Below, one piece after another: positions 1-64,000 of a stretch of 64,000 bases of DNA. This stretch comes from Clostridia bacterium (GTDB lineage: Bacteria > Bacillota > Clostridia > Lutisporales > Lutisporaceae). The DNA lies in NCBI GenBank assembly GCA_035628995.1, contig DASPIR010000033.1, positions 186,001 to 250,000 of the forward strand. The letters are read 5' to 3'. How positions within the stretch are numbered: the stretch's first letter is position 1; the number at the start of each line of letters is the position of its first letter. Position numbers and translations under genes: made by a program. The notes below the pieces were generated by a model. That model was not told the origin of the DNA and searched no databases. It saw only the letters and a list, made by a program, of their open reading frames with translations.

Positions 1-2051
1 TCAGCAATAGAACTTACTTCTCTTACCGCATCAATTACCTGTATATTATCATTCCTAAGCTCAAGCACCGAGTTAGATACAACCCTTACTTCCTCAGCTA
101 CAAGATGTATTTCCTTTATTATCTTATCAAAAGTACTATATGTAGAGCTAATGGCTTCAGTACCCTTTTCCACCTCTATCAGTCCTTCGTTCATTGCTAC
201 AACTGTTACCTGAGTTTCTCTCTGAACTTCCAACAGAAGAGTTTCTATACTCTTCGAAGCATCCCTTGTCTGCTCTGCAAGGTTTCTTATTTCATTTGCA
301 ACTACTGCAAAGCCTTTACCGGCATCTCCTGCACGGGCAGCCTCAATTGCTGCATTCAACGCAAGCATATTTGTCTTCCCTGCTATATCCCTTATTACCT
401 TTACGATTCCTGTTATTTGAGCTGATTTGCTGCCTAAACGCTCAACCAGTGAAGCAGAATTGACAACACTTTCTTTTATTATACCGATTGTTCCGTTTAT
501 AATATTTATATTCTCAGAACCCTCTTCGGCAATTTTAGCAGCTCCCTCAGCTGACACTGCAACAGCCTGAGTTTTTTGGGCTGTCTCATCAACTTTGTTA
601 GTAATTTCTTCAACAACTCCAGAAGTCACCTCTACTGATGCCATCTGGGACTGAGCTCCTTCAGCAACACTTTCCACTATTGCAGAAATTTCCTCTGTCG
701 CTGCCGAGCTTATATTTGCACTTTCACTAAGTTTTTGAGCTGCTTCAGTAATTTCAGAAACCGCATCACTTACCTCATTCAGTATAGTGCATAGAGAATC
801 CGTCATAAGGTTGAAAGAGCTTTGGAGTTCTCCAATTTCATCCTTTGAAGTGACAGCCAACCTTTTCTTAAGGTTTCCATTCTTGATTTCTCCGACGACC
901 TTTGACATATTGACAAGAGGCTTGACAATTATGTATGCCAGAAGCAAGCTGCCTCCCAAAGATATTATAAATGCTATTGCTATTAATGCATAAGCTTTGC
1001 TCTCTGCAGCTTTCACAGGCTGCAGAGCTTCCTTAACTCCCGTCTCAGTTACAAGTCCCCATCCGGTTAGTGGTACTCTATAATAAGTGCCTATTACTTC
1101 TTCACCCTCGTTGTTCTCATACTGTGAGGAACCTTCCTTACCTTTCACCAGGTTTATAGGACCTTCTATCATATTTTCTACTGTATTATAGCTTTTCAGC
1201 ACCATGTCCTTATATTGAGGGTGTGCAAACACTATTCCGTTTTTATCTATTATATATGCAACCCCGCTTTGGCCTATCTTAGTTTGGGTTATAAACGCCT
1301 GGATTTCGTCCAACACAACCTTGGCGCACAAAACCCCAGCTACAGACTTATTCTGGTCCAATACCGGAACAGCTATATTGAAGGCCGGAGCACGGAGCTT
1401 GGCATCCAGGTATGAATCAGATATAAAGCTTTGGCCTCTCATGGACTCGGTGTACCATCTTTCCTGTCCTATGTTTGTACCATTTAACTGCGTATTCATT
1501 GAATACAGCACTGTACCATTTACATCCGTGAGTGTGATCTCCTTAAAAGCTGACTGCTGGCTTGAGGCAATTTTTCTTATAAGCCTTTCCTGCTGGTAGC
1601 TGTCCATTGCAAGTACATCCACCGACTGTGGTATCAGCTCCAAGGTCTTAAGACTTTGTGTAATATTTGCGTTTATCCTCTCAACAAGCCCCTTATTTAC
1701 AGATGTATTCAGCTCATTCATATTGCCCATTATCGTATCTTTCTGAGCGTTTATGCTGGACAGTGTGAGAAATGTAAGTGGTATGAGAGTCATAAGCATA
1801 ACAAGCAAAATAATTCTTCCCCTGATACCTCCGACCAACTTGTGGATGTCGAATTTGACCTTTATATGTTCCTTTGGTCCCTTGGGGCTTGGAGTCTTTG
1901 CATTTGACTTCCTTATCTTAAATGCAGGAAGCTTAATGTTCAGCTTAGGGAATTTGACATTTTTTAAAAAACCAAAATAATTCCTTTTATGTTTAAAAGA
2001 CAGGCCTTTACCCATTTTAGGGAATTTAAAATAGTTATCTCTCTTTCTCAT
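1..2051 (-). CDS. Methyl-accepting chemotaxis protein (3' end off window)
   Basis: Membrane chemoreceptor; about 683 residues are visible and the C-terminus lies beyond base 1. Order seen: a basic Lys/Phe-rich cytoplasmic N-terminus of about 73 residues, a membrane segment (about 77-97), an extracellular dCache-like sensor (about 98-345), a second membrane segment (about 350-372), HAMP, then the signalling domain with the conserved tip [20 protein letters not shown] near residue 550. The ATG at 2051 follows GGGGTG. The long charged N-terminus before TM1 is unusual for the family. The ligand cannot be predicted. It is a monocistronic-looking gene, since a terminator separates it from prfB. Family assignment is secure; the partial status comes only from the window edge. 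Confidence 0.93.
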
Positions 2052-2095
2052 GCTATTCACCCCTGTTTCGCCTTATTATGTGCTTATATGATTTT

Positions 2096-2124
2096 ATTCT
2101 AATATAAAGCTGGTAAATAAACAA
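2096..2124 (-). promoter_or_regulatory. Sigma-A-like promoter of the chemoreceptor gene
   Basis: On the minus strand TTGTTT and TAGAAT are separated by exactly 17 bases, about 45 bases before the start codon at 2051. Match is 4/6 and 5/6 to the vegetative consensus; prediction by eye. Confidence 0.5.
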
Positions 2125-2170
2125 CACTTTTGTCATATTTGGTATATCTGTGAGTTTTTGGTTTATTAGA

Positions 2171-2200
2171 TAAAAAAACAGACCTATTTTTTTAGGTCTG
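2171..2200 (-). terminator. Intrinsic terminator of prfB
   Basis: Eight-base perfect stem CAGACCTA/TAGGTCTG with a six-base loop, followed on the minus strand by seven T residues. It starts nine bases after the prfB stop codon. Confidence 0.9.
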
Positions 2201-2208
2201 CAACTCTT

Positions 2209-3316
2209 TTATACGCCATTTTTCTGATTCAAATATGCATTAATGAAATTATCCAATTCTCCATCCATTACTGCACTGACATTTCCTGTCTCTTCACTCG
2301 TCCTGTGATCTTTAACCATATTGTAAGGATGGAATACATAGGAACGTATCTGACTGCCCCAAGCTATTTCCTTATACTCACCCTTTATGTCATCAATTTT
2401 GTCCTTTTGCTCCTGTTCTCTTAGGGTAAGGATCTTGGCAGTAAGCATTTTCATTGCCATATCCTTGTTGCTGTGCTGGGATCGCTCATTCTGGCACTGG
2501 ACCACAATACCCGTAGGTATATGTGTTATTCGTACAGCAGAATCCGTTTTATTTACATGCTGCCCGCCAGCCCCTCCGGAACGGTAAGTATCAATCTTCA
2601 AATCATCTTCATTAATCTCTGCTTTTACATCATCATCAAGCTCCGGCATTACATCTACTGAAGCAAAAGATGTATGACGCTTTCCGGCTGCATCAAAGGG
2701 TGAAATCCTTACAAGTCTGTGCACGCCCTTTTCTGATTTCAAAAAGCCATAGGCATTGTCACCTTCAACAAGCAGAGTGGCACTCTTTATACCCGCTTCA
2801 TAATCCCTTTGCATATCAAGAATTGATACAGCATAGCCCTTCTTTTCAGCCCACCTCGTATACATTCTTAGCAGCATTTCAGCCCAATCCTGAGCTTCCA
2901 AACCTCCTGCTCCTGAATGAACTGTAAATATTGCATTGTTCCTGTCATATTGTCCGTTGAGCAAAGTTTCAATCCTAAGGCTCTCAACATCCTCCTTTAA
3001 ACTCTTAAAAGAGGTCTCCACTTCAGGTATCACAGATTCGTCCTCAGCTTCTATTCCAAGCTCTATGAGAACCTCTAAATCCTCATATTCCTTTTTCAAA
3101 CTGTCAATTCTATCTGCTTTATCCTTCAATGACTTTATCCTTTTAAGAACTTTTCCTGCATTCTCAGCATCATTCCAGAAGCTTTCCTGATGCATTTCCT
3201 GCTCCAGCTCATAGACCTGTTCCTGAATTATTGTCAGGTCAAAGTGACACCTCAATTTCCTTTATTGTTTCCTCTATCTGGGATAGATTATATTTATACT
3301 GCTCCAATTCAAGCAT
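2209..3316 (-). CDS. prfB: Peptide chain release factor 2, with programmed +1 frameshift
   Basis: Releases nascent peptides at UGA and UAA. Translation starts at ATG 3316 after GGAGG, reads 25 codons to an in-frame TGA at 3241-3239, and resumes in the +1 frame at GAC, giving about 368 residues, the normal RF2 length. The catalytic GGQ motif (RSGGAGGQHVNK, about residue 250) and the SPF stop-codon recognition tripeptide (RISPFDAAGKRH) are both present. An unbroken reading frame covers only the part after the shift, so a naive call would lose the N-terminus. It lies downstream of secA in the same orientation, as in B. subtilis. Confidence 0.97.
3238..3253 (-). other. RF2 autoregulatory +1 frameshift signal
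   Basis: The minus strand reads GAGGTG TCA CTT TGA C. This is the classic slippery CTT next to a poor-context TGA-C, with an internal Shine-Dalgarno-like GAGGTG three bases upstream. When RF2 is scarce the ribosome slips from CTT to TTT and reads GAC, as established for E. coli prfB. Confidence 0.95.
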
Positions 3317-3340
3317 ATGTTATTACCTCCGTTTTTGTCT

Positions 3341-3391
3341 CGTGCTACGTGCCTCGTGCCACGTGCAATGCCTGGGTATTCCTTTTAGGTC
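3341..3391. repeat. Direct repeat downstream of secA (copy 1)
   Basis: About 50 bases containing GCTACGTGCCTCGTGCCACG, then GGGTATTCCTTTTAGGT. A close copy in the same orientation lies just upstream of secA (6055-6112). The tract is built of ACGTGC/CGTGCC units, related to the other low-complexity intergenic tracts in this window. Confidence 0.75.
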
Positions 3392-3401
3392 CTATAAGTG
3401 A

Positions 3402-3507
3402 CGGAAACCACTGAACACACGGATGTTTCACGGAATCACACGTTATTGATTTTATTTTTCCCGCCGTGTATTCAGTGGATTTCCGTGTCTCCAGTGTTAC
3501 CCGTTCC
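3402..3507. repeat. CACGGA long palindromic repeat (copy 1)
   Basis: The left arm (CCACTGAACACACGGATGTT, then CACGGAATCACACG) and the right arm (CCGTGTATTCAGTGGATTTC, then CGTGTCTCCAGTGTTACC) are imperfect reverse complements separated by about 25 bases. Related copies are at 37101-37303 and 52459-52566. No coding capacity is seen. Confidence 0.8.
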
Positions 3508-3520
3508 TTGTATCTCCAAG

Positions 3521-6022
3521 CTAGTTCTTGCCTTGCCCGCAGCATTTCTTGTACTTCTTGCCGCTTCCGCAAGGGCATGGATCATTTCTGCCTATTTTAT
3601 CTTCCTTTACAATAGGCTTCCTCACACCTTCTTCATGGTTTGTCACTACTGGCTCAGCTACCTGTTCTCTCTTAGGCAGGTTAGACGTATTTATATTGTA
3701 AATGAATCTTACAGTATCCTCTTTAATATTTTGTATAAGCTCTACGAACATATCATAACCTTCAATCTGATATGCCTGCACTGGATCCTGCTGTCCATAA
3801 GCTCTGAGTGAAATCCCCTCTCTGAGCTGATCCATTGCGTCTATATGGTCAATCCACTTGGTATCAACTGATCTTAGGAGTGCAACCCGTTCCAGCTCAC
3901 GCATCACTTCAGCATCTATCTGAGATTCTTTATATTCATATATCTGTACAGCCTTATCCTTTATGGCCTCTTTGAGTTCGTCCCTTGTAAACTTCAAAAG
4001 TTCTTCCTTGCTAAAAGCATTCTTTGGAAGGAAAATTGGATGCAGATATTCCAAGAGTCCTTTGAGATCCCATTCTTCAGCAAACTCACTGCCTACTGTA
4101 TAGGTAACAACCGCACTGTCTATTATCTCTGCTATCATTTCCATGATAGTTTCCCTGATGTTCTCTCCAAGCAGCACCTGGCGTCTCTGGCTGTATATGA
4201 CTGTTCTCTGCTTATTCATTACATTGTCATACTGAAGCACATGCTTTCTTATGTCAAAGTTTCTTCCTTCTACCTTCTTTTGAGCATTTTCTATTGACTT
4301 CGAAAGTAATGAATGCTCAATGGTCATATCTTCTTCCATACCCAGAGTCTCAACAAGCTTCATTATTCTTTCCGACCCGAACAGTCTCATTAAATCATCT
4401 TCCAAAGAGATAAAGAATCTGCTGGATCCCTCATCTCCCTGCCTTCCGGCACGGCCCCTGAGCTGGTTGTCTATACGTCTGGATTCATGTCTCTCTGTAC
4501 CTAATATATGAAGTCCGCCAAGCTCCTTCACACCCTCACCAAGGACTATATCAGTACCTCTGCCGGCCATATTGGTTGAGATTGTAACCGTCCCACGCTG
4601 TCCTGCCTGAGCCACTATCTGAGCTTCTTTTTCATGATACTTGGCGTTCAATACCTCATGAGGCACCCCTCTTTTCTTTAGCATATCGCTAAGCATTTCG
4701 GAGGTCTCAACAGATATTGTTCCTACAAGTACAGGCTGCCCCTTGGCATGAAGCCTGACGATTTCTTCAGCAACTGCGTTGAACTTGCCCTTTTTATTCT
4801 TATATACAGCATCCGGATTATCTTCTCTAATCATTGGCCTGTTTGTGGGTATTTCAACAACATCCAGATTATATATGGTTCTGAATTCATCCTCTTCTGT
4901 CTTCGCGGTACCTGTCATACCTGCCAGCTTGTTGTACATCCTGAAATAGTTCTGGAAGGTTATTGTTGCCAAGGTCTGTGATTCTCTTTCGACCTTTACC
5001 CCTTCCTTTGCCTCTATAGCCTGATGCAAACCATCGCTGTATCTTCTTCCTAACATGAGTCTTCCTGTGAATTCGTCAACTATTATTATCTGCCCTTCCT
5101 TCACCACATAATCTATATCACGGCGCATAAGGTTTCTGGCTTTAAGCGCCTGATTTATATGATGCTGTATCTCCATATTGTTGGCATCGGCAAGGTTTTC
5201 CAAATTGAAGAATCTTTCTGCTCTTTCTACGCCTTCCTCAGTAAGAACTACAGTATTTGACTTTTCATCTATTGAAAAATCAGTTTCTTTCTTAAGTCCT
5301 TTAACAAAAGTATCTGCAACAAAATAAAGCTGAGTGGATTTTTCACCTGCACCTGATATTATGAGAGGTGTTCTGGCTTCATCTATCAATATGCTGTCCA
5401 CTTCGTCCACTATAGCAAAATTCAGATCTCTCTGAACCATCTGGTCTCTGTATATTACCATGTTGTCTCTCAAGTAATCGAAACCATATTCATTGTTTGT
5501 GCCATAGGATATATCTGCGTTGTAAGCCTTCTGCCTATCCTCCGGTTCAAGTCCGTGAACAATGAGTCCAACCGACATACCCAGGAAGTTATACAGCTTC
5601 CCCATCCACTGACTTTGATAGGTCGCCAGGTAGTCATTTACTGTAACCAAGTGAGTACCTTTGCCGGAAAGGGCATTCAAGTACAGTGGAAGCGTTGCAA
5701 CCAATGTCTTTCCTTCACCTGTTTTCATCTCTGCAATCCTACCCTGATGCAGTATGATTCCACCAATAAGCTGCACATCAAAGTGTCTCATTCCGAGAAC
5801 TCTTACAGAAGCCTCCCTTACCACTGCATAAGCCTCAACCATAAGATCATCCAAGGTCTCCCCTTTTGCGAGCCTTTCCTTGAATTCATCGGTCTTTTTC
5901 TGAAGCTCCTCATCGGTAAGCTTTTTCATACCAGGTTCCAATTCATTTATCTTTTCAACTATCTTTGATACTTTTTTAATTTCTTTCTCATTCTGGCTGC
6001 CGAATATTTTATCTAAAAACAT
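3521..6022 (-). CDS. secA: Preprotein translocase ATPase SecA
   Basis: Motor ATPase that drives secretory proteins through SecYEG. It has 833 residues, normal for Firmicutes. Visible motifs: Walker A in MKTGEGKT (about residue 100), the DEAD-like VDEVDSIL, helicase motifs [10 protein letters not shown] and [11 protein letters not shown], and a C-terminal zinc finger [13 protein letters not shown]. The start is ATG 6022 (MFLDKIFG) after AAGGAGAG. The reading frame stays open for 22 more codons upstream, but that part is repeat DNA and is not counted. Both flanks carry the same ACGTGC-type repeat. Followed by prfB. Confidence 0.98.
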
Positions 6023-6054
6023 ACTATTATCTCTCCTTATAACCTCATAATTTT

Positions 6055-6112
6055 TTGCTACGTGCTTCGTGCCACGAGCCACGTGCAAAGCTCGGGTATT
6101 CCTACCAGGTTT
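6055..6112. repeat. Direct repeat upstream of secA (copy 2)
   Basis: Reads GCTACGTGCTTCGTGCCACG, then GGGTATTCCTACCAGGT. It is the same unit as 3341-3391, with an extra AGCCACG insertion. secA is thus bracketed by directly repeated intergenic sequence about 2.7 kb apart. Confidence 0.75.
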
Positions 6113-6154
6113 GGTTTCGCGCTGCGAGCTTTTAGGTATTAATTATAAGGTTAA

Positions 6155-6520
6155 TCAGAATACTGCTTTCTTCCATATGCTGTTTTTCAAAATTAAGTTA
6201 TTTAAATAGTATACTAATACTATTAACGGCAATATATAGAATTGAATATGCTTCAGACCTGAGTCCTCCGCATTAATATCCATGAAATCTCTAAAACCCT
6301 CATTATCTTTTTCAGATTTCCTTATGCGTGCTTCGTTTATTGAGACTTTTGCATCCTGTATGAATAATTTATTTGTTGCAAGTATATCAATAAACGCTTT
6401 CTTTCCAATTTTGACAAAATTATCAGAATCAATTCTATCAGATGAACCTGAAAGCACCGTAAATACCATGAAAATGAAAGCTGCATACTTTTTTATATTG
6501 TTATAGCTGTCTCGTGACAT
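6155..6520 (-). CDS. Hypothetical small membrane protein
   Basis: 121 residues, not recognised. A hydrophobic segment near the N-terminus (about 11-25, followed by SGSSD) could be a signal or anchor. A second hydrophobic stretch (about 93-110) would be a C-terminal membrane helix, with a charged middle between them. The ATG follows AGGTGAG at normal spacing, which supports translation. It sits between secA and the DUF5317-like gene, flanked by repeat tracts on both sides. Function unknown. Confidence 0.6.
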   Translation of the reverse strand: MSRDSYNNIKKYAAFIFMVFTVLSGSSDRIDSDNFVKIGKKAFIDILATNKLFIQDAKVSINEARIRKSEKDNEGFRDFMDINAEDSGLKHIQFYILPLIVLVYYLNNLILKNSIWKKAVF

Positions 6521-6582
6521 TCAGACTCACCTACTTTCCAGGCAATGGGCTATGGGCAATGACTTAAGCCTGTCTTCGAAGC

Positions 6583-6624
6583 TTCGCCTGAAACCTCGAA
6601 CCTCGTACCCCGCACCTCGTGCCA
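6583..6624. repeat. CTCGAAC-type low-complexity tract
   Basis: Reads as near-repeats of the seven-base unit CCTCGAA, with CCTCGTACC and CCTCGTGCC variants. The same kind of tract recurs at 41327-41366, 43382-43412, 44740-44838 and 57101-57128, always between genes. Confidence 0.6.
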
Positions 6625-6676
6625 AAAATACATACATAATATTTTATCACAATTTCATGTTCTAGTCTGCACATTT

Positions 6677-6720
6677 ACAAAAAAACAAATGCAGCACATG
6701 TATTAACCCATATACTGCAC
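6677..6720 (-). terminator. Terminator after the DUF5317-like gene
   Basis: On the minus strand TGCAGTATATG pairs imperfectly with ACATGTGCTGCA, followed by TTTGTTTTTTTG. The stem overlaps the stop codon of the upstream gene. Confidence 0.7.
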
Positions 6721-7281
6721 AGTCTTATCTTTTTTTAATTTTTTAACCATTATTTCTTGTATATATATGAAAATCCCCAATGCCATGATTATATCGCCAA
6801 TGCTGAAAATCTTTGGTCTTGGATAAGGTTTGCCAAGCACAAAAATATCTCCCAGATATTTGAATACCGTGTGATTGTTAATTAATGCATGTGTAATAAT
6901 CTTCCCATCTCTAATAGCATGCATGTTATCTATCAATCCGATATTGGTCATCGCCTCTCCCGAGACCGGCATCTGTCCGCCATTTGCCATTATTACAATA
7001 AAGTTCAGGAATACTCCTATAAATACTATCTTAAATGCTAAAATGCTCCGATTAAAGAATATACCTGCAAAAAGGAGCAGATATGATAAGCAATGGATGT
7101 ATAATATATTTTCATTGAAAAGGCCAATACCTTTTGAAGCCATGAAAACAGCTGCAAATTCTATTGCGAATGCGGAAATGAAAAAATACCATTTTTCCAA
7201 GTTTGCATCCTTAATATTTGAAAAGCTTCCACCCCTAAGCTTCCCAACTACAATTGAGGTACCTACACTCTCAACCAGCAA
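6703..7281 (-). CDS. DUF5317-like polytopic membrane protein
   Basis: 192 residues with about five hydrophobic segments. An LRGG motif follows the first segment (residues about 14-17), a MANGGQMPVSG segment lies mid-protein, and a conserved GDI precedes the last helix. I associate these marks with the DUF5317 family, whose function is unknown. Start is TTG 7281. The first 11 bases overlap the end of the HD-GYP gene, so the two are translationally coupled and probably work together. Alternative in-frame starts are close by, so the exact N-terminus is uncertain by a few residues. Confidence 0.75.
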   Translation of the reverse strand: MLVESVGTSIVVGKLRGGSFSNIKDANLEKWYFFISAFAIEFAAVFMASKGIGLFNENILYIHCLSYLLLFAGIFFNRSILAFKIVFIGVFLNFIVIMANGGQMPVSGEAMTNIGLIDNMHAIRDGKIITHALINNHTVFKYLGDIFVLGKPYPRPKIFSIGDIIMALGIFIYIQEIMVKKLKKDKTVQYMG

Positions 7282-8548
7282 TCCTCTTCAACTCCCTATT
7301 TTCCTTTATCATTTTAATGAATGTATCTGCAAGCTTGTAATCAAACTGGCTGCCCTTGCCATTCTCAATAACCTCAATGGCTTCCTCCACTGTCATTGCG
7401 TTTCTGTATGGACGCTCTGAAGTTAATGCGTCAAAAACATCGGCTAGACTCAGTATTTGTGATTCAAGCACTATATTCTCAATTTTTCTGCCCTCAGGAT
7501 AGCCTGTCCCATCATATCTTTCATGATGGCTGAGTATGATTCTGGACACATCCTTAAGAAAATCAATATCTTTAATGATTTTTACGCCGATTTCCGGGTG
7601 CTGTTTAATCTTATCGAACTCATCCTCTGTAAGCCTTCCAGGCTTGTTCAGTATACTTTCTTCTACGCCTATCTTCCCTATATCATGGAGTATGGCAGCT
7701 ATTTTAAGGTTCTCCATTCTTTTCGGCGACAGTCCAAGTCTTTCAGCCAGTCCGCACGCGTATTCACCAACTCTTATTGAGTGACCGTTTGTATAGGGAT
7801 CTTTTGCCTCAACAGCCTGGGACAAAGATTTTACAGTATCTATATATATGTCTCTCATATCAACATACAGCTTGAAAGAATATCTGGCAAAAAGAAGCGG
7901 ACCGAAGAATAGCAATACACCGACTATCCTGTAGTTAATGTAAGCTATTGCCATTATAATGGCAAGCGGAGCCATAGCAAAGTAATCCTTTACTACCCAT
8001 GCAATATTTTTACAGAAATTGCTAAAGAAGTTCTCACCTGTAATAAGGTGCATAAGAATTGACATGATTACGGCATTAGTCAGTATATAGACTATCATAC
8101 TTGCAACAATCGCAATCACCGCAAGAATTGATGAATTCAAGTCTATTATACCGGGAGTTGCTCCCAGGCTTTCATAGCAAAACCCCGCCAAACCTGCAGA
8201 AAGGGCAGCATTTGCCCCATTAAAAAATGTTTTCTCTATTGGAAAATTAAAGGGATGAAATATCTTTCCATCATGGTTTATTACCCTAAACATAACTCCC
8301 AAGCTAGTTATCCATGCTGCTTCAGGCACCCCGAATATCACTATAGCAGCAAGGCCTATAGCAAATCCTACAGATAATGCTCTTTGTCCCTGGGTAACTA
8401 TAACCAGTGATTCAGCAATTATAGATAATAATGTAAAAATAACCAGACCCACTACATCAATGTCATGAGCCTGATTTATTGTATATAGAAAAAAAGATGC
8501 CCCTAATAATACTATAATTGCTACATATGCTCTAAGTTTATTCGACAT
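7271..8548 (-). CDS. Membrane HD-GYP domain protein (probable c-di-GMP phosphodiesterase)
   Basis: 425 residues. The N-terminal ~220 residues form about seven membrane segments. The C-terminal ~200 are an HD-GYP domain with the metal-binding HDIGK and the signature HHERYDGTGYP, followed by ALTSERPYR. HD-GYP enzymes hydrolyse cyclic di-GMP or related dinucleotides to control motility and surface behaviour, which fits the flagellar neighbourhood. The membrane part is likely the sensor; its ligand is unknown. The ATG follows GAGGTGAATAT. A 25-codon peptide gene lies 42 bases upstream in the same orientation and may be cotranscribed. Confidence 0.9.
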   Translation of the reverse strand: MSNKLRAYVAIIVLLGASFFLYTINQAHDIDVVGLVIFTLLSIIAESLVIVTQGQRALSVGFAIGLAAIVIFGVPEAAWITSLGVMFRVINHDGKIFHPFNFPIEKTFFNGANAALSAGLAGFCYESLGATPGIIDLNSSILAVIAIVASMIVYILTNAVIMSILMHLITGENFFSNFCKNIAWVVKDYFAMAPLAIIMAIAYINYRIVGVLLFFGPLLFARYSFKLYVDMRDIYIDTVKSLSQAVEAKDPYTNGHSIRVGEYACGLAERLGLSPKRMENLKIAAILHDIGKIGVEESILNKPGRLTEDEFDKIKQHPEIGVKIIKDIDFLKDVSRIILSHHERYDGTGYPEGRKIENIVLESQILSLADVFDALTSERPYRNAMTVEEAIEVIENGKGSQFDYKLADTFIKMIKENRELKRIAG

Positions 8549-8566
8549 ATATTCACCTCATTATAA

Positions 8567-8751
8567 TGGCCGACATATCTTATTCTGCTATTAGAACCAA
8601 GTCTGGTGTGCTCCTCCGGCTAATACTAATGTAAGTATAGTCATAAGAATACCTATTATTTTTCTCACTGTTTGCCCCTCCCTTTTTTTCAAGGCTCTGC
8701 CTCACCGCTAAACAAGGCAGGCAAACTCTCCGCTAATTAATATGTCGGCCA
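8567..8751. repeat. 12-bp inverted repeats flanking a small peptide gene
   Basis: TGGCCGACATAT at 8567-8578 and its exact reverse complement ATATGTCGGCCA at 8740-8751 bracket 161 bases that contain the 25-codon gene. They could be paired regulator sites, ends of a small invertible or mobile cassette, or a transcript-closing stem. The sequence alone cannot decide. Confidence 0.7.
8591..8668 (-). CDS. Putative 25-residue hydrophobic peptide
   Basis: GTG start at 8668, six bases after a very strong ribosome binding site (GGGAGGGG); TAA stop at 8591. The product begins MRKIIGI, continues with a 12-15 residue hydrophobic core (LMTILTLVLAGG) and ends AHQTWF. It resembles a bare signal peptide with a short aromatic tail, similar in layout to AgrD-type or other clostridial signalling pre-peptides, but no cysteine or AgrB partner is present. 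It lies directly upstream of the HD-GYP gene and inside a 12-bp inverted repeat. Translation is likely from the ribosome binding site; the role is unknown. Confidence 0.55.
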   Translation of the reverse strand: MRKIIGILMTILTLVLAGGAHQTWF

Positions 8752-8766
8752 CATTTTTCCATTTGT

Positions 8767-9399
8767 TTATGCCACTGAGTTCATTTTTCTATTTACTGCT
8801 GCAAGTACAGCTTTAACTGCAGACTCATTTTCATCAAGATTAATTATGCAACTGCCCGCCAGGGACTCTTCAACATTATCCTGAGAAAAGCCTACTAAGG
8901 TAACATATACCTCCTTACCTGAAATTTTGAGGCTTTCCAAACCTTCCAAGTACATTACCCCATTAACGCCCATATATACTTCAAGCGCTGCCAATGCTGC
9001 TTCAGCAACTGCTTTAACCCTGTTGGACTTTGCTTTGACCTTGCTGCTCTTTCCTTCATATACTTTGTCATCATAGGAAAGTCCCACTGTCGCTTCTATC
9101 ATATTGTCTACATTCTTCACTGCTATACTTTCGATTCTAACTCTTGCTTCCTTAAACTCCGCTTCATTTATCTGTGCAATGCTTATTTTCTTATAATCTA
9201 CAGCAATGTTGAATTTCGCATTTATTGCTGATTGGATGTCTCTGACCAGCTGCTTTATATTTCTGCTTACAGCAGCCAATATATGTATTTCTTCAATGTT
9301 GCCTGATTCATCACAGACAACACTGCAGTTGATTATATCCGGAAGCTTGCATATAAGGGCTTTGACATCATTCTGTACAGAAATTTTTATATCGCTCAA
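8767..9399 (-). CDS. Conserved two-domain protein of unknown function
   Basis: 210 residues, soluble, no signal peptide. The first ~80 residues contain a block (EEIHILAAVSRNIKQLVRDI) resembling small alpha/beta regulatory domains in Firmicutes and Actinobacteria. A second alpha/beta half follows, with an Ala-rich helix (VKAVAEAALAALEVYMG). I cannot give a function. TTG start at 9399 after AGGAGGAG with six-base spacing. It stands alone between hpf and the HD-GYP locus; no operon partner is evident. Confidence 0.75.
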   Translation of the reverse strand: MSDIKISVQNDVKALICKLPDIINCSVVCDESGNIEEIHILAAVSRNIKQLVRDIQSAINAKFNIAVDYKKISIAQINEAEFKEARVRIESIAVKNVDNMIEATVGLSYDDKVYEGKSSKVKAKSNRVKAVAEAALAALEVYMGVNGVMYLEGLESLKISGKEVYVTLVGFSQDNVEESLAGSCIINLDENESAVKAVLAAVNRKMNSVA

Positions 9400-9612
9400 A
9401 GAGAACTCCTCCTAAAATGAAATGCGATGTATTAATTTCTACCAAAGTATCTTAATACCTTCACTGTTTATACAAACTACCATAAAAGCAATACGTATTA
9501 GGTATAAAATACTATATATATGTCTATTAGTACCAAATAAATATGGCATTGGCCACTTAGCCAGCTATTTTACTATGTTTCATTAATAAAGCCAGCAAAC
9601 TTCACCCTCTTG

Positions 9613-9643
9613 ACAAAAAAACAGCCGAGGACTTCTCGGCTGT
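9613..9643 (-). terminator. Terminator of hpf
   Basis: Perfect nine-base stem ACAGCCGAG/CTCGGCTGT with a five-base loop, followed on the minus strand by TTTTTTG. It begins four bases after the hpf stop codon. Confidence 0.92.
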
Positions 9644-9647
9644 TTCA

Positions 9648-10178
9648 TTAGAACTCCGGTTCAATCAAACCGTAGTTTCCATCCTTTCTTTTATATATCA
9701 CGTTTACCTCTTCAGTCTCTGCATTTGAGAATACGAAAAAGTTGTGTCCAAGAAGCTCCATTTGCAGCACTGCTTCTTCGGTAGGCATTGGCTTCATGGC
9801 AAATCTCTTTGTCCTTACTACCCTTGCTTCTTCCTCATCATACTCCTCTATAGGATTCGCCCAGTTCTCAAATTTGATGTTGCCATCTTTAATTCTTTTT
9901 TCCAGCTTGGTCTTCTGGCGCCTCATCTGCCTTTCCAATTTATCTACTACGTTATCTATAGAGATATACATATCACCGGTAGCTTCTTCTCCTCTTAAGA
10001 TAACACCATTAAAAGGAATTGTGACCTCAATGATGTGCCTGTTCTTTTCAACGCTTAAAGTTGCGTGAGCCTCGGTATTAGGGCCGAAATATTTCTCAAA
10101 TTTTAAAAGCTTTTTTTCCACCCTATCCTTGAGAGCATTAGTAATATCAAAATTTTTCCCGCTGACTATCGTACGCAT
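9648..10178 (-). CDS. hpf: Ribosome hibernation promoting factor, long form
   Basis: Binds the 30S subunit and, in the long form, dimerises ribosomes into 100S particles in stationary phase. 176 residues: an N-terminal S30AE domain (about 1-95), a charged linker, and the C-terminal dimerisation domain (about 120-176, with NVIYKRKDGNYGLIEPEF). ATG 10178 is chosen because AAGGAG lies eight bases before it; a GTG six bases upstream is too close to that site. The order hpf-secA-prfB matches B. subtilis yvyD-secA-prfB, with extra genes inserted here. The probable raiA RNA lies about 1 kb upstream. Confidence 0.95.
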   Translation of the reverse strand: MRTIVSGKNFDITNALKDRVEKKLLKFEKYFGPNTEAHATLSVEKNRHIIEVTIPFNGVILRGEEATGDMYISIDNVVDKLERQMRRQKTKLEKRIKDGNIKFENWANPIEEYDEEEARVVRTKRFAMKPMPTEEAVLQMELLGHNFFVFSNAETEEVNVIYKRKDGNYGLIEPEF

Positions 10179-10428
10179 AAACACATCTCCTTTCGCAACT
10201 ATTATGCTACCGTATATACATATTTTATTCTACATTTGAGAAAATAATCCTTCTGATTTTTTTCAATTTTCAAATAGTTTTCAAACGTAAAAAGATATCT
10301 TTACAATATTTTTATACAATATGCTGTAAATATTAGCATAGTAGCTGCAAAATCATTATGTAAAGCGAACAAGCGCATAAAATAATTGCAACTACTCTAT
10401 TACCCCTTATATTTCTAAGTTAGTCACA

Positions 10429-10709
10429 CTATCCACAGAGTTATACACATGATTTTTATGTTATCTGTGGATAATGTGCATAAGTCTGTTGATAACTTGA
10501 ACCTGTTGGTTTCTAATTGTTAAAAAAATGTGTATTACTTTGGGATAGAAATTTGTCGAGCGAACACCATGTAAATTATTTTTTGCAGTTATTGCGTCGA
10601 TTTTTAGATTTCCCTTTTGGTTAATATGGAACATATTGTCAGATGGTGGTATTTCATTTGTTTACACTTTTATCTAAAATATTCCTGAATATGAAAATGT
10701 TGTGGATAA
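10429..10709. other. DnaA-box cluster in a 570-bp gene-free interval
   Basis: The interval 10179-10751 has no gene. It contains the perfect DnaA box TGTGGATAA at 10466-10474 and 10701-10709. Three one-mismatch boxes lie close by: CTATCCACA 10429-10437, TTATACACA 10441-10449 and TGTTGATAA 10487-10495. Four boxes fall within 67 bases. No dnaA or dnaN is adjacent, so this is more likely a DnaA-titrating or regulatory cluster than the replication origin; that is inference. Confidence 0.6.
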
Positions 10710-10721
10710 ATGAAATTGGGC

Positions 10722-10748
10722 ATAAAAAAACCGCCTGTAAGGCGGTTT
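10722..10748 (-). terminator. Terminator of the zinc-ribbon gene
   Basis: Stem AAACCGCC/GGCGGTTT with loop TGTAA, followed on the minus strand by a T-rich run, just after the stop codon at 10752. Confidence 0.88.
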
Positions 10749-10751
10749 CAA

Positions 10752-11039
10752 TTACTGTCTCTTTGCGTCAAAACACTCTTTGCAATATACTGGTCTAGCA
10801 TTTGTAGGCTTAAATGGAACCTGAGTTTCCTTGCCGCAATCTGCACAAACTGTGTCGTACATAGCAACTTCTCTTCTCTGTCCATTTCTGCCGCTAGCAT
10901 TTTTTCTGGATGTTCTGCAATCCTTGCATCTAGCTGGTTCGTTCTGGAAACCCTTCTCTGCGTAGAACTCTTGCTCTCCAACTGTGAATACGAAATCATT
11001 ACCACAGTCTTTGCACACTAACGTTTTGTCTTCAAACAT
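10752..11039 (-). CDS. Double zinc-ribbon protein
   Basis: 95 residues with four paired cysteine knuckles: CKDC, CKDC, CADC and CKEC at about residues 9, 39, 66 and 86. The first ribbon (with FTVGEQEFYAEKGF between its knuckles) matches the probable zinc-ribbon family zf-trcl (Pfam PF13451). The ATG 11039 (MFEDKTLVCKDC) follows GAGAGGG by eight bases; the frame stays open upstream, but without a better start. Likely a small nucleic-acid or protein-binding factor; the partner is unknown. It lies directly downstream of the structured RNA and may share its transcript, because I see no strong terminator between them. Confidence 0.85.
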   Translation of the reverse strand: MFEDKTLVCKDCGNDFVFTVGEQEFYAEKGFQNEPARCKDCRTSRKNASGRNGQRREVAMYDTVCADCGKETQVPFKPTNARPVYCKECFDAKRQ

Positions 11040-11147
11040 GTAAAAATCCCTCTCTTTTCTCTCCAGGTTGGTGTTGGGTAAGAACTTTCCGGAATCCTTA
11101 CAGTCTTGAAAAACGTTCTTGCACCGCCCACGCATACCTTTAAATAT

Positions 11148-11389
11148 TTATGGCATTATTCTAGCTGACCTGGTCTTTGACCCCACACTCGCCGTCAGGA
11201 TGTTTCGCTACTAGGAATCAACCCCTCACTACTGCATCTCTCAATAAAATTATATTTTAAAACACAATTTTACTGGACGGGCTTATTTCTAAGCCGCACC
11301 ATGCTCACAGGAATTTTTCCTGCTTACGTGGATCGTTTTGCCTGCGACTAGCATCGACTTTCAACCACAGACCTAGATAATACACCACA
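11148..11389 (-). ncRNA. Structured non-coding RNA, probably raiA RNA
   Basis: About 240 bases with no open frame. The ends pair over a long range: 11151-11164 with 11373-11387 (TGG, ATTAT and CTAG segments all complementary). Inside, on the minus strand, are GAAAGTCGATGCTAGTCGC, the hairpin GCAGGAAAAATTCCTGT and the hairpin GGCTTAGAAATAAGCC. A strong promoter ends seven bases before the 5' end. The position upstream of hpf (raiA) and secA, the size and the internal motif fit the clostridial raiA motif RNA. It lacks the landmarks of RNase P, tmRNA, SRP RNA or 6S RNA. The structure is seen; the raiA name is from memory of the family. Confidence 0.65.
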
Positions 11390-11395
11390 GGTTAT

Positions 11396-11424
11396 ATTAT
11401 ATAATGTAATTTTTATTTGCACAA
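11396..11424 (-). promoter_or_regulatory. Strong sigma-A promoter of the structured RNA
   Basis: TTGTGC (11424-11419) and a perfect TATAAT (11401-11396) are separated by exactly 17 bases. The predicted start near 11389 coincides with the beginning of the closing stem of the RNA. Confidence 0.75.
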
Positions 11425-11467
11425 GTACTTTTAACAATAAATAGGAAATTAATCTTATTAGATTATA

Positions 11468-11950
11468 TCATTTCTTCTTATCGATATATATTCCATCATT
11501 GCTTAAAATTGGCTTTTCATACGCTTTGATGGACTTTTTCCCTACACTTATCTGCTTCATTTCCTTTTTTAACTCATTCATTATCAAAGCAAGCTTTTCT
11601 TTGTTGGATTCCTCAATCTTCATTATCTTTTGCGCAAGTGACATTATTTCTTCGACCTTAAGCTTTAAAGTTTTCATCATCGGATATTTTGTAAAATCCA
11701 GCTCTTCCAAATTGTTGATATTCAAGTGCTTTTTCAGCAGGTTAAGCTTTTCAGCAAAAGACTTGTCGATTTCGTCTAACATGTCTATTACAGATTGCTT
11801 TTGCTTGACAAGCTCTTCTATGTTATTAGCTTTATTCCCCTTTATATCCTTGTCTTGTTCTAGAGTTATTTCCATGATATTAACGAATAACTGCCTCTTT
11901 CTATCAATCAGGCTGAGAAGCTCGGCTATTGCACTGTTTATAGTCTCCAT
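11468..11950 (-). CDS. FliT-like flagellar chaperone (FlgN/FliT superfamily)
   Basis: 160 residues, almost entirely charged alpha-helix/coiled coil, with no membrane segment. Composition, length and position directly downstream of fliD-fliS fit FliT, the export chaperone of the FliD cap in B. subtilis. Sequence conservation in this superfamily is low, so the name rests mainly on gene order. ATG 11950 follows GGAGGG at six bases. A hairpin without a T-run separates it from fliS. Confidence 0.65.
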   Translation of the reverse strand: METINSAIAELLSLIDRKRQLFVNIMEITLEQDKDIKGNKANNIEELVKQKQSVIDMLDEIDKSFAEKLNLLKKHLNINNLEELDFTKYPMMKTLKLKVEEIMSLAQKIMKIEESNKEKLALIMNELKKEMKQISVGKKSIKAYEKPILSNDGIYIDKKK

Positions 11951-12063
11951 AAAAACCCTCCATGTTTTAATTTATTAAAACATTCCTTAATTTGCCCATA
12001 TGGTTAAGCACCGCTTAACTATGCTGACAGGCTGTGCCTGGAAGGGGCATGCATGGTCTATTT

Positions 12064-12096
12064 AATTAGGGACATGCATATTGCATATCCCTAATT
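12064..12096. other. Hairpin between fliS and the fliT-like gene
   Basis: AATTAGGGA and TCCCTAATT form the outer stem, with inner TGCA/TGCA pairing. Neither strand has a T-run after it, so it is not a standard terminator. It could be an mRNA processing or stability element. Confidence 0.45.
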
Positions 12097-12112
12097 ATTA
12101 TTCCATAATTTT

Positions 12113-12601
12113 TTATTTTACAGCTTGCTGCTTTGTAAGCTTCATAGCTTGTGCCCAAGTATCCCGCAGTTCCTCGGAATAGCCTATCACTTCTTCAATA
12201 ATAGCCATATCCTTCTTAATATTCGCTTCTACAAGCCTTCTATTCATGTATTCATATAGTGCGTAAAGACCGTCAGAAACCTCGTACTGCATATCAAGGG
12301 TACATATGAACTCAGTTATTATGTCCTGGGATCTAATAATGTTATTATTTGATTTCTCAATGTTCTTTTCCTCTATTCCTTGATGTGCAAGCTTCAGAAA
12401 CCGAACCAAACCATTATATAGCATCAGTGTTAACTCCTGAGGAGTTGCTGTATTTACAGTATTTTGCTGATACTGCTGATAGGGGTTTTTGTTTGCTGCC
12501 GCTGTTTTTAGCTCATACTCTGTATTTTGGCCCTTATTGCCACTTTCCACAACATTCTTTGCATATCTGGGCAGCTGATATACCCCGTTCATTAAAGCCA
12601 T
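12113..12601 (-). CDS. fliS: Flagellin export chaperone FliS
   Basis: Binds the C-terminus of unpolymerised flagellin and prevents premature assembly. 162 residues. The FliS core runs from about residue 38 (NPYQQYQQNTVNTATPQEL, then LMLYNGLVRFL) to the end. The first ~37 residues are an extra N-terminal segment not found in the usual 125-135 residue FliS. ATG 12601 follows GGAGGGAATG. It lies 33 bases downstream of fliD, so the two are likely cotranscribed. Confidence 0.95.
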   Translation of the reverse strand: MALMNGVYQLPRYAKNVVESGNKGQNTEYELKTAAANKNPYQQYQQNTVNTATPQELTLMLYNGLVRFLKLAHQGIEEKNIEKSNNNIIRSQDIITEFICTLDMQYEVSDGLYALYEYMNRRLVEANIKKDMAIIEEVIGYSEELRDTWAQAMKLTKQQAVK

Positions 12602-12634
12602 GTCATTCCCTCCATTACATTATTGGCTGCTGTA

Positions 12635-15130
12635 TTACTGACCTCCGCCAAACTGCTGCGACAGCCAAGCCGACTGGCTATTCATCTGGCTCAGTGCCTT
12701 TTCCATTGCTGTAAATCGCTTGTAATATTGATTTTCTTTATCTGTCAGCCTATCCAGCAAAGTTGCTATTGTATCTTCCTTGCTCATAATCTGTTTTGTC
12801 AGCATATTCTGATAGTCCGATCCATCCCCTTTTATACCAGCACGTTCAAGCAACAGACCCTTTTGATTTTCACTGTTTCTGGAGGTTGTTATATAATCCT
12901 GCAAAATGTCATTAATTCTATTTGCTATACCGTTCTCTTCATTTCTTTTTGTCCTGCTTGCTGCATCCATATCAGGGGAGTATGCAGTTGTAGATTCTTT
13001 TGTGAATATATTGGACACCAGTTCCGGATTATTGGTTAATGCGTCTTTGAGTCTAGTTTCATTTATAACCAACTTTCCTTTCTGATCCCATGTCCCTGTG
13101 GTTATGCCAATTGAGTACAGTGAACCTCCAGCATCCTTTATTTCTTTGTAAAGCGAGTTTCGCATTTCACTTAAAAAACCTCTAAGAAGGCTATCGTTGC
13201 TTAGCATCCCTGATCTTGCTTTTTCTTCCCATTTCTCAATCTCCGAGTCGCTCATAGCGTCTCTTTGCTCATCAGTTAGCGGCAAGTAGTCTCTTTCACG
13301 CACCTCCGACATCTCTGCATTAAGCTTATCAACAATTTCATTATACTTACCAACAAAATTCTTTATTAGATCAAGGGATTTTGAGGTGTCCCCAGAAACC
13401 TTCATTTCTACTGCTGCAGCTGATGTTGCCTTCAGACTGAAAGCAATTCCGTTTACAGTGAAATCATTCGAAGAACGGGTTATGGTTTGGGTAGTTGTGC
13501 CATCTTTATAATCAATACTGGAATCTGCGCCAATATCACTAAGCCCATGTAACCCCAGAGCGTACATGAGATTGCCATTACCGGCAACATCGCTTATATT
13601 AACTTTAGCTGCTGCTCCCGACCCCTTTGACTCAACAACAAGCTTATCATTGAGTTGGTCATACGTCATCTTTACATTTGCATCAGCATCGCCATTTACA
13701 GTGCTGATAATTTCGCTTAATGTCTGGGATGATTTGAACTGGAAAAGCTTCCCGTTTATAGTAAATTCAATATTATAATTATCACCATCACCGTCTGCCG
13801 GAGTTAACACTCTCCCCAGCCTGGAGGCAAGATCCGTAAGTGTAAGGCTTGTATCAAGCTTATTGGATGCATTTACACCCTTAAGTCCCAAGGCTGCCAG
13901 TCCACCGTTTTCCGCCCTGTCTGACTTTATAGTGTCCGCAGATGAAATCTCTTCAAAACGAAGCTCTTTAGTAACTTCATCCATGCTTACCATAACCTTG
14001 TTTGCCCCAAAGGCAGTATTAAGCTTGGACTGAACTTCCTTCAGCAGGTCATTCCTGGTAGCATAGTTCTTTTCGGTCAGTACAATTTGCTGGTGGTTGG
14101 TTCCTCCTATTGTAACATCTATAGTCTTGTTATTTGAATCAACCAACTCTCCGTTTGATATATCTGCACCCAGAAGATTCCCGCTTGTAACGGCAGGGGC
14201 TTCAATAGGTTTTAAAACAATATAGTTATTTTGATTCAGCACGCGAATATTACCACTTAACCCTGCCGTTGCGTCTATCTTTTCCTGAATCTTCTTTGCA
14301 AGCGCATCTGCGTCTGCATAAGTGCCTGGGTCAACAGTAATTGTTGCTGCGGTACCATTGTTATATGATAAAGTAAATTTGTTATTTTGATTGTTTATTA
14401 CATAGTTTGAAGTAATAGCTTTTCCTAACATATCAGACAAGCCTGTATTATATGAAGTGGATATTGACAGTGTATTGGTGCTGCTGGTTGCAAAGGTCAA
14501 CTTGTTCCCATCCACCAGATCCTTGCCTACAGTAATCTTACCTGTTCCAAACGCAGCTTCCAGCTTGGTATTCAAGTTTGTAACCACTGCATCTATTCCG
14601 CTTAATCCATCATCTATAGTAATTTCTTTGCTTGTCCCATTAAAGTTTACATAAACCTTATTATTATCATTCAGCGCGCTGATATTATTGATGGTTGTTG
14701 ATATTACGCTTCCAGTAATACCACCAGTTACAGCTATACTGGAACTGACTTTCGCTGTTTCAGCCACTTTCACGTTGCTTATGGTGTAAGTGCCTGGAAC
14801 TGTACCGGCCCCGGGCGTAGCTGTAAAGGCACTATATGTATCTGCTCCGCCGTATGTGACCTTAAATGCACTAAGTGAAGCTGCTGATCTTAAATTGGTT
14901 GCCGGCTTCAGATAATCAAAGTATTCATCCTTAAAGCCTCGTAGAAGATTAGTTATAGACCTGTAATCATCTCGCTTCCATTCAAGAAGCTGCTTATCCT
15001 GCTTTACCTTATCCACTCGCATACTTTCAATACGCATAAGCTGCTTTATCACGCTGTCCGTATCTATTCCCGATGATAGGCCTGACAATCTAAGCGTTGT
15101 ACTAAGTGCTCCAGATATATTTGTTGCCAT
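12635..15130 (-). CDS. fliD: Flagellar filament cap protein FliD (hook-associated protein 2)
   Basis: Forms the pentameric cap under which flagellin adds. 831 residues, much longer than the roughly 450-680 usual. The N-terminal LRLSGLSSGIDTDSVIKQLM and the C-terminal helical region (LLDRLTDKENQYYKRFTAME) are typical. The middle (about 90-620) is a long beta-rich variable region with several repeated flagellin_IN-like modules. ATG 15130 (MATNISG) follows AAGGTG at six bases and begins five bases after the flaG stop. The expanded outer domain would be surface exposed. Confidence 0.95.
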   Translation of the reverse strand: MATNISGALSTTLRLSGLSSGIDTDSVIKQLMRIESMRVDKVKQDKQLLEWKRDDYRSITNLLRGFKDEYFDYLKPATNLRSAASLSAFKVTYGGADTYSAFTATPGAGTVPGTYTISNVKVAETAKVSSSIAVTGGITGSVISTTINNISALNDNNKVYVNFNGTSKEITIDDGLSGIDAVVTNLNTKLEAAFGTGKITVGKDLVDGNKLTFATSSTNTLSISTSYNTGLSDMLGKAITSNYVINNQNNKFTLSYNNGTAATITVDPGTYADADALAKKIQEKIDATAGLSGNIRVLNQNNYIVLKPIEAPAVTSGNLLGADISNGELVDSNNKTIDVTIGGTNHQQIVLTEKNYATRNDLLKEVQSKLNTAFGANKVMVSMDEVTKELRFEEISSADTIKSDRAENGGLAALGLKGVNASNKLDTSLTLTDLASRLGRVLTPADGDGDNYNIEFTINGKLFQFKSSQTLSEIISTVNGDADANVKMTYDQLNDKLVVESKGSGAAAKVNISDVAGNGNLMYALGLHGLSDIGADSSIDYKDGTTTQTITRSSNDFTVNGIAFSLKATSAAAVEMKVSGDTSKSLDLIKNFVGKYNEIVDKLNAEMSEVRERDYLPLTDEQRDAMSDSEIEKWEEKARSGMLSNDSLLRGFLSEMRNSLYKEIKDAGGSLYSIGITTGTWDQKGKLVINETRLKDALTNNPELVSNIFTKESTTAYSPDMDAASRTKRNEENGIANRINDILQDYITTSRNSENQKGLLLERAGIKGDGSDYQNMLTKQIMSKEDTIATLLDRLTDKENQYYKRFTAMEKALSQMNSQSAWLSQQFGGGQ

Positions 15131-15135
15131 ATCAA

Positions 15136-15519
15136 TCACCTTCTTTCGTCAACTAATAAGCCTGCGAGCTCCCACATCTTAGCAATCATATCCTGAATTT
15201 TTCTTGGTGGAAATTCTCTTATAACCTCATTAGTTATTGTATCCTTCAGCACATACATAATTGTGTGTGTCTTCTCGTGTACAGATCTCACAATGTACTT
15301 GTTGTATGTCCCCAAGGTCTTATTTGCCTGTTCCACAGCATTGTCCAGCATCTCATTGTCGTTGACATTTTCCAAATTCACATCCGTACTTGCCTCATTT
15401 GAGGCTTTTCTGACTATCAAATCAAACTCTGAGCCGTTTTTCTGCTGAATCTGCCTTTCACCTTGGTTATTGCTGTTCTGAATGTTCATATTATTAGAAA
15501 CCACTGAGTCAATCTTCAT
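15136..15519 (-). CDS. flaG: FlaG family flagellar protein
   Basis: 127 residues, homologue of B. subtilis YvyC. It is linked to filament length or assembly, and its exact role is not settled. The N-terminal third is disordered and Asn/Gln-rich. The conserved C-terminal core includes LKDTITNEVIREFPPRKIQD. ATG 15519 (MKIDSVV) is chosen because AAGGAGGGA sits just before it; a longer frame to 15552 lacks a ribosome binding site. It is translationally close to fliD. Confidence 0.9.
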   Translation of the reverse strand: MKIDSVVSNNMNIQNSNNQGERQIQQKNGSEFDLIVRKASNEASTDVNLENVNDNEMLDNAVEQANKTLGTYNKYIVRSVHEKTHTIMYVLKDTITNEVIREFPPRKIQDMIAKMWELAGLLVDERR

Positions 15520-15669
15520 ATTTCTTCCCTCCTTGGAAAACTTCAAATCCATTCGTATATTATATATCGTCCAAATTGGGATTTTTCTTTAGAGTATTTA
15601 TTCCTATATATTACTTTTTTCTATTGATCCGCCATTACAGCTACAGTCCCAATTAATAGTCCAATTTCT

Positions 15670-16848
15670 CTAAAGCATTTTAATGAAATTGTCTATATAT
15701 TCAACAGTTAACTGCTTTAGATTGTTTCTCTGTTCCACATCATAGCAATCATTTCGTTTCTTCTCTAAAATATCGACGATATACTTCGCATTTAATTGCT
15801 CCACATTGATAAAGTTCTCTTTTTTACCAATTAATTCACCAAACAGTTTTAATTTTTCATTCCAGACCAGTCCAATTGCTGGAATATCTAAAGAATACGC
15901 AGTAATACAAGCATGTAACCGCGCTCCTATGATAGCTTCAAATCCTGACATTGTATCTGCGAAATCCTTTGAATTTTGTGGACATGGAACATATTTACTA
16001 CTATTAATCCCTAAACTTTCCAGTAATCTCATTCCAAAATTGTAATCAGAAGTAAGACCATTAGAAAAAAGCTTCCATTTAATCTTTCGTTTCTCAAGTT
16101 CCTTTATTATCTCTTGATATAAATTCATTACCTCGTCTTCAGTGTAATTAATTCCGTATTTTACGAAAATATCATTTCTGATTACTCCCAAGCCTATAAT
16201 ATTACTATCTTTCCTATTAATCTGATAACATTCAGGAGTATAAAACGCAGGATCACCAACCAATTCTGTAATAATTAATTTATTTGCTATATACCGTTCA
16301 TTAAGTAATGATAAATTATCTCTTGCGGTAATAACCTTTACACACGGTCTGTTGATTGCATTTTTAAGTTTTTGGCAACGCAAGTCAGTTGAGCTATAGC
16401 CTTCTATCCCCATTGCATTCATCATAACCGGGATACCCTTTTCCTGTGATAGCTTTGTAATCATATCTACTAAATAATTCAATTCCTGGGCCCGGTATTT
16501 TATAAACCCGCCACCTGAAAAAACCACAGCATCTGCCGTTTTAAGCTGCTGATCATAATATCTGTACAGCTTTATTTTCCACGAAAAATACTGTATGTAA
16601 TATAATAACTTTTCCGAAGGCCATACACTTGTAAGAAAATGCTCTAGTTTTCGAATTAAATTAAAACATTTGAATCTAAAGGGTAAATGCACCCTACAGT
16701 AGGAATCGTATGGACTCACATCTACAAAGTATGACTCAACTTTGTTTTCGCCCTTCAGTTGAATCAGATAATTCGTAGTTTCTGCGATTATCCGGTCTCC
16801 TATATTATTAAAATTATTTAAACCAACTAAAGCAATTCTTTTTTTCAT
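15670..16848 (-). CDS. Polysaccharide pyruvyl transferase family protein
   Basis: 392 residues of the PF04230 type. Members transfer pyruvate from phosphoenolpyruvate to a sugar as a ketal, giving a negative charge. Visible marks are the N-terminal GLNNFNNIGDRII, the central FSGGGF loop, and the C-terminal GARLHACITAYS that ends the second Rossmann domain. It is the last gene of the modification island, 22 bases after the FkbM gene. Soluble and presumably cytoplasmic. A related function such as a nucleotide-sugar-dependent transferase is possible. Confidence 0.85.
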   Translation of the reverse strand: MKKRIALVGLNNFNNIGDRIIAETTNYLIQLKGENKVESYFVDVSPYDSYCRVHLPFRFKCFNLIRKLEHFLTSVWPSEKLLYYIQYFSWKIKLYRYYDQQLKTADAVVFSGGGFIKYRAQELNYLVDMITKLSQEKGIPVMMNAMGIEGYSSTDLRCQKLKNAINRPCVKVITARDNLSLLNERYIANKLIITELVGDPAFYTPECYQINRKDSNIIGLGVIRNDIFVKYGINYTEDEVMNLYQEIIKELEKRKIKWKLFSNGLTSDYNFGMRLLESLGINSSKYVPCPQNSKDFADTMSGFEAIIGARLHACITAYSLDIPAIGLVWNEKLKLFGELIGKKENFINVEQLNAKYIVDILEKKRNDCYDVEQRNNLKQLTVEYIDNFIKML

Positions 16849-16869
16849 TATTATACCTGCCGCAATTTT

Positions 16870-18033
16870 CTATTTATTATAATCAGCTGTTGCATAACAT
16901 ACTGTTTCATACCAACAGTAATGATGATGTTTTAGCTTGAAACGATACTCTGGAACGAGCTTTCGCAAATATCTCGGAATTTCCCACAAATCCTCTATTT
17001 TATGATAAATAGACAATGCACAAACAGGCTTGTTTTCCTTTATAATTTTTTGTGCTCCTATCAATGCTTCCAATTCACTGCCTTCAATGTCCATTTTGAT
17101 AAACGTTCCTTCTTTGCCAGCCTGATGATCATCCATTGAAATTATTTCGCCCTCATAAGCTCCGTTCTCAACAACCATAGACTCGGTTTCGGACGAATCA
17201 TATGTGATTTTTTTATTTTCACTGCCTACTCCATAGTTATAGGCTTCAACTTTACTTGATATATCTTGTGGTAATGCATCTATGTATTTTTTAAGAATGT
17301 TATAATTGTTTGCATCTAATTCATAGCAAATATATTTCTTAAAATCAGAATATCCTAAACCTTCTACTAATCTTTTTAGTGAACTGCCTCTATATGCCCC
17401 ACAGTCAATAATTACTTCATCTTTTCGAACATTACCTGCATTATCTCCAAAAAATTGATTGCCCTGATAAAGATCTGCAAAACTGAACTCTTTCCATTCT
17501 TCTGTCCTTGCTACTAAAGAACGAACTTTATAGTATAGTATCTTGTGTGACTCTTCATCCGGGAAAAAGTCAAACGCCTCTGATAAATTATTCCAAAAGG
17601 TTGTCTTATCCAACTTTTCAGCCATAAGCGTGTATTTTAAATTAACATACTCTTCTCGCCTTACAATATTAGTCAAACCTGCGTTTACAAGTTGTCGATA
17701 TATAACATTTGAGTTTGAAATTCCAGCTGTAACAAAGCATAGTACACTGTATTTCATCTCATATAATTCTTGGAGCGATATACATTTTATACCGTCAACT
17801 ATTTCTTTGCCCCATTTTTCCGGATTACTATCACAGAAAAAGTCCACTTTAACTCCCAGTGGTAATATAGACTTATATGTATCATTTCCTACTTGTCCTG
17901 CTCCATAAAAGCAAATTTTATTATTTCCGCTTAAATTCCAGTCAGACCAGGCTTTAATATTATTCTCACGTATCTTTTTTATATCTGAATATCTTTCTTC
18001 TACTAATTCATAGGTTTTCGCTTTGTAATCCAT
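16870..18033 (-). CDS. FkbM-type methyltransferase with N-terminal Rossmann-like domain
   Basis: 387 residues. Residues about 35-125 form a nucleotide-binding-like domain beginning KICFYGAGQVGNDTY. Residues about 205-350 are a SAM-dependent FkbM methyltransferase with VIIDCGAYRGSSLKR and IKMDIEGSELEAL. Such proteins O-methylate sugars in surface glycans. The two-domain layout recurs in bacterial flagellar and capsular glycosylation loci. ATG 18033 follows GAGGGAG. It is 11 bases downstream of the licD gene, so within one operon. Confidence 0.88.
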   Translation of the reverse strand: MDYKAKTYELVEERYSDIKKIRENNIKAWSDWNLSGNNKICFYGAGQVGNDTYKSILPLGVKVDFFCDSNPEKWGKEIVDGIKCISLQELYEMKYSVLCFVTAGISNSNVIYRQLVNAGLTNIVRREEYVNLKYTLMAEKLDKTTFWNNLSEAFDFFPDEESHKILYYKVRSLVARTEEWKEFSFADLYQGNQFFGDNAGNVRKDEVIIDCGAYRGSSLKRLVEGLGYSDFKKYICYELDANNYNILKKYIDALPQDISSKVEAYNYGVGSENKKITYDSSETESMVVENGAYEGEIISMDDHQAGKEGTFIKMDIEGSELEALIGAQKIIKENKPVCALSIYHKIEDLWEIPRYLRKLVPEYRFKLKHHHYCWYETVCYATADYNK

Positions 18034-18044
18034 ATTTTCTCCCT

Positions 18045-18983
18045 CTATTCATTGTATTGTTTTAGCATCAACTCTTCAAAATCATCCAAATCTGGTACTA
18101 CCAGCTTTAACTTTGAACAAGGTATATGACTTACTCTTTTTTCTTTTGGCGGCAATTCCATATAATTGGTAAATGCAGTCTTTAAGACTAAGTCATATGT
18201 TTTAAGCGCCATAAAATATCTTCCTTCAAATTCCAAGTCCGTCGATGAATAATCCCATGGCAATTCGCCATTCTTAAACTTCCATGCCATATCTATATCA
18301 GCAACCTGGTATCCCCATCTTGAACTACTGTTTTTTGAAACTTCATGCGCCATATTGCGGATCAACTGAGTTGGGTTTTCACCAGCCCAGCTTATAACCC
18401 AATCGCGATAGCGGAAAACCGCATTGCGCGGGATCCATGAAAGAATCGTATACCATCTGCGCATAAACCAATTCTCATGCAGTTTTTTGCCTACCTTTGA
18501 CCATAATATCTTTCTGATGGCAAAGCATGAGAAGCAGTGCAGAGGCCTAAGAGTTGGTGAATCCGGAACGGTATCGCTGCATATGATGTCAACAAAGATA
18601 CCTGTTTTTTGATTCAGGTGTTCATGCCCTGCTCGTTGAAAAACCGTATCCTTCCTTAAAACCCGTGCATAATTCCAGCGGTAATTGGGATCTGTTCTCC
18701 ACTCCTGTAAAAAAAACCTGGATTCATCCAGTTCCTTTTTACAAACCTCGAAGAAATTGCTATATGCAGACCTGCTCATAGATATGTCAACATCCGGGTC
18801 CCATGGAATGAATCCCTTATGCCTCACTGCCCCTAACAACGTTCCGCCTATAAGTCTGTAATTTATATGATGCTTTCTACATATGCTATCGATTTCAACC
18901 AATATTTCCAATTGTATCAACTGAATCTGTCTTCTTGTTCCGGAACCAATTTCAATTACTTTTTCTATTCTTTTCTCTTTCAT
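18045..18983 (-). CDS. LicD family phosphotransferase (paralogue 1)
   Basis: 312 residues. LicD proteins transfer phosphocholine or other phospho-alcohol groups from CDP-activated donors to glycans. The nucleotidyltransferase core is present: GGTLLGAVRHKGFIPWDPDV, where the D-x-D pair is the metal site, and a C-terminal SHIPC block. It is clearly paralogous to 23453-24313 over its whole length. Start ATG 18983 has GCGGGG just before it; an in-frame GTG at 18995 is possible. The donor is probably made by the TarI-like enzyme in the same cluster. Confidence 0.9.
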   Translation of the reverse strand: MKEKRIEKVIEIGSGTRRQIQLIQLEILVEIDSICRKHHINYRLIGGTLLGAVRHKGFIPWDPDVDISMSRSAYSNFFEVCKKELDESRFFLQEWRTDPNYRWNYARVLRKDTVFQRAGHEHLNQKTGIFVDIICSDTVPDSPTLRPLHCFSCFAIRKILWSKVGKKLHENWFMRRWYTILSWIPRNAVFRYRDWVISWAGENPTQLIRNMAHEVSKNSSSRWGYQVADIDMAWKFKNGELPWDYSSTDLEFEGRYFMALKTYDLVLKTAFTNYMELPPKEKRVSHIPCSKLKLVVPDLDDFEELMLKQYNE

Positions 18984-18997
18984 ATTACCCCGCACAC

Positions 18998-20062
18998 CTA
19001 CTTGTTATCGGTATATTTTATATATTCATCATCTATAACGCTCATGTCTACAGCATTGTCTTCCATGCTCCATGCGATATCCTTCCGAATTACCCTCGCA
19101 GGGTTTCCTGCTATAATGCAATTGTTAGGATAAGTTTTTTTAACAAAACTGCCTGCTCCAACAACACTCCCATTACCTATATCAGCACCATACATGATTG
19201 TCGCTCTTGCTCCCACCCATACATGATCACCAAGAATTACTTTTCTATCATAGTTCGATTCAGAATCTGAATTTATATTTTTGCCGGTATGAATATCAAA
19301 AATCGAATGTCCATCATTTGCTCTTATAAAAACATCCCGTGACCATAAACAATCTTTCCCTATCTTGATTTCCGTGTGTAGTCCCGAAACTATCAAATAC
19401 CCCATTCCAAGCCAATTATTCCGTTCTATCAGTATCTTTGATTCCTTTCCGCAACGTAGAATGCCTCCTCTGGAGAAAATAGTATTTTCGTCAATAACGC
19501 AATTGGACTTCGACATACAGTACCAATCTGAATCCTTTTGAATAGTCACATTTTTACCAATTGTCAAACTTGAATCATCATACATATTTATAGTAACATT
19601 AGATGCCGCATTAAAATTTTCGTCTACTGTCAATAAACTATTGTATCCATAAAAAAGAACCTTGGCTTTGCCGATATCACCAATAATTTTATTTCCATAC
19701 CCGTCTCTATATTCTGAGACATTTTCAACTGCTGTAGGAGTATAAGAAAGATATGCAAAATCAGCACTTTTTTCATATCCCCATTCCACTAACTGCTGAT
19801 AAATCTCATGAAAGTACCTCAACACACATATCACATATATCCTGTCCTTTTGTCCCTTCAGTGAATTAATGGATTGAACCCTTTCATCCCTTATAACATC
19901 AGCCTTTGTATCTACATAATATGCCACACTAAGTCCATACTCTGCTTTCAGCTTATCCTCCAAAGTTTTGGAACGATTGCATTTCCCCCAAATTACCAAT
20001 TGGCGTCCATTGTAATTTTGTAAGGTCAATGAAATTGTCTCCATGATAATGTCAGCTTTCAT
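18998..20062 (-). CDS. Left-handed beta-helix acyltransferase-like protein
   Basis: 354 residues. The N-terminal ~115 residues are Rossmann-like (RQLVIWGKCNRSKTLEDKL). The rest carries hexapeptide repeats of a left-handed beta-helix, ending GNGSVVGAGSFVKKTYPNNC and IIAGNPARVIR, the signature of xenobiotic/maltose-type O-acetyltransferases. A probable catalytic His lies in NDGHSIFDI. Likely O- or N-acetylates a sugar of the surface glycan. ATG 20062 follows GAGGGGGA. It is two bases from the next reading frame and part of the same operon. Confidence 0.88.
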   Translation of the reverse strand: MKADIIMETISLTLQNYNGRQLVIWGKCNRSKTLEDKLKAEYGLSVAYYVDTKADVIRDERVQSINSLKGQKDRIYVICVLRYFHEIYQQLVEWGYEKSADFAYLSYTPTAVENVSEYRDGYGNKIIGDIGKAKVLFYGYNSLLTVDENFNAASNVTINMYDDSSLTIGKNVTIQKDSDWYCMSKSNCVIDENTIFSRGGILRCGKESKILIERNNWLGMGYLIVSGLHTEIKIGKDCLWSRDVFIRANDGHSIFDIHTGKNINSDSESNYDRKVILGDHVWVGARATIMYGADIGNGSVVGAGSFVKKTYPNNCIIAGNPARVIRKDIAWSMEDNAVDMSVIDDEYIKYTDNK

Positions 20063-20074
20063 TTATATCCCCCT

Positions 20075-21577
20075 CTATTCCTGGCATGTTTTGTCTGCTT
20101 TATCTAATTGCGACATTATATACTTATGAATCTTTTCACCGCAAGTTCCGTCGCTATTCGCAACAGAACGTCTTACATCTTCTTCCCTCAATGCTTTATT
20201 AGGATCTTCACCCTTCTTAAGCATTGTAAGAAAATTGCCTATCCTAACTCCGTCACCTAAAAAATAACAGGAAAAATGATCAAATAAGCAGATTCTCTCT
20301 TCTCTCATAGAGCTCTTTAGATTCAAGGCAAGAACCGGCTTTCCCGTAACCATATACTGTCTCAATAAAGAACTTGTGTCACTTATCAATCCATCTGAAT
20401 AAGATATTGCCGCATATGCACTGCCCAATTTATCTATGACAGCATTTTCACTATTAGCAATATCATTGGTTAGTTTCTTGAATCTTTCCATATACTGAGG
20501 TCTCATAGATTTGATAGTTGCCTCCAGCAATGGATGTGGCCGCCATATTAACCCAATTCCTTCGGTATATATTATCTGCCGTACGAATCTTTCGAATCTT
20601 TCCATATAAGTTTCTAATACGAGCATGGATCCAATACTAGTATTATATAATACTATCTTTTTACCGCTTAGCTTTTCTTTCCATTCATCAGGGACCTCTG
20701 GTGGATTTTTCATTGCATTAATAACTGCATCAATTTTCGGCGAACCCAACGCAGCTATTTTTTTTGCCGGCATCTCCAAAGATACCATTATTTGTTTCAT
20801 TAATTCTGACTGTACAATAACTCTGTTACTACTTACTACACCACTAATAATATGTTTTGTTCCGATGTCATCAACATTTTTGTAGGCACCTGCAATGAAA
20901 TATGGTACATATACCAGCATATTTGTATATTTTATAAGTTCCGACGAATAAAACGCCGGATGTACCGAAGTAACATAGTTATATTGATCATAAGGATTAT
21001 GAAAATATATTATATCCGGCTTACAGACACTAAGATTATAATCAGTATATTTCGTTATTGGAACGTAGCCTGGCAGCTGGTCACCCTCATAGTACATTTC
21101 ACCCAGGCGACGATCTTCTGTCCTGTCATAATATGGAATAGGCATAACATAACATTCACATTCACTATCTTCTTTTGCAGTCATCCATATACTTTCCATA
21201 GAATCCCACATTGAAGCTTTGTATGGCAGAAAAACTATTTCTTTCTTGCAGCTGATTGCATTTATACCTGCTTCGATGCTATTATGATAGTTCTTAAGAA
21301 TTTCAATGCTTCCAGCTTGATTTTCTCCCATCATCATACTATTATTTACTTGGAATAAAGTCTCACAATAATTTCCAATGCATCCTATAATTTCAAGCCC
21401 TTCTCCTTCGGATTCTTCAATTGAATTCCCGATATGAATAGCACTTTCCTGACAGGCCGCCAAGATATCCATTGCCTGTTCAATATTATTAGCGTCAATA
21501 TTTATACTTAATTCTTCATGTGCTTGTCCGATAAGTTCTGCTAGTTCTAATAGCGCTATTTTCTTATATTTTTTCAT
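20075..21577 (-). CDS. CDP-glycerol glycerophosphotransferase-like protein
   Basis: 500 residues. The C-terminal half resembles the PF04464 family, which transfers glycerol-phosphate or ribitol-phosphate in wall teichoic acids: WRPHPLLEA, then SDGLISDTSSLLRQYMVTGK with the donor-binding residues. The N-terminal ~140 residues are helical and not recognised. No membrane segment is visible. A 43-codon fragment of a second such gene survives at 24332-24463. Next to a TarI-like cytidylyltransferase, a polyol-phosphate transfer role is a reasonable inference. Confidence 0.8.
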   Translation of the reverse strand: MKKYKKIALLELAELIGQAHEELSINIDANNIEQAMDILAACQESAIHIGNSIEESEGEGLEIIGCIGNYCETLFQVNNSMMMGENQAGSIEILKNYHNSIEAGINAISCKKEIVFLPYKASMWDSMESIWMTAKEDSECECYVMPIPYYDRTEDRRLGEMYYEGDQLPGYVPITKYTDYNLSVCKPDIIYFHNPYDQYNYVTSVHPAFYSSELIKYTNMLVYVPYFIAGAYKNVDDIGTKHIISGVVSSNRVIVQSELMKQIMVSLEMPAKKIAALGSPKIDAVINAMKNPPEVPDEWKEKLSGKKIVLYNTSIGSMLVLETYMERFERFVRQIIYTEGIGLIWRPHPLLEATIKSMRPQYMERFKKLTNDIANSENAVIDKLGSAYAAISYSDGLISDTSSLLRQYMVTGKPVLALNLKSSMREERICLFDHFSCYFLGDGVRIGNFLTMLKKGEDPNKALREEDVRRSVANSDGTCGEKIHKYIMSQLDKADKTCQE

Positions 21578-21595
21578 AGCCTGTCATTCCTCTTT

Positions 21596-22702
21596 TCATT
21601 TACCAAGGCAATTATTCTGCTGATATTGCTTTTTCATACTATCAATCGTGCGTCTGTACATTTCTTTTATACCTAGCTCGGCTTTCCAACCTAATTTCTG
21701 CAGCTTAGCCGTATCCAGATTGATTTTCACAGTCGGGTTATATCCGAACTTTTGTATATCCTCTGTAATATCGTATACTACTTTAATTCCGGCCTCAGGG
21801 AATTCCTTTGATAACATTTCTGCCATATCTCTGATTGATATGACCGTATCCATATTTGCAACATTATATGCCTGACCTTTTTCACCTTTAAGCAGAATAA
21901 ATATCAACGCTCTTAAAGCATCCCTGGTATAGCAGTAGCTTCTTACCGTATCTCCTGATGTATGAAGAACGATATTTTTCTTTTCTATTACGCTTCTGGC
22001 AAATTGTGCAAAAACTCTGCCATCATCGTATTTAACACCTGCACCGAAGGTCTGTGTTAATCTTGCAATTTTAACAGGCACACCATACTCCTTTTCGTAG
22101 GAGATACACAAGCACTCCGCTATCCTCTTTCCTTCAGAATAACTGCTCCGTGAATCTAATATATCAATATATCCGTAATTTTTTTCGGTAACATATTTAA
22201 GCGATGGATCTGTGACACCATAAACCTCCAAGGAGGATAAATAGACAAACGCTTTAACGTGCTTATCTTTTGCCAATTCAAGCAAATTTCTGGTACCTTC
22301 GAAAACAGTCTGTATAGTTTCAACAGGATAGGTTACAAAATCTTTTGAGCTTGTAACGCTTGCAGTATGAATAATATAATCTATATCTTCAGTTATTTTA
22401 ACAGGTTTTGTTACATCGCCCAAAATCAGTTTTAAATCAGGATGCTCCAACATATTTCCAAATATAGCTTTTGCTTTTTCCACACTTCTAGCCAAAGCTA
22501 TTATTTTTATATTTGTATTGTGCAATCTATTGCAACAGGATAATGCTTTCACAAGCTGAGAACCAATAAGACCTGTTGCACCCGTGACTAATACTTTTCT
22601 ATTATTAAGCTCATTAAAAGGAATATTACTATTTGCAATTAATTCCAAATCGTCTTGTAATATTTCATCATTTGGACTTTCAATACACTCATAAGTCAGC
22701 AT
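21596..22702 (-). CDS. NAD-dependent epimerase/dehydratase (extended SDR)
   Basis: 368 residues. The Rossmann motif VLVTGATGLIGSQLVKAL is near residue 35. The catalytic Ser and Tyr lie in YLSSLEVYG and SSYSEGKR, so the YxxxK motif is the form Y-S-E-G-K. Acts on a nucleotide-activated sugar or polyol; the substrate is not readable from sequence. ATG 22702 lies nine bases after the stop of the cytidylyltransferase gene, so the pair is coupled and probably makes or modifies one CDP-activated precursor. Confidence 0.88.
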   Translation of the reverse strand: MLTYECIESPNDEILQDDLELIANSNIPFNELNNRKVLVTGATGLIGSQLVKALSCCNRLHNTNIKIIALARSVEKAKAIFGNMLEHPDLKLILGDVTKPVKITEDIDYIIHTASVTSSKDFVTYPVETIQTVFEGTRNLLELAKDKHVKAFVYLSSLEVYGVTDPSLKYVTEKNYGYIDILDSRSSYSEGKRIAECLCISYEKEYGVPVKIARLTQTFGAGVKYDDGRVFAQFARSVIEKKNIVLHTSGDTVRSYCYTRDALRALIFILLKGEKGQAYNVANMDTVISIRDMAEMLSKEFPEAGIKVVYDITEDIQKFGYNPTVKINLDTAKLQKLGWKAELGIKEMYRRTIDSMKKQYQQNNCLGK

Positions 22703-22710
22703 TTTCCACC

Positions 22711-23436
22711 TCAAAACCCAAATATCTGAGAGTTTTCTCTTGCTTCATAAATTGCTCTGAAAATATAGTAATCCATTGGAGTGGTTATTTTGATGTTTTC
22801 GGGAGGACCTTCAATGGTGTGCAAATTATAGCCATAGTACATCATAAGCGATGCAGAATCAATCATCCCTACCACATTATCTTCATTAGCGCGTTTATGC
22901 TCTGTCATAATATCTTTAAGATAAAAGCTCTGTGGGGCTTTTGCAATTCTAGCCACATTCCTGCATGCAATTTCACTGATTTTTTCATTGCCATCTATTG
23001 ATACTATGGTTTCCTTTGCTTGAGATACTGTTATTGCAGAGCCGTATTTTCTGACCGATTCTATATTTTCTGTAATAAGTTGCTCAGATATAAGCGGCCT
23101 AACTCCGTCATGAATTAAAACAATATCATCCTCCGGATTATCACAATCATTGTAAATTGCTTTTAGCCCGTTAAATATAGATTCCTGACCTGTTTGTCCT
23201 CCTTCAACGATCCATTTTACCTTTGTAATATTAAATAACTTCAAGTTTTCTTTCAAAGCATTAACCCATTCAGCGATACATACAACAGCTATATTGTCTA
23301 TTTCATCATGATCCTCAAAATATTCAATTGTATGTATGATTATTGGCTTTCCATGCAAATCTAAAAACTGCTTTGGTTTTGACTTGCTGTTCATTCGTTT
23401 TCCAGTTCCGCCTGCAAAAATTAATGCTGTTACCAC
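22711..23436 (-). CDS. IspD/TarI-family cytidylyltransferase
   Basis: 241 residues. Uses CTP to activate a polyol phosphate. The nucleotide-binding start ALIFAGGTGKRM and SKPKQFLDLHGKPIIIHTIE are conserved, as is DGVRPLISEQLI. IspD (isoprenoid) and TarI (ribitol-5-phosphate, teichoic acid) share this fold. LicD and CDP-glycerol-transferase-like neighbours favour a TarI-like CDP-polyol role. GTG 23436 is chosen because GAGGAG is eight bases upstream; a GTG nine bases earlier overlaps that site. Substrate remains an inference. Confidence 0.85.
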   Translation of the reverse strand: MVTALIFAGGTGKRMNSKSKPKQFLDLHGKPIIIHTIEYFEDHDEIDNIAVVCIAEWVNALKENLKLFNITKVKWIVEGGQTGQESIFNGLKAIYNDCDNPEDDIVLIHDGVRPLISEQLITENIESVRKYGSAITVSQAKETIVSIDGNEKISEIACRNVARIAKAPQSFYLKDIMTEHKRANEDNVVGMIDSASLMMYYGYNLHTIEGPPENIKITTPMDYYIFRAIYEARENSQIFGF

Positions 23437-23452
23437 AATACTCACTCCTCAC

Positions 23453-24313
23453 CTAAAATATTGGATCTGTAAGCTTATAGCTTGAACAAGGTATATGGCT
23501 TGTCCTTCCTTCCGGAGGGGGCGGTGTCATATAGTCCCCATAAATTGACTTTAAATACCAATCGTAATCCTTAAAGGCAAAAAACTTATGTCCTTCAAAT
23601 TCATACTCAACAAGATCATCAAACAGTTTTCTGGGAAAACCATATATATGCCCCTTAGGATGAGGTGAACACATATGGCGAACCAACTCAGATATTGAAT
23701 TTTTATTACAGCATGCAGCAACCATATCTCTGATTTTAAACATAAAATCTCTGGGAATTAGTGATAGAAGTCCATACCATTTGCGTTTCAAAAAAGACGG
23801 GTGCACTTTTCTTCCTGCCTTAGACCAAAGAATCTTCCGGATACAAAAGCACGAAATACAGTGAACTCTTCTGAAAATAAATGAATCCGGGACACTATCC
23901 ATTGTAAAAATATCAATGAATATACCATTTTTAGCCCCAATATGTTCATGACCTGCACGGATATATTCCGTATTTTTACGTAATATACGTGCATATCCCC
24001 AACGGTAATACGGGTCTGTGCGATAATCCTGCAAAAGAAATCTTTCTGAATCAAGTTCAGTTTTACATAATTCAAAAAAACGATTGTATTCATCTCTCAT
24101 AATTACAATGTCCGCATCAGGATCCCATGGAATGAATCCCTTATGCCTGACAGCGCCTAAAAAAGTTCCCCCATCAATAGAATACTTAATGTCATGCTTT
24201 CTACATATCCTATCGAATTCAATTAACATTTCTAAAATTATCATTTGCATTTTTCTAAGGTCTTGAGATGGCATTTCTATGCTTTTTACTGTTTTATACA
24301 TTTTATAGCGCAC
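23453..24313 (-). CDS. LicD family phosphotransferase (paralogue 2)
   Basis: 286 residues with the LicD core GGTFLGAVRHKGFIPWDPDA and the C-terminal SHIPCSSYKL. It is very similar to paralogue 1 throughout, including RTDPYYRWGYAR and the cysteine-rich HCISCFCIRKILWSKAG. The first lacks some of these cysteines. GTG 24313 has AGGTGG at about seven bases. It starts 19 bases after the remnant gene and stops eight bases before the cytidylyltransferase frame. Two LicD enzymes may serve two acceptor positions. Confidence 0.9.
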   Translation of the reverse strand: MRYKMYKTVKSIEMPSQDLRKMQMIILEMLIEFDRICRKHDIKYSIDGGTFLGAVRHKGFIPWDPDADIVIMRDEYNRFFELCKTELDSERFLLQDYRTDPYYRWGYARILRKNTEYIRAGHEHIGAKNGIFIDIFTMDSVPDSFIFRRVHCISCFCIRKILWSKAGRKVHPSFLKRKWYGLLSLIPRDFMFKIRDMVAACCNKNSISELVRHMCSPHPKGHIYGFPRKLFDDLVEYEFEGHKFFAFKDYDWYLKSIYGDYMTPPPPEGRTSHIPCSSYKLTDPIF

Positions 24314-24331
24314 TACTTCACCACCTTTTCT

Positions 24332-24463
24332 TTACCTCAAAACCTCACCTATGATATACTGATATATCTTTTGTCCACAACTTCCATCTGCATTAACGAG
24401 GGATTTTTTATAACTCTCCACACATTCTTCACGAAGTTGATCTATTAAGCATTTTTCAGCCAT
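24332..24463 (-). pseudogene. 3' remnant of a CDP-glycerol-transferase-like gene
   Basis: Forty-four codons from ATG 24463 to TAA 24332, in a different frame from the glycosyltransferase whose last 19 bases it overlaps. The encoded tail (LREECVESYKKSLVNADGSC, then GQKIYQYI) lines up with the C-terminus of the intact 500-residue protein (LREEDVRRSVANSDGTCGEK, then IHKYI). Only this tail remains. It looks like the scar of a deletion or recombination between duplicated island genes. Confidence 0.7.
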
Positions 24464-26331
24464 ATAGAGAGTGGGAATTTTTTCTTCATTGTACTCTTTA
24501 AGTCCTCCATTTTACCTGACTCTCCCATTTTTTCACAAGCATCATATATTTTCTCATATATATAGTACTCATCTTTGAATCCTAATGCAGCAGAATAGCA
24601 TTCCAGAGCATCAGCAGCCTTATTCCGAATTGAATAGGCATCTCCCAGTATGATATAATTCTCCATGCAGTTAGGATATTTTTCTATATTCATGGTTAGA
24701 AGATCCATAGCTGTATCAGTATACCCATTTGACAACAGCATTGATGCCAGCTTGACTTGAGTCTCTATTGAACACTGCAGTAAAACTGCAGAAATATATT
24801 CAAACTGCTCAAATTCATCGATATGGAGCAAATACTCGCCAATTTTAAGAAGCAACTTTTCTACTTCCATAGTCAGGCTGAATTCCCCAATGGTCTCATT
24901 TAGCAATATTTCACTGATAGATTTCCATTCCTTATTGCTGAAATTTGAACTGGCTTTAAGCTTATCCAAAAGCAGTCTGTCTTTACTGAGCAAGCATAGC
25001 ACAGCTGCATCCAGGATATTGAGCTGAGGTATAACATCAATTTTCTCCCATTCTTCAAGAGATTTGTCAAACTGCTTATCCAAAATAAATGCAACAGCTC
25101 TTACGTCGTATAAATGTTCATCTTGGAACGCAAACCCGAATTTGTTCATCAGTGGGTATCTTAACTCATATAATGAGTAAATCAGTGCTTTTAATTCTTC
25201 TACAGTATCTATAATATAAATCTTACTTAGATGCTCTTTTACCTGATCAGGTTGTATGCCTGCGCACTGCATAAGCTTCAGATATTTAGAAAGCGCCGGT
25301 GTAAAGCTTTTTTTTAGTAGTACTGCTTTGTATGCTTCATCAAATGCATCTCCAATTTTCCCCATCTTATCATATACTATTGCAAGCTGATAATTAGCCA
25401 TATAGCTTCCCATACCTTCAACAGTTACAATATCAACCTTTTCACCTATCTCCAAGCATTTCTTGAACTCTATCTCAGCATCCTTTAGATACCCGCTATT
25501 TAGAAATAAAACTCCCAAAGGATAATGCAAATCTGCATATTGAGGAAAAACCTTTATAGCATCCAATAAAAGCGTGATAGCTTCCTCTGTTCTATCTAGT
25601 AGACATAGACATTCCCCTGTACGAACTATCAAACTCTTCAGATATGCTTGACCTTCACTTAGTGGATACGACTTCTTAAACATATCCAAGGCTTTATCAT
25701 AGTTTTCCTCACTCACATAGACAAGACCCATGTTGTAATAGCTGTATCCCGTGGGGTTATCCTCCAATTCTTTAACCATGATGTCATAGTTTCTCTTTTT
25801 CTTGCCTTTATCTGCAATGACCTCGGGTAAGTAACCCACATGGTTAATCACTATGTTGGATTCTGCTCCTATATAGTTAGTACCTCCGTCATACGCGGAT
25901 AAATGCTCATGAAGCTTGCCACTGTATCTAAGTCCGATTCCAGATTTGAAAAGCCTGATATTCTGATTAAAGACAATCCGTCCCTCACTTTGATAATTTT
26001 TTATTAGCAGCTTATAATAATCCCTTTTCTGCACTAAATCATTTTCAAGACTGGCACTATCATCAAGATATTCATCTGCATCCAATACAAGTATATATTC
26101 TGATTTTGCTTCGCTGATTGAATAATTGCGAGCAGCTGCAAAATCATTTATCCACTCGAAGCGGCTTATAATAGCACCATACTTTTGGGCAATTTCAATA
26201 GTTCTATCTGTAGAGCCTGTATCAGCTATAATAATTTCATCAACTTTTCCCTGCACACTTTTTAGACATCTATCTAGATATTTCTCCTCATTTTTAACTA
26301 TCATACATAACGATATAGTATTCTTTTGCAT
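24445..26331 (-). CDS. Family 2 glycosyltransferase with TPR repeats (probable flagellin glycosyltransferase)
   Basis: 628 residues. Residues 1-~230 are a GT-A domain: ISLCMIVKNEEKYLDRCLKS, ADTGSTDRT, and the metal-binding VLDADEYLD. The remaining ~400 residues are helical TPR-like repeats (YYNMGLVYVSEENYDKALDM and others). It is the first gene after hag, the position held by the flagellin glycosyltransferase in Clostridioides difficile, so it probably attaches the first sugar. ATG 26331 follows AAGGAG by eight bases. The TPR part may dock the flagellin-FliS complex, as in other TPR-linked protein glycosyltransferases. Confidence 0.88.
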   Translation of the reverse strand: MQKNTISLCMIVKNEEKYLDRCLKSVQGKVDEIIIADTGSTDRTIEIAQKYGAIISRFEWINDFAAARNYSISEAKSEYILVLDADEYLDDSASLENDLVQKRDYYKLLIKNYQSEGRIVFNQNIRLFKSGIGLRYSGKLHEHLSAYDGGTNYIGAESNIVINHVGYLPEVIADKGKKKRNYDIMVKELEDNPTGYSYYNMGLVYVSEENYDKALDMFKKSYPLSEGQAYLKSLIVRTGECLCLLDRTEEAITLLLDAIKVFPQYADLHYPLGVLFLNSGYLKDAEIEFKKCLEIGEKVDIVTVEGMGSYMANYQLAIVYDKMGKIGDAFDEAYKAVLLKKSFTPALSKYLKLMQCAGIQPDQVKEHLSKIYIIDTVEELKALIYSLYELRYPLMNKFGFAFQDEHLYDVRAVAFILDKQFDKSLEEWEKIDVIPQLNILDAAVLCLLSKDRLLLDKLKASSNFSNKEWKSISEILLNETIGEFSLTMEVEKLLLKIGEYLLHIDEFEQFEYISAVLLQCSIETQVKLASMLLSNGYTDTAMDLLTMNIEKYPNCMENYIILGDAYSIRNKAADALECYSAALGFKDEYYIYEKIYDACEKMGESGKMEDLKSTMKKKFPLSIWLKNA

Positions 26332-26414
26332 TAGCAAGTCTCCTTAGCAATAAAAAATAATTATATATCTAATATATCGACTTATTACGACAGGTTCTTT
26401 AGAAGTGCGAGTGT

Positions 26415-26451
26415 CAAAAAATAAAGAAGACCCTGGAAAATCCAAGGTCTT
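26415..26451 (-). terminator. Terminator of hag
   Basis: Eleven-base stem AAGACCTTGGA/TCCAGGGTCTT (one mismatch) on the minus strand, followed by CTTTATTTTTTG. It lies 11 bases after the flagellin stop. The island genes downstream may depend on partial read-through. Confidence 0.85.
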
Positions 26452-26462
26452 TTGAGAATTAA

Positions 26463-27224
26463 CTATCTCAGAAGCTGCAGCACTCCCTGTGGAGCCTGGT
26501 TAGCTTGAGCAAGCATTGCCTGAGCAGCCTGCTGGAGTATGTTGTTCTTTGTGAACTTCATCATTTCATCTGCCATGTCTACATCACGAATACGTGATTC
26601 AGATGCTGTAAGGTTTTCTCTAGTAGCGCTCATGTTGTTGTACATATGTTCAAGTCTGTTCTGGTCTGCTCCATATGTAGCCCTAATTGTGTTTACTGCA
26701 CCAATATTGGCATCTATGGTAGCCACCAGGTCTGCTGCACCAATTACAGGAGCACTTATTCCAGCGATTACTAATGCATCACCGCCATCTTGACCCATAG
26801 CGATAGTAGCACCAGTAGTCATATCTACACCATTGAATTTAGTATTTGTAAAAATGTTATTTGCAGCAGATGCAAGTGCTGTTGCTTCAAGAAGAATATT
26901 AGCCTTATCATTTCCTTCATAAGTGCCGTTTAAGTTCTGAACAGCCAGTTCCTTCATTCTTCCGAGCATATCAGATACTTCATTTAATGCACCTTCAAAA
27001 GTCTGTACTAAAGATATACCATCCTGAGCATTTCTCTGAGCCTGACCAAGACCTCTGATCTGGCCTCTCATTTTTTCTGATATGGACAAACCTGCTGCAT
27101 CATCAGCAGCTCTGTTGATTCTGAGACCTGATGAAAGTTTCTCCATTGACTTTGATGAATTCAAGCTGTTTGCACCCAACTGTCGATGTGTGTTCATGGC
27201 CATAATGTTATTGTTTATTCTCAT
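26463..27224 (-). CDS. hag: Flagellin
   Basis: Structural subunit of the filament. 253 residues, a short flagellin with conserved D0/D1 N-terminus (MRINNNIMAMNTHRQLGANS, SSGLRINRAADDAAGLSISE) and C-terminus (ending PQGVLQLLR), and almost no outer domain. ATG 27224 follows AAGGAGG; a longer open frame to 27281 runs through the leader and is not used. A sigma-28 promoter, a CsrA-type leader hairpin and a downstream modification island surround it. The Ser/Thr-containing centre (about 125-190) is where glycans would be expected. Confidence 0.97.
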   Translation of the reverse strand: MRINNNIMAMNTHRQLGANSLNSSKSMEKLSSGLRINRAADDAAGLSISEKMRGQIRGLGQAQRNAQDGISLVQTFEGALNEVSDMLGRMKELAVQNLNGTYEGNDKANILLEATALASAANNIFTNTKFNGVDMTTGATIAMGQDGGDALVIAGISAPVIGAADLVATIDANIGAVNTIRATYGADQNRLEHMYNNMSATRENLTASESRIRDVDMADEMMKFTKNNILQQAAQAMLAQANQAPQGVLQLLR

Positions 27225-27232
27225 TTTATTTT

Positions 27233-27268
27233 CCTCCTTGAATTTTTTATTATCGGAATCCTTTCCGA
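27233..27268 (-). promoter_or_regulatory. CsrA-binding leader of hag (hairpin plus Shine-Dalgarno)
   Basis: A perfect six-base stem TCGGAA/TTCCGA presents AGGA in the loop (27253-27268). The second GGA is the Shine-Dalgarno AAGGAGG (27233-27239), 14 bases downstream. B. subtilis hag has the same pair of sites, where CsrA blocks translation until FliW removes it. csrA and fliW are the next genes upstream. Confidence 0.75.
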
Positions 27269-27345
27269 CATTTATTTGCAAACACTACATTCACTCTTCC
27301 ATGGGCCCTATGGTTGAAGAAGGCAGTATATTGCTTCTAGTAAAT

Positions 27346-27372
27346 ATATCGACCTGTAACTAATAAACTTTA
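27346..27372 (-). promoter_or_regulatory. Sigma-28 (SigD) promoter of hag
   Basis: TAAA (27372-27369), 15 bases, then GTCGATAT (27353-27346) against the consensus TAAA-N15-GCCGATAA/T. It predicts a leader of roughly 115 bases that contains the CsrA-type hairpin. Confidence 0.85.
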
Positions 27373-27422
27373 GCATTTTTAAATAAATTTTTACTTTTTT
27401 CTCTAAAATAATTACCAATTCA

Positions 27423-27468
27423 TAAAAAAAAAGAACATGTATAGCGGCGAATTTAGTCGCTTTACATG
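27423..27468 (-). terminator. Terminator of csrA
   Basis: Stem with CATGTAAAGCGA on one side and TCGCCGCTATACATG on the other (minus strand), then TTCTTTTTTTTTATG. It begins eight bases after the csrA stop. Confidence 0.88.
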
Positions 27469-27475
27469 CCTTTAT

Positions 27476-27709
27476 CTATTTCTCATTTTTTATTATACTG
27501 GCCAATTCGTTGATATCAACCTTGACTGTAAGGTTGGACTTGACATTCTCATCCTGAATCTCTTCTATGAGCTCCTTACGGAAGATTTTCAAGCTCTTTG
27601 GAGCAATTATACCTATCTTTACCTTATCCTCAGACATATCCGTAATAATTATTTCTATATCGTCACCTATCATTATGGATTGGTTCTTCTTCCTTGAGAG
27701 TACTAACAA
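27476..27709 (-). CDS. csrA: Translational regulator CsrA
   Basis: RNA-binding protein that represses flagellin translation. 77 residues with [20 protein letters not shown] and [17 protein letters not shown]. The C-terminus ([11 protein letters not shown]) is an extra helix, as in FliW-dependent CsrA proteins. TTG start at 27709, nine bases after AAAGGAGGC. It overlaps the end of fliW by seven bases. Its likely targets include the GGA sites in the hag leader downstream. Confidence 0.96.
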
Positions 27710-28143
27710 GAGGCATCAGCCTCCTTTACTATTCTGTGTTTGATTGAATATCTTTCATCATCTAAAACTTCCTGCAATGCTTTTCTATTCTTCACATTGA
27801 CTACCAGGGGGGCTTTCATGTTTGCTGTCATTTGCTTTATGTCTTCCGGTATCGTTACTATTGAATATAGCATTACATCCTTATCTTCTTCAAGCTCAAG
27901 CTTCTTCACTGAATCAGCACTGATATCCATGCTGTAGTCAGGTATTATAAAGAAGGGAGATGTGATTATGAAACATACGTTTATATCATCTATTGCCTGC
28001 AGATAGTTGAAATGCTCATTTTTATTGTCATGCACCATAAGGTATTCCTTCAAATCCGGAAAACCCAGTATATTATCCTCAAAGGATATTATATCCTTTT
28101 CGTCTGCTTCCAATTCACCGAAAAACTTTGTGTTTACCTTCAT
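27703..28143 (-). CDS. fliW: Flagellar assembly factor FliW
   Basis: Allosteric antagonist of CsrA that also binds flagellin, so flagellin synthesis is tied to export. 146 residues with [20 protein letters not shown] and [11 protein letters not shown]-like C-terminal residues. ATG 28143 ([10 protein letters not shown]) follows AGAGGTG; a longer frame to 28173 lacks this. It is coupled to csrA by overlap. The yviE gene found between flgL and fliW in B. subtilis is absent; 125 bases of non-coding DNA lie there instead. Confidence 0.95.
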
Positions 28144-28268
28144 CTTGACACCTCTTTCATACTTTTGTATCAATCTTATTATCAGTAGCTTTTATGCTGA
28201 TGCTTGGCTCCTGCCAAAGTACCGCCCCTGACCTCTATTTCCCGCCTGCTCCCAGGCATATGACCACC

Positions 28269-29543
28269 CTACCTTAAAAAGTCAATAAGCGATGGTTGTA
28301 TTATTCTAGCTCCAGTTGAAAGGGAAGCCTGATAGACATTCTCTTCCATTTTTATGTTCATTATGACTTCTGCCATATCAGCATCTTCATTTTTCGAAAG
28401 AAGTCCCTTCAAGTTGAGCGTATCATCCAATATCCTGTTAGTAGTAAGCTCAACTCTGTTCGATTTTACCCCTATCTCTGCTCTTATTGCATTAATATTA
28501 GATGCTTGATTCTCGATTCTTGATATGGCATTGCTTATACCCGGAGTATTATTAGCTGTAAGATCCGTTATCAATTGGTTGAATATAGCTATTAGCTGTG
28601 AGTCGTCCCCTGGATCTATCCTGGATACGGATTTTTGATTGTTGGTCATACCCAACAATGTAACATCCAGACCTACTGATTGGATAGTAAGATCATTATC
28701 CGACTCGAAAATAAGCTTATTATCCTTGATAGAAACAATTACATGTGGATCCTCCAAATCAGTGCCCACCAGTTGAGCCGTTATTGCATCCTCCATATCA
28801 GTTAAGCTGGTAAAAGGCCCCGTAATACTTATTGTCGCACTATCAGAACCATTTATCAGTGTAAAACTGCCCGTGGCATTCAGCGGGTCTGTTAATGTAG
28901 CATTTATATATTTACCCTTCATGCTTTGCTGTGGCTCCAGTGTATTTGCAGTCATCAAATCCAGGTCTCCAACACCGGAGTATAGCCCAAATGATCTTTG
29001 ACCTACTGAGTTCATGCCTATTTTATCTCCCATGCCTATATTGACCTCTATAACCTCATCAAGGGTTAAACTGCTTGCCCCGCCAAAGTCGTACTTGCCA
29101 TCGGTCGTAAAAAGCGGTTTATCAGTCTTAAACCCTGAGAATATATAACTGCCTGCATAGTTTGTATTTCCTATTTGTATAAGCTGATTTCTGAGTTGGG
29201 TTATTTCACCAGCTATGGTATTTCTCTCATCTATGGAATTCGTCTCACTAGCGGCCTGTATAGCGAGCTCACTCGCCCTTTGGAGTACCGTATTGATATT
29301 GCCTATAGCCATTTCTGTCGTATCCATCCATGACTGCGTATCATCTGCGTTCCTCCTGTACTGTTCCATGGTCGCCACTTCAGTATTAAGCCTCAAACTC
29401 CTGGATACCCCTATGGGGTCATCAGAAGGACGTGAAAACTTCTTACCACTGGCCATCTGCTCCTGCATCTTTTCCATTCTGCTCAAGTTCCTGGTAAGAT
29501 TTCTCATCATATTATTTGCCATCATGGTATTTGTAACTCTCAT
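28269..29543 (-). CDS. flgL: Flagellar hook-filament junction protein FlgL (HAP3)
   Basis: 424 residues. The N-terminal coiled coil begins MRVTNTMMANNMMRNLTRNL and contains ASGKKFSRPSDDPIGVSRSL. The C-terminus (NIKMEENVYQASLSTGARII) closes the D0/D1 bundle. It links the FlgK ring to the filament. The middle region (about 190-310) is larger than in the ~300-residue FlgL of many bacteria. ATG 29543 follows GAGGTGAT. It starts 12 bases after flgK within the flgM-flgL operon. Confidence 0.95.
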   Translation of the reverse strand: MRVTNTMMANNMMRNLTRNLSRMEKMQEQMASGKKFSRPSDDPIGVSRSLRLNTEVATMEQYRRNADDTQSWMDTTEMAIGNINTVLQRASELAIQAASETNSIDERNTIAGEITQLRNQLIQIGNTNYAGSYIFSGFKTDKPLFTTDGKYDFGGASSLTLDEVIEVNIGMGDKIGMNSVGQRSFGLYSGVGDLDLMTANTLEPQQSMKGKYINATLTDPLNATGSFTLINGSDSATISITGPFTSLTDMEDAITAQLVGTDLEDPHVIVSIKDNKLIFESDNDLTIQSVGLDVTLLGMTNNQKSVSRIDPGDDSQLIAIFNQLITDLTANNTPGISNAISRIENQASNINAIRAEIGVKSNRVELTTNRILDDTLNLKGLLSKNEDADMAEVIMNIKMEENVYQASLSTGARIIQPSLIDFLR

Positions 29544-29555
29544 GATATCACCTCA

Positions 29556-31025
29556 CTACCTTCCTACTAATCCAAGTCTGTTCACTGTGGTATCCATTAT
29601 CGCATCCAATGTTGTAATCATTCTGGCTGACGCATTATATGACTGCTGGAACTTCACCATATTGGTCATCTCCTCATCCAGAGACACTCCTGACTCTGAG
29701 AGGCGTCGATTCTCCGTCTGATCTACCAGAACCTGTGAGTTTGTACTCATCCTTTTGGCCTGGCTGCTGTCAACTGCCAATGCTGACAGTAAAGACTTTA
29801 TATAGTCATCTGGCGTCCCCTTTACTGATGGAAACATTGTTGTACTCTTACGCAGCGCTATCAATAAATTGACGTTGCCATTATCACTCTCTCCATCGTT
29901 AAGAGCTGCTGCTGCTATCTTGTTTGAGTTGGTTAATATGTCAGGATCCACTTTGAAGTTGACGCTATTTACTGAAGGAGTCCCCGATTCATCGAAGAAA
30001 TCAGTTCCCTGATTCCCCTCAGAGTCTACTCCCTGATTGTGCTGTTCATTGAAGCTGCTAGCGAAACTACTAGCAAATTCATTCAGTTTGCTCAGATAGT
30101 ATGGAAGTCCCCTATAGTTAAAACCAGTTCCGTTACCATCTCTTACATCCAGCATACCCTTGAGCTCTCCACCTTCTATATTAACCTTCTGATCCTGCAC
30201 CCCATCCCATACCACATCACTAATTTTACCGCCACCGATATCAGATATTCCAGGGACGCTCTTATCCTGGGTGGTTAGCTTATTGTAGCTTATATGATTT
30301 ACGAGGGTTATACCCCCTATTTTCACATCCATATAGTTGTTTCCATTTGGCCCTGGCATCTCAGATACTGTAATATTTACGATTGAGGAAAGCTTATCTA
30401 ACAGAACATTTCTCTGATCTCTAAGGTCATTTGCCTTGGTTCCATTCAGTTCAAAACCGAAAATATGCTTGTTCAGGTTGGCAATCTGCTCTGACAGTGA
30501 GTTTACTTCACTGACCTTGTTCTTTATAGAGAAGTTTTGATCTTTAATTGCATTTAGCAATTCCTGTCCGTTCCTATTTATTGAAACAGTGAGTACATTG
30601 GCCTTTTCCAGCACTGCTACCCTGCAGGTGTCGTCTCCCGGTTTTTTCGAAAGCTCTTCAAGTGAGGTAAAGAACTCATCCATAACTTTCCGTATTCCTG
30701 TTTCCGATGGTTCATTGAATATACCTTCTATCTGCCTAAGGCTTTCTTGCTTTATGCTCCACTCCTGGTAAGTCTTGTTTTGCCCCCAATATTTCTGGTC
30801 AAGGTAGCTGCTTCTCATTCTGATTATATCGTAGGCTTCTACACCTGTACCTACAACTCCCGTGGGGTCTCCATAAGTAGGCATAGTAGCCCTTTGAAGG
30901 GATGACTGTCTTGAATACCCTTCTGTATTTGAATTTGAAATGTTATGACTGGTGACATCCAGAGACCTTTGGCTGGCAAAGAGCCCTGATGTCGCAATAT
31001 TAAAGGTTCCAAATGTGGTTCTCAT
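29556..31025 (-). CDS. flgK: Flagellar hook-associated protein FlgK (HAP1), paralogue A
   Basis: 489 residues. The N-terminus FGTFNIATSGLFASQRSLDV followed by TSHNISNSNTEGYSRQ, and the C-terminus NMVKFQQSYNASARMITTLD, are diagnostic. It forms the first ring of the hook-filament junction. It lies 10 bases downstream of a second, clearly homologous flgK, giving a tandem duplication. Its start codon is ATG 31025, close behind the paralogue B stop, so the two are translationally coupled. Confidence 0.93.
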   Translation of the reverse strand: MRTTFGTFNIATSGLFASQRSLDVTSHNISNSNTEGYSRQSSLQRATMPTYGDPTGVVGTGVEAYDIIRMRSSYLDQKYWGQNKTYQEWSIKQESLRQIEGIFNEPSETGIRKVMDEFFTSLEELSKKPGDDTCRVAVLEKANVLTVSINRNGQELLNAIKDQNFSIKNKVSEVNSLSEQIANLNKHIFGFELNGTKANDLRDQRNVLLDKLSSIVNITVSEMPGPNGNNYMDVKIGGITLVNHISYNKLTTQDKSVPGISDIGGGKISDVVWDGVQDQKVNIEGGELKGMLDVRDGNGTGFNYRGLPYYLSKLNEFASSFASSFNEQHNQGVDSEGNQGTDFFDESGTPSVNSVNFKVDPDILTNSNKIAAAALNDGESDNGNVNLLIALRKSTTMFPSVKGTPDDYIKSLLSALAVDSSQAKRMSTNSQVLVDQTENRRLSESGVSLDEEMTNMVKFQQSYNASARMITTLDAIMDTTVNRLGLVGR

Positions 31026-31035
31026 GCCTTAATCA

Positions 31036-32484
31036 CTACCTTCCGACCAACCCTATTTTATTAACTATTATCTCAAGCATCTCATCCATTGCGTTTACTA
31101 TTCTTGCAGCTGCATTATATGAATGTTCGTATTTAATGAGGTTGCTCATCTCTTCGTCCATTGAAACAGCAGACACAGACTGTCTGCGATATTCTATCTG
31201 GTCAACCAGAAGCTTCTGCGCATCAACTGCAGTAGATGCTTCCTGCCCTATATTTCCCAAACTGGAAATGAGATTTCTGTAGAATTCGTCATAATTGAAC
31301 TTTCTGTTTGCCGGAGCTGTCTCATAACCATCATCCGAAAAATAATCGCCCAGCCTTAAATCTGAAATTTTCAATGCTATCCTGTTGTCCTCATAGTTAG
31401 ATGCCTCTTCAGCGGAGGCAATATTATCAAAATCATTCAGTTCCGGGTTGAAGGCTATCGTTTCCAGATCTATGTTGTTTGCCGTACCATTCAGCCCATT
31501 TATGAAAAAATTCCTTTGGACATTATCTTTTACTCCGTACCCGGTTATATGTATTGCATTAACTTCTGCTGCTATACCCTTTACAAACTCATTCAGCTTT
31601 TCTCTATAGCCCTTTACCACTGTATCCCTTGCCTCTACCAATGATTTTATGCTTCCTCCGGAGAGTTCAAGCTTTTCATTGCTGCCCTTCCAAGTGAGCT
31701 GTACAAATCCACTGTTACTAGTGTCGGGTACAGTCCCTATCTGTTCATATCTGCTGCCCTCAACCAACATTCTCCCTTCCAGAGAAATATTAATTGTGCT
31801 TCCTTCCATGACTTGTAACTTAGTCTTCTTGGCAAGCTCGTCTATGAGGTAATTTCTCTGATCCCTAAGGTCATTTGCTGTGACTCCATGGGATTCTATC
31901 TTGCTTATCTCAAGGTTCAGTCCTGCAATATCTTTGGCTATATCGTTTATTTTATTTATATTCTCAATAATTTCCTTGTCCTTGCTTTTTCTGAAGTTAA
32001 CCATCAGACTGTCCATATTCTTTACAGTCTCCACTAAGGCAATGGCGTTCTCTTTAACCATTGACCTGGCAACCAAACCTCCTGTGGGTTTGGAAAGCTG
32101 TTCCCATGAATTCCAGAAATTGTTCATTGCTGCCTGAAGCCCATCCTCCGAATTAACACCGAATACTGTCTCAAGCTCTTCAATGCTTGAAAACCTTGAC
32201 TCCCAATAGCCCAGCTCAGTGCTTTCCTTCTTGAATTTCTTATCCAGGAATTCATCTCTGTACTGCCTTATTTCCTGAACATCAACACCATAGCCCAACT
32301 GCAATGAATTACCATTGCCGGACTGTCCAAGCTTCTGATAAAAAGCCGATGAATTGGATATCATCTGCCTCGTGTATCCAGGAGTATTCACATTACTTAT
32401 ATTATGACCAGTAACATCCAATGCTCTCTGGTTTGCAAAAACTGCAGATATTCCTATTCCCAATCCTCTAAATGCTGATGACAT
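31036..32484 (-). CDS. Flagellar hook-associated protein FlgK (HAP1), paralogue B
   Basis: 482 residues, with the same end motifs as paralogue A: FRGLGIGISAVFANQRALDV with TGHNISNVNTPGYTRQ, and NLIKYEHSYNAAARIVNAMD. The middles differ considerably, so the copies have diverged in the exposed domains. Either could be the true HAP1; they may form mixed or successive junction rings. It lies 12 bases downstream of flgN, its probable chaperone. The start ATG 32484 follows the flgN stop and a GGGGTG-like site. Confidence 0.93.
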   Translation of the reverse strand: MSSAFRGLGIGISAVFANQRALDVTGHNISNVNTPGYTRQMISNSSAFYQKLGQSGNGNSLQLGYGVDVQEIRQYRDEFLDKKFKKESTELGYWESRFSSIEELETVFGVNSEDGLQAAMNNFWNSWEQLSKPTGGLVARSMVKENAIALVETVKNMDSLMVNFRKSKDKEIIENINKINDIAKDIAGLNLEISKIESHGVTANDLRDQRNYLIDELAKKTKLQVMEGSTINISLEGRMLVEGSRYEQIGTVPDTSNSGFVQLTWKGSNEKLELSGGSIKSLVEARDTVVKGYREKLNEFVKGIAAEVNAIHITGYGVKDNVQRNFFINGLNGTANNIDLETIAFNPELNDFDNIASAEEASNYEDNRIALKISDLRLGDYFSDDGYETAPANRKFNYDEFYRNLISSLGNIGQEASTAVDAQKLLVDQIEYRRQSVSAVSMDEEMSNLIKYEHSYNAAARIVNAMDEMLEIIVNKIGLVGR

Positions 32485-32496
32485 ATAACCACACCC

Positions 32497-33015
32497 CTAA
32501 ACCTTTGTATCGAAAATGTTCTTTTTATTCTGCTTACTTTTGTTCTTACCGATGTCTCCATATAATGAGCCTGTCTCCATGCCAGCACCGGTGACAATGT
32601 TTATTGAATAATCTATATATTCCAAGGACTGCTCAATAAGCTGTCCGTTTACGTCATTTACTGACTTCAGTTCAGAGAATGTCTCCTGAAGCTTGTTTTG
32701 AATATCCTCCAGTCCCTTTTTCAGTTCAGGCTGAAGTACCTTCGCCAGCTCGGAAATAGTAAGGTGCGCGCTGTTAAGATTCAATATCCCGCTAAGCTTG
32801 GCTACCTCTTCCTCTCTTTTTCTCTCAAGCTGTCCAATATTAAGAATCATGTCCTGCTCAAGCTTGACTATCTTATCCAATTCTGCGACTTTGCCTTCAA
32901 CGATTATCTTTTTCTTGGATTTTGAAAGTTCAAGCATGTCCGCGTAATAACCATGCTCCTTCTTCAATATGCCGATAACAGCATTCACTTCTTTATCAAT
33001 ATTCATTATAGACAT
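32497..33015 (-). CDS. flgN: Flagellar export chaperone FlgN
   Basis: 172 residues of long helices: heptad-like charged stretches around residues 20-150 and a Lys/Asn-rich tail. FlgN escorts FlgK and FlgL to the export gate, and the position between flgM and flgK matches B. subtilis yvyG. ATG 33015 follows GAGAGGGTGAG. The promoter region just upstream is occupied by a ~110-bp dispersed repeat. Confidence 0.88.
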   Translation of the reverse strand: MSIMNIDKEVNAVIGILKKEHGYYADMLELSKSKKKIIVEGKVAELDKIVKLEQDMILNIGQLERKREEEVAKLSGILNLNSAHLTISELAKVLQPELKKGLEDIQNKLQETFSELKSVNDVNGQLIEQSLEYIDYSINIVTGAGMETGSLYGDIGKNKSKQNKKNIFDTKV

Positions 33016-33030
33016 CTCACCCTCTCAGCA

Positions 33031-33138
33031 TTTTGCGAAAAACCTTTTATATTTGAAATTCAGATTTCGCACAAATGTTTCCTTGATTTATTGAATTCGC
33101 ACATTACCCTATAGAATTACTAAAGTGCGTTCAATATT
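33031..33138 (-). repeat. About 110-bp dispersed repeat (copy A)
   Basis: Read on the minus strand it starts ATATTGAACGCAC, contains GTGCGAATTCAATAAATC and GCGAAAT, and ends TTTTTCGC. The same ordered blocks with similar spacing occur on the plus strand at 44533-44643. Internal complementarity (TATTGAA-CGCAC with GTGCG-AATTCAATA, and GCGAAA with TTTTTCGC) suggests two hairpins. No coding capacity is seen. Confidence 0.75.
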
Positions 33139-33140
33139 TG

Positions 33141-33190
33141 GATAAAAATAGCCACAGCCAGGTTATGGCCTTAAGCTGTGGTTATTTTCA
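33141..33190 (-). terminator. Terminator after flgM
   Basis: On the minus strand AAAATAACCACAGC pairs with GCTGTGGCTATTTT, and the stem ends in TTTTTATCC. It overlaps the flgM stop codon, so transcription into flgN may be attenuated here. Confidence 0.75.
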
Positions 33191-33493
33191 TACTTTAATA
33201 TTAAACTTGCGAGCTAAAAGCTTATCTGCTATACCTTTGCTGTCTACTTCGTAAGTGTCGTTGTCAAGTCTGTCCTTAATTGGAGCAATTACTTCTTCTC
33301 TAATGTCCGGTATGTCCCTGGCAGCCTTTGCAGCCTTCATAACCAGCTGAAAATCCATAGCTTCCTTGGATATTTGTACTTCATCCTTTTTCCCTTTAAC
33401 CTGTGAAGCCCCATGAATATCCTTTTTGGACTCCACCTTCTGATTATTGTAGACTCCGCCTACGCCGCCAATTTTATTAATATTGAATCCCAT
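33188..33493 (-). CDS. flgM: Anti-sigma-28 factor FlgM
   Basis: Binds and holds the flagellar sigma factor until hook completion. 101 residues. The N-terminus (MGFNINKIGGVGGVYNNQKV) is disordered, and the C-terminal half holds sigma-binding helices with VQISKEAMDFQLVMKAAK and the IREEVIAPIKDRLDNDTYEV block. ATG 33493 follows GGGGTG. It has its own sigma-28-type promoter, giving the usual negative feedback. Confidence 0.92.
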   Translation of the reverse strand: MGFNINKIGGVGGVYNNQKVESKKDIHGASQVKGKKDEVQISKEAMDFQLVMKAAKAARDIPDIREEVIAPIKDRLDNDTYEVDSKGIADKLLARKFNIKV

Positions 33494-33530
33494 GTTAACA
33501 CCCCGTTTTGTATTTCTTGTTTCAATTATT

Positions 33531-33558
33531 TTATCGGTATTACTTATATATTAGTTTA
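33531..33558 (-). promoter_or_regulatory. Sigma-28 (SigD) promoter of flgM
   Basis: TAAA (33558-33555) and ACCGATAA (33538-33531) are separated by 16 bases, one more than the hag promoter. The expected transcription start lies about 30 bases before the flgM ATG. Confidence 0.7.
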
Positions 33559-33570
33559 GTGTTTTTTACG

Positions 33571-33596
33571 AAAAAAAAAGCAGCTTTATGCTGCTT
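33571..33596 (-). terminator. Terminator of yvyF
   Basis: Seven-base stem AAGCAGC/GCTGCTT with loop ATAAA, followed on the minus strand by a run of nine Ts. It overlaps the end of the yvyF stop codon. Confidence 0.88.
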
Positions 33597-34020
33597 ATTG
33601 ATCTTTTCTTCTTGTAGCTGTATACATTCTCTCTTTATCTGCCCTAATCTGCGGCTGCGGCTTTGGCTCTTTCTTGTCTAATCCAAATTCCCTCTTGAAG
33701 TCTTTATTTATTTCCCCCTTGCAATTCTCACAGAATCTGCCGGAATTTATTGCTCTTCCGCACCTTTCACATTCCAAAAGAAGATTGCTGTTTTCAGATC
33801 TAATTTCTAGTCTTTCCTCTCTAAGGAACCTCATTATTTTCTCAACAGAAACCTCTGTTTCATTTGATACCTCTGATATAGTGGCTCCGGGATTGTCATA
33901 CACATATTCCTTTACCACCTTGAATTCATTTTCTTCTGTCGCTATACAATTGCCGCAAATAGGTCTTCCTAAACAGGTGAATATTTTCCCGCATCTGGGG
34001 CAATTCCTTATTTCCGCCAT
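33595..34020 (-). CDS. yvyF: Flagellar operon zinc-finger protein, YvyF family
   Basis: 141 residues. Two zinc ribbons: CPRCGKIFTCLGRPICGNC near the N-terminus and CERCGRAINSGRFCENC near residue 82. Between them is a helix-turn-helix-like segment (ISEVSNETEVSVEKIMRFLR). I recognise it as the flagellar operon protein TIGR03826/YvyF, found between comFC and flgM as here. It may regulate transcription of the flagellar block; function is not established. ATG 34020 follows GGGAGG. Confidence 0.9.
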   Translation of the reverse strand: MAEIRNCPRCGKIFTCLGRPICGNCIATEENEFKVVKEYVYDNPGATISEVSNETEVSVEKIMRFLREERLEIRSENSNLLLECERCGRAINSGRFCENCKGEINKDFKREFGLDKKEPKPQPQIRADKERMYTATRRKDQ

Positions 34021-34061
34021 AAATAGACCTCCCTTTAACAGTGACTAATTTATCATCTGGA

Positions 34062-34085
34062 CAGGCGAACACTGTTCACCCCTAC
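34062..34085. repeat. GGCGAACA 24-bp palindromic repeat (copy 1)
   Basis: Reads CAGGCGAACACTGTTCACCC followed by CTAC. Other copies are at 41303-41326, 43365-43388 and 46308-46331, all in the same orientation and all between genes. The core GGCGAACA/TGTTCGCC is palindromic; this copy has one mismatch. Confidence 0.8.
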
Positions 34086-34088
34086 GAT

Positions 34089-34793
34089 TTATGTATTACT
34101 GCCTGTAGCGGCAGTTATAACGTATATGTTCCTCGCTCCGAATTCCCTAAGTACTCTGCTGCATTCATTCACAGTGCTTCCAGTAGTATATATGTCATCA
34201 ACTAACAGAATACTCTTATTTTTATCATTATTATACAATAATTTTATTGAAAATGCATCAACTATATTCAAATACCGCTGGGCTTTGTCCAGGTTGTACT
34301 GCACCTTTGTCTCCTTCGTTCTTAAAAGGCAGTCCGATACCGGTTTTCTGAGCCTTCCAGCCAGTTCCCGCGCTATAAAAAGCGACTGATTGAAGCCTCT
34401 CGTTCTGAGCTTGTTCTCATGTATAGGCACTGGTACAATTGCATCTATTGACAGCACTTCATTCCTCAATCTCTCTTCCATTAAACCTGCAATTACCTTC
34501 GAAAGCTGCGTTTTCCCTTCATATTTGAACTTATGTATGAGCTCCTTCCCCATCCCGCTATATGCAAAGCAGGAATAAGCTCTGTCATAATGAAAAATTC
34601 CGTCTCTGCAATCGGGACAGATGCTTTTGGGGTATTTCTCATTAAGCTGTTTACCGCAGTGAAGACATGTGACTCCCTGGAGATAATCCAATGATGCCAT
34701 ACATATATCGCAAGGGTTGACCGTCCCGACGCTCCCACATATATCACACTTTGGCTTTGAAGGATATAATAGGTCAATTACATATCTTAACAT
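34089..34793 (-). CDS. comFC: ComFC family phosphoribosyltransferase-like protein
   Basis: 234 residues. The N-terminus carries zinc-binding cysteine pairs (CDICGSVG, CDIC, CLHCGKQ, CPDC). The C-terminal PRT domain has the PRPP-binding loop ILLVDDIYTTGSTVNECSRV. ComFC is needed for uptake of transforming DNA in naturally competent bacteria and is kept widely outside them. comFA is absent in this window. The ATG 34793 follows CAGGTGAT. It starts 14 bases after recD2, so the two probably form one operon. Confidence 0.93.
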   Translation of the reverse strand: MLRYVIDLLYPSKPKCDICGSVGTVNPCDICMASLDYLQGVTCLHCGKQLNEKYPKSICPDCRDGIFHYDRAYSCFAYSGMGKELIHKFKYEGKTQLSKVIAGLMEERLRNEVLSIDAIVPVPIHENKLRTRGFNQSLFIARELAGRLRKPVSDCLLRTKETKVQYNLDKAQRYLNIVDAFSIKLLYNNDKNKSILLVDDIYTTGSTVNECSRVLREFGARNIYVITAATGSNT

Positions 34794-34806
34794 AGCATCA
34801 CCTGCC

Positions 34807-37017
34807 CTAGAAGAAGTTTAATTTATCAAGCCTTCCCCGTAGTCCTGAATGACGTGTTGTTATATGGTTGTTTTTAATCATCTGCTGAAGAAACCGTTCC
34901 TTCCCAACAAGCACTACCATGCTTTTTGCTCTTGTCAGTCCCGTATAGAGGAGGTTCCTTGTCATAAGCATCGGGGGCCCGAAGGTTAACGGCATTACAA
35001 GAACCGGGAACTCTGAGCCTTGGCTTTTATGAACCGTCAAAGCGTATGCATGCTCCAGCTCATCCAGCATGGTAAAATCATATCTGACCATTCTTTCTCT
35101 GTCAAATATCACTTCGATATACTGTTCCTCGTTATCTATCTCTATAATGGTGCCCAGGTCTCCGTTGAAAACTCCCTCCCCTTCCTTTTCAAAGTTGTTG
35201 ATGCTTTGCCATTTCATTTTGTAGTTGTTCTTTATCTGCATTACTTTGTCTCCAACCCTAAAAACAGCTTCTCTGTGAGGTTTCTCAGCCTTATCATGCC
35301 CCTTAGGGTTTAGAGCCTTCTGCAGCTCCTGATTCAAGTTCAATACCCCGCACACGCCTTTCTTCATTGGGGAAAGCACCTGAATTCCTTCACAAAAATC
35401 CAGCCCTGTATATTTGGGAAGCCTTTCTGTGCAAAGCTCAATTATTGTGGAGACAATATCTTCCTGGCTCTCTTGCCTTATAAGAAAGAAATCCCCGTTT
35501 TTAGAGCTTATTATCGGAGGCTCACCCCTATTTATCCTGTGGGCATTGACAACAATCATACTGCTCTCAGCCTGTCTGAATATCTCATCCAATCTTACTA
35601 CCGGCAGTACTCCGCTTTCTATAATATCCTTCAACACATTCCCCGGACCCACGGAAGGGAGCTGATCAACATCACCTACCAAAATGACCCTGGTTCCTTC
35701 CGCTATAGCACCCAAAAGGTTGTTCATAAGCAGTATGTCAATCATTGATACCTCATCAACTATTATTACATCGCATTCCAACGGTGACTCTTCATTCTTC
35801 TGGAAGAACATTTCCTCATCGCTGTCCCCGTACCCGAATTCCAGAAGCCTGTGGATGGTCTTAGCATCCCTTCCCGTTGCCTCCTGCATCCTTTTCGCTG
35901 CTCTCCCTGTAGGCGCAGCAAGCAGCACATTAAGTCCCTGCTTTTCAAAAAGACTTATTATTGTTTTGATGGTTGTGGTTTTCCCCGTGCCCGGCCCCCC
36001 CGTTATCACCAGTATCCCCTGAGTCAAGGCCTCCCGCACTGCAGTTTTTTGCTTGTCTGCCAATTCTATTCCTTCTGACCTTTCAACCGCTGATATCTCA
36101 CTATCGATATCAACGTCCATAGGGGGAATCTTGAAATATAAAAGCTGCATAAGCCTTCTCGCAGTACCTGATTCTGCCTTGAAGAAAGGAACTGCGTATA
36201 CACCTCTTATGTCTCCGATATTCTCAACAACCAGTTTTTTATCTATGAAAAGCTTGACTATTGTGTCCTCAACAAAGGTTTCGTCAACGCCAAGCAATGC
36301 TGCTGCAGATCTTACAAGCTCCTCCTGGGGTACAAAGGTATGTCCATTTGCATGATATTGGTTCAGAACATATCTCGTGCCTGATGCAGTGCGATATTCT
36401 GAGGATTGTGAGACTCCCATGCTCAGCGCTACCTTGTCTGCCATTTTGAAGCCTATACCGAATATGTCATCTGCGAGCTTGTAGGGGTTCTCCTTTATCT
36501 CTTTTATGGTATTGACCCCATAGTTCTTATATATCCTGACTGCATAAGCAGGTCCTATGCCATATTGCTCAAGAAACATCATTATATCCTTCAGTTCCTT
36601 CTGCTCCTCAAAGGCTTCAAATATTGCCGCTGCCTTCTTTTCTCCTATTCCCTCCACCTCTGTGAGTCGGTCGGGATTATATTGTATAATTTCAAGAGTA
36701 TCCAGCCCAAACTTATCTACCAGCTTTTTAGCTGTATGTGCACCTATCCCCGGAATCAAACCTGAGGCAAGATACTTTTCTATTCCATTAACAGTTGCAG
36801 GAGTAACTGCAGTATAGGTCTCCACCTTGAACTGATTGCCATAATCAGGGTGCTGCACCCACTTTCCATATGCCTTTATGGTTTCACCAATATTCAAGAA
36901 GGAAAAGTATCCTACCAATGTAAGCAGCTCTTTATCCCGCTCCAGCTCCAATACTGTGTACCCGTTCTGCTCATTTCTGAACACAACATCATATATCGTT
37001 CCTTGAACTTCATCCAT
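34807..37017 (-). CDS. recD2: RecD2-type superfamily 1 DNA helicase
   Basis: 736 residues. The N-terminal ~180 residues include helix-hairpin-helix motifs (GLIPGIGAHTAKKLVDKFG, LTEVEGIGEKKAAAI). The helicase core has Walker A ITGGPGTGKTTTIKT, Walker B VIIVDEVSMID, and the C-terminal ALTVHKSQGSEFP and YTGLTRAK motifs. RecD2 is a 5'-3' helicase acting in repair outside RecBCD. ATG 37017 (MDEVQG) follows GAGGTG at six bases; a GTG nine bases earlier overlaps that site. Confidence 0.95.
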   Translation of the reverse strand: MDEVQGTIYDVVFRNEQNGYTVLELERDKELLTLVGYFSFLNIGETIKAYGKWVQHPDYGNQFKVETYTAVTPATVNGIEKYLASGLIPGIGAHTAKKLVDKFGLDTLEIIQYNPDRLTEVEGIGEKKAAAIFEAFEEQKELKDIMMFLEQYGIGPAYAVRIYKNYGVNTIKEIKENPYKLADDIFGIGFKMADKVALSMGVSQSSEYRTASGTRYVLNQYHANGHTFVPQEELVRSAAALLGVDETFVEDTIVKLFIDKKLVVENIGDIRGVYAVPFFKAESGTARRLMQLLYFKIPPMDVDIDSEISAVERSEGIELADKQKTAVREALTQGILVITGGPGTGKTTTIKTIISLFEKQGLNVLLAAPTGRAAKRMQEATGRDAKTIHRLLEFGYGDSDEEMFFQKNEESPLECDVIIVDEVSMIDILLMNNLLGAIAEGTRVILVGDVDQLPSVGPGNVLKDIIESGVLPVVRLDEIFRQAESSMIVVNAHRINRGEPPIISSKNGDFFLIRQESQEDIVSTIIELCTERLPKYTGLDFCEGIQVLSPMKKGVCGVLNLNQELQKALNPKGHDKAEKPHREAVFRVGDKVMQIKNNYKMKWQSINNFEKEGEGVFNGDLGTIIEIDNEEQYIEVIFDRERMVRYDFTMLDELEHAYALTVHKSQGSEFPVLVMPLTFGPPMLMTRNLLYTGLTRAKSMVVLVGKERFLQQMIKNNHITTRHSGLRGRLDKLNFF

Positions 37018-37100
37018 CCTTAGCACCTCGAAAAGAATCTACGAATACTTGTTCTTTTTATTATAGCACATTCAAGTATAGGGTGCGATATTAGGGTCAG

Positions 37101-37303
37101 GGGAACGGGTACCACTGAACACACGGATGTTTCACGGAATTCCAACGGAATTACACGGTTAACTTTTATAGAATATATAGCCGCATTAGTGAATTTTGAC
37201 ACTTACTTCATTATCGAATACTATATATGTTTTAGAATATTTTCCCCACCGTGTCTTCCGTGGATTTCAGTGTTTTTCCGCAGGAAATCCGTGGTGCCCG
37301 TAA
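37101..37303. repeat. CACGGA long palindromic repeat (copy 2, enlarged centre)
   Basis: The left arm (ACCACTGAACACACGGATGT, then TTCACGGAATTCC) and right arm (CCGTGTCTTCCGTGGATTTC, then AAATCCGTGGT) are imperfect reverse complements. About 90 bases of AT-rich DNA separate them, compared with about 25 in the other copies. It fills most of the 336-bp gap between recD2 and metK. Confidence 0.78.
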
Positions 37304-37313
37304 CCCCGAAACC

Positions 37314-37349
37314 TGTAACAAAAGGTGCAGTCCTAGTGAACTGCACCTT
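37314..37349 (-). terminator. Terminator of metK
   Basis: Ten-base stem AAGGTGCAGT/ACTGCACCTT with a short loop on the minus strand, followed by TTGTTAC. It starts five bases after the stop codon. The T-run is weak. Confidence 0.8.
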
Positions 37350-37353
37350 CCTA

Positions 37354-38544
37354 TTATATCCCTGCTAATTTTTTAATTTCTTCAGCTTTGTCAGTTTTTT
37401 CCCACGGAACATCTATATCCGTTCTTCCCATGTGCCCATATGCCGCCACTTGTTTATATATCGGCCTTCTGAGATCCAGGTTTTTTATTATAGCTGCTGG
37501 CCTCAAATCAAATATCTTCATTACTATCGCTGCTATCTCGTCATCTGAAAGCTTTCCGGTTCCAAAGGTCTCAACCAATACTGATACTGGCTTTGCAACA
37601 CCTATTGCGTAAGCAACCTGCACTTCACATTTAGATGCAAGACCCGCTGCAACCACATTCTTCGCTACATATCTTGCAGCATAGGAAGCAGATCTGTCAA
37701 CCTTAGTCGGATCCTTGCCGGAGAAGGCTCCTCCTCCATGTCTTGCGTATCCTCCATAAGTATCAACTATTATCTTTCTTCCTGTAAGGCCTGAATCTCC
37801 GTGAGGTCCTCCTATTACAAACCTTCCTGTAGGATTAATGTAATACTTGGTCTCCTTGTCCAGCATGCCTTCAGGAACAACAGGCCTTATTACATTTTCA
37901 AGTATATCCCTTTCAATGGTATCATGGTCCACCTCTGGACTATGCTGTGAGGAAACAACTATAGTATCTATTCTCACTGGTTTTCCATCATCGTATTCTA
38001 CAGTAACCTGTGTCTTGCCATCTGGTCTTAAATAGTCGAGGATGCCTTCCTTTCGCACCTTTGAAAGCCGTATTGCCAGTTTGTGCGCCAAGGAAATGGG
38101 CATCGGCATAAGCTCAGGGGTTTCATCGCAGGCATACCCGAACATCATACCCTGGTCTCCTGCTCCCGTAGCAGCTATATCCCGCTCTGTCATTTCGCCT
38201 TTTTTGGCTTCCAGAGCATTATCGACGCCAAGAGCTATATCTGCAGACTGCTCGTCTATTGCAGTTATTACACCGCAGGTGTCTGCGTCAAAGCCGTATT
38301 TTGCTCTTGTATAGCCTATATCCTCAATGGTTTTTCTAACTATTTTCGGAATATCAACATAGCAGTTTGTGGATATCTCTCCCATAACCAATACCAAACC
38401 TGTAGTAACCGAAACCTCACATGCCACTCTGCCCATCGGGTCGTTTTCAAGTATGGCATCCAACACTGCGTCAGAAATCTGATCGCATATTTTATCCGGG
38501 TGTCCTTCAGTAACAGATTCGGATGTAAATAATTTTCTTATCAT
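37354..38544 (-). CDS. metK: S-adenosylmethionine synthetase
   Basis: Makes SAM from methionine and ATP. 396 residues, normal length. Visible: [20 protein letters not shown] at the N-terminus, the ATP-binding [12 protein letters not shown], the methionine-loop region, and the C-terminal [17 protein letters not shown]. The ATG 38544 follows AAGGAGG. An S-box (SAM-I) riboswitch and its terminator lie in the leader, so expression falls when SAM is high. Its product could supply the FkbM methyltransferase as well as general metabolism. Confidence 0.98.
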
Positions 38545-38585
38545 AATAAGCCTCCTTCAAATAATTTCTCTTGTTAAGCTGCAAA

Positions 38586-38616
38586 AAGTAAAAAAACTCC
38601 TTCTGACGAAGGAGTT
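38586..38616 (-). terminator. Riboswitch-controlled terminator before metK
   Basis: Nine-base stem AACTCCTTC/GAAGGAGTT with loop GTCA on the minus strand, followed by seven Ts. It is placed between the SAM-I aptamer and the metK start, the standard S-box expression platform. Confidence 0.92.
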
Positions 38617-38635
38617 GCGTATTTCTTATTACTCC

Positions 38636-38737
38636 CTCATCTTTCAGGATCAAATAATTAATCCTGTAGGAATTGGCACCGTACATTTGCCGGTTGCCGG
38701 GTTTCATAGGGCCCTTCCCTCCACCTCTCTTGATGAG
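38636..38737 (-). promoter_or_regulatory. SAM-I (S-box) riboswitch of metK
   Basis: The minus strand shows the conserved aptamer: CTCATCAAGAGAGGTGGAGG, GGCCCTATGAAACCCGGCAA, CGGTGCCAATTCC, and GAAAGATGAG closing P1 with CTCATC. SAM binding frees the terminator stem downstream. Confidence 0.97.
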
Positions 38738-38897
38738 CTTTTTTGCTATTTAGTTGACAGCTTCATACTATCATAGCGAAAACCCTCTGTCAATATGTAC
38801 ATTTTTATCGAAAAAATCCCTTCATTTTTTGTTCATATTTCAGCCAAAATATATTATAACCAAAAAACTATTTGTTACCCGTTACCGTTTTTTTGCA

Positions 38898-38922
38898 TAA
38901 AAAAAAGTCCTTTCGGACTTTT
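38898..38922 (-). terminator. Terminator of the tRNA operon
   Basis: Eight-base stem AAAAGTCC/GGACTTTT with loop GAAA on the minus strand, then a run of Ts, 11 bases after tRNA-Tyr. Confidence 0.9.
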
Positions 38923-38932
38923 AGATTACAAA

Positions 38933-39017
38933 TGGTGGAGAGAGATGGATTCGAACCATCGAAGTCTGAGACAACAGATTTACAGTCTGCCCCCTTTGGC
39001 CACTCGGGAACCTCTCC
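38933..39017 (-). tRNA. tRNA-Tyr (anticodon GTA)
   Basis: 85 bases including an encoded CCA. Seven-base acceptor stem beginning GGAGAGG, a long class II variable arm, GTA in the loop CTGTAAA, and the T-loop GGTTCGAATCC. Last gene of a five-tRNA operon. Confidence 0.95.
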
Positions 39018-39021
39018 ATGA

Positions 39022-39097
39022 TGGAGCTGGTGATGGGACTCGAACCCGCGACCTGCTGATTACAAGTCAGCTGCTCTACCAATTGAGCTACACCAGC
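39022..39097 (-). tRNA. tRNA-Thr (anticodon TGT)
   Basis: 76 bases with encoded CCA. Acceptor GCTGGTG, D-arm TAGCTCAATTGGTAGAGC, anticodon loop CTTGTAA, T-loop GGGTTCGAGTCC. Only four bases separate it from tRNA-Tyr. Confidence 0.96.
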
Positions 39098-39231
39098 TTA
39101 TGTTTAATTTTTAATTATCAAAAAGGAATGTAAGTCTTTCTTTCTCCGTAGCCTCCAAGTTACTCCGCAAATGCTACGTATTACATTAAGGAATTTTGGT
39201 CTTTGTTTCTCCACTACGTTACGAAAAAAGT

Positions 39232-39307
39232 TGGTGGGGACAATAGGGCTCGAACCTATGACCCTCTGCTTGTAAGGCAGATGCTCTCCCAGCTGAGCTA
39301 TGCCCCC
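39232..39307 (-). tRNA. tRNA-Val (anticodon TAC)
   Basis: 76 bases with encoded CCA. Acceptor GGGGGCA, D-arm TAGCTCAGCTGGGAGAGC, anticodon loop CTTACAA, T-loop GGTTCGAGCC. The 134-bp spacer before tRNA-Thr holds no recognisable gene. Confidence 0.96.
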
Positions 39308-39322
39308 ATGTAATAATAGTAA

Positions 39323-39397
39323 TGGTGACCCATAGGGGATTCGAACCCCTGTAGCCGCCGTGAAAGGGCGGTGTCTTAACCGCTTGACCAATGGGCC
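39323..39397 (-). tRNA. tRNA-Glu (anticodon TTC)
   Basis: 75 bases with encoded CCA. Acceptor GGCCCAT, anticodon stem CCGCC/GGCGG around CTTTCAC, T-loop GGTTCGAATCC. Confidence 0.96.
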
Positions 39398-39416
39398 GTA
39401 TTTAATTTTTTTATGA

Positions 39417-39492
39417 TGGTCGGGGTGACAGGACTTGAACCTGCGGCCCCATGGTCCCAAACCACGTACGCTACCAACTGCGCTACACCCCG
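39417..39492 (-). tRNA. tRNA-Pro (anticodon TGG)
   Basis: 76 bases with encoded CCA. Acceptor CGGGGTG, anticodon loop TTTGGGA, T-loop GGTTCAAGTCC. First gene of the operon; the promoter ends 13 bases upstream. Confidence 0.96.
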
Positions 39493-39505
39493 ACGCGACT
39501 TCTCT

Positions 39506-39534
39506 ATTATATAAAATATCGGAGCATCTATCAA
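39506..39534 (-). promoter_or_regulatory. Sigma-A promoter of the tRNA operon
   Basis: TTGATA (39534-39529) and a perfect TATAAT (39511-39506) with 17-base spacing. The transcript would start about 7 bases before tRNA-Pro. Confidence 0.85.
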
Positions 39535-39726
39535 TAATCAAATTGGGCTGAAAACCACTAAATAGAGAGATTACATCGCTCATTATTTAATATGCTTAAT
39601 CATAATGCGGATTATTCATAATTATAATACTAATGTTTCAAAAAATCAATAGTTAAACCTGAAATGCGCCTTTACTGACAAGGGTTGCAGCAATCGCTTG
39701 ATTTACTAGGGATTTGAGCTCCCATT

Positions 39727-39761
39727 GTATAAAAATGAAGGAAGCCTTTCCAGTTCCTTCA
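39727..39761 (-). terminator. Orphan terminator-like hairpin
   Basis: The minus strand reads TGAAGGAA, ten bases, TTCCTTCA, then TTTTTATAC. No minus-strand gene precedes it; the DNA upstream is the start of plus-strand yyaC. It could end an antisense or small transcript. The rest of the 378-bp gap 39493-39870 holds the tRNA promoter, the yyaC leader and nothing else recognised. Confidence 0.4.
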
Positions 39762-39813
39762 CTTTAATACAATGTATGACTATTAGTAGAATAATTGAGC
39801 TTGGCCACCAATA

Positions 39814-39854
39814 TATTAATAGTAGCTTAAATGGTCGCAATGCTACTATTAATA
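39814..39854 (+). promoter_or_regulatory. 13-bp inverted repeat in the yyaC leader
   Basis: TATTAATAGTAGC (39814-39826) and its exact reverse complement GCTACTATTAATA (39842-39854), 15 bases apart, end just before the GGGAGG ribosome binding site. It may be an operator or an mRNA hairpin that affects translation. Confidence 0.6.
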
Positions 39855-39870
39855 GTTGGGAGGTTATGTT

Positions 39871-40425
39871 TTGATTGAGGGATTCAGCACTCTCGAGGAT
39901 GTATGTGCGCATTATACAGATGACAGGGCACATCTTAAGATATCTGAGTTTTTAAAACAGTACAGCTGTGATAAATGCATCATACTCTGCATAGGTACCG
40001 ATAGGTTCATTGGTGACTGCTTGGGGCCATTGACAGGCACTTTACTCAGCAAGCTTAACTTGGCAGTACCTATCCTGGGCACTCTTGAAAGTCCTGTCCA
40101 TGCTGTCAACCTCAGAAGTACAATATCTCATATTAAAACACACTACAGAGGCTCTAGAGTCATTGCTATAGATGCTTGTCTGGGAACAAGCCAAAGCGTA
40201 GGCTATATTCAAGTAAAGGAAGGCAGCATCCAGCCTGGCAGAGGTGTAGGAAAGAGACTCTCACATGTAGGAGATTGTTCTATTGTAGGAATAGTAGATG
40301 AAGCAGTAGAATCGGACGACTATGAATATGAAAATTACCTGAGAATCAATAATGTAAGGCTTGGGCTGGTAATGAAAATGTCAGAAACCATTGTAAAAGG
40401 AATATATGCTGCCTTTCAGCATTAG
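39871..40425 (+). CDS. yyaC: Spore germination-protease family protein YyaC (DUF1256)
   Basis: 184 residues. Related to the GPR-like fold (DUF1256). Marks are LCIGTDRFIGDCLGPLTGTL near residue 42, then GTLESPVHAVN, and VIAIDACLGTSQSVGYIQVK. B. subtilis yyaC is expressed in the forespore; its substrate is unknown. TTG 39871 is chosen because GGGAGG lies seven bases upstream; an ATG six bases before is out of frame. It is the only clear plus-strand protein gene here, facing fabZ. Confidence 0.9.
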   Translation: MIEGFSTLEDVCAHYTDDRAHLKISEFLKQYSCDKCIILCIGTDRFIGDCLGPLTGTLLSKLNLAVPILGTLESPVHAVNLRSTISHIKTHYRGSRVIAIDACLGTSQSVGYIQVKEGSIQPGRGVGKRLSHVGDCSIVGIVDEAVESDDYEYENYLRINNVRLGLVMKMSETIVKGIYAAFQH

Positions 40426-40462
40426 GTGCAGGGTTACGAGGTAAGAGGTGAATAGATTAATC

Positions 40463-40490
40463 AATAAAAAAACGGTGGATTCACCACCGT
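40463..40490 (-). terminator. Terminator between fabZ and yyaC
   Basis: Seven-base perfect stem ACGGTGG/CCACCGT with loop TGAAT on the minus strand, then TTTTTTTATTG. It lies just after the fabZ stop and also within reach of convergent yyaC, so it may act in both directions. Confidence 0.88.
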
Positions 40491-40491
40491 C

Positions 40492-40920
40492 TTATTTGTT
40501 AATTATCGCAAACATCAGCTCTCCTGAGGCTGCAAGATCGTTGCCTACATAAGCTTCAGCCTTTGCTTTGCCTATGCCCCTTTTGAAGTACAGCATCTCT
40601 ACTTCCATTCTCAGTGTATCCCCAGGTACAACCTGTTTTCTGAATCTCATACCGTCTATTCCGGTAAACACCGCCAGCTTGCCTTTATGCTCCTCCATCC
40701 CCAGTATAGCCACAGCTCCAACCTGAGCCATCGCCTCTACTATAAGCACACCCGGCATTATCGGGTTTCCCGGGAAGTGACCTTGAAAGAAGGGCTCGTT
40801 TACCGTAACGTTTTTTATTCCTATGGCTTTTTTGCCATATTCTATCTCAGTAATTTTATCTACCAGCAGGAATGGATACCTGTGGGGTATGATTCCTTGT
40901 ATATCAATGTTACTTAACAT
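40492..40920 (-). CDS. fabZ: 3-hydroxyacyl-ACP dehydratase FabZ
   Basis: Dehydrates 3-hydroxyacyl-ACP in fatty acid synthesis. 142 residues with the hot-dog fold signature [20 protein letters not shown] containing the catalytic His and Glu, and [13 protein letters not shown] at the N-terminus. Its start overlaps the last 11 bases of the flgJ-like gene. The placement after the flagellar rod genes matches B. subtilis ywpB-fabZ next to flhP. Confidence 0.96.
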
Positions 40921-41287
40921 CGTTCTCCTCGCTCTCTTTCTTCATGTTCTTTGACAGCTGCTTATAAAGTACATCACCCAGTCCTGTACCCTGACCCTTT
41001 GAGACTTCCTCAGCATACTTATCAAAAAGCATATCCTCATACATTTCTTCAGCAGAGCCGCCATCTACCAGGTCACTCTTCTGAACCGTGTTCCTCATTT
41101 GCTTGAACATCATGTTAACAAATATCGCTTCCAGGTCGCTGCATGCCTTCTTTAGCTTTTTTTCATCCTTTTCCTCAATAGCCTTTTCCAAAGCACTCTC
41201 GAAATCTCCTTGCTGCGCTTCCTGAACTTTATCCTTTATATTATTATAATCAACTATATTATTACCATTACTAATTGGATTTATCAT
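40910..41287 (-). CDS. FlgJ-like rod-binding protein
   Basis: 125 residues, corresponding to the N-terminal rod-scaffold domain of FlgJ only ([20 protein letters not shown], then [20 protein letters not shown]). There is no muramidase domain, so another enzyme must open the peptidoglycan for the rod. It caps the growing rod. It follows flgG (flhP) and overlaps fabZ at its 3' end. Confidence 0.9.
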
Positions 41288-41302
41288 ATAAATACCTCTT
41301 AT

Positions 41303-41366
41303 CAGGCGAACAATGTTCGCCCCTACCTTCCTCGTAACCCCGAAACCCCGTAACCTCGTGCCTACC
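41303..41366. repeat. GGCGAACA palindrome (copy 2) plus low-complexity tract
   Basis: The 24-bp palindrome CAGGCGAACAATGTTCGCCC is followed directly by near-repeats of the type CCTCGTAACCCCGAAACCCC. The whole gap between the flgJ-like and flgG genes is made of these two repeat types. Confidence 0.75.
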
Positions 41367-42156
41367 TTCTAAGGTTATTCGCCATTCCCAGCATCTCATC
41401 AGCTGTCTGTATGGATTTGGAGTTTATTTCATATGCTCTCTGAGCCTGTATCAGCTTTACCATTTCCTCTACTATCTGTACATTGGAGTACTCCAGATAA
41501 CCCTGCATTATGGTTCCTCCCGTACCGTCGTTCTGAGTATCGTGCGCTTCACCACTTGCCCCTGTTGCTACATACATGTTTTTCCCAACACTCTCAAGTC
41601 CTGCGGGATTTACAAAGCTTGTAATCGAAATGCTCCCCAAATCTTCAGCGGTGCCGTCCTGCCTCTTTACCGAAATCAGCCCTTTTGCATCTATAGTTAC
41701 ATCCTTTACCTCAGAGCCCAGTTCGATATTGCCATTTTCACCCTGAACGTAATAGCCTTCCGAGGTTACAAGGTTGTAGTTCTCTCCGTCTACCGATATC
41801 TTGAAGCTTCCGTCCTTTGTATAGTATTCCTTTCCTTCAGGTCCAAGCACTTTGAAAAAGCCCTGACCGTCAATCGCCAAATCGTATGGATTCTCGGTTG
41901 CATCCAGGCTTCCTGTGGTAAAAAATTTGGTTGAAGCCGCCGCCATAACTCCGTGACCTACCTGCAGATTTACCGGTTTGCCCTGCCCATCCTTTACCAT
42001 ACCTCTCTCCATTGTCTCATATAGCAAGTCCTTGAATTCCATCCTGGTTTTTTTGTATGAAATCGAGTTAACATTTGCCATGTTGTTCGATATGGTATCA
42101 ACATTAAGCTGTTGGGCTTGCATTCCTGTACTGGCTGTCCAAAGTGCTCTCATCAT
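41362..42156 (-). CDS. flhP: Flagellar distal rod protein FlgG (FlhP)
   Basis: 264 residues. N-terminal RALWTASTGMQAQQLNVDTI with SNNMANVNSISYKKTRMEFK, and C-terminal NVQIVEEMVKLIQAQRAYEI, are typical of rod/hook proteins. The order mbl-flhO-flhP and the length agree with B. subtilis. Secreted through the flagellar export gate, without a signal peptide. It lies 13 bases downstream of the companion rod gene. Confidence 0.92.
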   Translation of the reverse strand: MMRALWTASTGMQAQQLNVDTISNNMANVNSISYKKTRMEFKDLLYETMERGMVKDGQGKPVNLQVGHGVMAAASTKFFTTGSLDATENPYDLAIDGQGFFKVLGPEGKEYYTKDGSFKISVDGENYNLVTSEGYYVQGENGNIELGSEVKDVTIDAKGLISVKRQDGTAEDLGSISITSFVNPAGLESVGKNMYVATGASGEAHDTQNDGTGGTIMQGYLEYSNVQIVEEMVKLIQAQRAYEINSKSIQTADEMLGMANNLRR

Positions 42157-42169
42157 AATATATTACCTC

Positions 42170-43219
42170 CTATAACCTTGCAATTTCATTTACAGCTTTT
42201 CCGATAAGCTCGTCATGTATCTTTATCATCTTCTGATTAGCTTCATAAGTGCGCATCATTGTAAGCATATTTACCATTTCCTTCACTGAATTCACATTGG
42301 AGCCCTCAAGAAAACTCTGCTGTACCATCCCTGCGATTGCCACGGGCTCTGCTTCAATGTCATCCGCAATTCCAAGAAGACCATTCCCTTCCTTGCGAAG
42401 GACCTCATAATCATTGAAATCAACGAGTTTAAGCTTGTCTGCCAGCTGTGAATCTGAATACACTTCACCTTTTTCATTTACCGTCATATTACTTCCTTCT
42501 ATCTTTATGTATCCGGCTTCTCCGAGCACCTTATAACCTTCCTTGGTCACCAGGTAGGATTCTGAGTCCTTTGTAAAATCACCGCTTCTTGTATATCTTT
42601 CACCCTCAGGAGTCTCTACGCAAAAGAAGCCTTTGCCGCTTAAAGCCAAATCAAAACTGTTTCCCGTAGAATACACCGAGCCCTGCTCAAAGTTTGTCCT
42701 TACTTCACTGCTGCGTATTCCATAGCTTAACTGCCCTAATGTATTCAATGGGTTTGATACCTTCAGCCTGTCTATTGCTGTACCGCCTGCAAGAACTTGC
42801 CCTGCCGCATCCACGGTTACGGCGGCTCCTCCAGTATTTATACGTCCGTTCTGCCCTAATATGTAATTCCCCTGCGGTGTCACAAGGTAGCCTTCCTCGT
42901 TTACCCTGAAGGCTATACTCTTGCTTCTACTTATACCTTGGGGCGTTTCTACATTAAAAAAGCCGGAGGGAGTATTCGCGCTATATGTTTCACCGTTATT
43001 TCCGCTGCTAATACCCGCTCCCGAAGCTCCTCTGCCGAGCAGATCCTTGTCTATTCTCCCGTTTATCTTGGATATCAGGATCTCCGGAAAGTTATCAGTA
43101 ACCATGACATCCTTCTTGAATCCTGTAGTATTCACATTTGCTATGTTATTGGCTATCACATCTATTCTTTTTGTCTCAGCAGCCGCAGAGGATGCTGATA
43201 TATAAAGACCTCTAATCAT
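42170..43219 (-). CDS. flhO: Flagellar rod protein FlgF/FlgG-like (FlhO)
   Basis: 349 residues, longer than the ~260-270 usual for this type. The rod N-terminus (GLYISASSAAAETKRIDVIA, NNIANVNTTGFKK) and C-terminus (VKEMVNMLTMMRTYEANQKM) frame a larger middle. The extra length lies around residues 45-130. The ATG 43219 follows AGGTGAG. First of the rod gene pair downstream of mbl. Confidence 0.9.
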   Translation of the reverse strand: MIRGLYISASSAAAETKRIDVIANNIANVNTTGFKKDVMVTDNFPEILISKINGRIDKDLLGRGASGAGISSGNNGETYSANTPSGFFNVETPQGISRSKSIAFRVNEEGYLVTPQGNYILGQNGRINTGGAAVTVDAAGQVLAGGTAIDRLKVSNPLNTLGQLSYGIRSSEVRTNFEQGSVYSTGNSFDLALSGKGFFCVETPEGERYTRSGDFTKDSESYLVTKEGYKVLGEAGYIKIEGSNMTVNEKGEVYSDSQLADKLKLVDFNDYEVLRKEGNGLLGIADDIEAEPVAIAGMVQQSFLEGSNVNSVKEMVNMLTMMRTYEANQKMIKIHDELIGKAVNEIARL

Positions 43220-43311
43220 ACTCTCACCTACAAACGTTAAGTATTTTCTACATAATGTTTATCGGTAGGATAATTGGGGAACTTTAGCTACTGCGAAATA
43301 ATTAGTGACTT

Positions 43312-43412
43312 TTTTGCTGCGTGCTACGTGCCTCTTGCTTAAAGAATTAACTTCGAAGACTATACAGGCGAACACTGTTCGCCCCTACACCTCGAACCTC
43401 GAACCTCGAACT
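43312..43412. repeat. Mixed repeat tract upstream of the flhO operon
   Basis: Contains CTGCGTGCTACGTGCCTC, related to the secA-flanking repeat, then the 24-bp palindrome CAGGCGAACACTGTTCGCCC (43365-43388), then three tandem CCTCGAA units (43387-43410). Three repeat families meet in 100 bases. Confidence 0.75.
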
Positions 43413-43413
43413 A

Positions 43414-43439
43414 TTTAAAAAGACAGCCTTTCGGCTGTC
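43414..43439 (-). terminator. Terminator of mbl
   Basis: Seven-base perfect stem GACAGCC/GGCTGTC with loop GAAA on the minus strand, followed by TTTTTAAAT; it lies directly after the mbl stop. Confidence 0.9.
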
Positions 43440-43443
43440 CATT

Positions 43444-44478
43444 TTAATAGTTCAATGTTACTATCTTCCTGTTTGCGTTTATGTCCGCATCTTCCAACAG
43501 GTCTATATGCTCTAAAGCTTTTCCGGTCCCTATAGCCACGCAGGATATTGCGTCCTGAGCTACATATACCGGTATGCCTGTCCTCTTGCTTATCAGCTTA
43601 TCGAGGCCATTTAAAAGCGAGCCTCCGCCTGTCATAACTATTCCTCTGTCGCTTATATCAGCAGAAAGCTCCGGTGGTGTCCTCTCAAGCACTGAATGCA
43701 CAGCATCTGCAATGGCAGAAACCGGTTCGGACAACGCTTCGAGCATCTCATCAGAATTAACTTCTATGGTCTTTGGAAGTCCTGATATAAGATTTCTCCC
43801 TCTGACTTCAACCTTAAGCTGCTCATCTCTCGGGAATGCAGTGCCTACATTTATTTTCAACTCTTCAGCAGTTCTTTCTCCGACCATTATATTATGCTTC
43901 TTTCTCATATATCTTACTATTGCTTCGTCAAACTTGTCCCCTGCAACCTTGATGGAGGTTGATACAACTATACCGCCAAGTGATATAACCGCTATATCTG
44001 TTGTTCCGCCGCCAATATCAATTACCATATTGCCGCTGGCCTTTGATATGTCCAAGCCTGCTCCAATAGCTGATGCGATAGGCTCTTCGATAAGTCTGGT
44101 TGTCCTGGCTCCCGCATTATTGGCAGCATCTATAACCGCTCTTTTTTCAACCTCTGTAACGCCGCTCGGGACACATACAACCATCCTTGGCTTGAATATT
44201 CTTCTCCTGCCAATGGCTTTGTCTATGAAATATCTAAGCATTTTTTCAGTTATATCATAATCTGAAATAACGCCCTCTCTAAGTGGTCTTATTGCAACAA
44301 TATTGCCTGGTGTTCTTCCAAGCATCAGCCTTGCATCTTCGCCTACAGCCAATATCTTGTTTGAATTTCTGTCTATTGCAACAACTGAAGGCTCTCTCAA
44401 TACAATGCCTTTCCCTTTTATGTATACTAAAACACTGGCCGTCCCCAAATCGATGCCTATATCTTGTCCTCCGAACAT
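43444..44478 (-). CDS. mbl: MreB-like actin homologue Mbl
   Basis: Cell-shape actin that guides peptidoglycan synthesis along the cylinder. 344 residues. Phosphate and adenosine motifs: DIGIDLGTASVLVYIKGKGI, VIDIGGGTTDIAVISLGG and GIVMTGGGSLLNGLD. It is called Mbl rather than MreB because the next gene upstream is spoIIID and the next downstream are rod genes, the B. subtilis order, and no mreCD follows. The ATG 44478 is preceded by GGAGGTAG. Confidence 0.93.
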   Translation of the reverse strand: MFGGQDIGIDLGTASVLVYIKGKGIVLREPSVVAIDRNSNKILAVGEDARLMLGRTPGNIVAIRPLREGVISDYDITEKMLRYFIDKAIGRRRIFKPRMVVCVPSGVTEVEKRAVIDAANNAGARTTRLIEEPIASAIGAGLDISKASGNMVIDIGGGTTDIAVISLGGIVVSTSIKVAGDKFDEAIVRYMRKKHNIMVGERTAEELKINVGTAFPRDEQLKVEVRGRNLISGLPKTIEVNSDEMLEALSEPVSAIADAVHSVLERTPPELSADISDRGIVMTGGGSLLNGLDKLISKRTGIPVYVAQDAISCVAIGTGKALEHIDLLEDADINANRKIVTLNY

Positions 44479-44532
44479 CTTACTACCTCCATAAAATTTC
44501 GATTACAGTATTTGAAGCTAAAGAACGAAAAT

Positions 44533-44643
44533 TATATTGAACGCACAAGAGAATTCATATTGGGCATGGTGCGAATTCAATAAATCTAATGAAATGTTTA
44601 CGCGAAATTTGAATAAGTACACAAATTGTTTTTCGCGAAACAA
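44533..44643 (+). repeat. About 110-bp dispersed repeat (copy B)
   Basis: Plus strand: TATATTGAACGCAC, then GTGCGAATTCAATAAATCTA, GCGAAATTTGAATA, and TTTTTCGCGAAA. The blocks occur in the same order and spacing as copy A (33031-33138, opposite strand). Relative to the neighbouring gene mbl this copy points the other way, so orientation to genes is not conserved. Confidence 0.75.
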
Positions 44644-44739
44644 ATAGCTCGTTAAAAACATGTTTAATCGATTACATATTCTATATAAAATCTAAAATTC
44701 CTGCATCAATCGATCATATACGTCAAAAAAGTATTAAAA

Positions 44740-44838
44740 CATCAGGTGCGGGGTACGAGGTACGAGGTGCGAGGATTAAGTAAAGCCTTCGAAGGCTCTC
44801 CAATTCCCCGAACCACGAACCACGGACCTCGAACCAGA
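44740..44838. repeat. CTCGAAC/CGAGGT low-complexity tract
   Basis: 44740-44776 is built of GGTGCGGGGTACGAGGTACG units. After the palindrome GCCTTCGAAGGC come CCGAACCACGAACCACGG units, the near reverse complement. The two halves could pair as a long imperfect hairpin. Confidence 0.65.
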
Positions 44839-44879
44839 GCATGTACAGCTTGTCTACTGTAATTATAAAATAAACAATA

Positions 44880-44950
44880 TCAAATAACAAGCTCCAGCAA
44901 CTATATTGTGCAGCATACCACCATCAGCACATCGATAATTGCCGGAGCCT
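44880..44950 (-). terminator. Possible long-loop terminator of spoIIID
   Basis: AGGCTCCGGCAA and TTGCTGGAGCTT pair on the minus strand with a 38-base loop, followed by the T-rich GTTATTTGATATTGTTTATT. It lies 12 bases after the stop codon. Confidence 0.45.
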
Positions 44951-44962
44951 GAACTTTCATCA

Positions 44963-45217
44963 CTACAGGCTTATGGACTGGTACTTCATCTTGGTTGCCC
45001 TTCCGCCTCTTATATGTCTTTCAGCCTTGTTCTGATCCATTATTTCCTTTACCTGGAGTGCAACACTTGGATTTATTCTCGGAAGTCTTTCGGTAACATC
45101 TTTATGTACTGTACTTTTGCTTACCCCAAATATCTTAGCCGCATCTCGAACCGTTGTCTTGCTGCTTATTATATATTTCGCAATTTCCAATGCTCTTTCT
45201 TCGATATAATCCTTCAA
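44963..45217 (-). CDS. spoIIID: Sporulation transcriptional regulator SpoIIID
   Basis: Mother-cell DNA-binding protein that switches sigma-E genes during sporulation. 84 residues. The helix-turn-helix is TTVRDAAKIFGVSKSTVHKD (about residues 21-40), followed by the basic C-terminal HIRGGRATKMKYQ that contacts the minor groove. The start is at 45217, directly after a GGGGGTAG-type site. The order spoIIQ-spoIIID-mbl is conserved with B. subtilis. Confidence 0.96.
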   Translation of the reverse strand: MKDYIEERALEIAKYIISSKTTVRDAAKIFGVSKSTVHKDVTERLPRINPSVALQVKEIMDQNKAERHIRGGRATKMKYQSISL

Positions 45218-45364
45218 TTACTACTACCCCCTTATTGGTGTCTTTTTACATTAATATGCTATTTTTTTGCTAATTAGAACTACTCGTATTTGTTCATTAA
45301 TTAATGCTTTTTAACATAACAGATTTTCAAGTTATTCAAATGTTAAAAATGCATTACCGTTGTT

Positions 45365-45409
45365 TAGTGCCTCGACGGCTCTAATAGGGATATACTTTAT
45401 GAGGCACTA
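45365..45409. other. Hairpin at the 3' end of spoIIQ
   Basis: TAGTGCCTC (45365-45373) and GAGGCACTA (45401-45409) are exact reverse complements with a 27-base loop. One arm includes the spoIIQ stop codon. No T-run follows, so it is not a standard terminator. Confidence 0.5.
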
Positions 45410-46201
45410 TTTCTTTAGCGATTGTTTAGGCAAGTACTTTTTAGGGTCTATGCTCTTGCCTTCCTTAGTAACCTCAAAGTGTAGGTGGGGGTCGTCAGCG
45501 ATTTCATATAAAGCTGTCTTACCTACACCGCTGATTACATCACCCTTTTTGATGTTCTGATTTATAGTAACCAAATCAAGAGTAGAAAGGTTGCTGTACT
45601 TGGTATATACTTTCCCGCCATGGTTTATTATAATAGTCAGGCCAAGCTGGGGATCATTCAAAAGCTCCTCCACCACACCATCCATTGATGCTCTTACTGG
45701 ACTTCCTTCTTCAGCTTTTATATCAATTCCGGTATGTGTACTCCACTGATCCAGTGTTTTTGAATAGACAAGTACATCTTCTGAAAACTCGGTGTATGCT
45801 GTTCCAAATACCGGAACCACCATTGTCTCCATCTTCGGTTCTTCCATTTTTATTGCGGAGATCGCTTTTTCTCCATTGGTTGATTTACTTTCATCCGGAT
45901 TAGCTGTTTCTTTACTACTTTGTTCATTATTGGTTACCTTTACCGAGCTGCTGTTTGTGACTTCAGTTGCATCTTGGGTTTCTTCACCCACCCCGTCAAC
46001 CTCATCTTCGATTACTTGAGCTGCAGAATCCATATCAGACCCATCTCCGTATTCTTCGAGGCTCTTCTGAAAGTCCAGCTGTGCCTGCTTATCATCCAGG
46101 TAGCTCCTGTACTGTATCAGGCCACCAGCAGTAAGCAAAGCAGCTATCAATAAAACAACAAAGTAAATATACCTATTTTTGAATTCCCTGTTAAATTTCA
46201 T
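45407..46201 (-). CDS. spoIIQ: SpoIIQ, forespore engulfment M23/LytM protein
   Basis: 264 residues. One membrane helix (about 11-28), an acidic disordered linker, then a LytM/M23 domain (about 130-260). Forespore SpoIIQ pairs with SpoIIIAH across the septum. Here the zinc motifs are complete: HTGID (the HxxxD site) and HLHFEV (HxH). B. subtilis SpoIIQ has lost one of these residues, whereas clostridial SpoIIQ keeps an active site, so this copy is probably a working endopeptidase. A 13-bp inverted repeat lies just upstream. Confidence 0.92.
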   Translation of the reverse strand: MKFNREFKNRYIYFVVLLIAALLTAGGLIQYRSYLDDKQAQLDFQKSLEEYGDGSDMDSAAQVIEDEVDGVGEETQDATEVTNSSSVKVTNNEQSSKETANPDESKSTNGEKAISAIKMEEPKMETMVVPVFGTAYTEFSEDVLVYSKTLDQWSTHTGIDIKAEEGSPVRASMDGVVEELLNDPQLGLTIIINHGGKVYTKYSNLSTLDLVTINQNIKKGDVISGVGKTALYEIADDPHLHFEVTKEGKSIDPKKYLPKQSLKK

Positions 46202-46214
46202 AATTTACACCTCC

Positions 46215-46253
46215 GCTTGTATTATTTCCAATAGTTTTTAAAATAATACAAGC
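46215..46253. repeat. 13-bp inverted repeat upstream of spoIIQ
   Basis: GCTTGTATTATTT (46215-46227) and AAATAATACAAGC (46241-46253) are exact reverse complements, 13 bases apart, beginning right behind the spoIIQ ribosome binding site. It has the same layout as the yyaC leader repeat. Confidence 0.6.
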
Positions 46254-46307
46254 AGAAGTCACATTTTTTGTGTTAAAAAACATAATTTTGGGTTCGTATC
46301 CATGGTA

Positions 46308-46331
46308 CGGGCGAACAGTGTTCGCCCCTAC
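46308..46331. repeat. GGCGAACA 24-bp palindromic repeat (copy 4)
   Basis: CGGGCGAACAGTGTTCGCCC followed by CTAC. This copy is a perfect eight-base palindrome around a single central base. It lies between spoIID and spoIIQ. Confidence 0.8.
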
Positions 46332-46340
46332 TCCCTAATT

Positions 46341-47315
46341 CTACCGGCTGGCATTATAACCGGCCAAATCGTTTATTGATATTATGTCAACTCCCTGATA
46401 ATAATGTATTACTATATCCCTGTATACCGCACCGTTTTTCGCCATGCCATCTGCGCCATACTGGCTCAGGCCTATGCCGTGCCCATTTCCTACTACTGTG
46501 AATACGATTGAACTTTTCCCGACTTTGTAATTGAAATTCGAAGAATTCAAACCCAAAGCATTTCTGACATCCATACCATCGAAGGTTTTATCCCCTACTT
46601 TGAGCGCTGTTATTCTTCCACCTTCGCTTCTTTCCAGTATCTTTATCTCATTCTTGATATTCTTTTTGCTTACTTTTACTCCTGGGTCAAGCTTTTTGAT
46701 GCATTCTATAAACTTGTCAATGCTTACCTCCTGTTGAGCCACATACTTTGGTGAGTCTTCCTCATATTGACTAATAACACTTCGAAGATAAGGCACTTTA
46801 CTTGACCAGATTTCCTCTGAGTTTTCTGTTTTCCCTCCGCTGGTGGAATGGAATACAGCATCTATGAGCTTATTATCATATACAATTACCTCACCTGCTG
46901 TTCCATATACAGCTTCCTTCAACTTATCCAGGCCGCTCTTTACGGTAGCCGGATTTCTGTATGCCTGGCAATGAGCGGAATCAGTACATATTTCCGCTCC
47001 CGGATGTTTGCTGCAGCCGCTCCCTCCGAACTGTCTCATTCGGAGCATGGTGTATGTCCTGGCAGCCAGTGCCTGTGCCTTTAGTGCCTCCACATGAAAG
47101 CTTGCAGGCATTTCTCCAGCTACGACACCTAATAAGTAGTCCTCAAGATTCATTGTTACCACCTTGTCTATATCACTCATATAGACCTGTATTGATATGT
47201 CAGCACCAGGCCTTACATCGTTTTCCAGCTTCTTTTCACTGTCTCTCAGCAAAACCAAGGGAATAGTGAATAATAAAAACATTAGTACTGCAATGGCTGC
47301 AGCCAGCTTCCTCAA
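46341..47315 (-). CDS. spoIID: Stage II sporulation protein D (peptidoglycan lytic transglycosylase)
   Basis: 324 residues. Signal/anchor helix at residues 5-22, then the SpoIID domain: LEDYLLGVVAGEMPASFHVE with the catalytic Glu, LKAQALAARTY, HSTSGGKTENSEEIW, and GNGHGIGLSQYGADGMAKNG. It degrades septal peptidoglycan with SpoIIP and SpoIIM during engulfment. ATG 47315 with a GGGGGGA site. A plausible sigma-E promoter lies about 50 bases upstream, and murA is the next gene upstream. Confidence 0.96.
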   Translation of the reverse strand: MRKLAAAIAVLMFLLFTIPLVLLRDSEKKLENDVRPGADISIQVYMSDIDKVVTMNLEDYLLGVVAGEMPASFHVEALKAQALAARTYTMLRMRQFGGSGCSKHPGAEICTDSAHCQAYRNPATVKSGLDKLKEAVYGTAGEVIVYDNKLIDAVFHSTSGGKTENSEEIWSSKVPYLRSVISQYEEDSPKYVAQQEVSIDKFIECIKKLDPGVKVSKKNIKNEIKILERSEGGRITALKVGDKTFDGMDVRNALGLNSSNFNYKVGKSSIVFTVVGNGHGIGLSQYGADGMAKNGAVYRDIVIHYYQGVDIISINDLAGYNASR

Positions 47316-47361
47316 AAGCTGTCCCCCCTTCCGACGGTAAGTTGACTAAATGTTCACGCGA

Positions 47362-47389
47362 AATGTATAGTTCTTTAATATATTATTTT
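47362..47389 (-). promoter_or_regulatory. Candidate sigma-E promoter of spoIID
   Basis: AAAATA (47389-47384), 14 bases, then TATACATT (47369-47362), close to the sigma-E -10 CATACANT. The placement 40-50 bases before spoIID suits its known sigma-E control; the -35 match is weak. Confidence 0.4.
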
Positions 47390-47409
47390 AGTGGGGCCAT
47401 TTATATGCC

Positions 47410-47447
47410 AGCAAAAAATAAGAAACCCGATGCAACAGCACCGGGTT
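47410..47447 (-). terminator. Terminator of murA
   Basis: AACCCGGTGC/GCATCGGGTT stem (one mismatch) on the minus strand followed by TCTTATTTTTTGC, directly after the murA stop. Confidence 0.88.
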
Positions 47448-47450
47448 AGA

Positions 47451-48704
47451 TTATTCCTCTATTCTCGTTATGTTAGCTCCGAGTCCTTTTAATTTTTCCT
47501 CAATTCTTATGTATCCTCTGTCTATATGATATATGTCAGATATTTCTGTCCTTCCCTCTGCACAAAGCCCCGCTATTGTCAACGCCGCTCCCGCCCTCAG
47601 ATCAGTAGCTTTGACCTTTGCGCCGCTCAGTCTGTCACAGCCTTCAATTATTGCGCTGCGTCCATCTACCTTAATCCGTGCTCCCATCAGTTTAAGCTCA
47701 TTGATATGCATAAATCTGTTTTCAAAAACCGTCTCTGTCGCTATGCTCGTTCCTTTAGACAGACACATTGCTGTCATCATTTGAGACTGCATATCAGTGG
47801 GAAAGCCCGGATATGGCATTGTCTTTATATCTACTGAGTTTAATCGTTCAGGTGCTTTTACCCTGATAGCCCTTTCAAACTCAAATACCTCAGCGCCCAT
47901 TTCTTTAAGCTTTGCAGTTACGGGCTTCAGATGTTCGGGCACCACTCCTTCTACTATGACGTCCCCTCCCGTTGCAGCTGCAGCGACCATGAATGTGCCT
48001 GCTTCTATCCTGTCTGGAATAGAAGTATGTTCTGCACCCCTTAGTTCCTTTACGCCTTCGATTCTTACCGTATCTGTGCCCGCACCTTTTATTATTGCTC
48101 CCATCTTACTGAGGAAATTTGCAAGATCTACTATCTCCGGTTCCTCCGCCGCATTTTCAATAACTGTTATGCCTTCTGCCAGGCAGCCTGCCATCATTAG
48201 GTTCTCAGTTGCCCCTACGCTTGGAAAGTCCAAGTAAATAGTTTCACCTCTAAGCTTTTCAGCATATGCTTCAATATAGCCATGCCCGAGGGTAATATTT
48301 GCCCCCATCAAGGAGAACCCCTTAAGGTGCAGGTCTATAGGCCTTGTACCTATAGCACAGCCTCCTGGCAGCGAAATTTTTACCTTGCCGATCCTTGCTA
48401 GCATAGGACCCATTATCAGAAAAGATGCCCTCATTTTCCGTATCAACTCATAGGTTGCCTCAAAATTCTTTATGTTTTCCGACTTAATAGTAAGGCTATG
48501 GTCTGTCCGTCCTATCTCTGCACCTATAGACCTTACAACCTCTTCCATAATATCAACATCATCGAGATATGGCACTTCCTCCAGCACACAAGTCCCAGGT
48601 GTAAGCATGGATGCTGCTATTACAGGGAGTATGGCATTTTTGGCGCTGTGCACCTTGACAGTACCCTTAAGTGCACATCTGTCTTCAATGATTAACTTAA
48701 TCAA
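47451..48704 (-). CDS. murA: UDP-N-acetylglucosamine 1-carboxyvinyltransferase
   Basis: First committed step of peptidoglycan synthesis, adding enolpyruvate to UDP-GlcNAc. 417 residues. [16 protein letters not shown] at the N-terminus, the catalytic cysteine in [15 protein letters not shown] (about residue 115), and [23 protein letters not shown] 48704 is preferred: the ribosome binding site GGGAGGC lies six bases before it, whereas the upstream ATG at 48719 would place that site inside the coding region. Cysteine type, so fosfomycin-sensitive by family knowledge. Confidence 0.95.
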
Positions 48705-48747
48705 AATTCTGCCTCCCATTGTTCCATCTTGCCTTACCCATATTTTC

Positions 48748-49497
48748 CTAATACCCCATAGGAATCAACGGCGTACCAATCCATATGTATGTCTTGTCAT
48801 CATAGGAACTATATCTTATAGCCAGCTGAACATTCACTCTGGCCTGATTAGACATAATGTAGCCGCCTACACTGCTGCTGAAAGCAGAAATGCTTTTCAG
48901 TTCTTCGTTTTCGATACCTTCTACCTTTCTTGCATTTATGGACTGAAGCGCAATCCTGGACTTCTTTTCCGCATCCCGCTCCTCCAGTTTTCCTTTATAG
49001 GTACCTATTATGCAGCTGCTGAAGTTTATTGAGTCTTCATCCACCTGTATGGCATTTGCTATATTCTGCCTTTCGGCCGCTAAATCCCTATAGCTCTTAT
49101 CCATGGATGCATCAGCGACAATATAAGTCTCTCCTCCAGCTCCCTGTTTCGCTGATTCTATTGCAATATTATAAGCCTTGTTCCCCTTTGAACCGTAGAA
49201 TACTATTTTATTCAACTGATCGCTGCTCTCAAGATTCTTGACAGCCGTTGCCTTATCAGGGTTTATGCGTTTTACAATTTTAGCCATTTCAGCTTCAATC
49301 TGCTTTGTAGTGAGAAACTTGTCGTTAAGCTTTGTCCAGCAGCTTATTGTGCTTTCCAAAACTTCTGCTCCAGTGCTTTCGAATGAAGTTATAAGTGCTT
49401 CCTCTTCTGTAAGTTTCCTGATTGGGTTTGCCACTGCATCAAAGCTTCCAAATGTAAGCAAAATGCAAACAAGCAGTAATAAAACTCTTTTTTTCAT
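48748..49497 (-). CDS. YwmB family protein (exported)
   Basis: 249 residues with a signal peptide ([20 protein letters not shown]). The rest resembles the YwmB/TATA-box-binding-like family. Two cysteines ([10 protein letters not shown] and [11 protein letters not shown]) could form a disulfide outside the cell. Function is unknown; position next to murA and spoIID is the same as in B. subtilis. ATG 49497 follows GGGAGGAATCAAT. A longer frame to 49512 is not used. Confidence 0.85.
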
Positions 49498-49564
49498 ATT
49501 GATTCCTCCCATTCTTTAAAATTATTGCCCCATGAGAGGATTTATATTCAGTTTAAAGAGAACG

Positions 49565-49600
49565 AAAAAAGGCGGCAATAAATTGCCGCCTTTTTTTAAA
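49565..49600 (-). terminator. Terminator of the CoA-transferase operon
   Basis: Stem GGCGGCAA/TTGCCGCC flanked by A- and T-runs on both sides, so it can work in either direction. It lies after the stop of subunit B, between it and ywmB. Confidence 0.9.
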
Positions 49601-49613
49601 ACATTAAATTATT

Positions 49614-50279
49614 TTATACATCCATTACCTTGAGGCTTCCAGAAATTTTAAGCACTGCTTCAGTTGCATTTATTACTTCTTCAACCGTAGTCTCTGGTGC
49701 TATTTCAGTCAGAAGCAGTCCCTCCGGTGTAACCTCAATGACTCCCATATCAGTAACTATAAGGTCTACTTCTCCTTTTGCAGTCAAAGGAAGATTACAT
49801 TTTTTAAGTATTTTTGGCTCACCCTTTGCTGTGTGTTCCATCGCTATTATAACTTTCTTGGCGCCTGCCACAAGGTCCATAGCTCCGCCCATTCCAGGAA
49901 CCATCTTGCCCGGAATCATCCAGTTGGCAAGATTCCCCTCCTGATCTACCTGAAGTGCTCCAAGCACTGTTATATCAAGATGTCCACCTCTTATTATCGT
50001 AAATGACATAGCACTGTCAAAAAATGCTCCCCCAGGTACCACGCTCGCTGGCTGTCCTCCCGCATTTACAACGTCCGGATCCTCATTGCCCGCCTCAGGA
50101 GTTGGCCCCAACCCTACATAACCATTTTCAGACTGAAGCAGTATATCAATCCCCTCCGGGATGTAATTAGCAACTAGTGTAGGCATTCCTATGCCCAAAT
50201 TGACCAAGTCCCCATCCTTCAGCTCTTTTGCAACTCTCTTGACTATGACTTCTCTTTTTCTATCCTTATCTTGGATCAC
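49614..50279 (-). CDS. 3-oxoacid/acetoacetate-type CoA-transferase subunit B
   Basis: 221 residues. Holds the catalytic glutamate in the SENG motif ([12 protein letters not shown]), plus [17 protein letters not shown] and [20 protein letters not shown]. Transfers CoA between an acyl-CoA (butyryl- or acetoacetyl-CoA) and acetate or another acid. The exact pair cannot be read from sequence. GTG 50279 is chosen because AAAGGAG is eight bases upstream; a GTG nine bases earlier overlaps that site. Cotranscribed with subunit A, 13 bases away. Confidence 0.92.
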
Positions 50280-50292
50280 TTGATTCACTCCT

Positions 50293-50937
50293 TTACTGTG
50301 TTATTACATCCACAAATATTGATGGTGTCATTACATCTGTAGCTTCCAATTCTCCGACTTCTACAAGTTTCTCTGCTTCGACTATAACAACATCAGCTGC
50401 TGTAGCGATTAGCGGGTTAAAATTCCTTGTTGCCTTGCTGTAATAAACATTCCCCTTCTTATCTACAATACTGCCTCTGAGAAGGGCAATATCCGCCTTG
50501 AGAGGAAGCTCCAGCAGATATTCCTTTCCATCAACAGTTATTTTCTGCTTTCCTTCTTCCACTACCGTACCAACGCCTGTATGAGTAAGTATTCCACCTA
50601 ATCCTGCACCTGCAGCCCTTACTCTTTCTGCAAGAGTCCCCTGAGGCACCAATTCCACCTCCAGCTCTCCTGCATTCATCTGTCTGCCTGTCTCAGGATT
50701 GGTTCCTACATGAGATACTATTACCTTGCTTACCACCCTGTTTACTACCCATTTGCCTACTCCTTTATCAGTAAAGGCTGTATCATTGCAAATAAGTGTA
50801 AGGTTCTTGATGCCTTTAGCAATAACGGCATCGACGAGCTTTTCCGGAGTCCCTGCACCCATGAATCCTCCAACGGCTACAATCATACCGTCTTTTATGT
50901 AACTCACAGCTTCATCGATAGTTTTTATTTTGTTCAC
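50293..50937 (-). CDS. 3-oxoacid/acetoacetate-type CoA-transferase subunit A
   Basis: 214 residues. [20 protein letters not shown] binds Co[21 protein letters not shown] and [20 protein letters not shown] are typical of the CtfA/AtoD-type subunit. GTG 50937 follows GGAGGTG. A sigma-54-type promoter lies about 120 bases upstream. The pair could serve butyrate or acetoacetate metabolism or activation of short-chain acids. Confidence 0.92.
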
Positions 50938-51053
50938 AACTCCACCTCCAAAGTATTATAAATATTGCATAACTTCCAAATTATTTCCGTCGCAAATCCA
51001 GTCACATATCTGGGTAATGGATATTGCGGAGACTTTGACACTTATTTAACATA

Positions 51054-51069
51054 TGCAAATTATATGCCA
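51054..51069 (-). promoter_or_regulatory. Sigma-54 type promoter of the CoA-transferase operon
   Basis: The minus strand reads TTGGCATATAATTTGCAT, against TTGGCAC-N5-TTGC, with GG and GC exactly at -24/-12 spacing; only the sixth position differs from TGGCAC. The 5' leader would be about 105 bases. No sigma-54 activator is visible in this window. The rest of the 350-bp gap 50938-51287 shows no gene. Confidence 0.6.
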
Positions 51070-51287
51070 AATATAGTACAACGCAGAATTAGTAGAAATA
51101 CACCCATTTCCCAATGAGTGTATAAGTTCTTACATGATTTTTTTACAGGGCCATTCCAGTTATAGCCTAAATTTCGGCATCTTATATCCTGACATCTAAG
51201 ACATTTTAGTATATTTCAAAAGAGTTCCAGCAAGAGCCTAACAGCTTAGGGCAATACCAGAAAGCTGCCGATTATCCGGCACAGGCA

Positions 51288-52436
51288 CTACTCCGGTCGA
51301 AAATCCTCCGGTCTGTTCTCTTCAACCCCAAAATGATAAAGCAGGCTATCAATTATCCTGGCTGAAGCATGACCATCACCATATGGATTTACTGCATTGG
51401 CCATTTTGAGATATTCCTTTTCATCAGTAAGCAGAGTCTCAGTAAGCTCAAGAATATTCTTTTCATCTACCCCTGCGAGCTTTAGGGTACCAAACTCTAT
51501 TGCTTCCGGTCTTTCAGTCTCAGTCCTGAGTACCAGCACCGGCTTACCCAAAGAAGGAGCCTCCTCCTGAAGTCCTCCAGAGTCTGTAAGCACCATAAAG
51601 CACCTAGCCATAAGATTGTGCATTTCATCCACATCCAGAGGGTCTAAAAGATGTACTCCCGGCATATTGTCCAATATTCCAAAAACAGTCTCTCTGACAG
51701 CAGGATTCTTATGCACTGCATATACTATCTCCACATCTTCATGGGTTTCTGCTATAGTCTTAAGAGCTCTGCAAATGTTCTCCAAAGGCTCGCCCAGGTT
51801 CTCCCGCCTGTGGGCAGTCACCATTAGAATCCTCTTTTTGTCATAATCAAGCTTCTTTAGTTCTTCTGTATAAAACTCAAAGCTTTTGTTTACTGTAGTT
51901 TTTAATGCGTCTATGGCAGTGTTGCCTGTTACATATATGCTTTCTTCCTTGACACCCTCCCTCAAAAGATTCTCCTTTGATGTAGCTGTGGGAGAGAAGT
52001 GTATATCCGCCATTGCTCCGGTAAGCTTCCTATTCATTTCCTCCGGGTAAGGAGAATATTTGTTGAAGGTCCTTAAGCCCGCTTCCACATGACCTATCTG
52101 AACCTTATTGTAAAAAGCGGCTAATGAACCTACAAAGGTGGTGGTCGTGTCCCCATGAACAAGTATGATGTCAGGCTGCAGCTCCTTTATTACCTTTTCA
52201 AGTCCAGCCAGAGCATTTACGGTTATGTCTGTAAGAGTCTGCCTGTCCTTCATTATGTCGAGGTCGAAGTCCGGCTGTATATCGAATATATCCAATACTT
52301 GATCAAGCATATCCCTATGCTGTGCAGTAACACATACATATGACTCAAACCGGCTGTCTGCCTTCAACGCTTTTACCAGAGGCGCCATTTTTATAGCCTC
52401 CGGTCTTGTCCCGAATATAGATAGTACTTTTATCAA
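51288..52436 (-). CDS. wecB: UDP-N-acetylglucosamine 2-epimerase (non-hydrolysing)
   Basis: Interconverts UDP-GlcNAc and UDP-ManNAc for teichoic acids or other glycans. 382 residues. IFGTRPEAIKMAPLVKAL at the N-terminus, VHGDTTTTFVGSLAAF, GHVEAGLRTFNKYSPYPEEM and SGGLQEEAPSLGKPVLVLR are diagnostic. TTG 52436 with AAGGAG eight bases upstream. It lies next to a TagO-like transferase, consistent with cell-wall polymer synthesis; MnaA is the B. subtilis name. Confidence 0.95.
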   Translation of the reverse strand: MIKVLSIFGTRPEAIKMAPLVKALKADSRFESYVCVTAQHRDMLDQVLDIFDIQPDFDLDIMKDRQTLTDITVNALAGLEKVIKELQPDIILVHGDTTTTFVGSLAAFYNKVQIGHVEAGLRTFNKYSPYPEEMNRKLTGAMADIHFSPTATSKENLLREGVKEESIYVTGNTAIDALKTTVNKSFEFYTEELKKLDYDKKRILMVTAHRRENLGEPLENICRALKTIAETHEDVEIVYAVHKNPAVRETVFGILDNMPGVHLLDPLDVDEMHNLMARCFMVLTDSGGLQEEAPSLGKPVLVLRTETERPEAIEFGTLKLAGVDEKNILELTETLLTDEKEYLKMANAVNPYGDGHASARIIDSLLYHFGVEENRPEDFRPE

Positions 52437-52458
52437 AATCTCAACTCCTTAAAAATAA

Positions 52459-52566
52459 AGGAACAAAAACCACGGAACACACGGATTTCCCACGGAATCC
52501 CACGGTAACTAATATTGTTTATCTGCCGTGAATTCAGTGGATTTCAGTGTCTTCAGTGGTTCCGTC
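52459..52566. repeat. CACGGA long palindromic repeat (copy 3)
   Basis: GGAACAAAAACCACGGAACA, then CACGGATTTCCCACGGAATC, about 25 bases of spacer, then CCGTGAATTCAGTGGATTTC and CTTCAGTGGTTCC. Arms are imperfect reverse complements as in copies 1 and 2. It lies between wecB and the tagO-like gene. Confidence 0.8.
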
Positions 52567-52588
52567 CCTATGTTTCTTTGCAATTAAT

Positions 52589-53644
52589 TTACAAATCTGC
52601 TTTATTGCTTCCCTGATCCACCTCTATTAGACCTAAGTGCTTTGCCCCCATAGAGGCCAAGAGAAAAACCGCGAATACCAGTACAAATGCAACCTTCAAC
52701 GATACCTCAACCAATGCAACCGCACTGAAGCCTAGTACTGCACTTATGCTGTACAGTGTCAGAACAGCCTGCTTTTGACTCATACCTGCTTCCAGAAGCT
52801 TATGATGCAAATGTCCCTTGTCCGCTTGCATCATTGACTTTCCGCTTAAAGTTCTTCTTACCATTGCGAATAAGGTGTCGAATATCGGCAGTCCAATTGC
52901 AAATATTGGTATCAGAATAGATAGGGCTGCTGCACTTTTAAGTGCACCTGTAACAGAAATAACCGAGAGCATGAAACCTAGAAACAATGCTCCTGAATCC
53001 CCCATGAATATCTTTGCCGGGTTGAAGTTATATGGCAGAAAACCAATGGTTGAAGCTGCCAATATCGCTGCCAGGAAAGCTGCCAGCTCTTGCCCCGTAC
53101 TCATAGCAGCAATCAAAAGGGTAATTGCCGAAATAGCAGAAATCCCTGCTGCCAAACCATCAAGTCCGTCTACCAGATTAATAGCATTTGTTATCCCTAC
53201 TATCCATATCAAAGTCAAAGGATATGACCATACGCCAAACCTGATAAGCGGAGAATCCGGGAACATAAAAAACAGTGGATTGGTAACAGCATTTATCCTT
53301 ACTCCGCTGTGTATAACTATAATTGCTGCAATGATCTGAACCAGTAATTTAAACTTTGCTGAAAGCGGTTTTATATCATCAAAGAATCCCAAGGTTACGA
53401 TTATTGAAGCCCCGATTAAAATACCAAACATCTCAGGCTTGAAGCCGTCTTTATAAAAAAGTGCCGCTATAAAGCCAAGAAAAATTGCCAGGCCTCCCAA
53501 TCTCGGGGTAGGAAGCTTATGCACTCTCCTGTTATCTTTAGGTACATCTATAGCGCCTACAAGCTTAGCCAGTCTGATCATCAGCGGTGTAGCCGCAAAA
53601 GCGACAGACGCAGCGATTATAAGTGCTATAATGTTACTTGTCAT
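52589..53644 (-). CDS. Undecaprenyl-phosphate GlcNAc-1-phosphate transferase (TagO/WecA type)
   Basis: 351 residues, about ten membrane segments. Starts wall teichoic acid or related polymer synthesis on the lipid carrier. Catalytic marks: GFFDDIKPLSAKFKLLVQI, then NAINLVDGLDGLAAGISAIS with the D-x-x-D, KIFMGDSGALFLGF, and DKGHLHHKLLEAGMSQKQAV. ATG 53644 follows GGGAGTG. It lies beside wecB. In this context it probably serves wall polymers, but could also feed other GlcNAc-linked glycans. Confidence 0.92.
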   Translation of the reverse strand: MTSNIIALIIAASVAFAATPLMIRLAKLVGAIDVPKDNRRVHKLPTPRLGGLAIFLGFIAALFYKDGFKPEMFGILIGASIIVTLGFFDDIKPLSAKFKLLVQIIAAIIVIHSGVRINAVTNPLFFMFPDSPLIRFGVWSYPLTLIWIVGITNAINLVDGLDGLAAGISAISAITLLIAAMSTGQELAAFLAAILAASTIGFLPYNFNPAKIFMGDSGALFLGFMLSVISVTGALKSAAALSILIPIFAIGLPIFDTLFAMVRRTLSGKSMMQADKGHLHHKLLEAGMSQKQAVLTLYSISAVLGFSAVALVEVSLKVAFVLVFAVFLLASMGAKHLGLIEVDQGSNKADL

Positions 53645-53800
53645 TTTATCACTCCCAAGTGCTCTTATTTCCTTAGTAAATCTTTACTCCATAATAAATA
53701 TTTTACTGCAAGGAAAATTTATTGTCAAATCAACATTTGCAATGGTTTTTGGGTATACACGTTTATTCTTCCCATATAAATCGAAATTAAAACGAATTTT

Positions 53801-54289
53801 TTAGTATCCCATAAACTCACTTAAAGAATCATCATCTTCAATCCATTTGTTTACCTCATTAGCCCTGTATTTATCTGAAGAGTCTCTGATAATAACTCTT
53901 TCAATACCAGAATTTAATATTAACCTTTTACACATCGCGCAAGAATTCGAATTTTCTATATAGTCACCTGATTCCATTTCTTTTCCCACCAGGTATAATG
54001 TAGCTCCTATCATATCTCTTCTGCTTGCTGATATTATGCAATTAGCCTCCGCATGTACACTTCTGCATTTCTCATAGTTCTGCCCCCTGGGTATATTTAA
54101 CTTTTGCCTGATACAATAGCCTAAATCGCTGCAATTCATTCTGCCTCTTGGCGCTCCGCTATAGCCGGTAGATATTATTTCATCGTTTTTTACAATAATA
54201 GCTCCATAATTCCTTCTAAGGCATGTCCCTCTCTCTAATACAGTTTCTGCAATATCCAAATAGTAATTGTATTTATCTCTCCTATCCAC
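53801..54289 (-). CDS. comEB: dCMP/cytidine-type deaminase, ComEB family
   Basis: 162 residues. Zinc-dependent deaminase signature: HAEANCIISASRRDMIG, then SCAMCKRLILNSGIERV, with zinc ligands His and two Cys. Similar to the ComE operon protein 2 (dCMP deaminase), which supplies dUMP. GTG 54289 is chosen because AAAGGAG lies eight bases upstream; a GTG nine bases earlier overlaps that site. It lies 36 bases downstream of upp, so both handle pyrimidines. Confidence 0.9.
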   Translation of the reverse strand: MDRRDKYNYYLDIAETVLERGTCLRRNYGAIIVKNDEIISTGYSGAPRGRMNCSDLGYCIRQKLNIPRGQNYEKCRSVHAEANCIISASRRDMIGATLYLVGKEMESGDYIENSNSCAMCKRLILNSGIERVIIRDSSDKYRANEVNKWIEDDDSLSEFMGY

Positions 54290-54325
54290 GCCTTTCACTC
54301 CTTTACTGCCATTACTATATTTAAT

Positions 54326-54976
<651 letters not shown>

Positions 54977-54985
54977 TCATATGTA

Positions 54986-55435
54986 TTATTTATTATATTT
55001 TTCTTCTATTTTTGCAATTTTTTCTACTCTTCTTCCATGTCGTCCACCCTGGAACTCTGCACTTAGCCATATATCCACTATCATATTTGCCAGTCCCGCT
55101 CCGGTAACTCTCTCCCCCAGGGCAAGCACATTGGCATCATTATGTTCTATCGATGCTTTGGCAGAGAAGCAATCCCCGCAGAGGGCTGCTCTTACTCCGG
55201 GAACTTTATTTGCTGAAATTGAAATGCCTATGCCAGTTCCACAGCAGATTATTCCTTTGTCATACTCGCCTTTTGCAACTGCTTCTCCTACCGCCTGTCC
55301 GATATCGGGATAATCCACTGATTCAGTAGTAAAACAACCCAAGTCAACAAAATCGATATTTTTTTCTCTTAAATGTTTCATTAGTTCATCTTTAAGCAAA
55401 AAACCTCCATGGTCGCTTCCAACTGCAATTTTCAA
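54986..55435 (-). CDS. rpiB: Ribose 5-phosphate isomerase B
   Basis: 149 residues. MKIAVGSDHGGFLLKDELMK and GIICCGTGIGISISANKVPG with the catalytic Cys and anion-binding GTG. Interconverts ribose and ribulose 5-phosphate for PRPP supply, matching the neighbouring upp. TTG 55435 follows GGGGAAC. It starts two bases after the phosphatase gene. Confidence 0.95.
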   Translation of the reverse strand: MKIAVGSDHGGFLLKDELMKHLREKNIDFVDLGCFTTESVDYPDIGQAVGEAVAKGEYDKGIICCGTGIGISISANKVPGVRAALCGDCFSAKASIEHNDANVLALGERVTGAGLANMIVDIWLSAEFQGGRHGRRVEKIAKIEEKYNK

Positions 55436-55436
55436 A

Positions 55437-55907
55437 TTAGTGTTCCCCTTTCGCCTTAAACTTTTTAATCAACATTTCTATGTACTTGCTGATTTCATCC
55501 CTGCAATTTGTATATATATCTATATCCCCTCCAAAGGGGTCATATATATCTTTATTACCTGCTGCTTCACAATACTCAGTCAGAGTATATATCTTTGAAG
55601 CTGCATCAGATCTCAGCTGGAGCAGACGCTTCTTATGCGACGATGTCATAGTCAATATAAGGTCTGCACTGTCAATTATATCATTATCAATAATACTGGA
55701 GAAATGCTGGGATAAATCTATGCCTACAGCCTTCAGCGCCTCTGCAGCATTATGTGAGGCCGGCATCCCGGGAAAAGCAGAAGTCCCTGCGGAGCTCACA
55801 AAATACTCCCCTGCGAGCCCTTCCTTCTCCAGCGAGTCTCTCATAAGTGCTTCAGCCATGCTGCTTCTGCATGTATTCCCAGTGCAAACGAACAATATCC
55901 TTTTCAT
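55437..55907 (-). CDS. ywlE: Protein arginine phosphatase YwlE
   Basis: 156 residues. Low-molecular-weight phosphatase loop CTGNTCRSSMAE; the Thr after Asn distinguishes arginine phosphatases (YwlE) from tyrosine types. The general acid Asp is in IYDPFGGDIDIYTNC. It counteracts McsB arginine kinase and the ClpCP degradation tag. ATG 55907 lies just behind the ywlC stop. Confidence 0.92.
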   Translation of the reverse strand: MKRILFVCTGNTCRSSMAEALMRDSLEKEGLAGEYFVSSAGTSAFPGMPASHNAAEALKAVGIDLSQHFSSIIDNDIIDSADLILTMTSSHKKRLLQLRSDAASKIYTLTEYCEAAGNKDIYDPFGGDIDIYTNCRDEISKYIEMLIKKFKAKGEH

Positions 55908-55909
55908 AC

Positions 55910-56956
55910 CTACACCTCAATAATATTGAAGCCTGCTGCTTTTTTCATCCTGTTCATGACAGCCATGCCCATATGCTTTTCATCCAAAGCTTCTGCAAAT
56001 ATTATGTCTACCCCCAGCTTGTCAAACTCCCTAAGCTTTTCGAATATATTAGACGCTATAACCTCTGTTTTTGTTCTGCTTCCGAGGGAAAGCACATTGC
56101 AGTCCTTGTAATAGCTCTCGGTCTCATCAGAGGCCAGCACTCCAACCTTCAAGCCTTTGCCCGCATTCTCGCTTACAAGTTCCTGTATCTTCTTCTTTAA
56201 GCTTTCCAGTTCCCCCTTGACAATAATCATATCGGCCTCGGGAGCATAGTGGGTGTACTTCATACCCGGAGCCTTCGGCACTTCTGTCTCTCCTACTCTT
56301 CCCCGATTAATCCTCACAGGTCCAAGTACGCCTTCAAGCTCTTCCAAGGTCACGCCTCCCGGTCTTAGCACCACAGGCATTTCTCCTGAAAGATCCAAAA
56401 TCGTTGACTCTACCCCTATGCGGCTTTTGCTGCCGCAAAGTATCATATCGACCTTGCCCTGCATATCATCAATAACATGCTCAGGCAGTGTGGGGCTTGG
56501 CTTGCCTGAAATATTGGCGCTGGGTGCTGCAATAGGCAGTTCACTTCTGCTAATAAGCTCCAAAGCAATTTTGTTATCAGGCATCCTTACTGCGACAGTA
56601 TCCAACCCCGCTGTCACCTCATAGGGTACCTTTCTGGACTTCTTAAAAATCAGCGTAAGAGGTCCCGGCCAGTATTTCTCAATGAGCAGCTTGGCTTCAT
56701 CACTAAGAGGACTCCCGATAAGATATAGAAGCATATTCATATTAGAAATATGTACAATCAGGGGATTGTCATTAGGTCTTCCTTTGGCGCTGAATATCCC
56801 GTTGACGGCTTCCCCGGACATGGCATTAGCTCCCAGGCCGTATACCGTTTCGGTAGGAAATACCACAGTGCCGTTATTCCTAATTATCTCTGCAGCCTTT
56901 TCAATTATATCAGAATCAATATTGCTTTCCTCCAGAATAAAAATTTTTGTATTCAA
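55910..56956 (-). CDS. ywlC: L-threonylcarbamoyladenylate synthase (Sua5/YwlC type)
   Basis: 348 residues. Makes threonylcarbamoyl-AMP for the t6A modification of tRNAs that read ANN codons. The YrdC/Sua5 domain spans about 1-205 (FPTETVYGLGANAMSGEAVN, KGRPNDNPLIVHI, PIAAPSANISGKPSPTLPEH), and the C-terminal SUA5 domain about 235-348 starts PGMKYTHYAPEA. TTG 56956 follows GGAGGAG. It heads the ywlC-ywlE-rpiB-upp cluster. Confidence 0.96.
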   Translation of the reverse strand: MNTKIFILEESNIDSDIIEKAAEIIRNNGTVVFPTETVYGLGANAMSGEAVNGIFSAKGRPNDNPLIVHISNMNMLLYLIGSPLSDEAKLLIEKYWPGPLTLIFKKSRKVPYEVTAGLDTVAVRMPDNKIALELISRSELPIAAPSANISGKPSPTLPEHVIDDMQGKVDMILCGSKSRIGVESTILDLSGEMPVVLRPGGVTLEELEGVLGPVRINRGRVGETEVPKAPGMKYTHYAPEADMIIVKGELESLKKKIQELVSENAGKGLKVGVLASDETESYYKDCNVLSLGSRTKTEVIASNIFEKLREFDKLGVDIIFAEALDEKHMGMAVMNRMKKAAGFNIIEV

Positions 56957-57054
56957 AATGACTCCTCCAAAAAAATGACTATTATAGTTACAATAGTATT
57001 ATTAGTCACACTGTTAATATTTAGTCTCTAGTTAACAGTAAGATAAAGTAACGA

Positions 57055-57128
57055 GTAACACTGAATACACGGCTGGGTAGAAAACAGATCTGTGTTATAC
57101 GTTCCCATACCTCATATCTCGTACCTAT
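57055..57128. repeat. Repeat remnants upstream of ywlC
   Basis: GTAACACTGAATACACGGC (57055-57073) is half of a CACGGA palindrome. CCCATACCTCATATCTCGTA (57106-57125) is a degraded CTCGAAC-type tract. Between them is unrelated DNA. Confidence 0.55.
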
Positions 57129-57170
57129 AAAAAAGCCGTGCTATTATGTCCAAATACATAATAACACAGC
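57127..57170 (-). terminator. Terminator of the malic enzyme gene
   Basis: Fifteen-base imperfect stem GCTGTGTTATTATGT/ACATAATAGCACGGC on the minus strand followed by TTTTTTATAGG, about 50 bases after the stop. Confidence 0.8.
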
Positions 57171-57217
57171 AAAATATCATATACAACTTTCAGAATACTA
57201 TTCGGCAATGTGAATTT

Positions 57218-58390
57218 TTATATTCTTGCCACTCCGGTCTCTCTTGCAGCTTTCGCTACAGCTTCCGCCACAGCCTTGCCTACCCTTGCATCAAAGGGCA
57301 GCGGCAGTATATAGTCCGGCTTAAGCTCATGTTCACCGACAAGTGATGCCAATGCTCTTGCCGCTGCTACCTTCATACCGTCATTAATATCCTTGGCCTT
57401 TACATCCAAGGTCCCCCTGAATATTCCGGGAAAAGCTAGAACATTGTTGATCTGGTTCGGGAAATCGGAACGTCCTGTGCCTACTACCTTTGCTCCGGCA
57501 TCCAAGGCAAGCTCCGGCATAATTTCCGGAACAGGATTGGCCATTGCAAATATTATGGGATCCTTTGCCATGCTTCTGACCATATCCTGTGTTAGAACAC
57601 CCGGGGCCGACACTCCGATAAATACGTCTGCTCCTGCCAATACATCCTTTAAGTTGCCCTTTTTTTTCTCCAGATTTGATATCCTTGCCATAAGAACCTT
57701 TTCGTCATTGAGGTTTTCCCTGCCTTCATAAATTGCGCCTTTTTTGTCGCACAGAATAACTCTATTAAGCCCCATGCTCATAAGGAGTTTTGTTACCGCA
57801 ATTCCGGCAGCACCCGAGCCGTTTACAACCACTTCAATGTCTTCTATTTTCTTTCCGACTATCTTTAATGCGTTAAGCATAGCGGCAAGTACTACAACAG
57901 CCGTCCCATGCTGGTCATCGTGAAATATCGGGATATCGCATTCGGCTTTAAGCCTTCTCTCTATTTCAAAACACCTGGGCGCGGATATGTCCTCCAGATT
58001 GACTCCTCCGAAACTTCCGGCAAGGAGCTTCACTGTTTTCACTATGTCATCGACATCCTTGGAGCGCACACATAGCGGAAATGCATCAACATCACCAAAG
58101 GTTTTGAATAAAACGCATTTACCTTCCATTACAGGCATACCCGCTTCAGGTCCTATGTCTCCGAGTCCCAAAACAGCTGTACCGTCAGTTACGACTGCAA
58201 CCATATTCCATCTTCTTGTCAATTCATACGATAGGTCTGGGTTCTTCTGTATTTTCAGGCATGCTTCAGCTACTCCCGGGGTATAAGCTAGTGACAGATC
58301 CTCTTTGTTATTTACCGGTGCTCTGCTTATAACCTCTATTTTACCTTTCCACTCCCTGTGAAGCCTCATAGATTCCTTTTTGATATCCAT
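57218..58390 (-). CDS. NAD(P)-dependent malic enzyme
   Basis: Decarboxylates malate to pyruvate with NAD(P)H production. 390 residues, the short bacterial form. RWNMVAVVTDGTAVLGLGDI and PIFHDDQHGTAVVVLAAMLN (metal and malate binding), then VVVNGSGAAGIAVTKLLMSM (dinucleotide fold), and ANPVPEIMPE. ATG 58390 follows GGAGGA. It lies downstream of the sucCD genes but has its own terminator. Coenzyme preference cannot be judged here. Confidence 0.95.
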   Translation of the reverse strand: MDIKKESMRLHREWKGKIEVISRAPVNNKEDLSLAYTPGVAEACLKIQKNPDLSYELTRRWNMVAVVTDGTAVLGLGDIGPEAGMPVMEGKCVLFKTFGDVDAFPLCVRSKDVDDIVKTVKLLAGSFGGVNLEDISAPRCFEIERRLKAECDIPIFHDDQHGTAVVVLAAMLNALKIVGKKIEDIEVVVNGSGAAGIAVTKLLMSMGLNRVILCDKKGAIYEGRENLNDEKVLMARISNLEKKKGNLKDVLAGADVFIGVSAPGVLTQDMVRSMAKDPIIFAMANPVPEIMPELALDAGAKVVGTGRSDFPNQINNVLAFPGIFRGTLDVKAKDINDGMKVAAARALASLVGEHELKPDYILPLPFDARVGKAVAEAVAKAARETGVARI

Positions 58391-58575
58391 ATAAAATCCT
58401 CCAATTATTTATTGTTTATAGCTAAATTGTCTACCGGAGATGTTCTATTTACATTTATAAACCTACCTCCCGAAAAACGGATTTGCGTGAATATACATAA
58501 TTTCAAGACTGTCCCTTGCCATCTGTGAGTATTCTTTATGCTGGATTTTCCGAATCTTTTATGATGCAGGCAGCA

Positions 58576-58617
58576 TCAAAAAAAATGAGCAGGAGGGAAA
58601 TTAGAATAAATTTCCCT
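58576..58617 (-). terminator. Possible weak terminator after sucD
   Basis: AGGGAAAT/ATTTCCCT stem on the minus strand, with the T-run (eight Ts) starting eight bases later. The spacing is poor for an intrinsic terminator. The rest of the 312-bp gap 58391-58702 shows no gene, apart from a GATGC/GCATC hairpin. Confidence 0.4.
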
Positions 58618-58702
58618 GACCTCTCACACCATTACTTTATTTTCCGAAAGCCTTCTCTTCCCGGATTTCCTTGCAGAAAACCACAGTAATTATACCACTT
58701 TC

Positions 58703-59575
58703 TTAAAGTACTTTTTTCAGCAGTACAATTATCTGGTCCAGACTATCGGCAATTTTAACTCCGGCTCCTGACAGAGCTTCAATTTTCGATTGTGCACTTC
58801 CTATGCCGTTTGCACTCACTATTGCGCCTGCATGTCCCATTTTCTTGCCTTTTGGAGCATTTTTTCCGGCAATGTAGGCTATTACAGGCTTACTAATGTG
58901 AGCTTTAATATATTCAGCTGCTGCTTCTTCATCCGTTCCGCCAATTTCACCGATTATTACAATTGCTTTTGTCTCCTCATCCTTCTCAAATAACGGAAGC
59001 AGCTTGATATAGGAAGTCCCGGGTATCACATCGCCGCCTACGCCTACGCAAGTAGACTGACCGATTTTTGCCTTGGTCATCTCGTTGACTGTTTCATAAG
59101 AATTTGTTGCGCTTCTGGACATCAAGCCTACCGGGCCTTTGGAATATATCCTGTGGTCCATGAATCCAACCTTACATAGCCCCGGCGAAATCACCCCGAA
59201 AGAATTAGGACCTATGACAGTCACATCCGGTATAGCCCGGTTTATATGGTAAACCTTTCTCATATCCTTGATTGGAACACCTTCGGCAATTGTGACAATA
59301 AGTTTTATACCGGAAGACATGGACTCCAGAATGGCACCCAAGGTAGCATGGGGTGGAACAAATAAGGCTGCAGCGTTGGCTCCTTGCTCCCGTACTGCCT
59401 CCTCCACAGAATCAAAAACTGGAACCCCCTCAATGTACGTACCTCCACGTCCGGGTGTAACCCCTGCTACGACATTTGTCCCATACTCCATCATTCTGGT
59501 AGTGTGAAACTGACCTTCACGCCCGGTTATTCCTTGAACTAAAAGTCGCGTCGACTTATCTACCAATATACTCAC
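58703..59575 (-). CDS. Succinyl-CoA ligase alpha subunit, divergent
   Basis: 290 residues. The phosphohistidine is in GKKMGHAGAIVS, and VQGITGREGQFHTTRMMEYG and GVTPGRGGTYIEGVPVFDSV align with SucD. Two active-site motifs differ: GPNSFG replaces GPNCPG, and SRSATNSYE replaces SRSGTLTYE. GTG 59575 is chosen because AGGAGG lies eight bases upstream and VSILVDK matches the usual MSILIDK. With korABCD upstream, conversion of succinyl-CoA to succinate with ATP is likely, but another CoA acid is possible. Confidence 0.88.
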   Translation of the reverse strand: MSILVDKSTRLLVQGITGREGQFHTTRMMEYGTNVVAGVTPGRGGTYIEGVPVFDSVEEAVREQGANAAALFVPPHATLGAILESMSSGIKLIVTIAEGVPIKDMRKVYHINRAIPDVTVIGPNSFGVISPGLCKVGFMDHRIYSKGPVGLMSRSATNSYETVNEMTKAKIGQSTCVGVGGDVIPGTSYIKLLPLFEKDEETKAIVIIGEIGGTDEEAAAEYIKAHISKPVIAYIAGKNAPKGKKMGHAGAIVSANGIGSAQSKIEALSGAGVKIADSLDQIIVLLKKVL

Positions 59576-59600
59576 TTCATCCACCTCCTTATTTTGCTAT

Positions 59601-60752
59601 TCATTTCTTTTGTGCAAGCATAACCTTTCGGGCTGCATCTTCCAGGTCATGAGCAATCAAGATATCTCGGCTACCGGCAGCTTCCAAAAGTGCCATGCCT
59701 TTTTCCTTGTTCGTACCTTCAAGTCTGGCAACAATAGGAACGGATATATGCATTTCGTCCACTGCCTTTACAATACCTCCGGCAATCTCATCACAACGGG
59801 TGATCCCACCGAAAATACTTATCAGGAGCATCTCAACTTTATTATTCTGCAGCATTATTTTTATGCCTTCTGCTACCCTCTCGGAACTAGCACCGCCTCC
59901 CAGATCCAGAGCGCATAATACCCGACCGCCCTCTCCAGCTATCCGGTCCATGCAGGACATGATCATGCCTGAACCGTTGCTTATAACTGCCACATTTCCA
60001 TCTGAATTCACATCTATATACAGGAACCGCACGTCCCGGGCCATTTTTTCCAAGGGGTCAACCTCCATGGTATCGCGCCATTGCAGTAAATCCCCATGAC
60101 GGTATACAGCACTGTCATCAAGCTCGACCTTCGCATCCGCGGCAACAATGGAATTATCCGCAAGTCGCATCAAAGGATTGATCTCAACAAGCATGGCATC
60201 ATAATCTTCATATATTTTATACAAAGCCGCTACAATATCCTTAAGCTGATCTTTTATTGCCTTATCGGTTATACCGCTATGTTTGAACAGATTTTCAAAA
60301 TTAAATCCCTGTAGACCCATAAGCGGGTCAACGAGGGTTTTGCTGATTTTTTCCGGATTCTGTACCGCAATTTCTTCTATATCCATTCCGCCGCTGGCAC
60401 TAAAAATAATCACCGGCATTCGGCTAATGCTGTCCAATGTAATGGACAGATAATATTCTTCCACAAAATCGACTCTCTCCTCTATAAGCAGCGCATCTAT
60501 CTTAGAGTCGCCAAGCTTGGACTTCAGCATTTTCTTTGCGAGCTCCGCAACCTCTGCATTTTGGGAAGCAGATACAACTCCGCCGGCTTTACCGCGTCCC
60601 CCTGACAAAACCTGTGCTTTAACCATTACAGGTAAGCTGACCTCTGGCAACTTTGTTGCAATATCTGCCGCTGAGTTAACCACAATCCCTTTTGGAGTTT
60701 TTATACCATATTTTGCGAATAGGGCTTTACCCTGGTATTCATATAGCTTCAT
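59601..60752 (-). CDS. Succinyl-CoA ligase beta subunit
   Basis: 383 residues. N-terminal ATP-grasp domain (MKLYEYQGKALFAKYGIKTP, then KAQVLSGGRGKAGGV) and C-terminal domain with LDLGGGASSERVAEGIKIML and ISIFGGITRCDEIAGGIVKA. Binds nucleotide and, with the alpha subunit, makes ATP or GTP from the CoA thioester. ATG 60752 follows AGGTGAGGTG. It lies 15 bases after korC and 25 before sucD, so is part of the kor operon. Confidence 0.93.
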   Translation of the reverse strand: MKLYEYQGKALFAKYGIKTPKGIVVNSAADIATKLPEVSLPVMVKAQVLSGGRGKAGGVVSASQNAEVAELAKKMLKSKLGDSKIDALLIEERVDFVEEYYLSITLDSISRMPVIIFSASGGMDIEEIAVQNPEKISKTLVDPLMGLQGFNFENLFKHSGITDKAIKDQLKDIVAALYKIYEDYDAMLVEINPLMRLADNSIVAADAKVELDDSAVYRHGDLLQWRDTMEVDPLEKMARDVRFLYIDVNSDGNVAVISNGSGMIMSCMDRIAGEGGRVLCALDLGGGASSERVAEGIKIMLQNNKVEMLLISIFGGITRCDEIAGGIVKAVDEMHISVPIVARLEGTNKEKGMALLEAAGSRDILIAHDLEDAARKVMLAQKK

Positions 60753-60767
60753 AACTTTCACCTCACC

Positions 60768-61325
60768 TCATACATTCTGAAGTAACTTTCCCGCTTCTTG
60801 GTAGCCTCTGTGCAAAGCTATCAGATTATTTCCGATTTTAGTACCAAAATGCTTTTCTATAGCACCTTCTAAGTTTTCAAGACTCGTCATTTTTGTAATT
60901 CCATTAATAAACCCCAGAGCAATAATATTTAGATACATTTTATTTCCCATTTCTTTAATGGCAATATCTGTTAGAGGTGCTCCAAATACTTGTAAGTTGT
61001 TGTTTGCAAATGGAACCTCCATATTAGAATCATCGTAAATTACAAATCCTCCCTGGGGAACATCTTTAACGTATTCATTCAATGCATCCTGATTTAAAGC
61101 TAGGAGAATATCCGGGGCTACTACCCTCAGATAATTAATCTCACAATTGCCGTATAGCACTTCCCCACACGTAGCGCCGCCTCTTGCCTCAATTCCGTAA
61201 GACTGAGTCTGAAGAACATTGTATCCCTCTCTTGATAAGGCATCCCCCAGAATCTTGCTTGCCAGTACAACCCCTTGTCCACCGAATCCGCCTAAACGTA
61301 CCTGAAATATTTTCTCGCTTTTCAT
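60768..61325 (-). CDS. korC: 2-oxoacid:ferredoxin oxidoreductase gamma subunit
   Basis: 185 residues. VRLGGFGGQGVVLASKILGD at the N-terminus and TQSYGIEARGGATCGEVLYG are typical of KorC/PorG subunits, which stabilise CoA binding. ATG 61325 follows AAGGAGTG. The operon order is ferredoxin, alpha, beta, gamma, then the CoA ligase. Substrate preference is inferred from the adjacent succinyl-CoA ligase. Confidence 0.92.
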   Translation of the reverse strand: MKSEKIFQVRLGGFGGQGVVLASKILGDALSREGYNVLQTQSYGIEARGGATCGEVLYGNCEINYLRVVAPDILLALNQDALNEYVKDVPQGGFVIYDDSNMEVPFANNNLQVFGAPLTDIAIKEMGNKMYLNIIALGFINGITKMTSLENLEGAIEKHFGTKIGNNLIALHRGYQEAGKLLQNV

Positions 61326-61370
61326 TGTCCAATCACTCCTTATTAATATTCCACTTATATTTCAGCTGGT

Positions 61371-62171
61371 TTATTTCCTTTTGGACATCTGTGCATATAT
61401 TTCTGTTAGCTCTGGTCGTCTACTGTTTACAAATTCTCCAATAACAACCTTATTTTTCAGTTCTTCAGGAGACATTTTATCAGCTACATCCTTCATCACA
61501 GTAATATCTTTGATTCTCTCCACCATTTTTACCGGATCTGCCATATTATTCCTGCGTCCAAATTGAGTTGGACAACTCGTTAAAACCTCAAGTACAGAAA
61601 ATCCTTTGTGCGTGAGGGCATCTTTCATTGTTTTTTGAAGATGCGTAACATGATAGGCGTCACTGCGGGCCACAAAGGTTGCGCCTGCACCAGCAGCCAA
61701 TTTGTATATATCAAAAGAAGGTTCCATCATTCCAAAAGGTGCCGTCGTAGCCTTATAACCTTCCGGAGTTGTCGGAGCATATTGTCCACCAGTCATACCG
61801 TAGATTTCATTTCTAGATATAACAGCAGTTATATCAATATTACGTCTGGCTGCATGAATAAAGTGATTGCCCCCTATCGCAACTGCATCACCATCACCCA
61901 TAAATACTATAACTTTTATATCTGGTCTGCAAAGCTTTATTCCGGTTGCGAATGCCAGCGCACGCCCATGGGTAACACGCAAAACATTAAAGTCCAGATA
62001 TACAGGTATACGTCCTGCGCATCCTATAGCACATACTATAACTGTGCTGTCTTTATCAAGCTGTAACTCTTCTACAGCACGCAGGAAAGAATTTGTAACC
62101 GTCCCATGTGTACACCCCGGGCAGATAAAGAGAGGAAACTCCTTTTCTTTTATATATTGCTTAATACTCAT
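61371..62171 (-). CDS. korB: 2-oxoacid:ferredoxin oxidoreductase beta subunit
   Basis: 266 residues. Binds thiamine diphosphate: FMGDGDAVAIGGNHFIHAAR is the GDG...N motif. CPGCTHGTVTN near residue 18 carries cysteines for an iron-sulfur cluster. NEIYGMTGGQYAPTTPEG is conserved. It oxidatively decarboxylates 2-oxoglutarate (probable) to succinyl-CoA with reduced ferredoxin. The start overlaps the korA stop by four bases (ATGA). Confidence 0.95.
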   Translation of the reverse strand: MSIKQYIKEKEFPLFICPGCTHGTVTNSFLRAVEELQLDKDSTVIVCAIGCAGRIPVYLDFNVLRVTHGRALAFATGIKLCRPDIKVIVFMGDGDAVAIGGNHFIHAARRNIDITAVISRNEIYGMTGGQYAPTTPEGYKATTAPFGMMEPSFDIYKLAAGAGATFVARSDAYHVTHLQKTMKDALTHKGFSVLEVLTSCPTQFGRRNNMADPVKMVERIKDITVMKDVADKMSPEELKNKVVIGEFVNSRRPELTEIYAQMSKRK

Positions 62172-63307
62172 TTTACAGCCTCCTCCAGTGCCTTAATGAT
62201 TTGATCAGGCATAATTACTGAACCATCAAAAATATTGAGTGGAACTACCTTTACAGTATCCGGCACAAATTCTTTAATTATATGTATCAATTGGCCTCGA
62301 TTCAATTCTGGCACTATTATTGTTTTAACATTTCTAACTGCTTTCATCAATGGCTCTGCAGGAAACGGCCATATAGAAATAGGCCTAAACAAACCAACCT
62401 TGTATCCCGAATCTCTCGCAATTCTCATGGCCTCGTTGGCAGAACGTGATACACAACCGCAAGCTATGATCAGGATATCTGCATCATCAGTATTTTTCTC
62501 TTCCCATTGCCATATATCTTGTTGGTTTCGGTCAATCTTACCGTTTATTCTCTCAATAGTCTGATAGGTATTTGGCCTATTAAGATTCGGCATACCGTCT
62601 ATAGTGTGATGCATGCCATTTATGACATAACGGTATCCTTTATCATTACCGAAAGGCATCAACTTAACAATGCCGCTCTCGTCAGTAGCATAGGGATGGT
62701 ACTCCTCCGGAGAAAGAGTCGGTACTTCTCTGTTGACGATTTCCATAGTTTTATAATCGTCCAAACATATGCTTTCCTTCAGGTGCCCTATAGTCTCGTC
62801 CATTAGCAGCACAACAGGAGTCATATATTTTTCAGACAAGTTAAAGGCATGTATTGTCATCTTATATATTTCCTTGACAGAGTTCGGATAGAGAGTAATA
62901 CTTGGACAATCTCCGGATCTCCCGTATTTCGCCTGAAACAAATCGCCCTGAGCGGGATTTGTAGCCCCTCCGGTACTAGGGCCGCTTCTTTGCACATCCA
63001 CAACTACGCAGGGGATTTCCGCCATCGCTGCAAATGCCAAGTTCTCCTGCATCAAATCAAATCCTGGTCCGCTAGTGGGCGTTATCGACTTGAATCCCAT
63101 GACTGAGGCACCAATGATAGCCCCCATGCTAGCTATTTCGTCTTCCATCTGTATGAAAACTCCATCAGATTCAGGTAATTTTTCCGCCAATATCTCCATG
63201 ATCTCAGAAGCCGGTGTAATAGGATAACCCGCACAAAACTTGACACCAGCTTTAATTGCTCCCATTGCACAGGCTTCATCTCCCTGCATAAGCTGATACT
63301 TTGACAT
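62168..63307 (-). CDS. korA: 2-oxoacid:ferredoxin oxidoreductase alpha subunit
   Basis: 379 residues. YPITPASEIMEILAEKLPES and MEDEIASMGAIIGASVMG bind the substrate region; SGPGFDLMQENLAFAAMAEI, then DVQRSGPSTGGATNPAQGDL, are conserved. ATG 63307 follows GGAGGTGG, directly after korD. The core fold matches KorA rather than the single-chain pyruvate enzyme, supporting 2-oxoglutarate or a branched-chain 2-oxoacid as substrate. Confidence 0.95.
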   Translation of the reverse strand: MSKYQLMQGDEACAMGAIKAGVKFCAGYPITPASEIMEILAEKLPESDGVFIQMEDEIASMGAIIGASVMGFKSITPTSGPGFDLMQENLAFAAMAEIPCVVVDVQRSGPSTGGATNPAQGDLFQAKYGRSGDCPSITLYPNSVKEIYKMTIHAFNLSEKYMTPVVLLMDETIGHLKESICLDDYKTMEIVNREVPTLSPEEYHPYATDESGIVKLMPFGNDKGYRYVINGMHHTIDGMPNLNRPNTYQTIERINGKIDRNQQDIWQWEEKNTDDADILIIACGCVSRSANEAMRIARDSGYKVGLFRPISIWPFPAEPLMKAVRNVKTIIVPELNRGQLIHIIKEFVPDTVKVVPLNIFDGSVIMPDQIIKALEEAVK

Positions 63308-63514
63308 TTAAACCACCTCCATTTTCGCGACTGATATAGCCATGTCAGGGCATCTAAATTCACAAAGACGACATCCTGAGCACCTATCTTTGTCGCTTAT
63401 TACCAAAACCTCTTTATCATTAAGACTTAAAACCTTTTGAGGACAAAAAGCTGCGCATATTCCACAGTTTTTGCACCATTTCTGATTAATAATGATTTCA
63501 TACTTCCCAGCCAA
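63308..63514 (-). CDS. korD: Ferredoxin-type delta subunit of 2-oxoacid oxidoreductase
   Basis: 68 residues. Two 4Fe-4S motifs: CKNCGICAAFCP and CSGCRLCEFRCP. Transfers electrons from the thiamine site to soluble ferredoxin. TTG 63514 follows AGGAGGG at six bases. First intact gene of the korDABC-sucCD operon. It begins 17 bases after the stop of a small broken reading frame. Confidence 0.93.
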   Translation of the reverse strand: MAGKYEIIINQKWCKNCGICAAFCPQKVLSLNDKEVLVISDKDRCSGCRLCEFRCPDMAISVAKMEVV

Positions 63515-63531
63515 TTAATACCCTCCTATCT

Positions 63532-63860
63532 CTATATATCCTTAAACTGCGGCGATTTGTTGCTTTCTTCCATATAACTCATGTTCCATTTTCCGACCTC
63601 TGCCTCTCGGTATCCAACCTGTTTTAAATCATATCTCATGTCTGCAAGACATGGTCCAACAGAACAAAGGTAACCAAATATCAGCTATGCATTTAATTTG
63701 ACAGGCGACATTGAAAATGCTATTCCCGTAATTAATGAAAGTATTAATTCCATAATAATATGCATACCTAAATTGCTCAATATTACTTTTTTGAAGCTAT
63801 CATCACTTACTGCAGGTTCAGTACCTTTGAGCTTATAAAATTTCTCATATTCACCTCCTG
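63532..63860 (-). pseudogene. Broken small membrane-protein gene upstream of korD
   Basis: One minus-strand frame encodes EYEKFYKLKGTEPAVSDDSF, then a hydrophobic helix (IIMELILSLITGIAFSM), a TAG at 63687-63685, and then continues in the same frame (LIFGYLCSVGPCLADMRYDL, KQVGYREAEVGKWNMSYMEE) to TAG at 63534. It lacks a start codon in frame, although AGGAGGTGAATATG with a start in another frame lies at 63858-63845. The pattern suggests one gene of about 105 residues inactivated by an indel near the start plus a nonsense codon. Family not recognised. Confidence 0.4.
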
Positions 63861-63934
63861 TCCGATATATATAGCAAGAGTCATACCAAATTTTTGGTTG
63901 TGCTTAACCCTTGTAATATCAGAGATATAAAATG

Positions 63935-63981
63935 AAAAATCCTGCTATATATCTCATAATGAGATATATAGCAGGATTTTT
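63935..63981. terminator. Perfect long palindrome upstream of the kor operon
   Basis: AAAAATCCTGCTATATATCT and CAT meet their exact reverse complement, giving 23-base arms around one central base. A- and T-runs close both ends, so it is a strong bidirectional terminator, most likely ending the transcripts on either side. Confidence 0.75.
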
Positions 63982-64000
63982 CCTCTTAAAATTAGAAATT

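Follow-up and report, generated by a model that had tools for sequence, protein, structure and literature searches.

Which molecule is modified by a set of nine genes, several of them reminiscent of teichoic acid synthesis, that lie between the flagellin gene hag and flaG? In the window (the whole stretch of 64,000 nucleotides analysed), nine intact open reading frames on the minus strand (15670–26337) occupy this interval (Table 1). They are transcribed in the order GT2-TPR, LicD1, IspD, SDR, PF04464-like, hexapeptide acyltransferase, LicD2, FkbM and pyruvyl transferase. This agrees with the gene list, all in one direction, of a preliminary description of the locus, and the Pfam families concur for all nine. 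The same description spoke of spacings of a few bases, which applies from LicD1 to the pyruvyl transferase gene (seven gaps of 7, 8, 18, 12, 14, 11 and 21 bp) but not to hag/GT2-TPR (125 bp), GT2-TPR/LicD1 (143 bp) or pyruvyl transferase/flaG (150 bp). The G+C content of the island genes is 0.33–0.40 (0.33–0.36 when LicD2 is left aside), compared with 0.41 in the flgL–flgN region. Terminator-like sites numbered 14 in the region where 5.5 were expected. The sigma-D promoter pattern matched 61 times against about 70 matches expected by chance, and matches in a sigma-70 promoter scan were at chance level.

Table 1. Features of the hag–flaG interval and its borders, in order of transcription; functions marked as proposed or candidate are predictions.
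Feature	Position	Strand	Basis
hag, flagellin, 253 aa, proposed acceptor	26463..27224	-	PF00669/PF00700; single copy in the genome
Terminator-like hairpin, 11 pairs, directly after hag	26427..26451	-	
GT2-TPR, proposed flagellin O-glycosyltransferase for the first sugar	24445..26337	-	PF00535 + TPR; GmaR match
LicD1, proposed CDP-alditol:glycan alditol-phosphotransferase	23453..24301	-	PF04991; FKRP match
IspD/TarI-like cytidylyltransferase, GTG start, proposed maker of a CDP-linked ketose or polyol	22711..23445	-	PF01128; NCBIfam
SDR, proposed CDP-ketose reductase yielding CDP-alditol	21596..22702	-	PF01370; HS5.17 match
PF04464-like protein (P0005), CD0244-like candidate phosphoalcohol transferase	20075..21577	-	PF04464; model
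Hexapeptide-repeat O-acyltransferase	18998..20062	-	PF00132/PF14602
LicD2, proposed second alditol-phosphotransferase, separate LicD clade	18045..18983	-	PF04991; alignment
FkbM methyltransferase	16870..18033	-	PF05050, TIGR01444
Pyruvyl transferase, proposed to place a pyruvate ketal on sugar or alditol	15670..16848	-	PF04230
flaG, far border of the island; fliD and fliS come next	15136..15519	-	FlaG/FliD/FliS relatives in other genomes

The island had been thought to split a conserved hag–flaG junction, but within the family this junction is not really conserved. In one relative the interval is empty (G006, L159), in a second it holds a Kelch/cohesin protein (G009, L153) and in a third an island of GT2-TPR, FkbM and nucleotide-sugar genes (G012, L155). 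Within the genus, Maf (PF01973) follows four hag copies in G005 (L156), while Maf, again matched by PF01973, NeuB and a cytidylyltransferase follow hag in G002 (L161); the genome studied here has no match to PF01973. A hypervariable flagellar region between flgB and fliD has been reported in Clostridium (PMC13317340), and the variation of the slot agrees with that report, so that the site is of a known kind and the unusual part is its content.

GmaR is the flagellin GlcNAc transferase of Listeria. It is the closest solved structure to residues 7–193 of the GT2-TPR protein (E 9.4e-33), whose GT2 catalytic domain is homologous to those of GmaR-like flagellin GlcNAc transferases.

The next enzymes to consider are the putative suppliers of an activated alditol. 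With the NCBIfam model for ribitol-5-phosphate cytidylyltransferase the IspD-like protein scores 187.7 (cut-off 166), and its nearest PDB entries are 4jis, 3f1c and 6xhp, the closest structures being TarI; a housekeeping ispD is located elsewhere in the genome, beside ispF. For the SDR the closest PDB structures by far are 8v4h and 8v4g, which represent HS5.17 of C. jejuni HS:5, an NADPH reductase that converts CDP-6-fructose to CDP-6-D-glucitol (PMC10918830). Overall identity to HS5.17 is 34%, and 14 of the 18 ligand-surrounding residues listed in that paper are identical. The catalytic tyrosine and lysine of the YxxxK motif are kept, as are (in HS5.17 numbering) the glucitol-touching residues Arg208, Gln196 and Glu140 and the CDP-holding residues Arg164, Arg233, Thr227 and Tyr295. 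The four changed positions are N34, M139, D212 and F226, the last a backbone contact only. The SDR also has an N-terminal extension, which from residue 12 onwards can be aligned with the extension of HS5.17. The two genes are adjacent, and such PF01128+PF01370 pairs have been named as makers of CDP-glucitol and CDP-mannitol (PMC10918830). Given a cytidylyltransferase of the ribitol-5-phosphate type and a reductase with this ligand pocket, the pair should make a CDP-alditol. Since the CDP-holding residues are mostly kept, the reduction step probably comes after cytidylylation, which is the order of HS:5 and not that of TarIJ and Bcs1.

Candidates for transferring the alditol phosphate are LicD1 and LicD2. 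The PF04991 site of LicD/FKTN/FKRP phosphotransferases, GG(T/S)xLGAxRHxxxIPWDxDxD, is present, and in the alignment both proteins carry it as GG(T)xLGAVRHKGFIPWDxDxD. The LicD profile has a sole significant match in the PDB, to FKRP (6.5e-08), which includes the PWDxDxD motif. FKRP is also the top structural match of the predicted LicD1 fold (Foldseek E 4e-04), with a weak TM score of about 0.4, so that the likeness rests mainly on the motif and the profile match. Human FKRP is a CDP-ribitol transferase whose structure has been solved with CDP-ribitol. The genome has no LicD gene outside the island, and LicD2 has a 62% identical relative in the metagenome-assembled genome L045.

The PF04464-like protein scores 29.6 bits (Pfam gathering cut-off 22.1), and some of its homologues fall under the cut-off. 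Its model (pLDDT 92) has a GT-B fold with a helical N-terminal part of 100 residues and gives Z scores of 24.5 with UDP-GlcNAc 2-epimerase, 23.0 with TagF and 20.6 with TarL. The WHG motif of canonical TagF/TarL proteins (pattern WH[GA]) is absent. Across the family alignment two histidines never vary, His193 and His348; the latter corresponds to the histidine of (K/R)xHP in canonical PF04464 members. The protein is a divergent relative of the TagF/epimerase fold, as near to UDP-GlcNAc 2-epimerase as to TagF. CD0244 of C. difficile has been described with the same double likeness (PMC10714395). The family is large, with at least 576 members confirmed among at least 597 pattern matches, mostly from gut Lachnospiraceae. 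In a quick tree with many weak forks the window protein groups with that of C. chromiireducens (95); on the same tree, flagellar context is somewhat clustered (14 changes, a value as low in 4 of 500 shuffles). As a marker of flagellin modification alone the family can be discarded, as among 80 loci of homologues from gut Lachnospiraceae a flagellar marker gene was present in the stretch fetched for 14 and absent from that stretch in 66.

The resemblance to CD0244 raises the question of whether the product might resemble the C. difficile type A glycan more closely, with flagellin bearing a sugar-phosphate linked to an amino acid or a non-polyol alcohol, methylated by FkbM, and with IspD and SDR making an ordinary nucleotide sugar. 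Beside fliC, the type A cluster comprises a glycosyltransferase, a cytidylyltransferase, a methyltransferase and CD0244 (PMC10714395), and in the island, too, a glycosyltransferase, a PF04464 transferase (CD0244-like by description) and a cytidylyltransferase lie by the flagellin gene. The P0005 family is, moreover, often accompanied by TagD-type cytidylyltransferases in place of IspD, which implies that the donor of the family varies. We nevertheless judge this reading distinctly improbable: the CDP-alditol pocket is kept in the SDR, type A has nothing that corresponds to the two LicD genes, and among the ten proteins Pfam finds no HAD-family match, so the CD0241-like HAD phosphatase/phosphotransferase (phosphoserine phosphatase type) of the type A cluster is absent from the island.

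Similar cassettes were found in two other taxa. In Clostridium chromiireducens (L043) the core set lies directly after hag, with GT2-TPR, PF04464-like (48% identity), IspD (68%), SDR (56%) and LicD1 (65%) genes, together with a further glycosyltransferase, an acyltransferase (33%), TagF, a pyruvyl-methyltransferase fusion and WcbI. In Sporosarcina sp. ACRSM (L044), hag is again directly followed by GT2-TPR, PF04464-like (48%), pyruvyl transferase (61%), LicD1 (71%), IspD (72%) and SDR (62%) genes. Thus similar core sets do stand at hag elsewhere, whereas the slots of the same genus hold Maf or Maf-NeuB. The flagellar loci of four genomes (G215, G296, G282 and G346) have the IspD, SDR, LicD and PF04464-like genes in part, and in G227 and G312 the SDR adjoins hag. 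GT2-TPR identity is 29% and 32% in L043 and L044, far below that of IspD, LicD1 and SDR; the donor-side genes move as a block, which the flagellin-reading enzyme does not join. A class-wide search with the SDR gave 11 loci with IspD in other genomes, and in the stretch read all 11 have LicD as well, so that IspD-SDR-LicD forms a unit.

One could then picture two functions in one operon, with GT2-TPR, the PF04464-like protein, FkbM and the acyltransferase modifying flagellin, and the IspD-SDR-LicD-pyruvyl group making a small alditol phosphate that is secreted or bound to lipid. The 143 bp that divide GT2-TPR from the remaining genes would fit such a division, as would the much lower conservation of GT2-TPR between cassettes, but the two groups are intermixed in one run with gaps of 7–21 bp and occur together after hag in both L043 and L044, and we regard this arrangement as very improbable indeed.

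A more serious alternative is that these are enzymes of a teichoic-acid-like wall or capsule polymer which have landed in a flagellar hot spot of foreign DNA insertion, with flagellin left untouched or given only the sugar of GT2-TPR. IspD-SDR-LicD triplets occur most often in loci that lack flagellar genes (L045 has the core set on a 13-kb stretch without any), and like the homologues of the PF04464-like protein they are found mostly outside flagellar loci, so the chemistry is not specific to flagellin. Hypervariable flagellar regions of Clostridium also gather unrelated cell-envelope genes (PMC13317340), and the window itself contains MnaA-like and WecA/TagO-like genes 25 kb away. Against this, none of the nine island proteins resembles a multi-pass membrane protein, which leaves the island without a flippase, a polymerase, an exporter or a priming transferase. 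The genome has no PF04464 gene outside the island that could serve a TagB/TagF chain, the only glycosyltransferase recognised in the island is GmaR-like, and the core set adjoins hag in two other families. We consider a wall or capsule role unlikely. With a GmaR-type enzyme, a position by hag in three families and no export genes, flagellin in the cytosol would be the most economical acceptor.

What the sequence supplies directly is the gene set, the fold or family of each product, the active-site residues for a CDP-alditol and the recurrence beside hag. From these we think it likely that flagellin glycosylation has a variable slot here, with the island as one of its alleles, and that the island codes for a decoration of flagellin by alditol phosphate, which would be made in the cytosol, before flagellin is exported. 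We infer the acceptor, the first sugar, the identity of the alditol, the order of steps and the product, as follows. GT2-TPR would bind flagellin and place a first sugar, probably GlcNAc, on serine or threonine. The IspD-like enzyme would join CTP to a ketose phosphate (fructose-6-phosphate or a pentulose-5-phosphate), and the SDR, with NADPH, would reduce the CDP-ketose to a CDP-alditol in the manner of HS5.18/HS5.17 and Mnp1/Mnp2. LicD1, LicD2 and the PF04464-like protein would transfer a phosphoalcohol, either the alditol phosphate or some other one, to the sugar with release of CMP, and might also add alditol phosphates onto one another. The ribitol phosphates of alpha-dystroglycan stand in tandem, and two LicD enzymes would fit a unit of that kind. 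Acyl-, methyl- and pyruvyl transferases would complete the glycan; a pyruvic acid acetal has a precedent in a mannitol teichoic acid, to judge from the citation of that work in PMC10918830.

A flagellin glycan with a phosphodiester-linked polyol, as first suggested for this locus, is therefore the best-supported reading, drawing on the SDR signature, the FKRP-type LicD proteins, the lack of LicD and PF04464 genes elsewhere in the genome and the similar sets by hag in two taxa; its attachment to flagellin is still an inferred step. A more ambitious version, which we advance tentatively and think somewhat doubtful, is that a mobile, self-contained cassette, spread horizontally among Clostridia and Bacilli, assembles a pyruvylated, short oligo(alditol phosphate) directly on flagellin, as a functional counterpart of the ISPD-FKTN-FKRP ribitol phosphate of dystroglycan.

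How far is such a product new? Polyol phosphates are known from wall (teichoic acid) and capsule polymers and from dystroglycan of human muscle. The preliminary description knew of no described pathway with this gene set, which has to be narrowed: a literature coverage that leaves out most subscription papers yielded neither an account of flagellin glycosylated with alditol phosphate nor one that links LicD to the modification of flagellin, but PF04464-linked phosphodiester glycans of flagellin are known, namely the C. difficile type A glycan (PMC10714395) and the b-type glycan of P. aeruginosa PAO1 with N,N-dimethylthreonine (PMC11833859). Searches combining flagellin with CDP-ribitol or ribitol phosphate returned nothing in the needed sense, and LicD with flagellin and glycosyltransferase matched a Campylobacter genome paper. 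The novelty most likely lies in the alditol-phosphate chemistry that the genes imply among known phosphodiester flagellin glycans, a small class that would grow by one. If this is correct, IspD and LicD (FKTN/FKRP-family) enzymes would act on a protein glycan in a bacterium, in a system that is genetically simple. It would also suggest a function for the large unnamed PF04464-like family (>570 matches, mostly from gut Lachnospiraceae), and it predicts a charged flagellin modification visible by mass spectrometry, also in cultured, named carriers such as Clostridium chromiireducens DSM 23318 and Sporosarcina sp. ACRSM.

Several known systems share parts of this scheme. Listeria GmaR has the GT2 catalytic domain of the island's first enzyme; the GmaR modification ends at GlcNAc, whereas here eight more genes come after GT2-TPR. 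C. jejuni HS5.18/HS5.17 (CDP-6-D-glucitol) and S. pneumoniae 35A Mnp1/Mnp2 (CDP-mannitol) likewise pair an adjacent PF01128 cytidylyltransferase and PF01370 reductase, and the CDP and alditol contacts of HS5.17 are kept in the island SDR (PMC10918830), but those pairs serve capsular polysaccharides and this one sits in a flagellin island. Wall teichoic acid synthesis by TagF, TarL and TarI has in common a TarI-type cytidylyltransferase and a TagF-like fold; the island differs in its want of export and polymerisation genes, of the WHG motif and of a second genomic PF04464. In the human system, as described in PMC4873967, FKTN and FKRP attach ribitol phosphate to dystroglycan with CDP-ribitol made by ISPD, so that IspD-family CDP-polyol synthesis, two LicD-family transferases and a phospho-polyol on a protein O-glycan would be common to both. 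There is no evidence for common descent of the two as whole systems, and the island is bacterial and cytosolic, with flagellin as its putative acceptor and with PF04464-like, acyl, methyl and pyruvyl enzymes in addition. The type A (CD0240–CD0244) and b-type (PA1088–PA1091) clusters combine a glycosyltransferase by the flagellin gene, a methyltransferase, a nucleotidyltransferase proposed to use CTP and a PF04464-like transferase or domain, as here, and yield a sugar-phosphodiester-X on flagellin serine or threonine (PMC10714395, PMC11833859). Compared with type A, IspD, the CDP-ketose reductase and two LicD proteins replace the phosphoserine-phosphatase-like CD0241 and CD0242; compared with both, the island adds pyruvyl and acyl transferases, and X should be an alditol rather than a methylated threonine.

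Single proteins that join LicD to a PF04464-like part occur at two loci in other genomes (L004 in G046 and L035 in G354), and these fusions support joint action of LicD and PF04464-like proteins. In almost half of the PF04464-like homologues, an additional repeat region of 400 residues is inserted before the last 40 residues; this region is not recognised by Pfam and looks like a beta-propeller. A fusion protein that combines a TagD-like cytidylyltransferase with a GFO/IDH/MocA oxidoreductase is often encoded beside these repeat-bearing homologues.

The genome itself encodes a second SDR, with 31–34% identity to the proposed CDP-ketose reductase of the island; neither an IspD nor a LicD gene lies beside it. 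Family relatives likewise have an SDR of this type. In one relative, a protein that combines Kelch repeats and a cohesin-like domain lies between hag and flaG. Elsewhere in the window, the MnaA-like and WecA/TagO-like genes are likely to serve an envelope polymer of another kind, and a 159-aa ORF listed at the tRNA cluster is very likely not a gene.

Locations of the features discussed
Feature	Location	Strand
LicD/PF04464-like fusion	L035:8294-10336	
PF04464-like homologues with repeat region	L024:9723-12260, L026:9971-12496, L028:7365-9938, many of L049-L121	
Second SDR	G000:C23:66175-67104 (L213)	
Kelch-repeat protein	L153:9319-10857	
UDP-GlcNAc 2-epimerase (MnaA-like)	window 51288-52436	
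WecA/TagO-like	window 52589-53644	
Five clustered tRNA genes (Tyr, Thr, Val, Glu, Pro)	window 38933-39492	minus
Methyltransferase/pyruvyl transferase fusion	L043:17189-19120	

In the Clostridium chromiireducens cassette beside hag, a methyltransferase domain is fused to a pyruvyl transferase, an arrangement that echoes the adjacent FkbM and pyruvyl transferase genes of the window.
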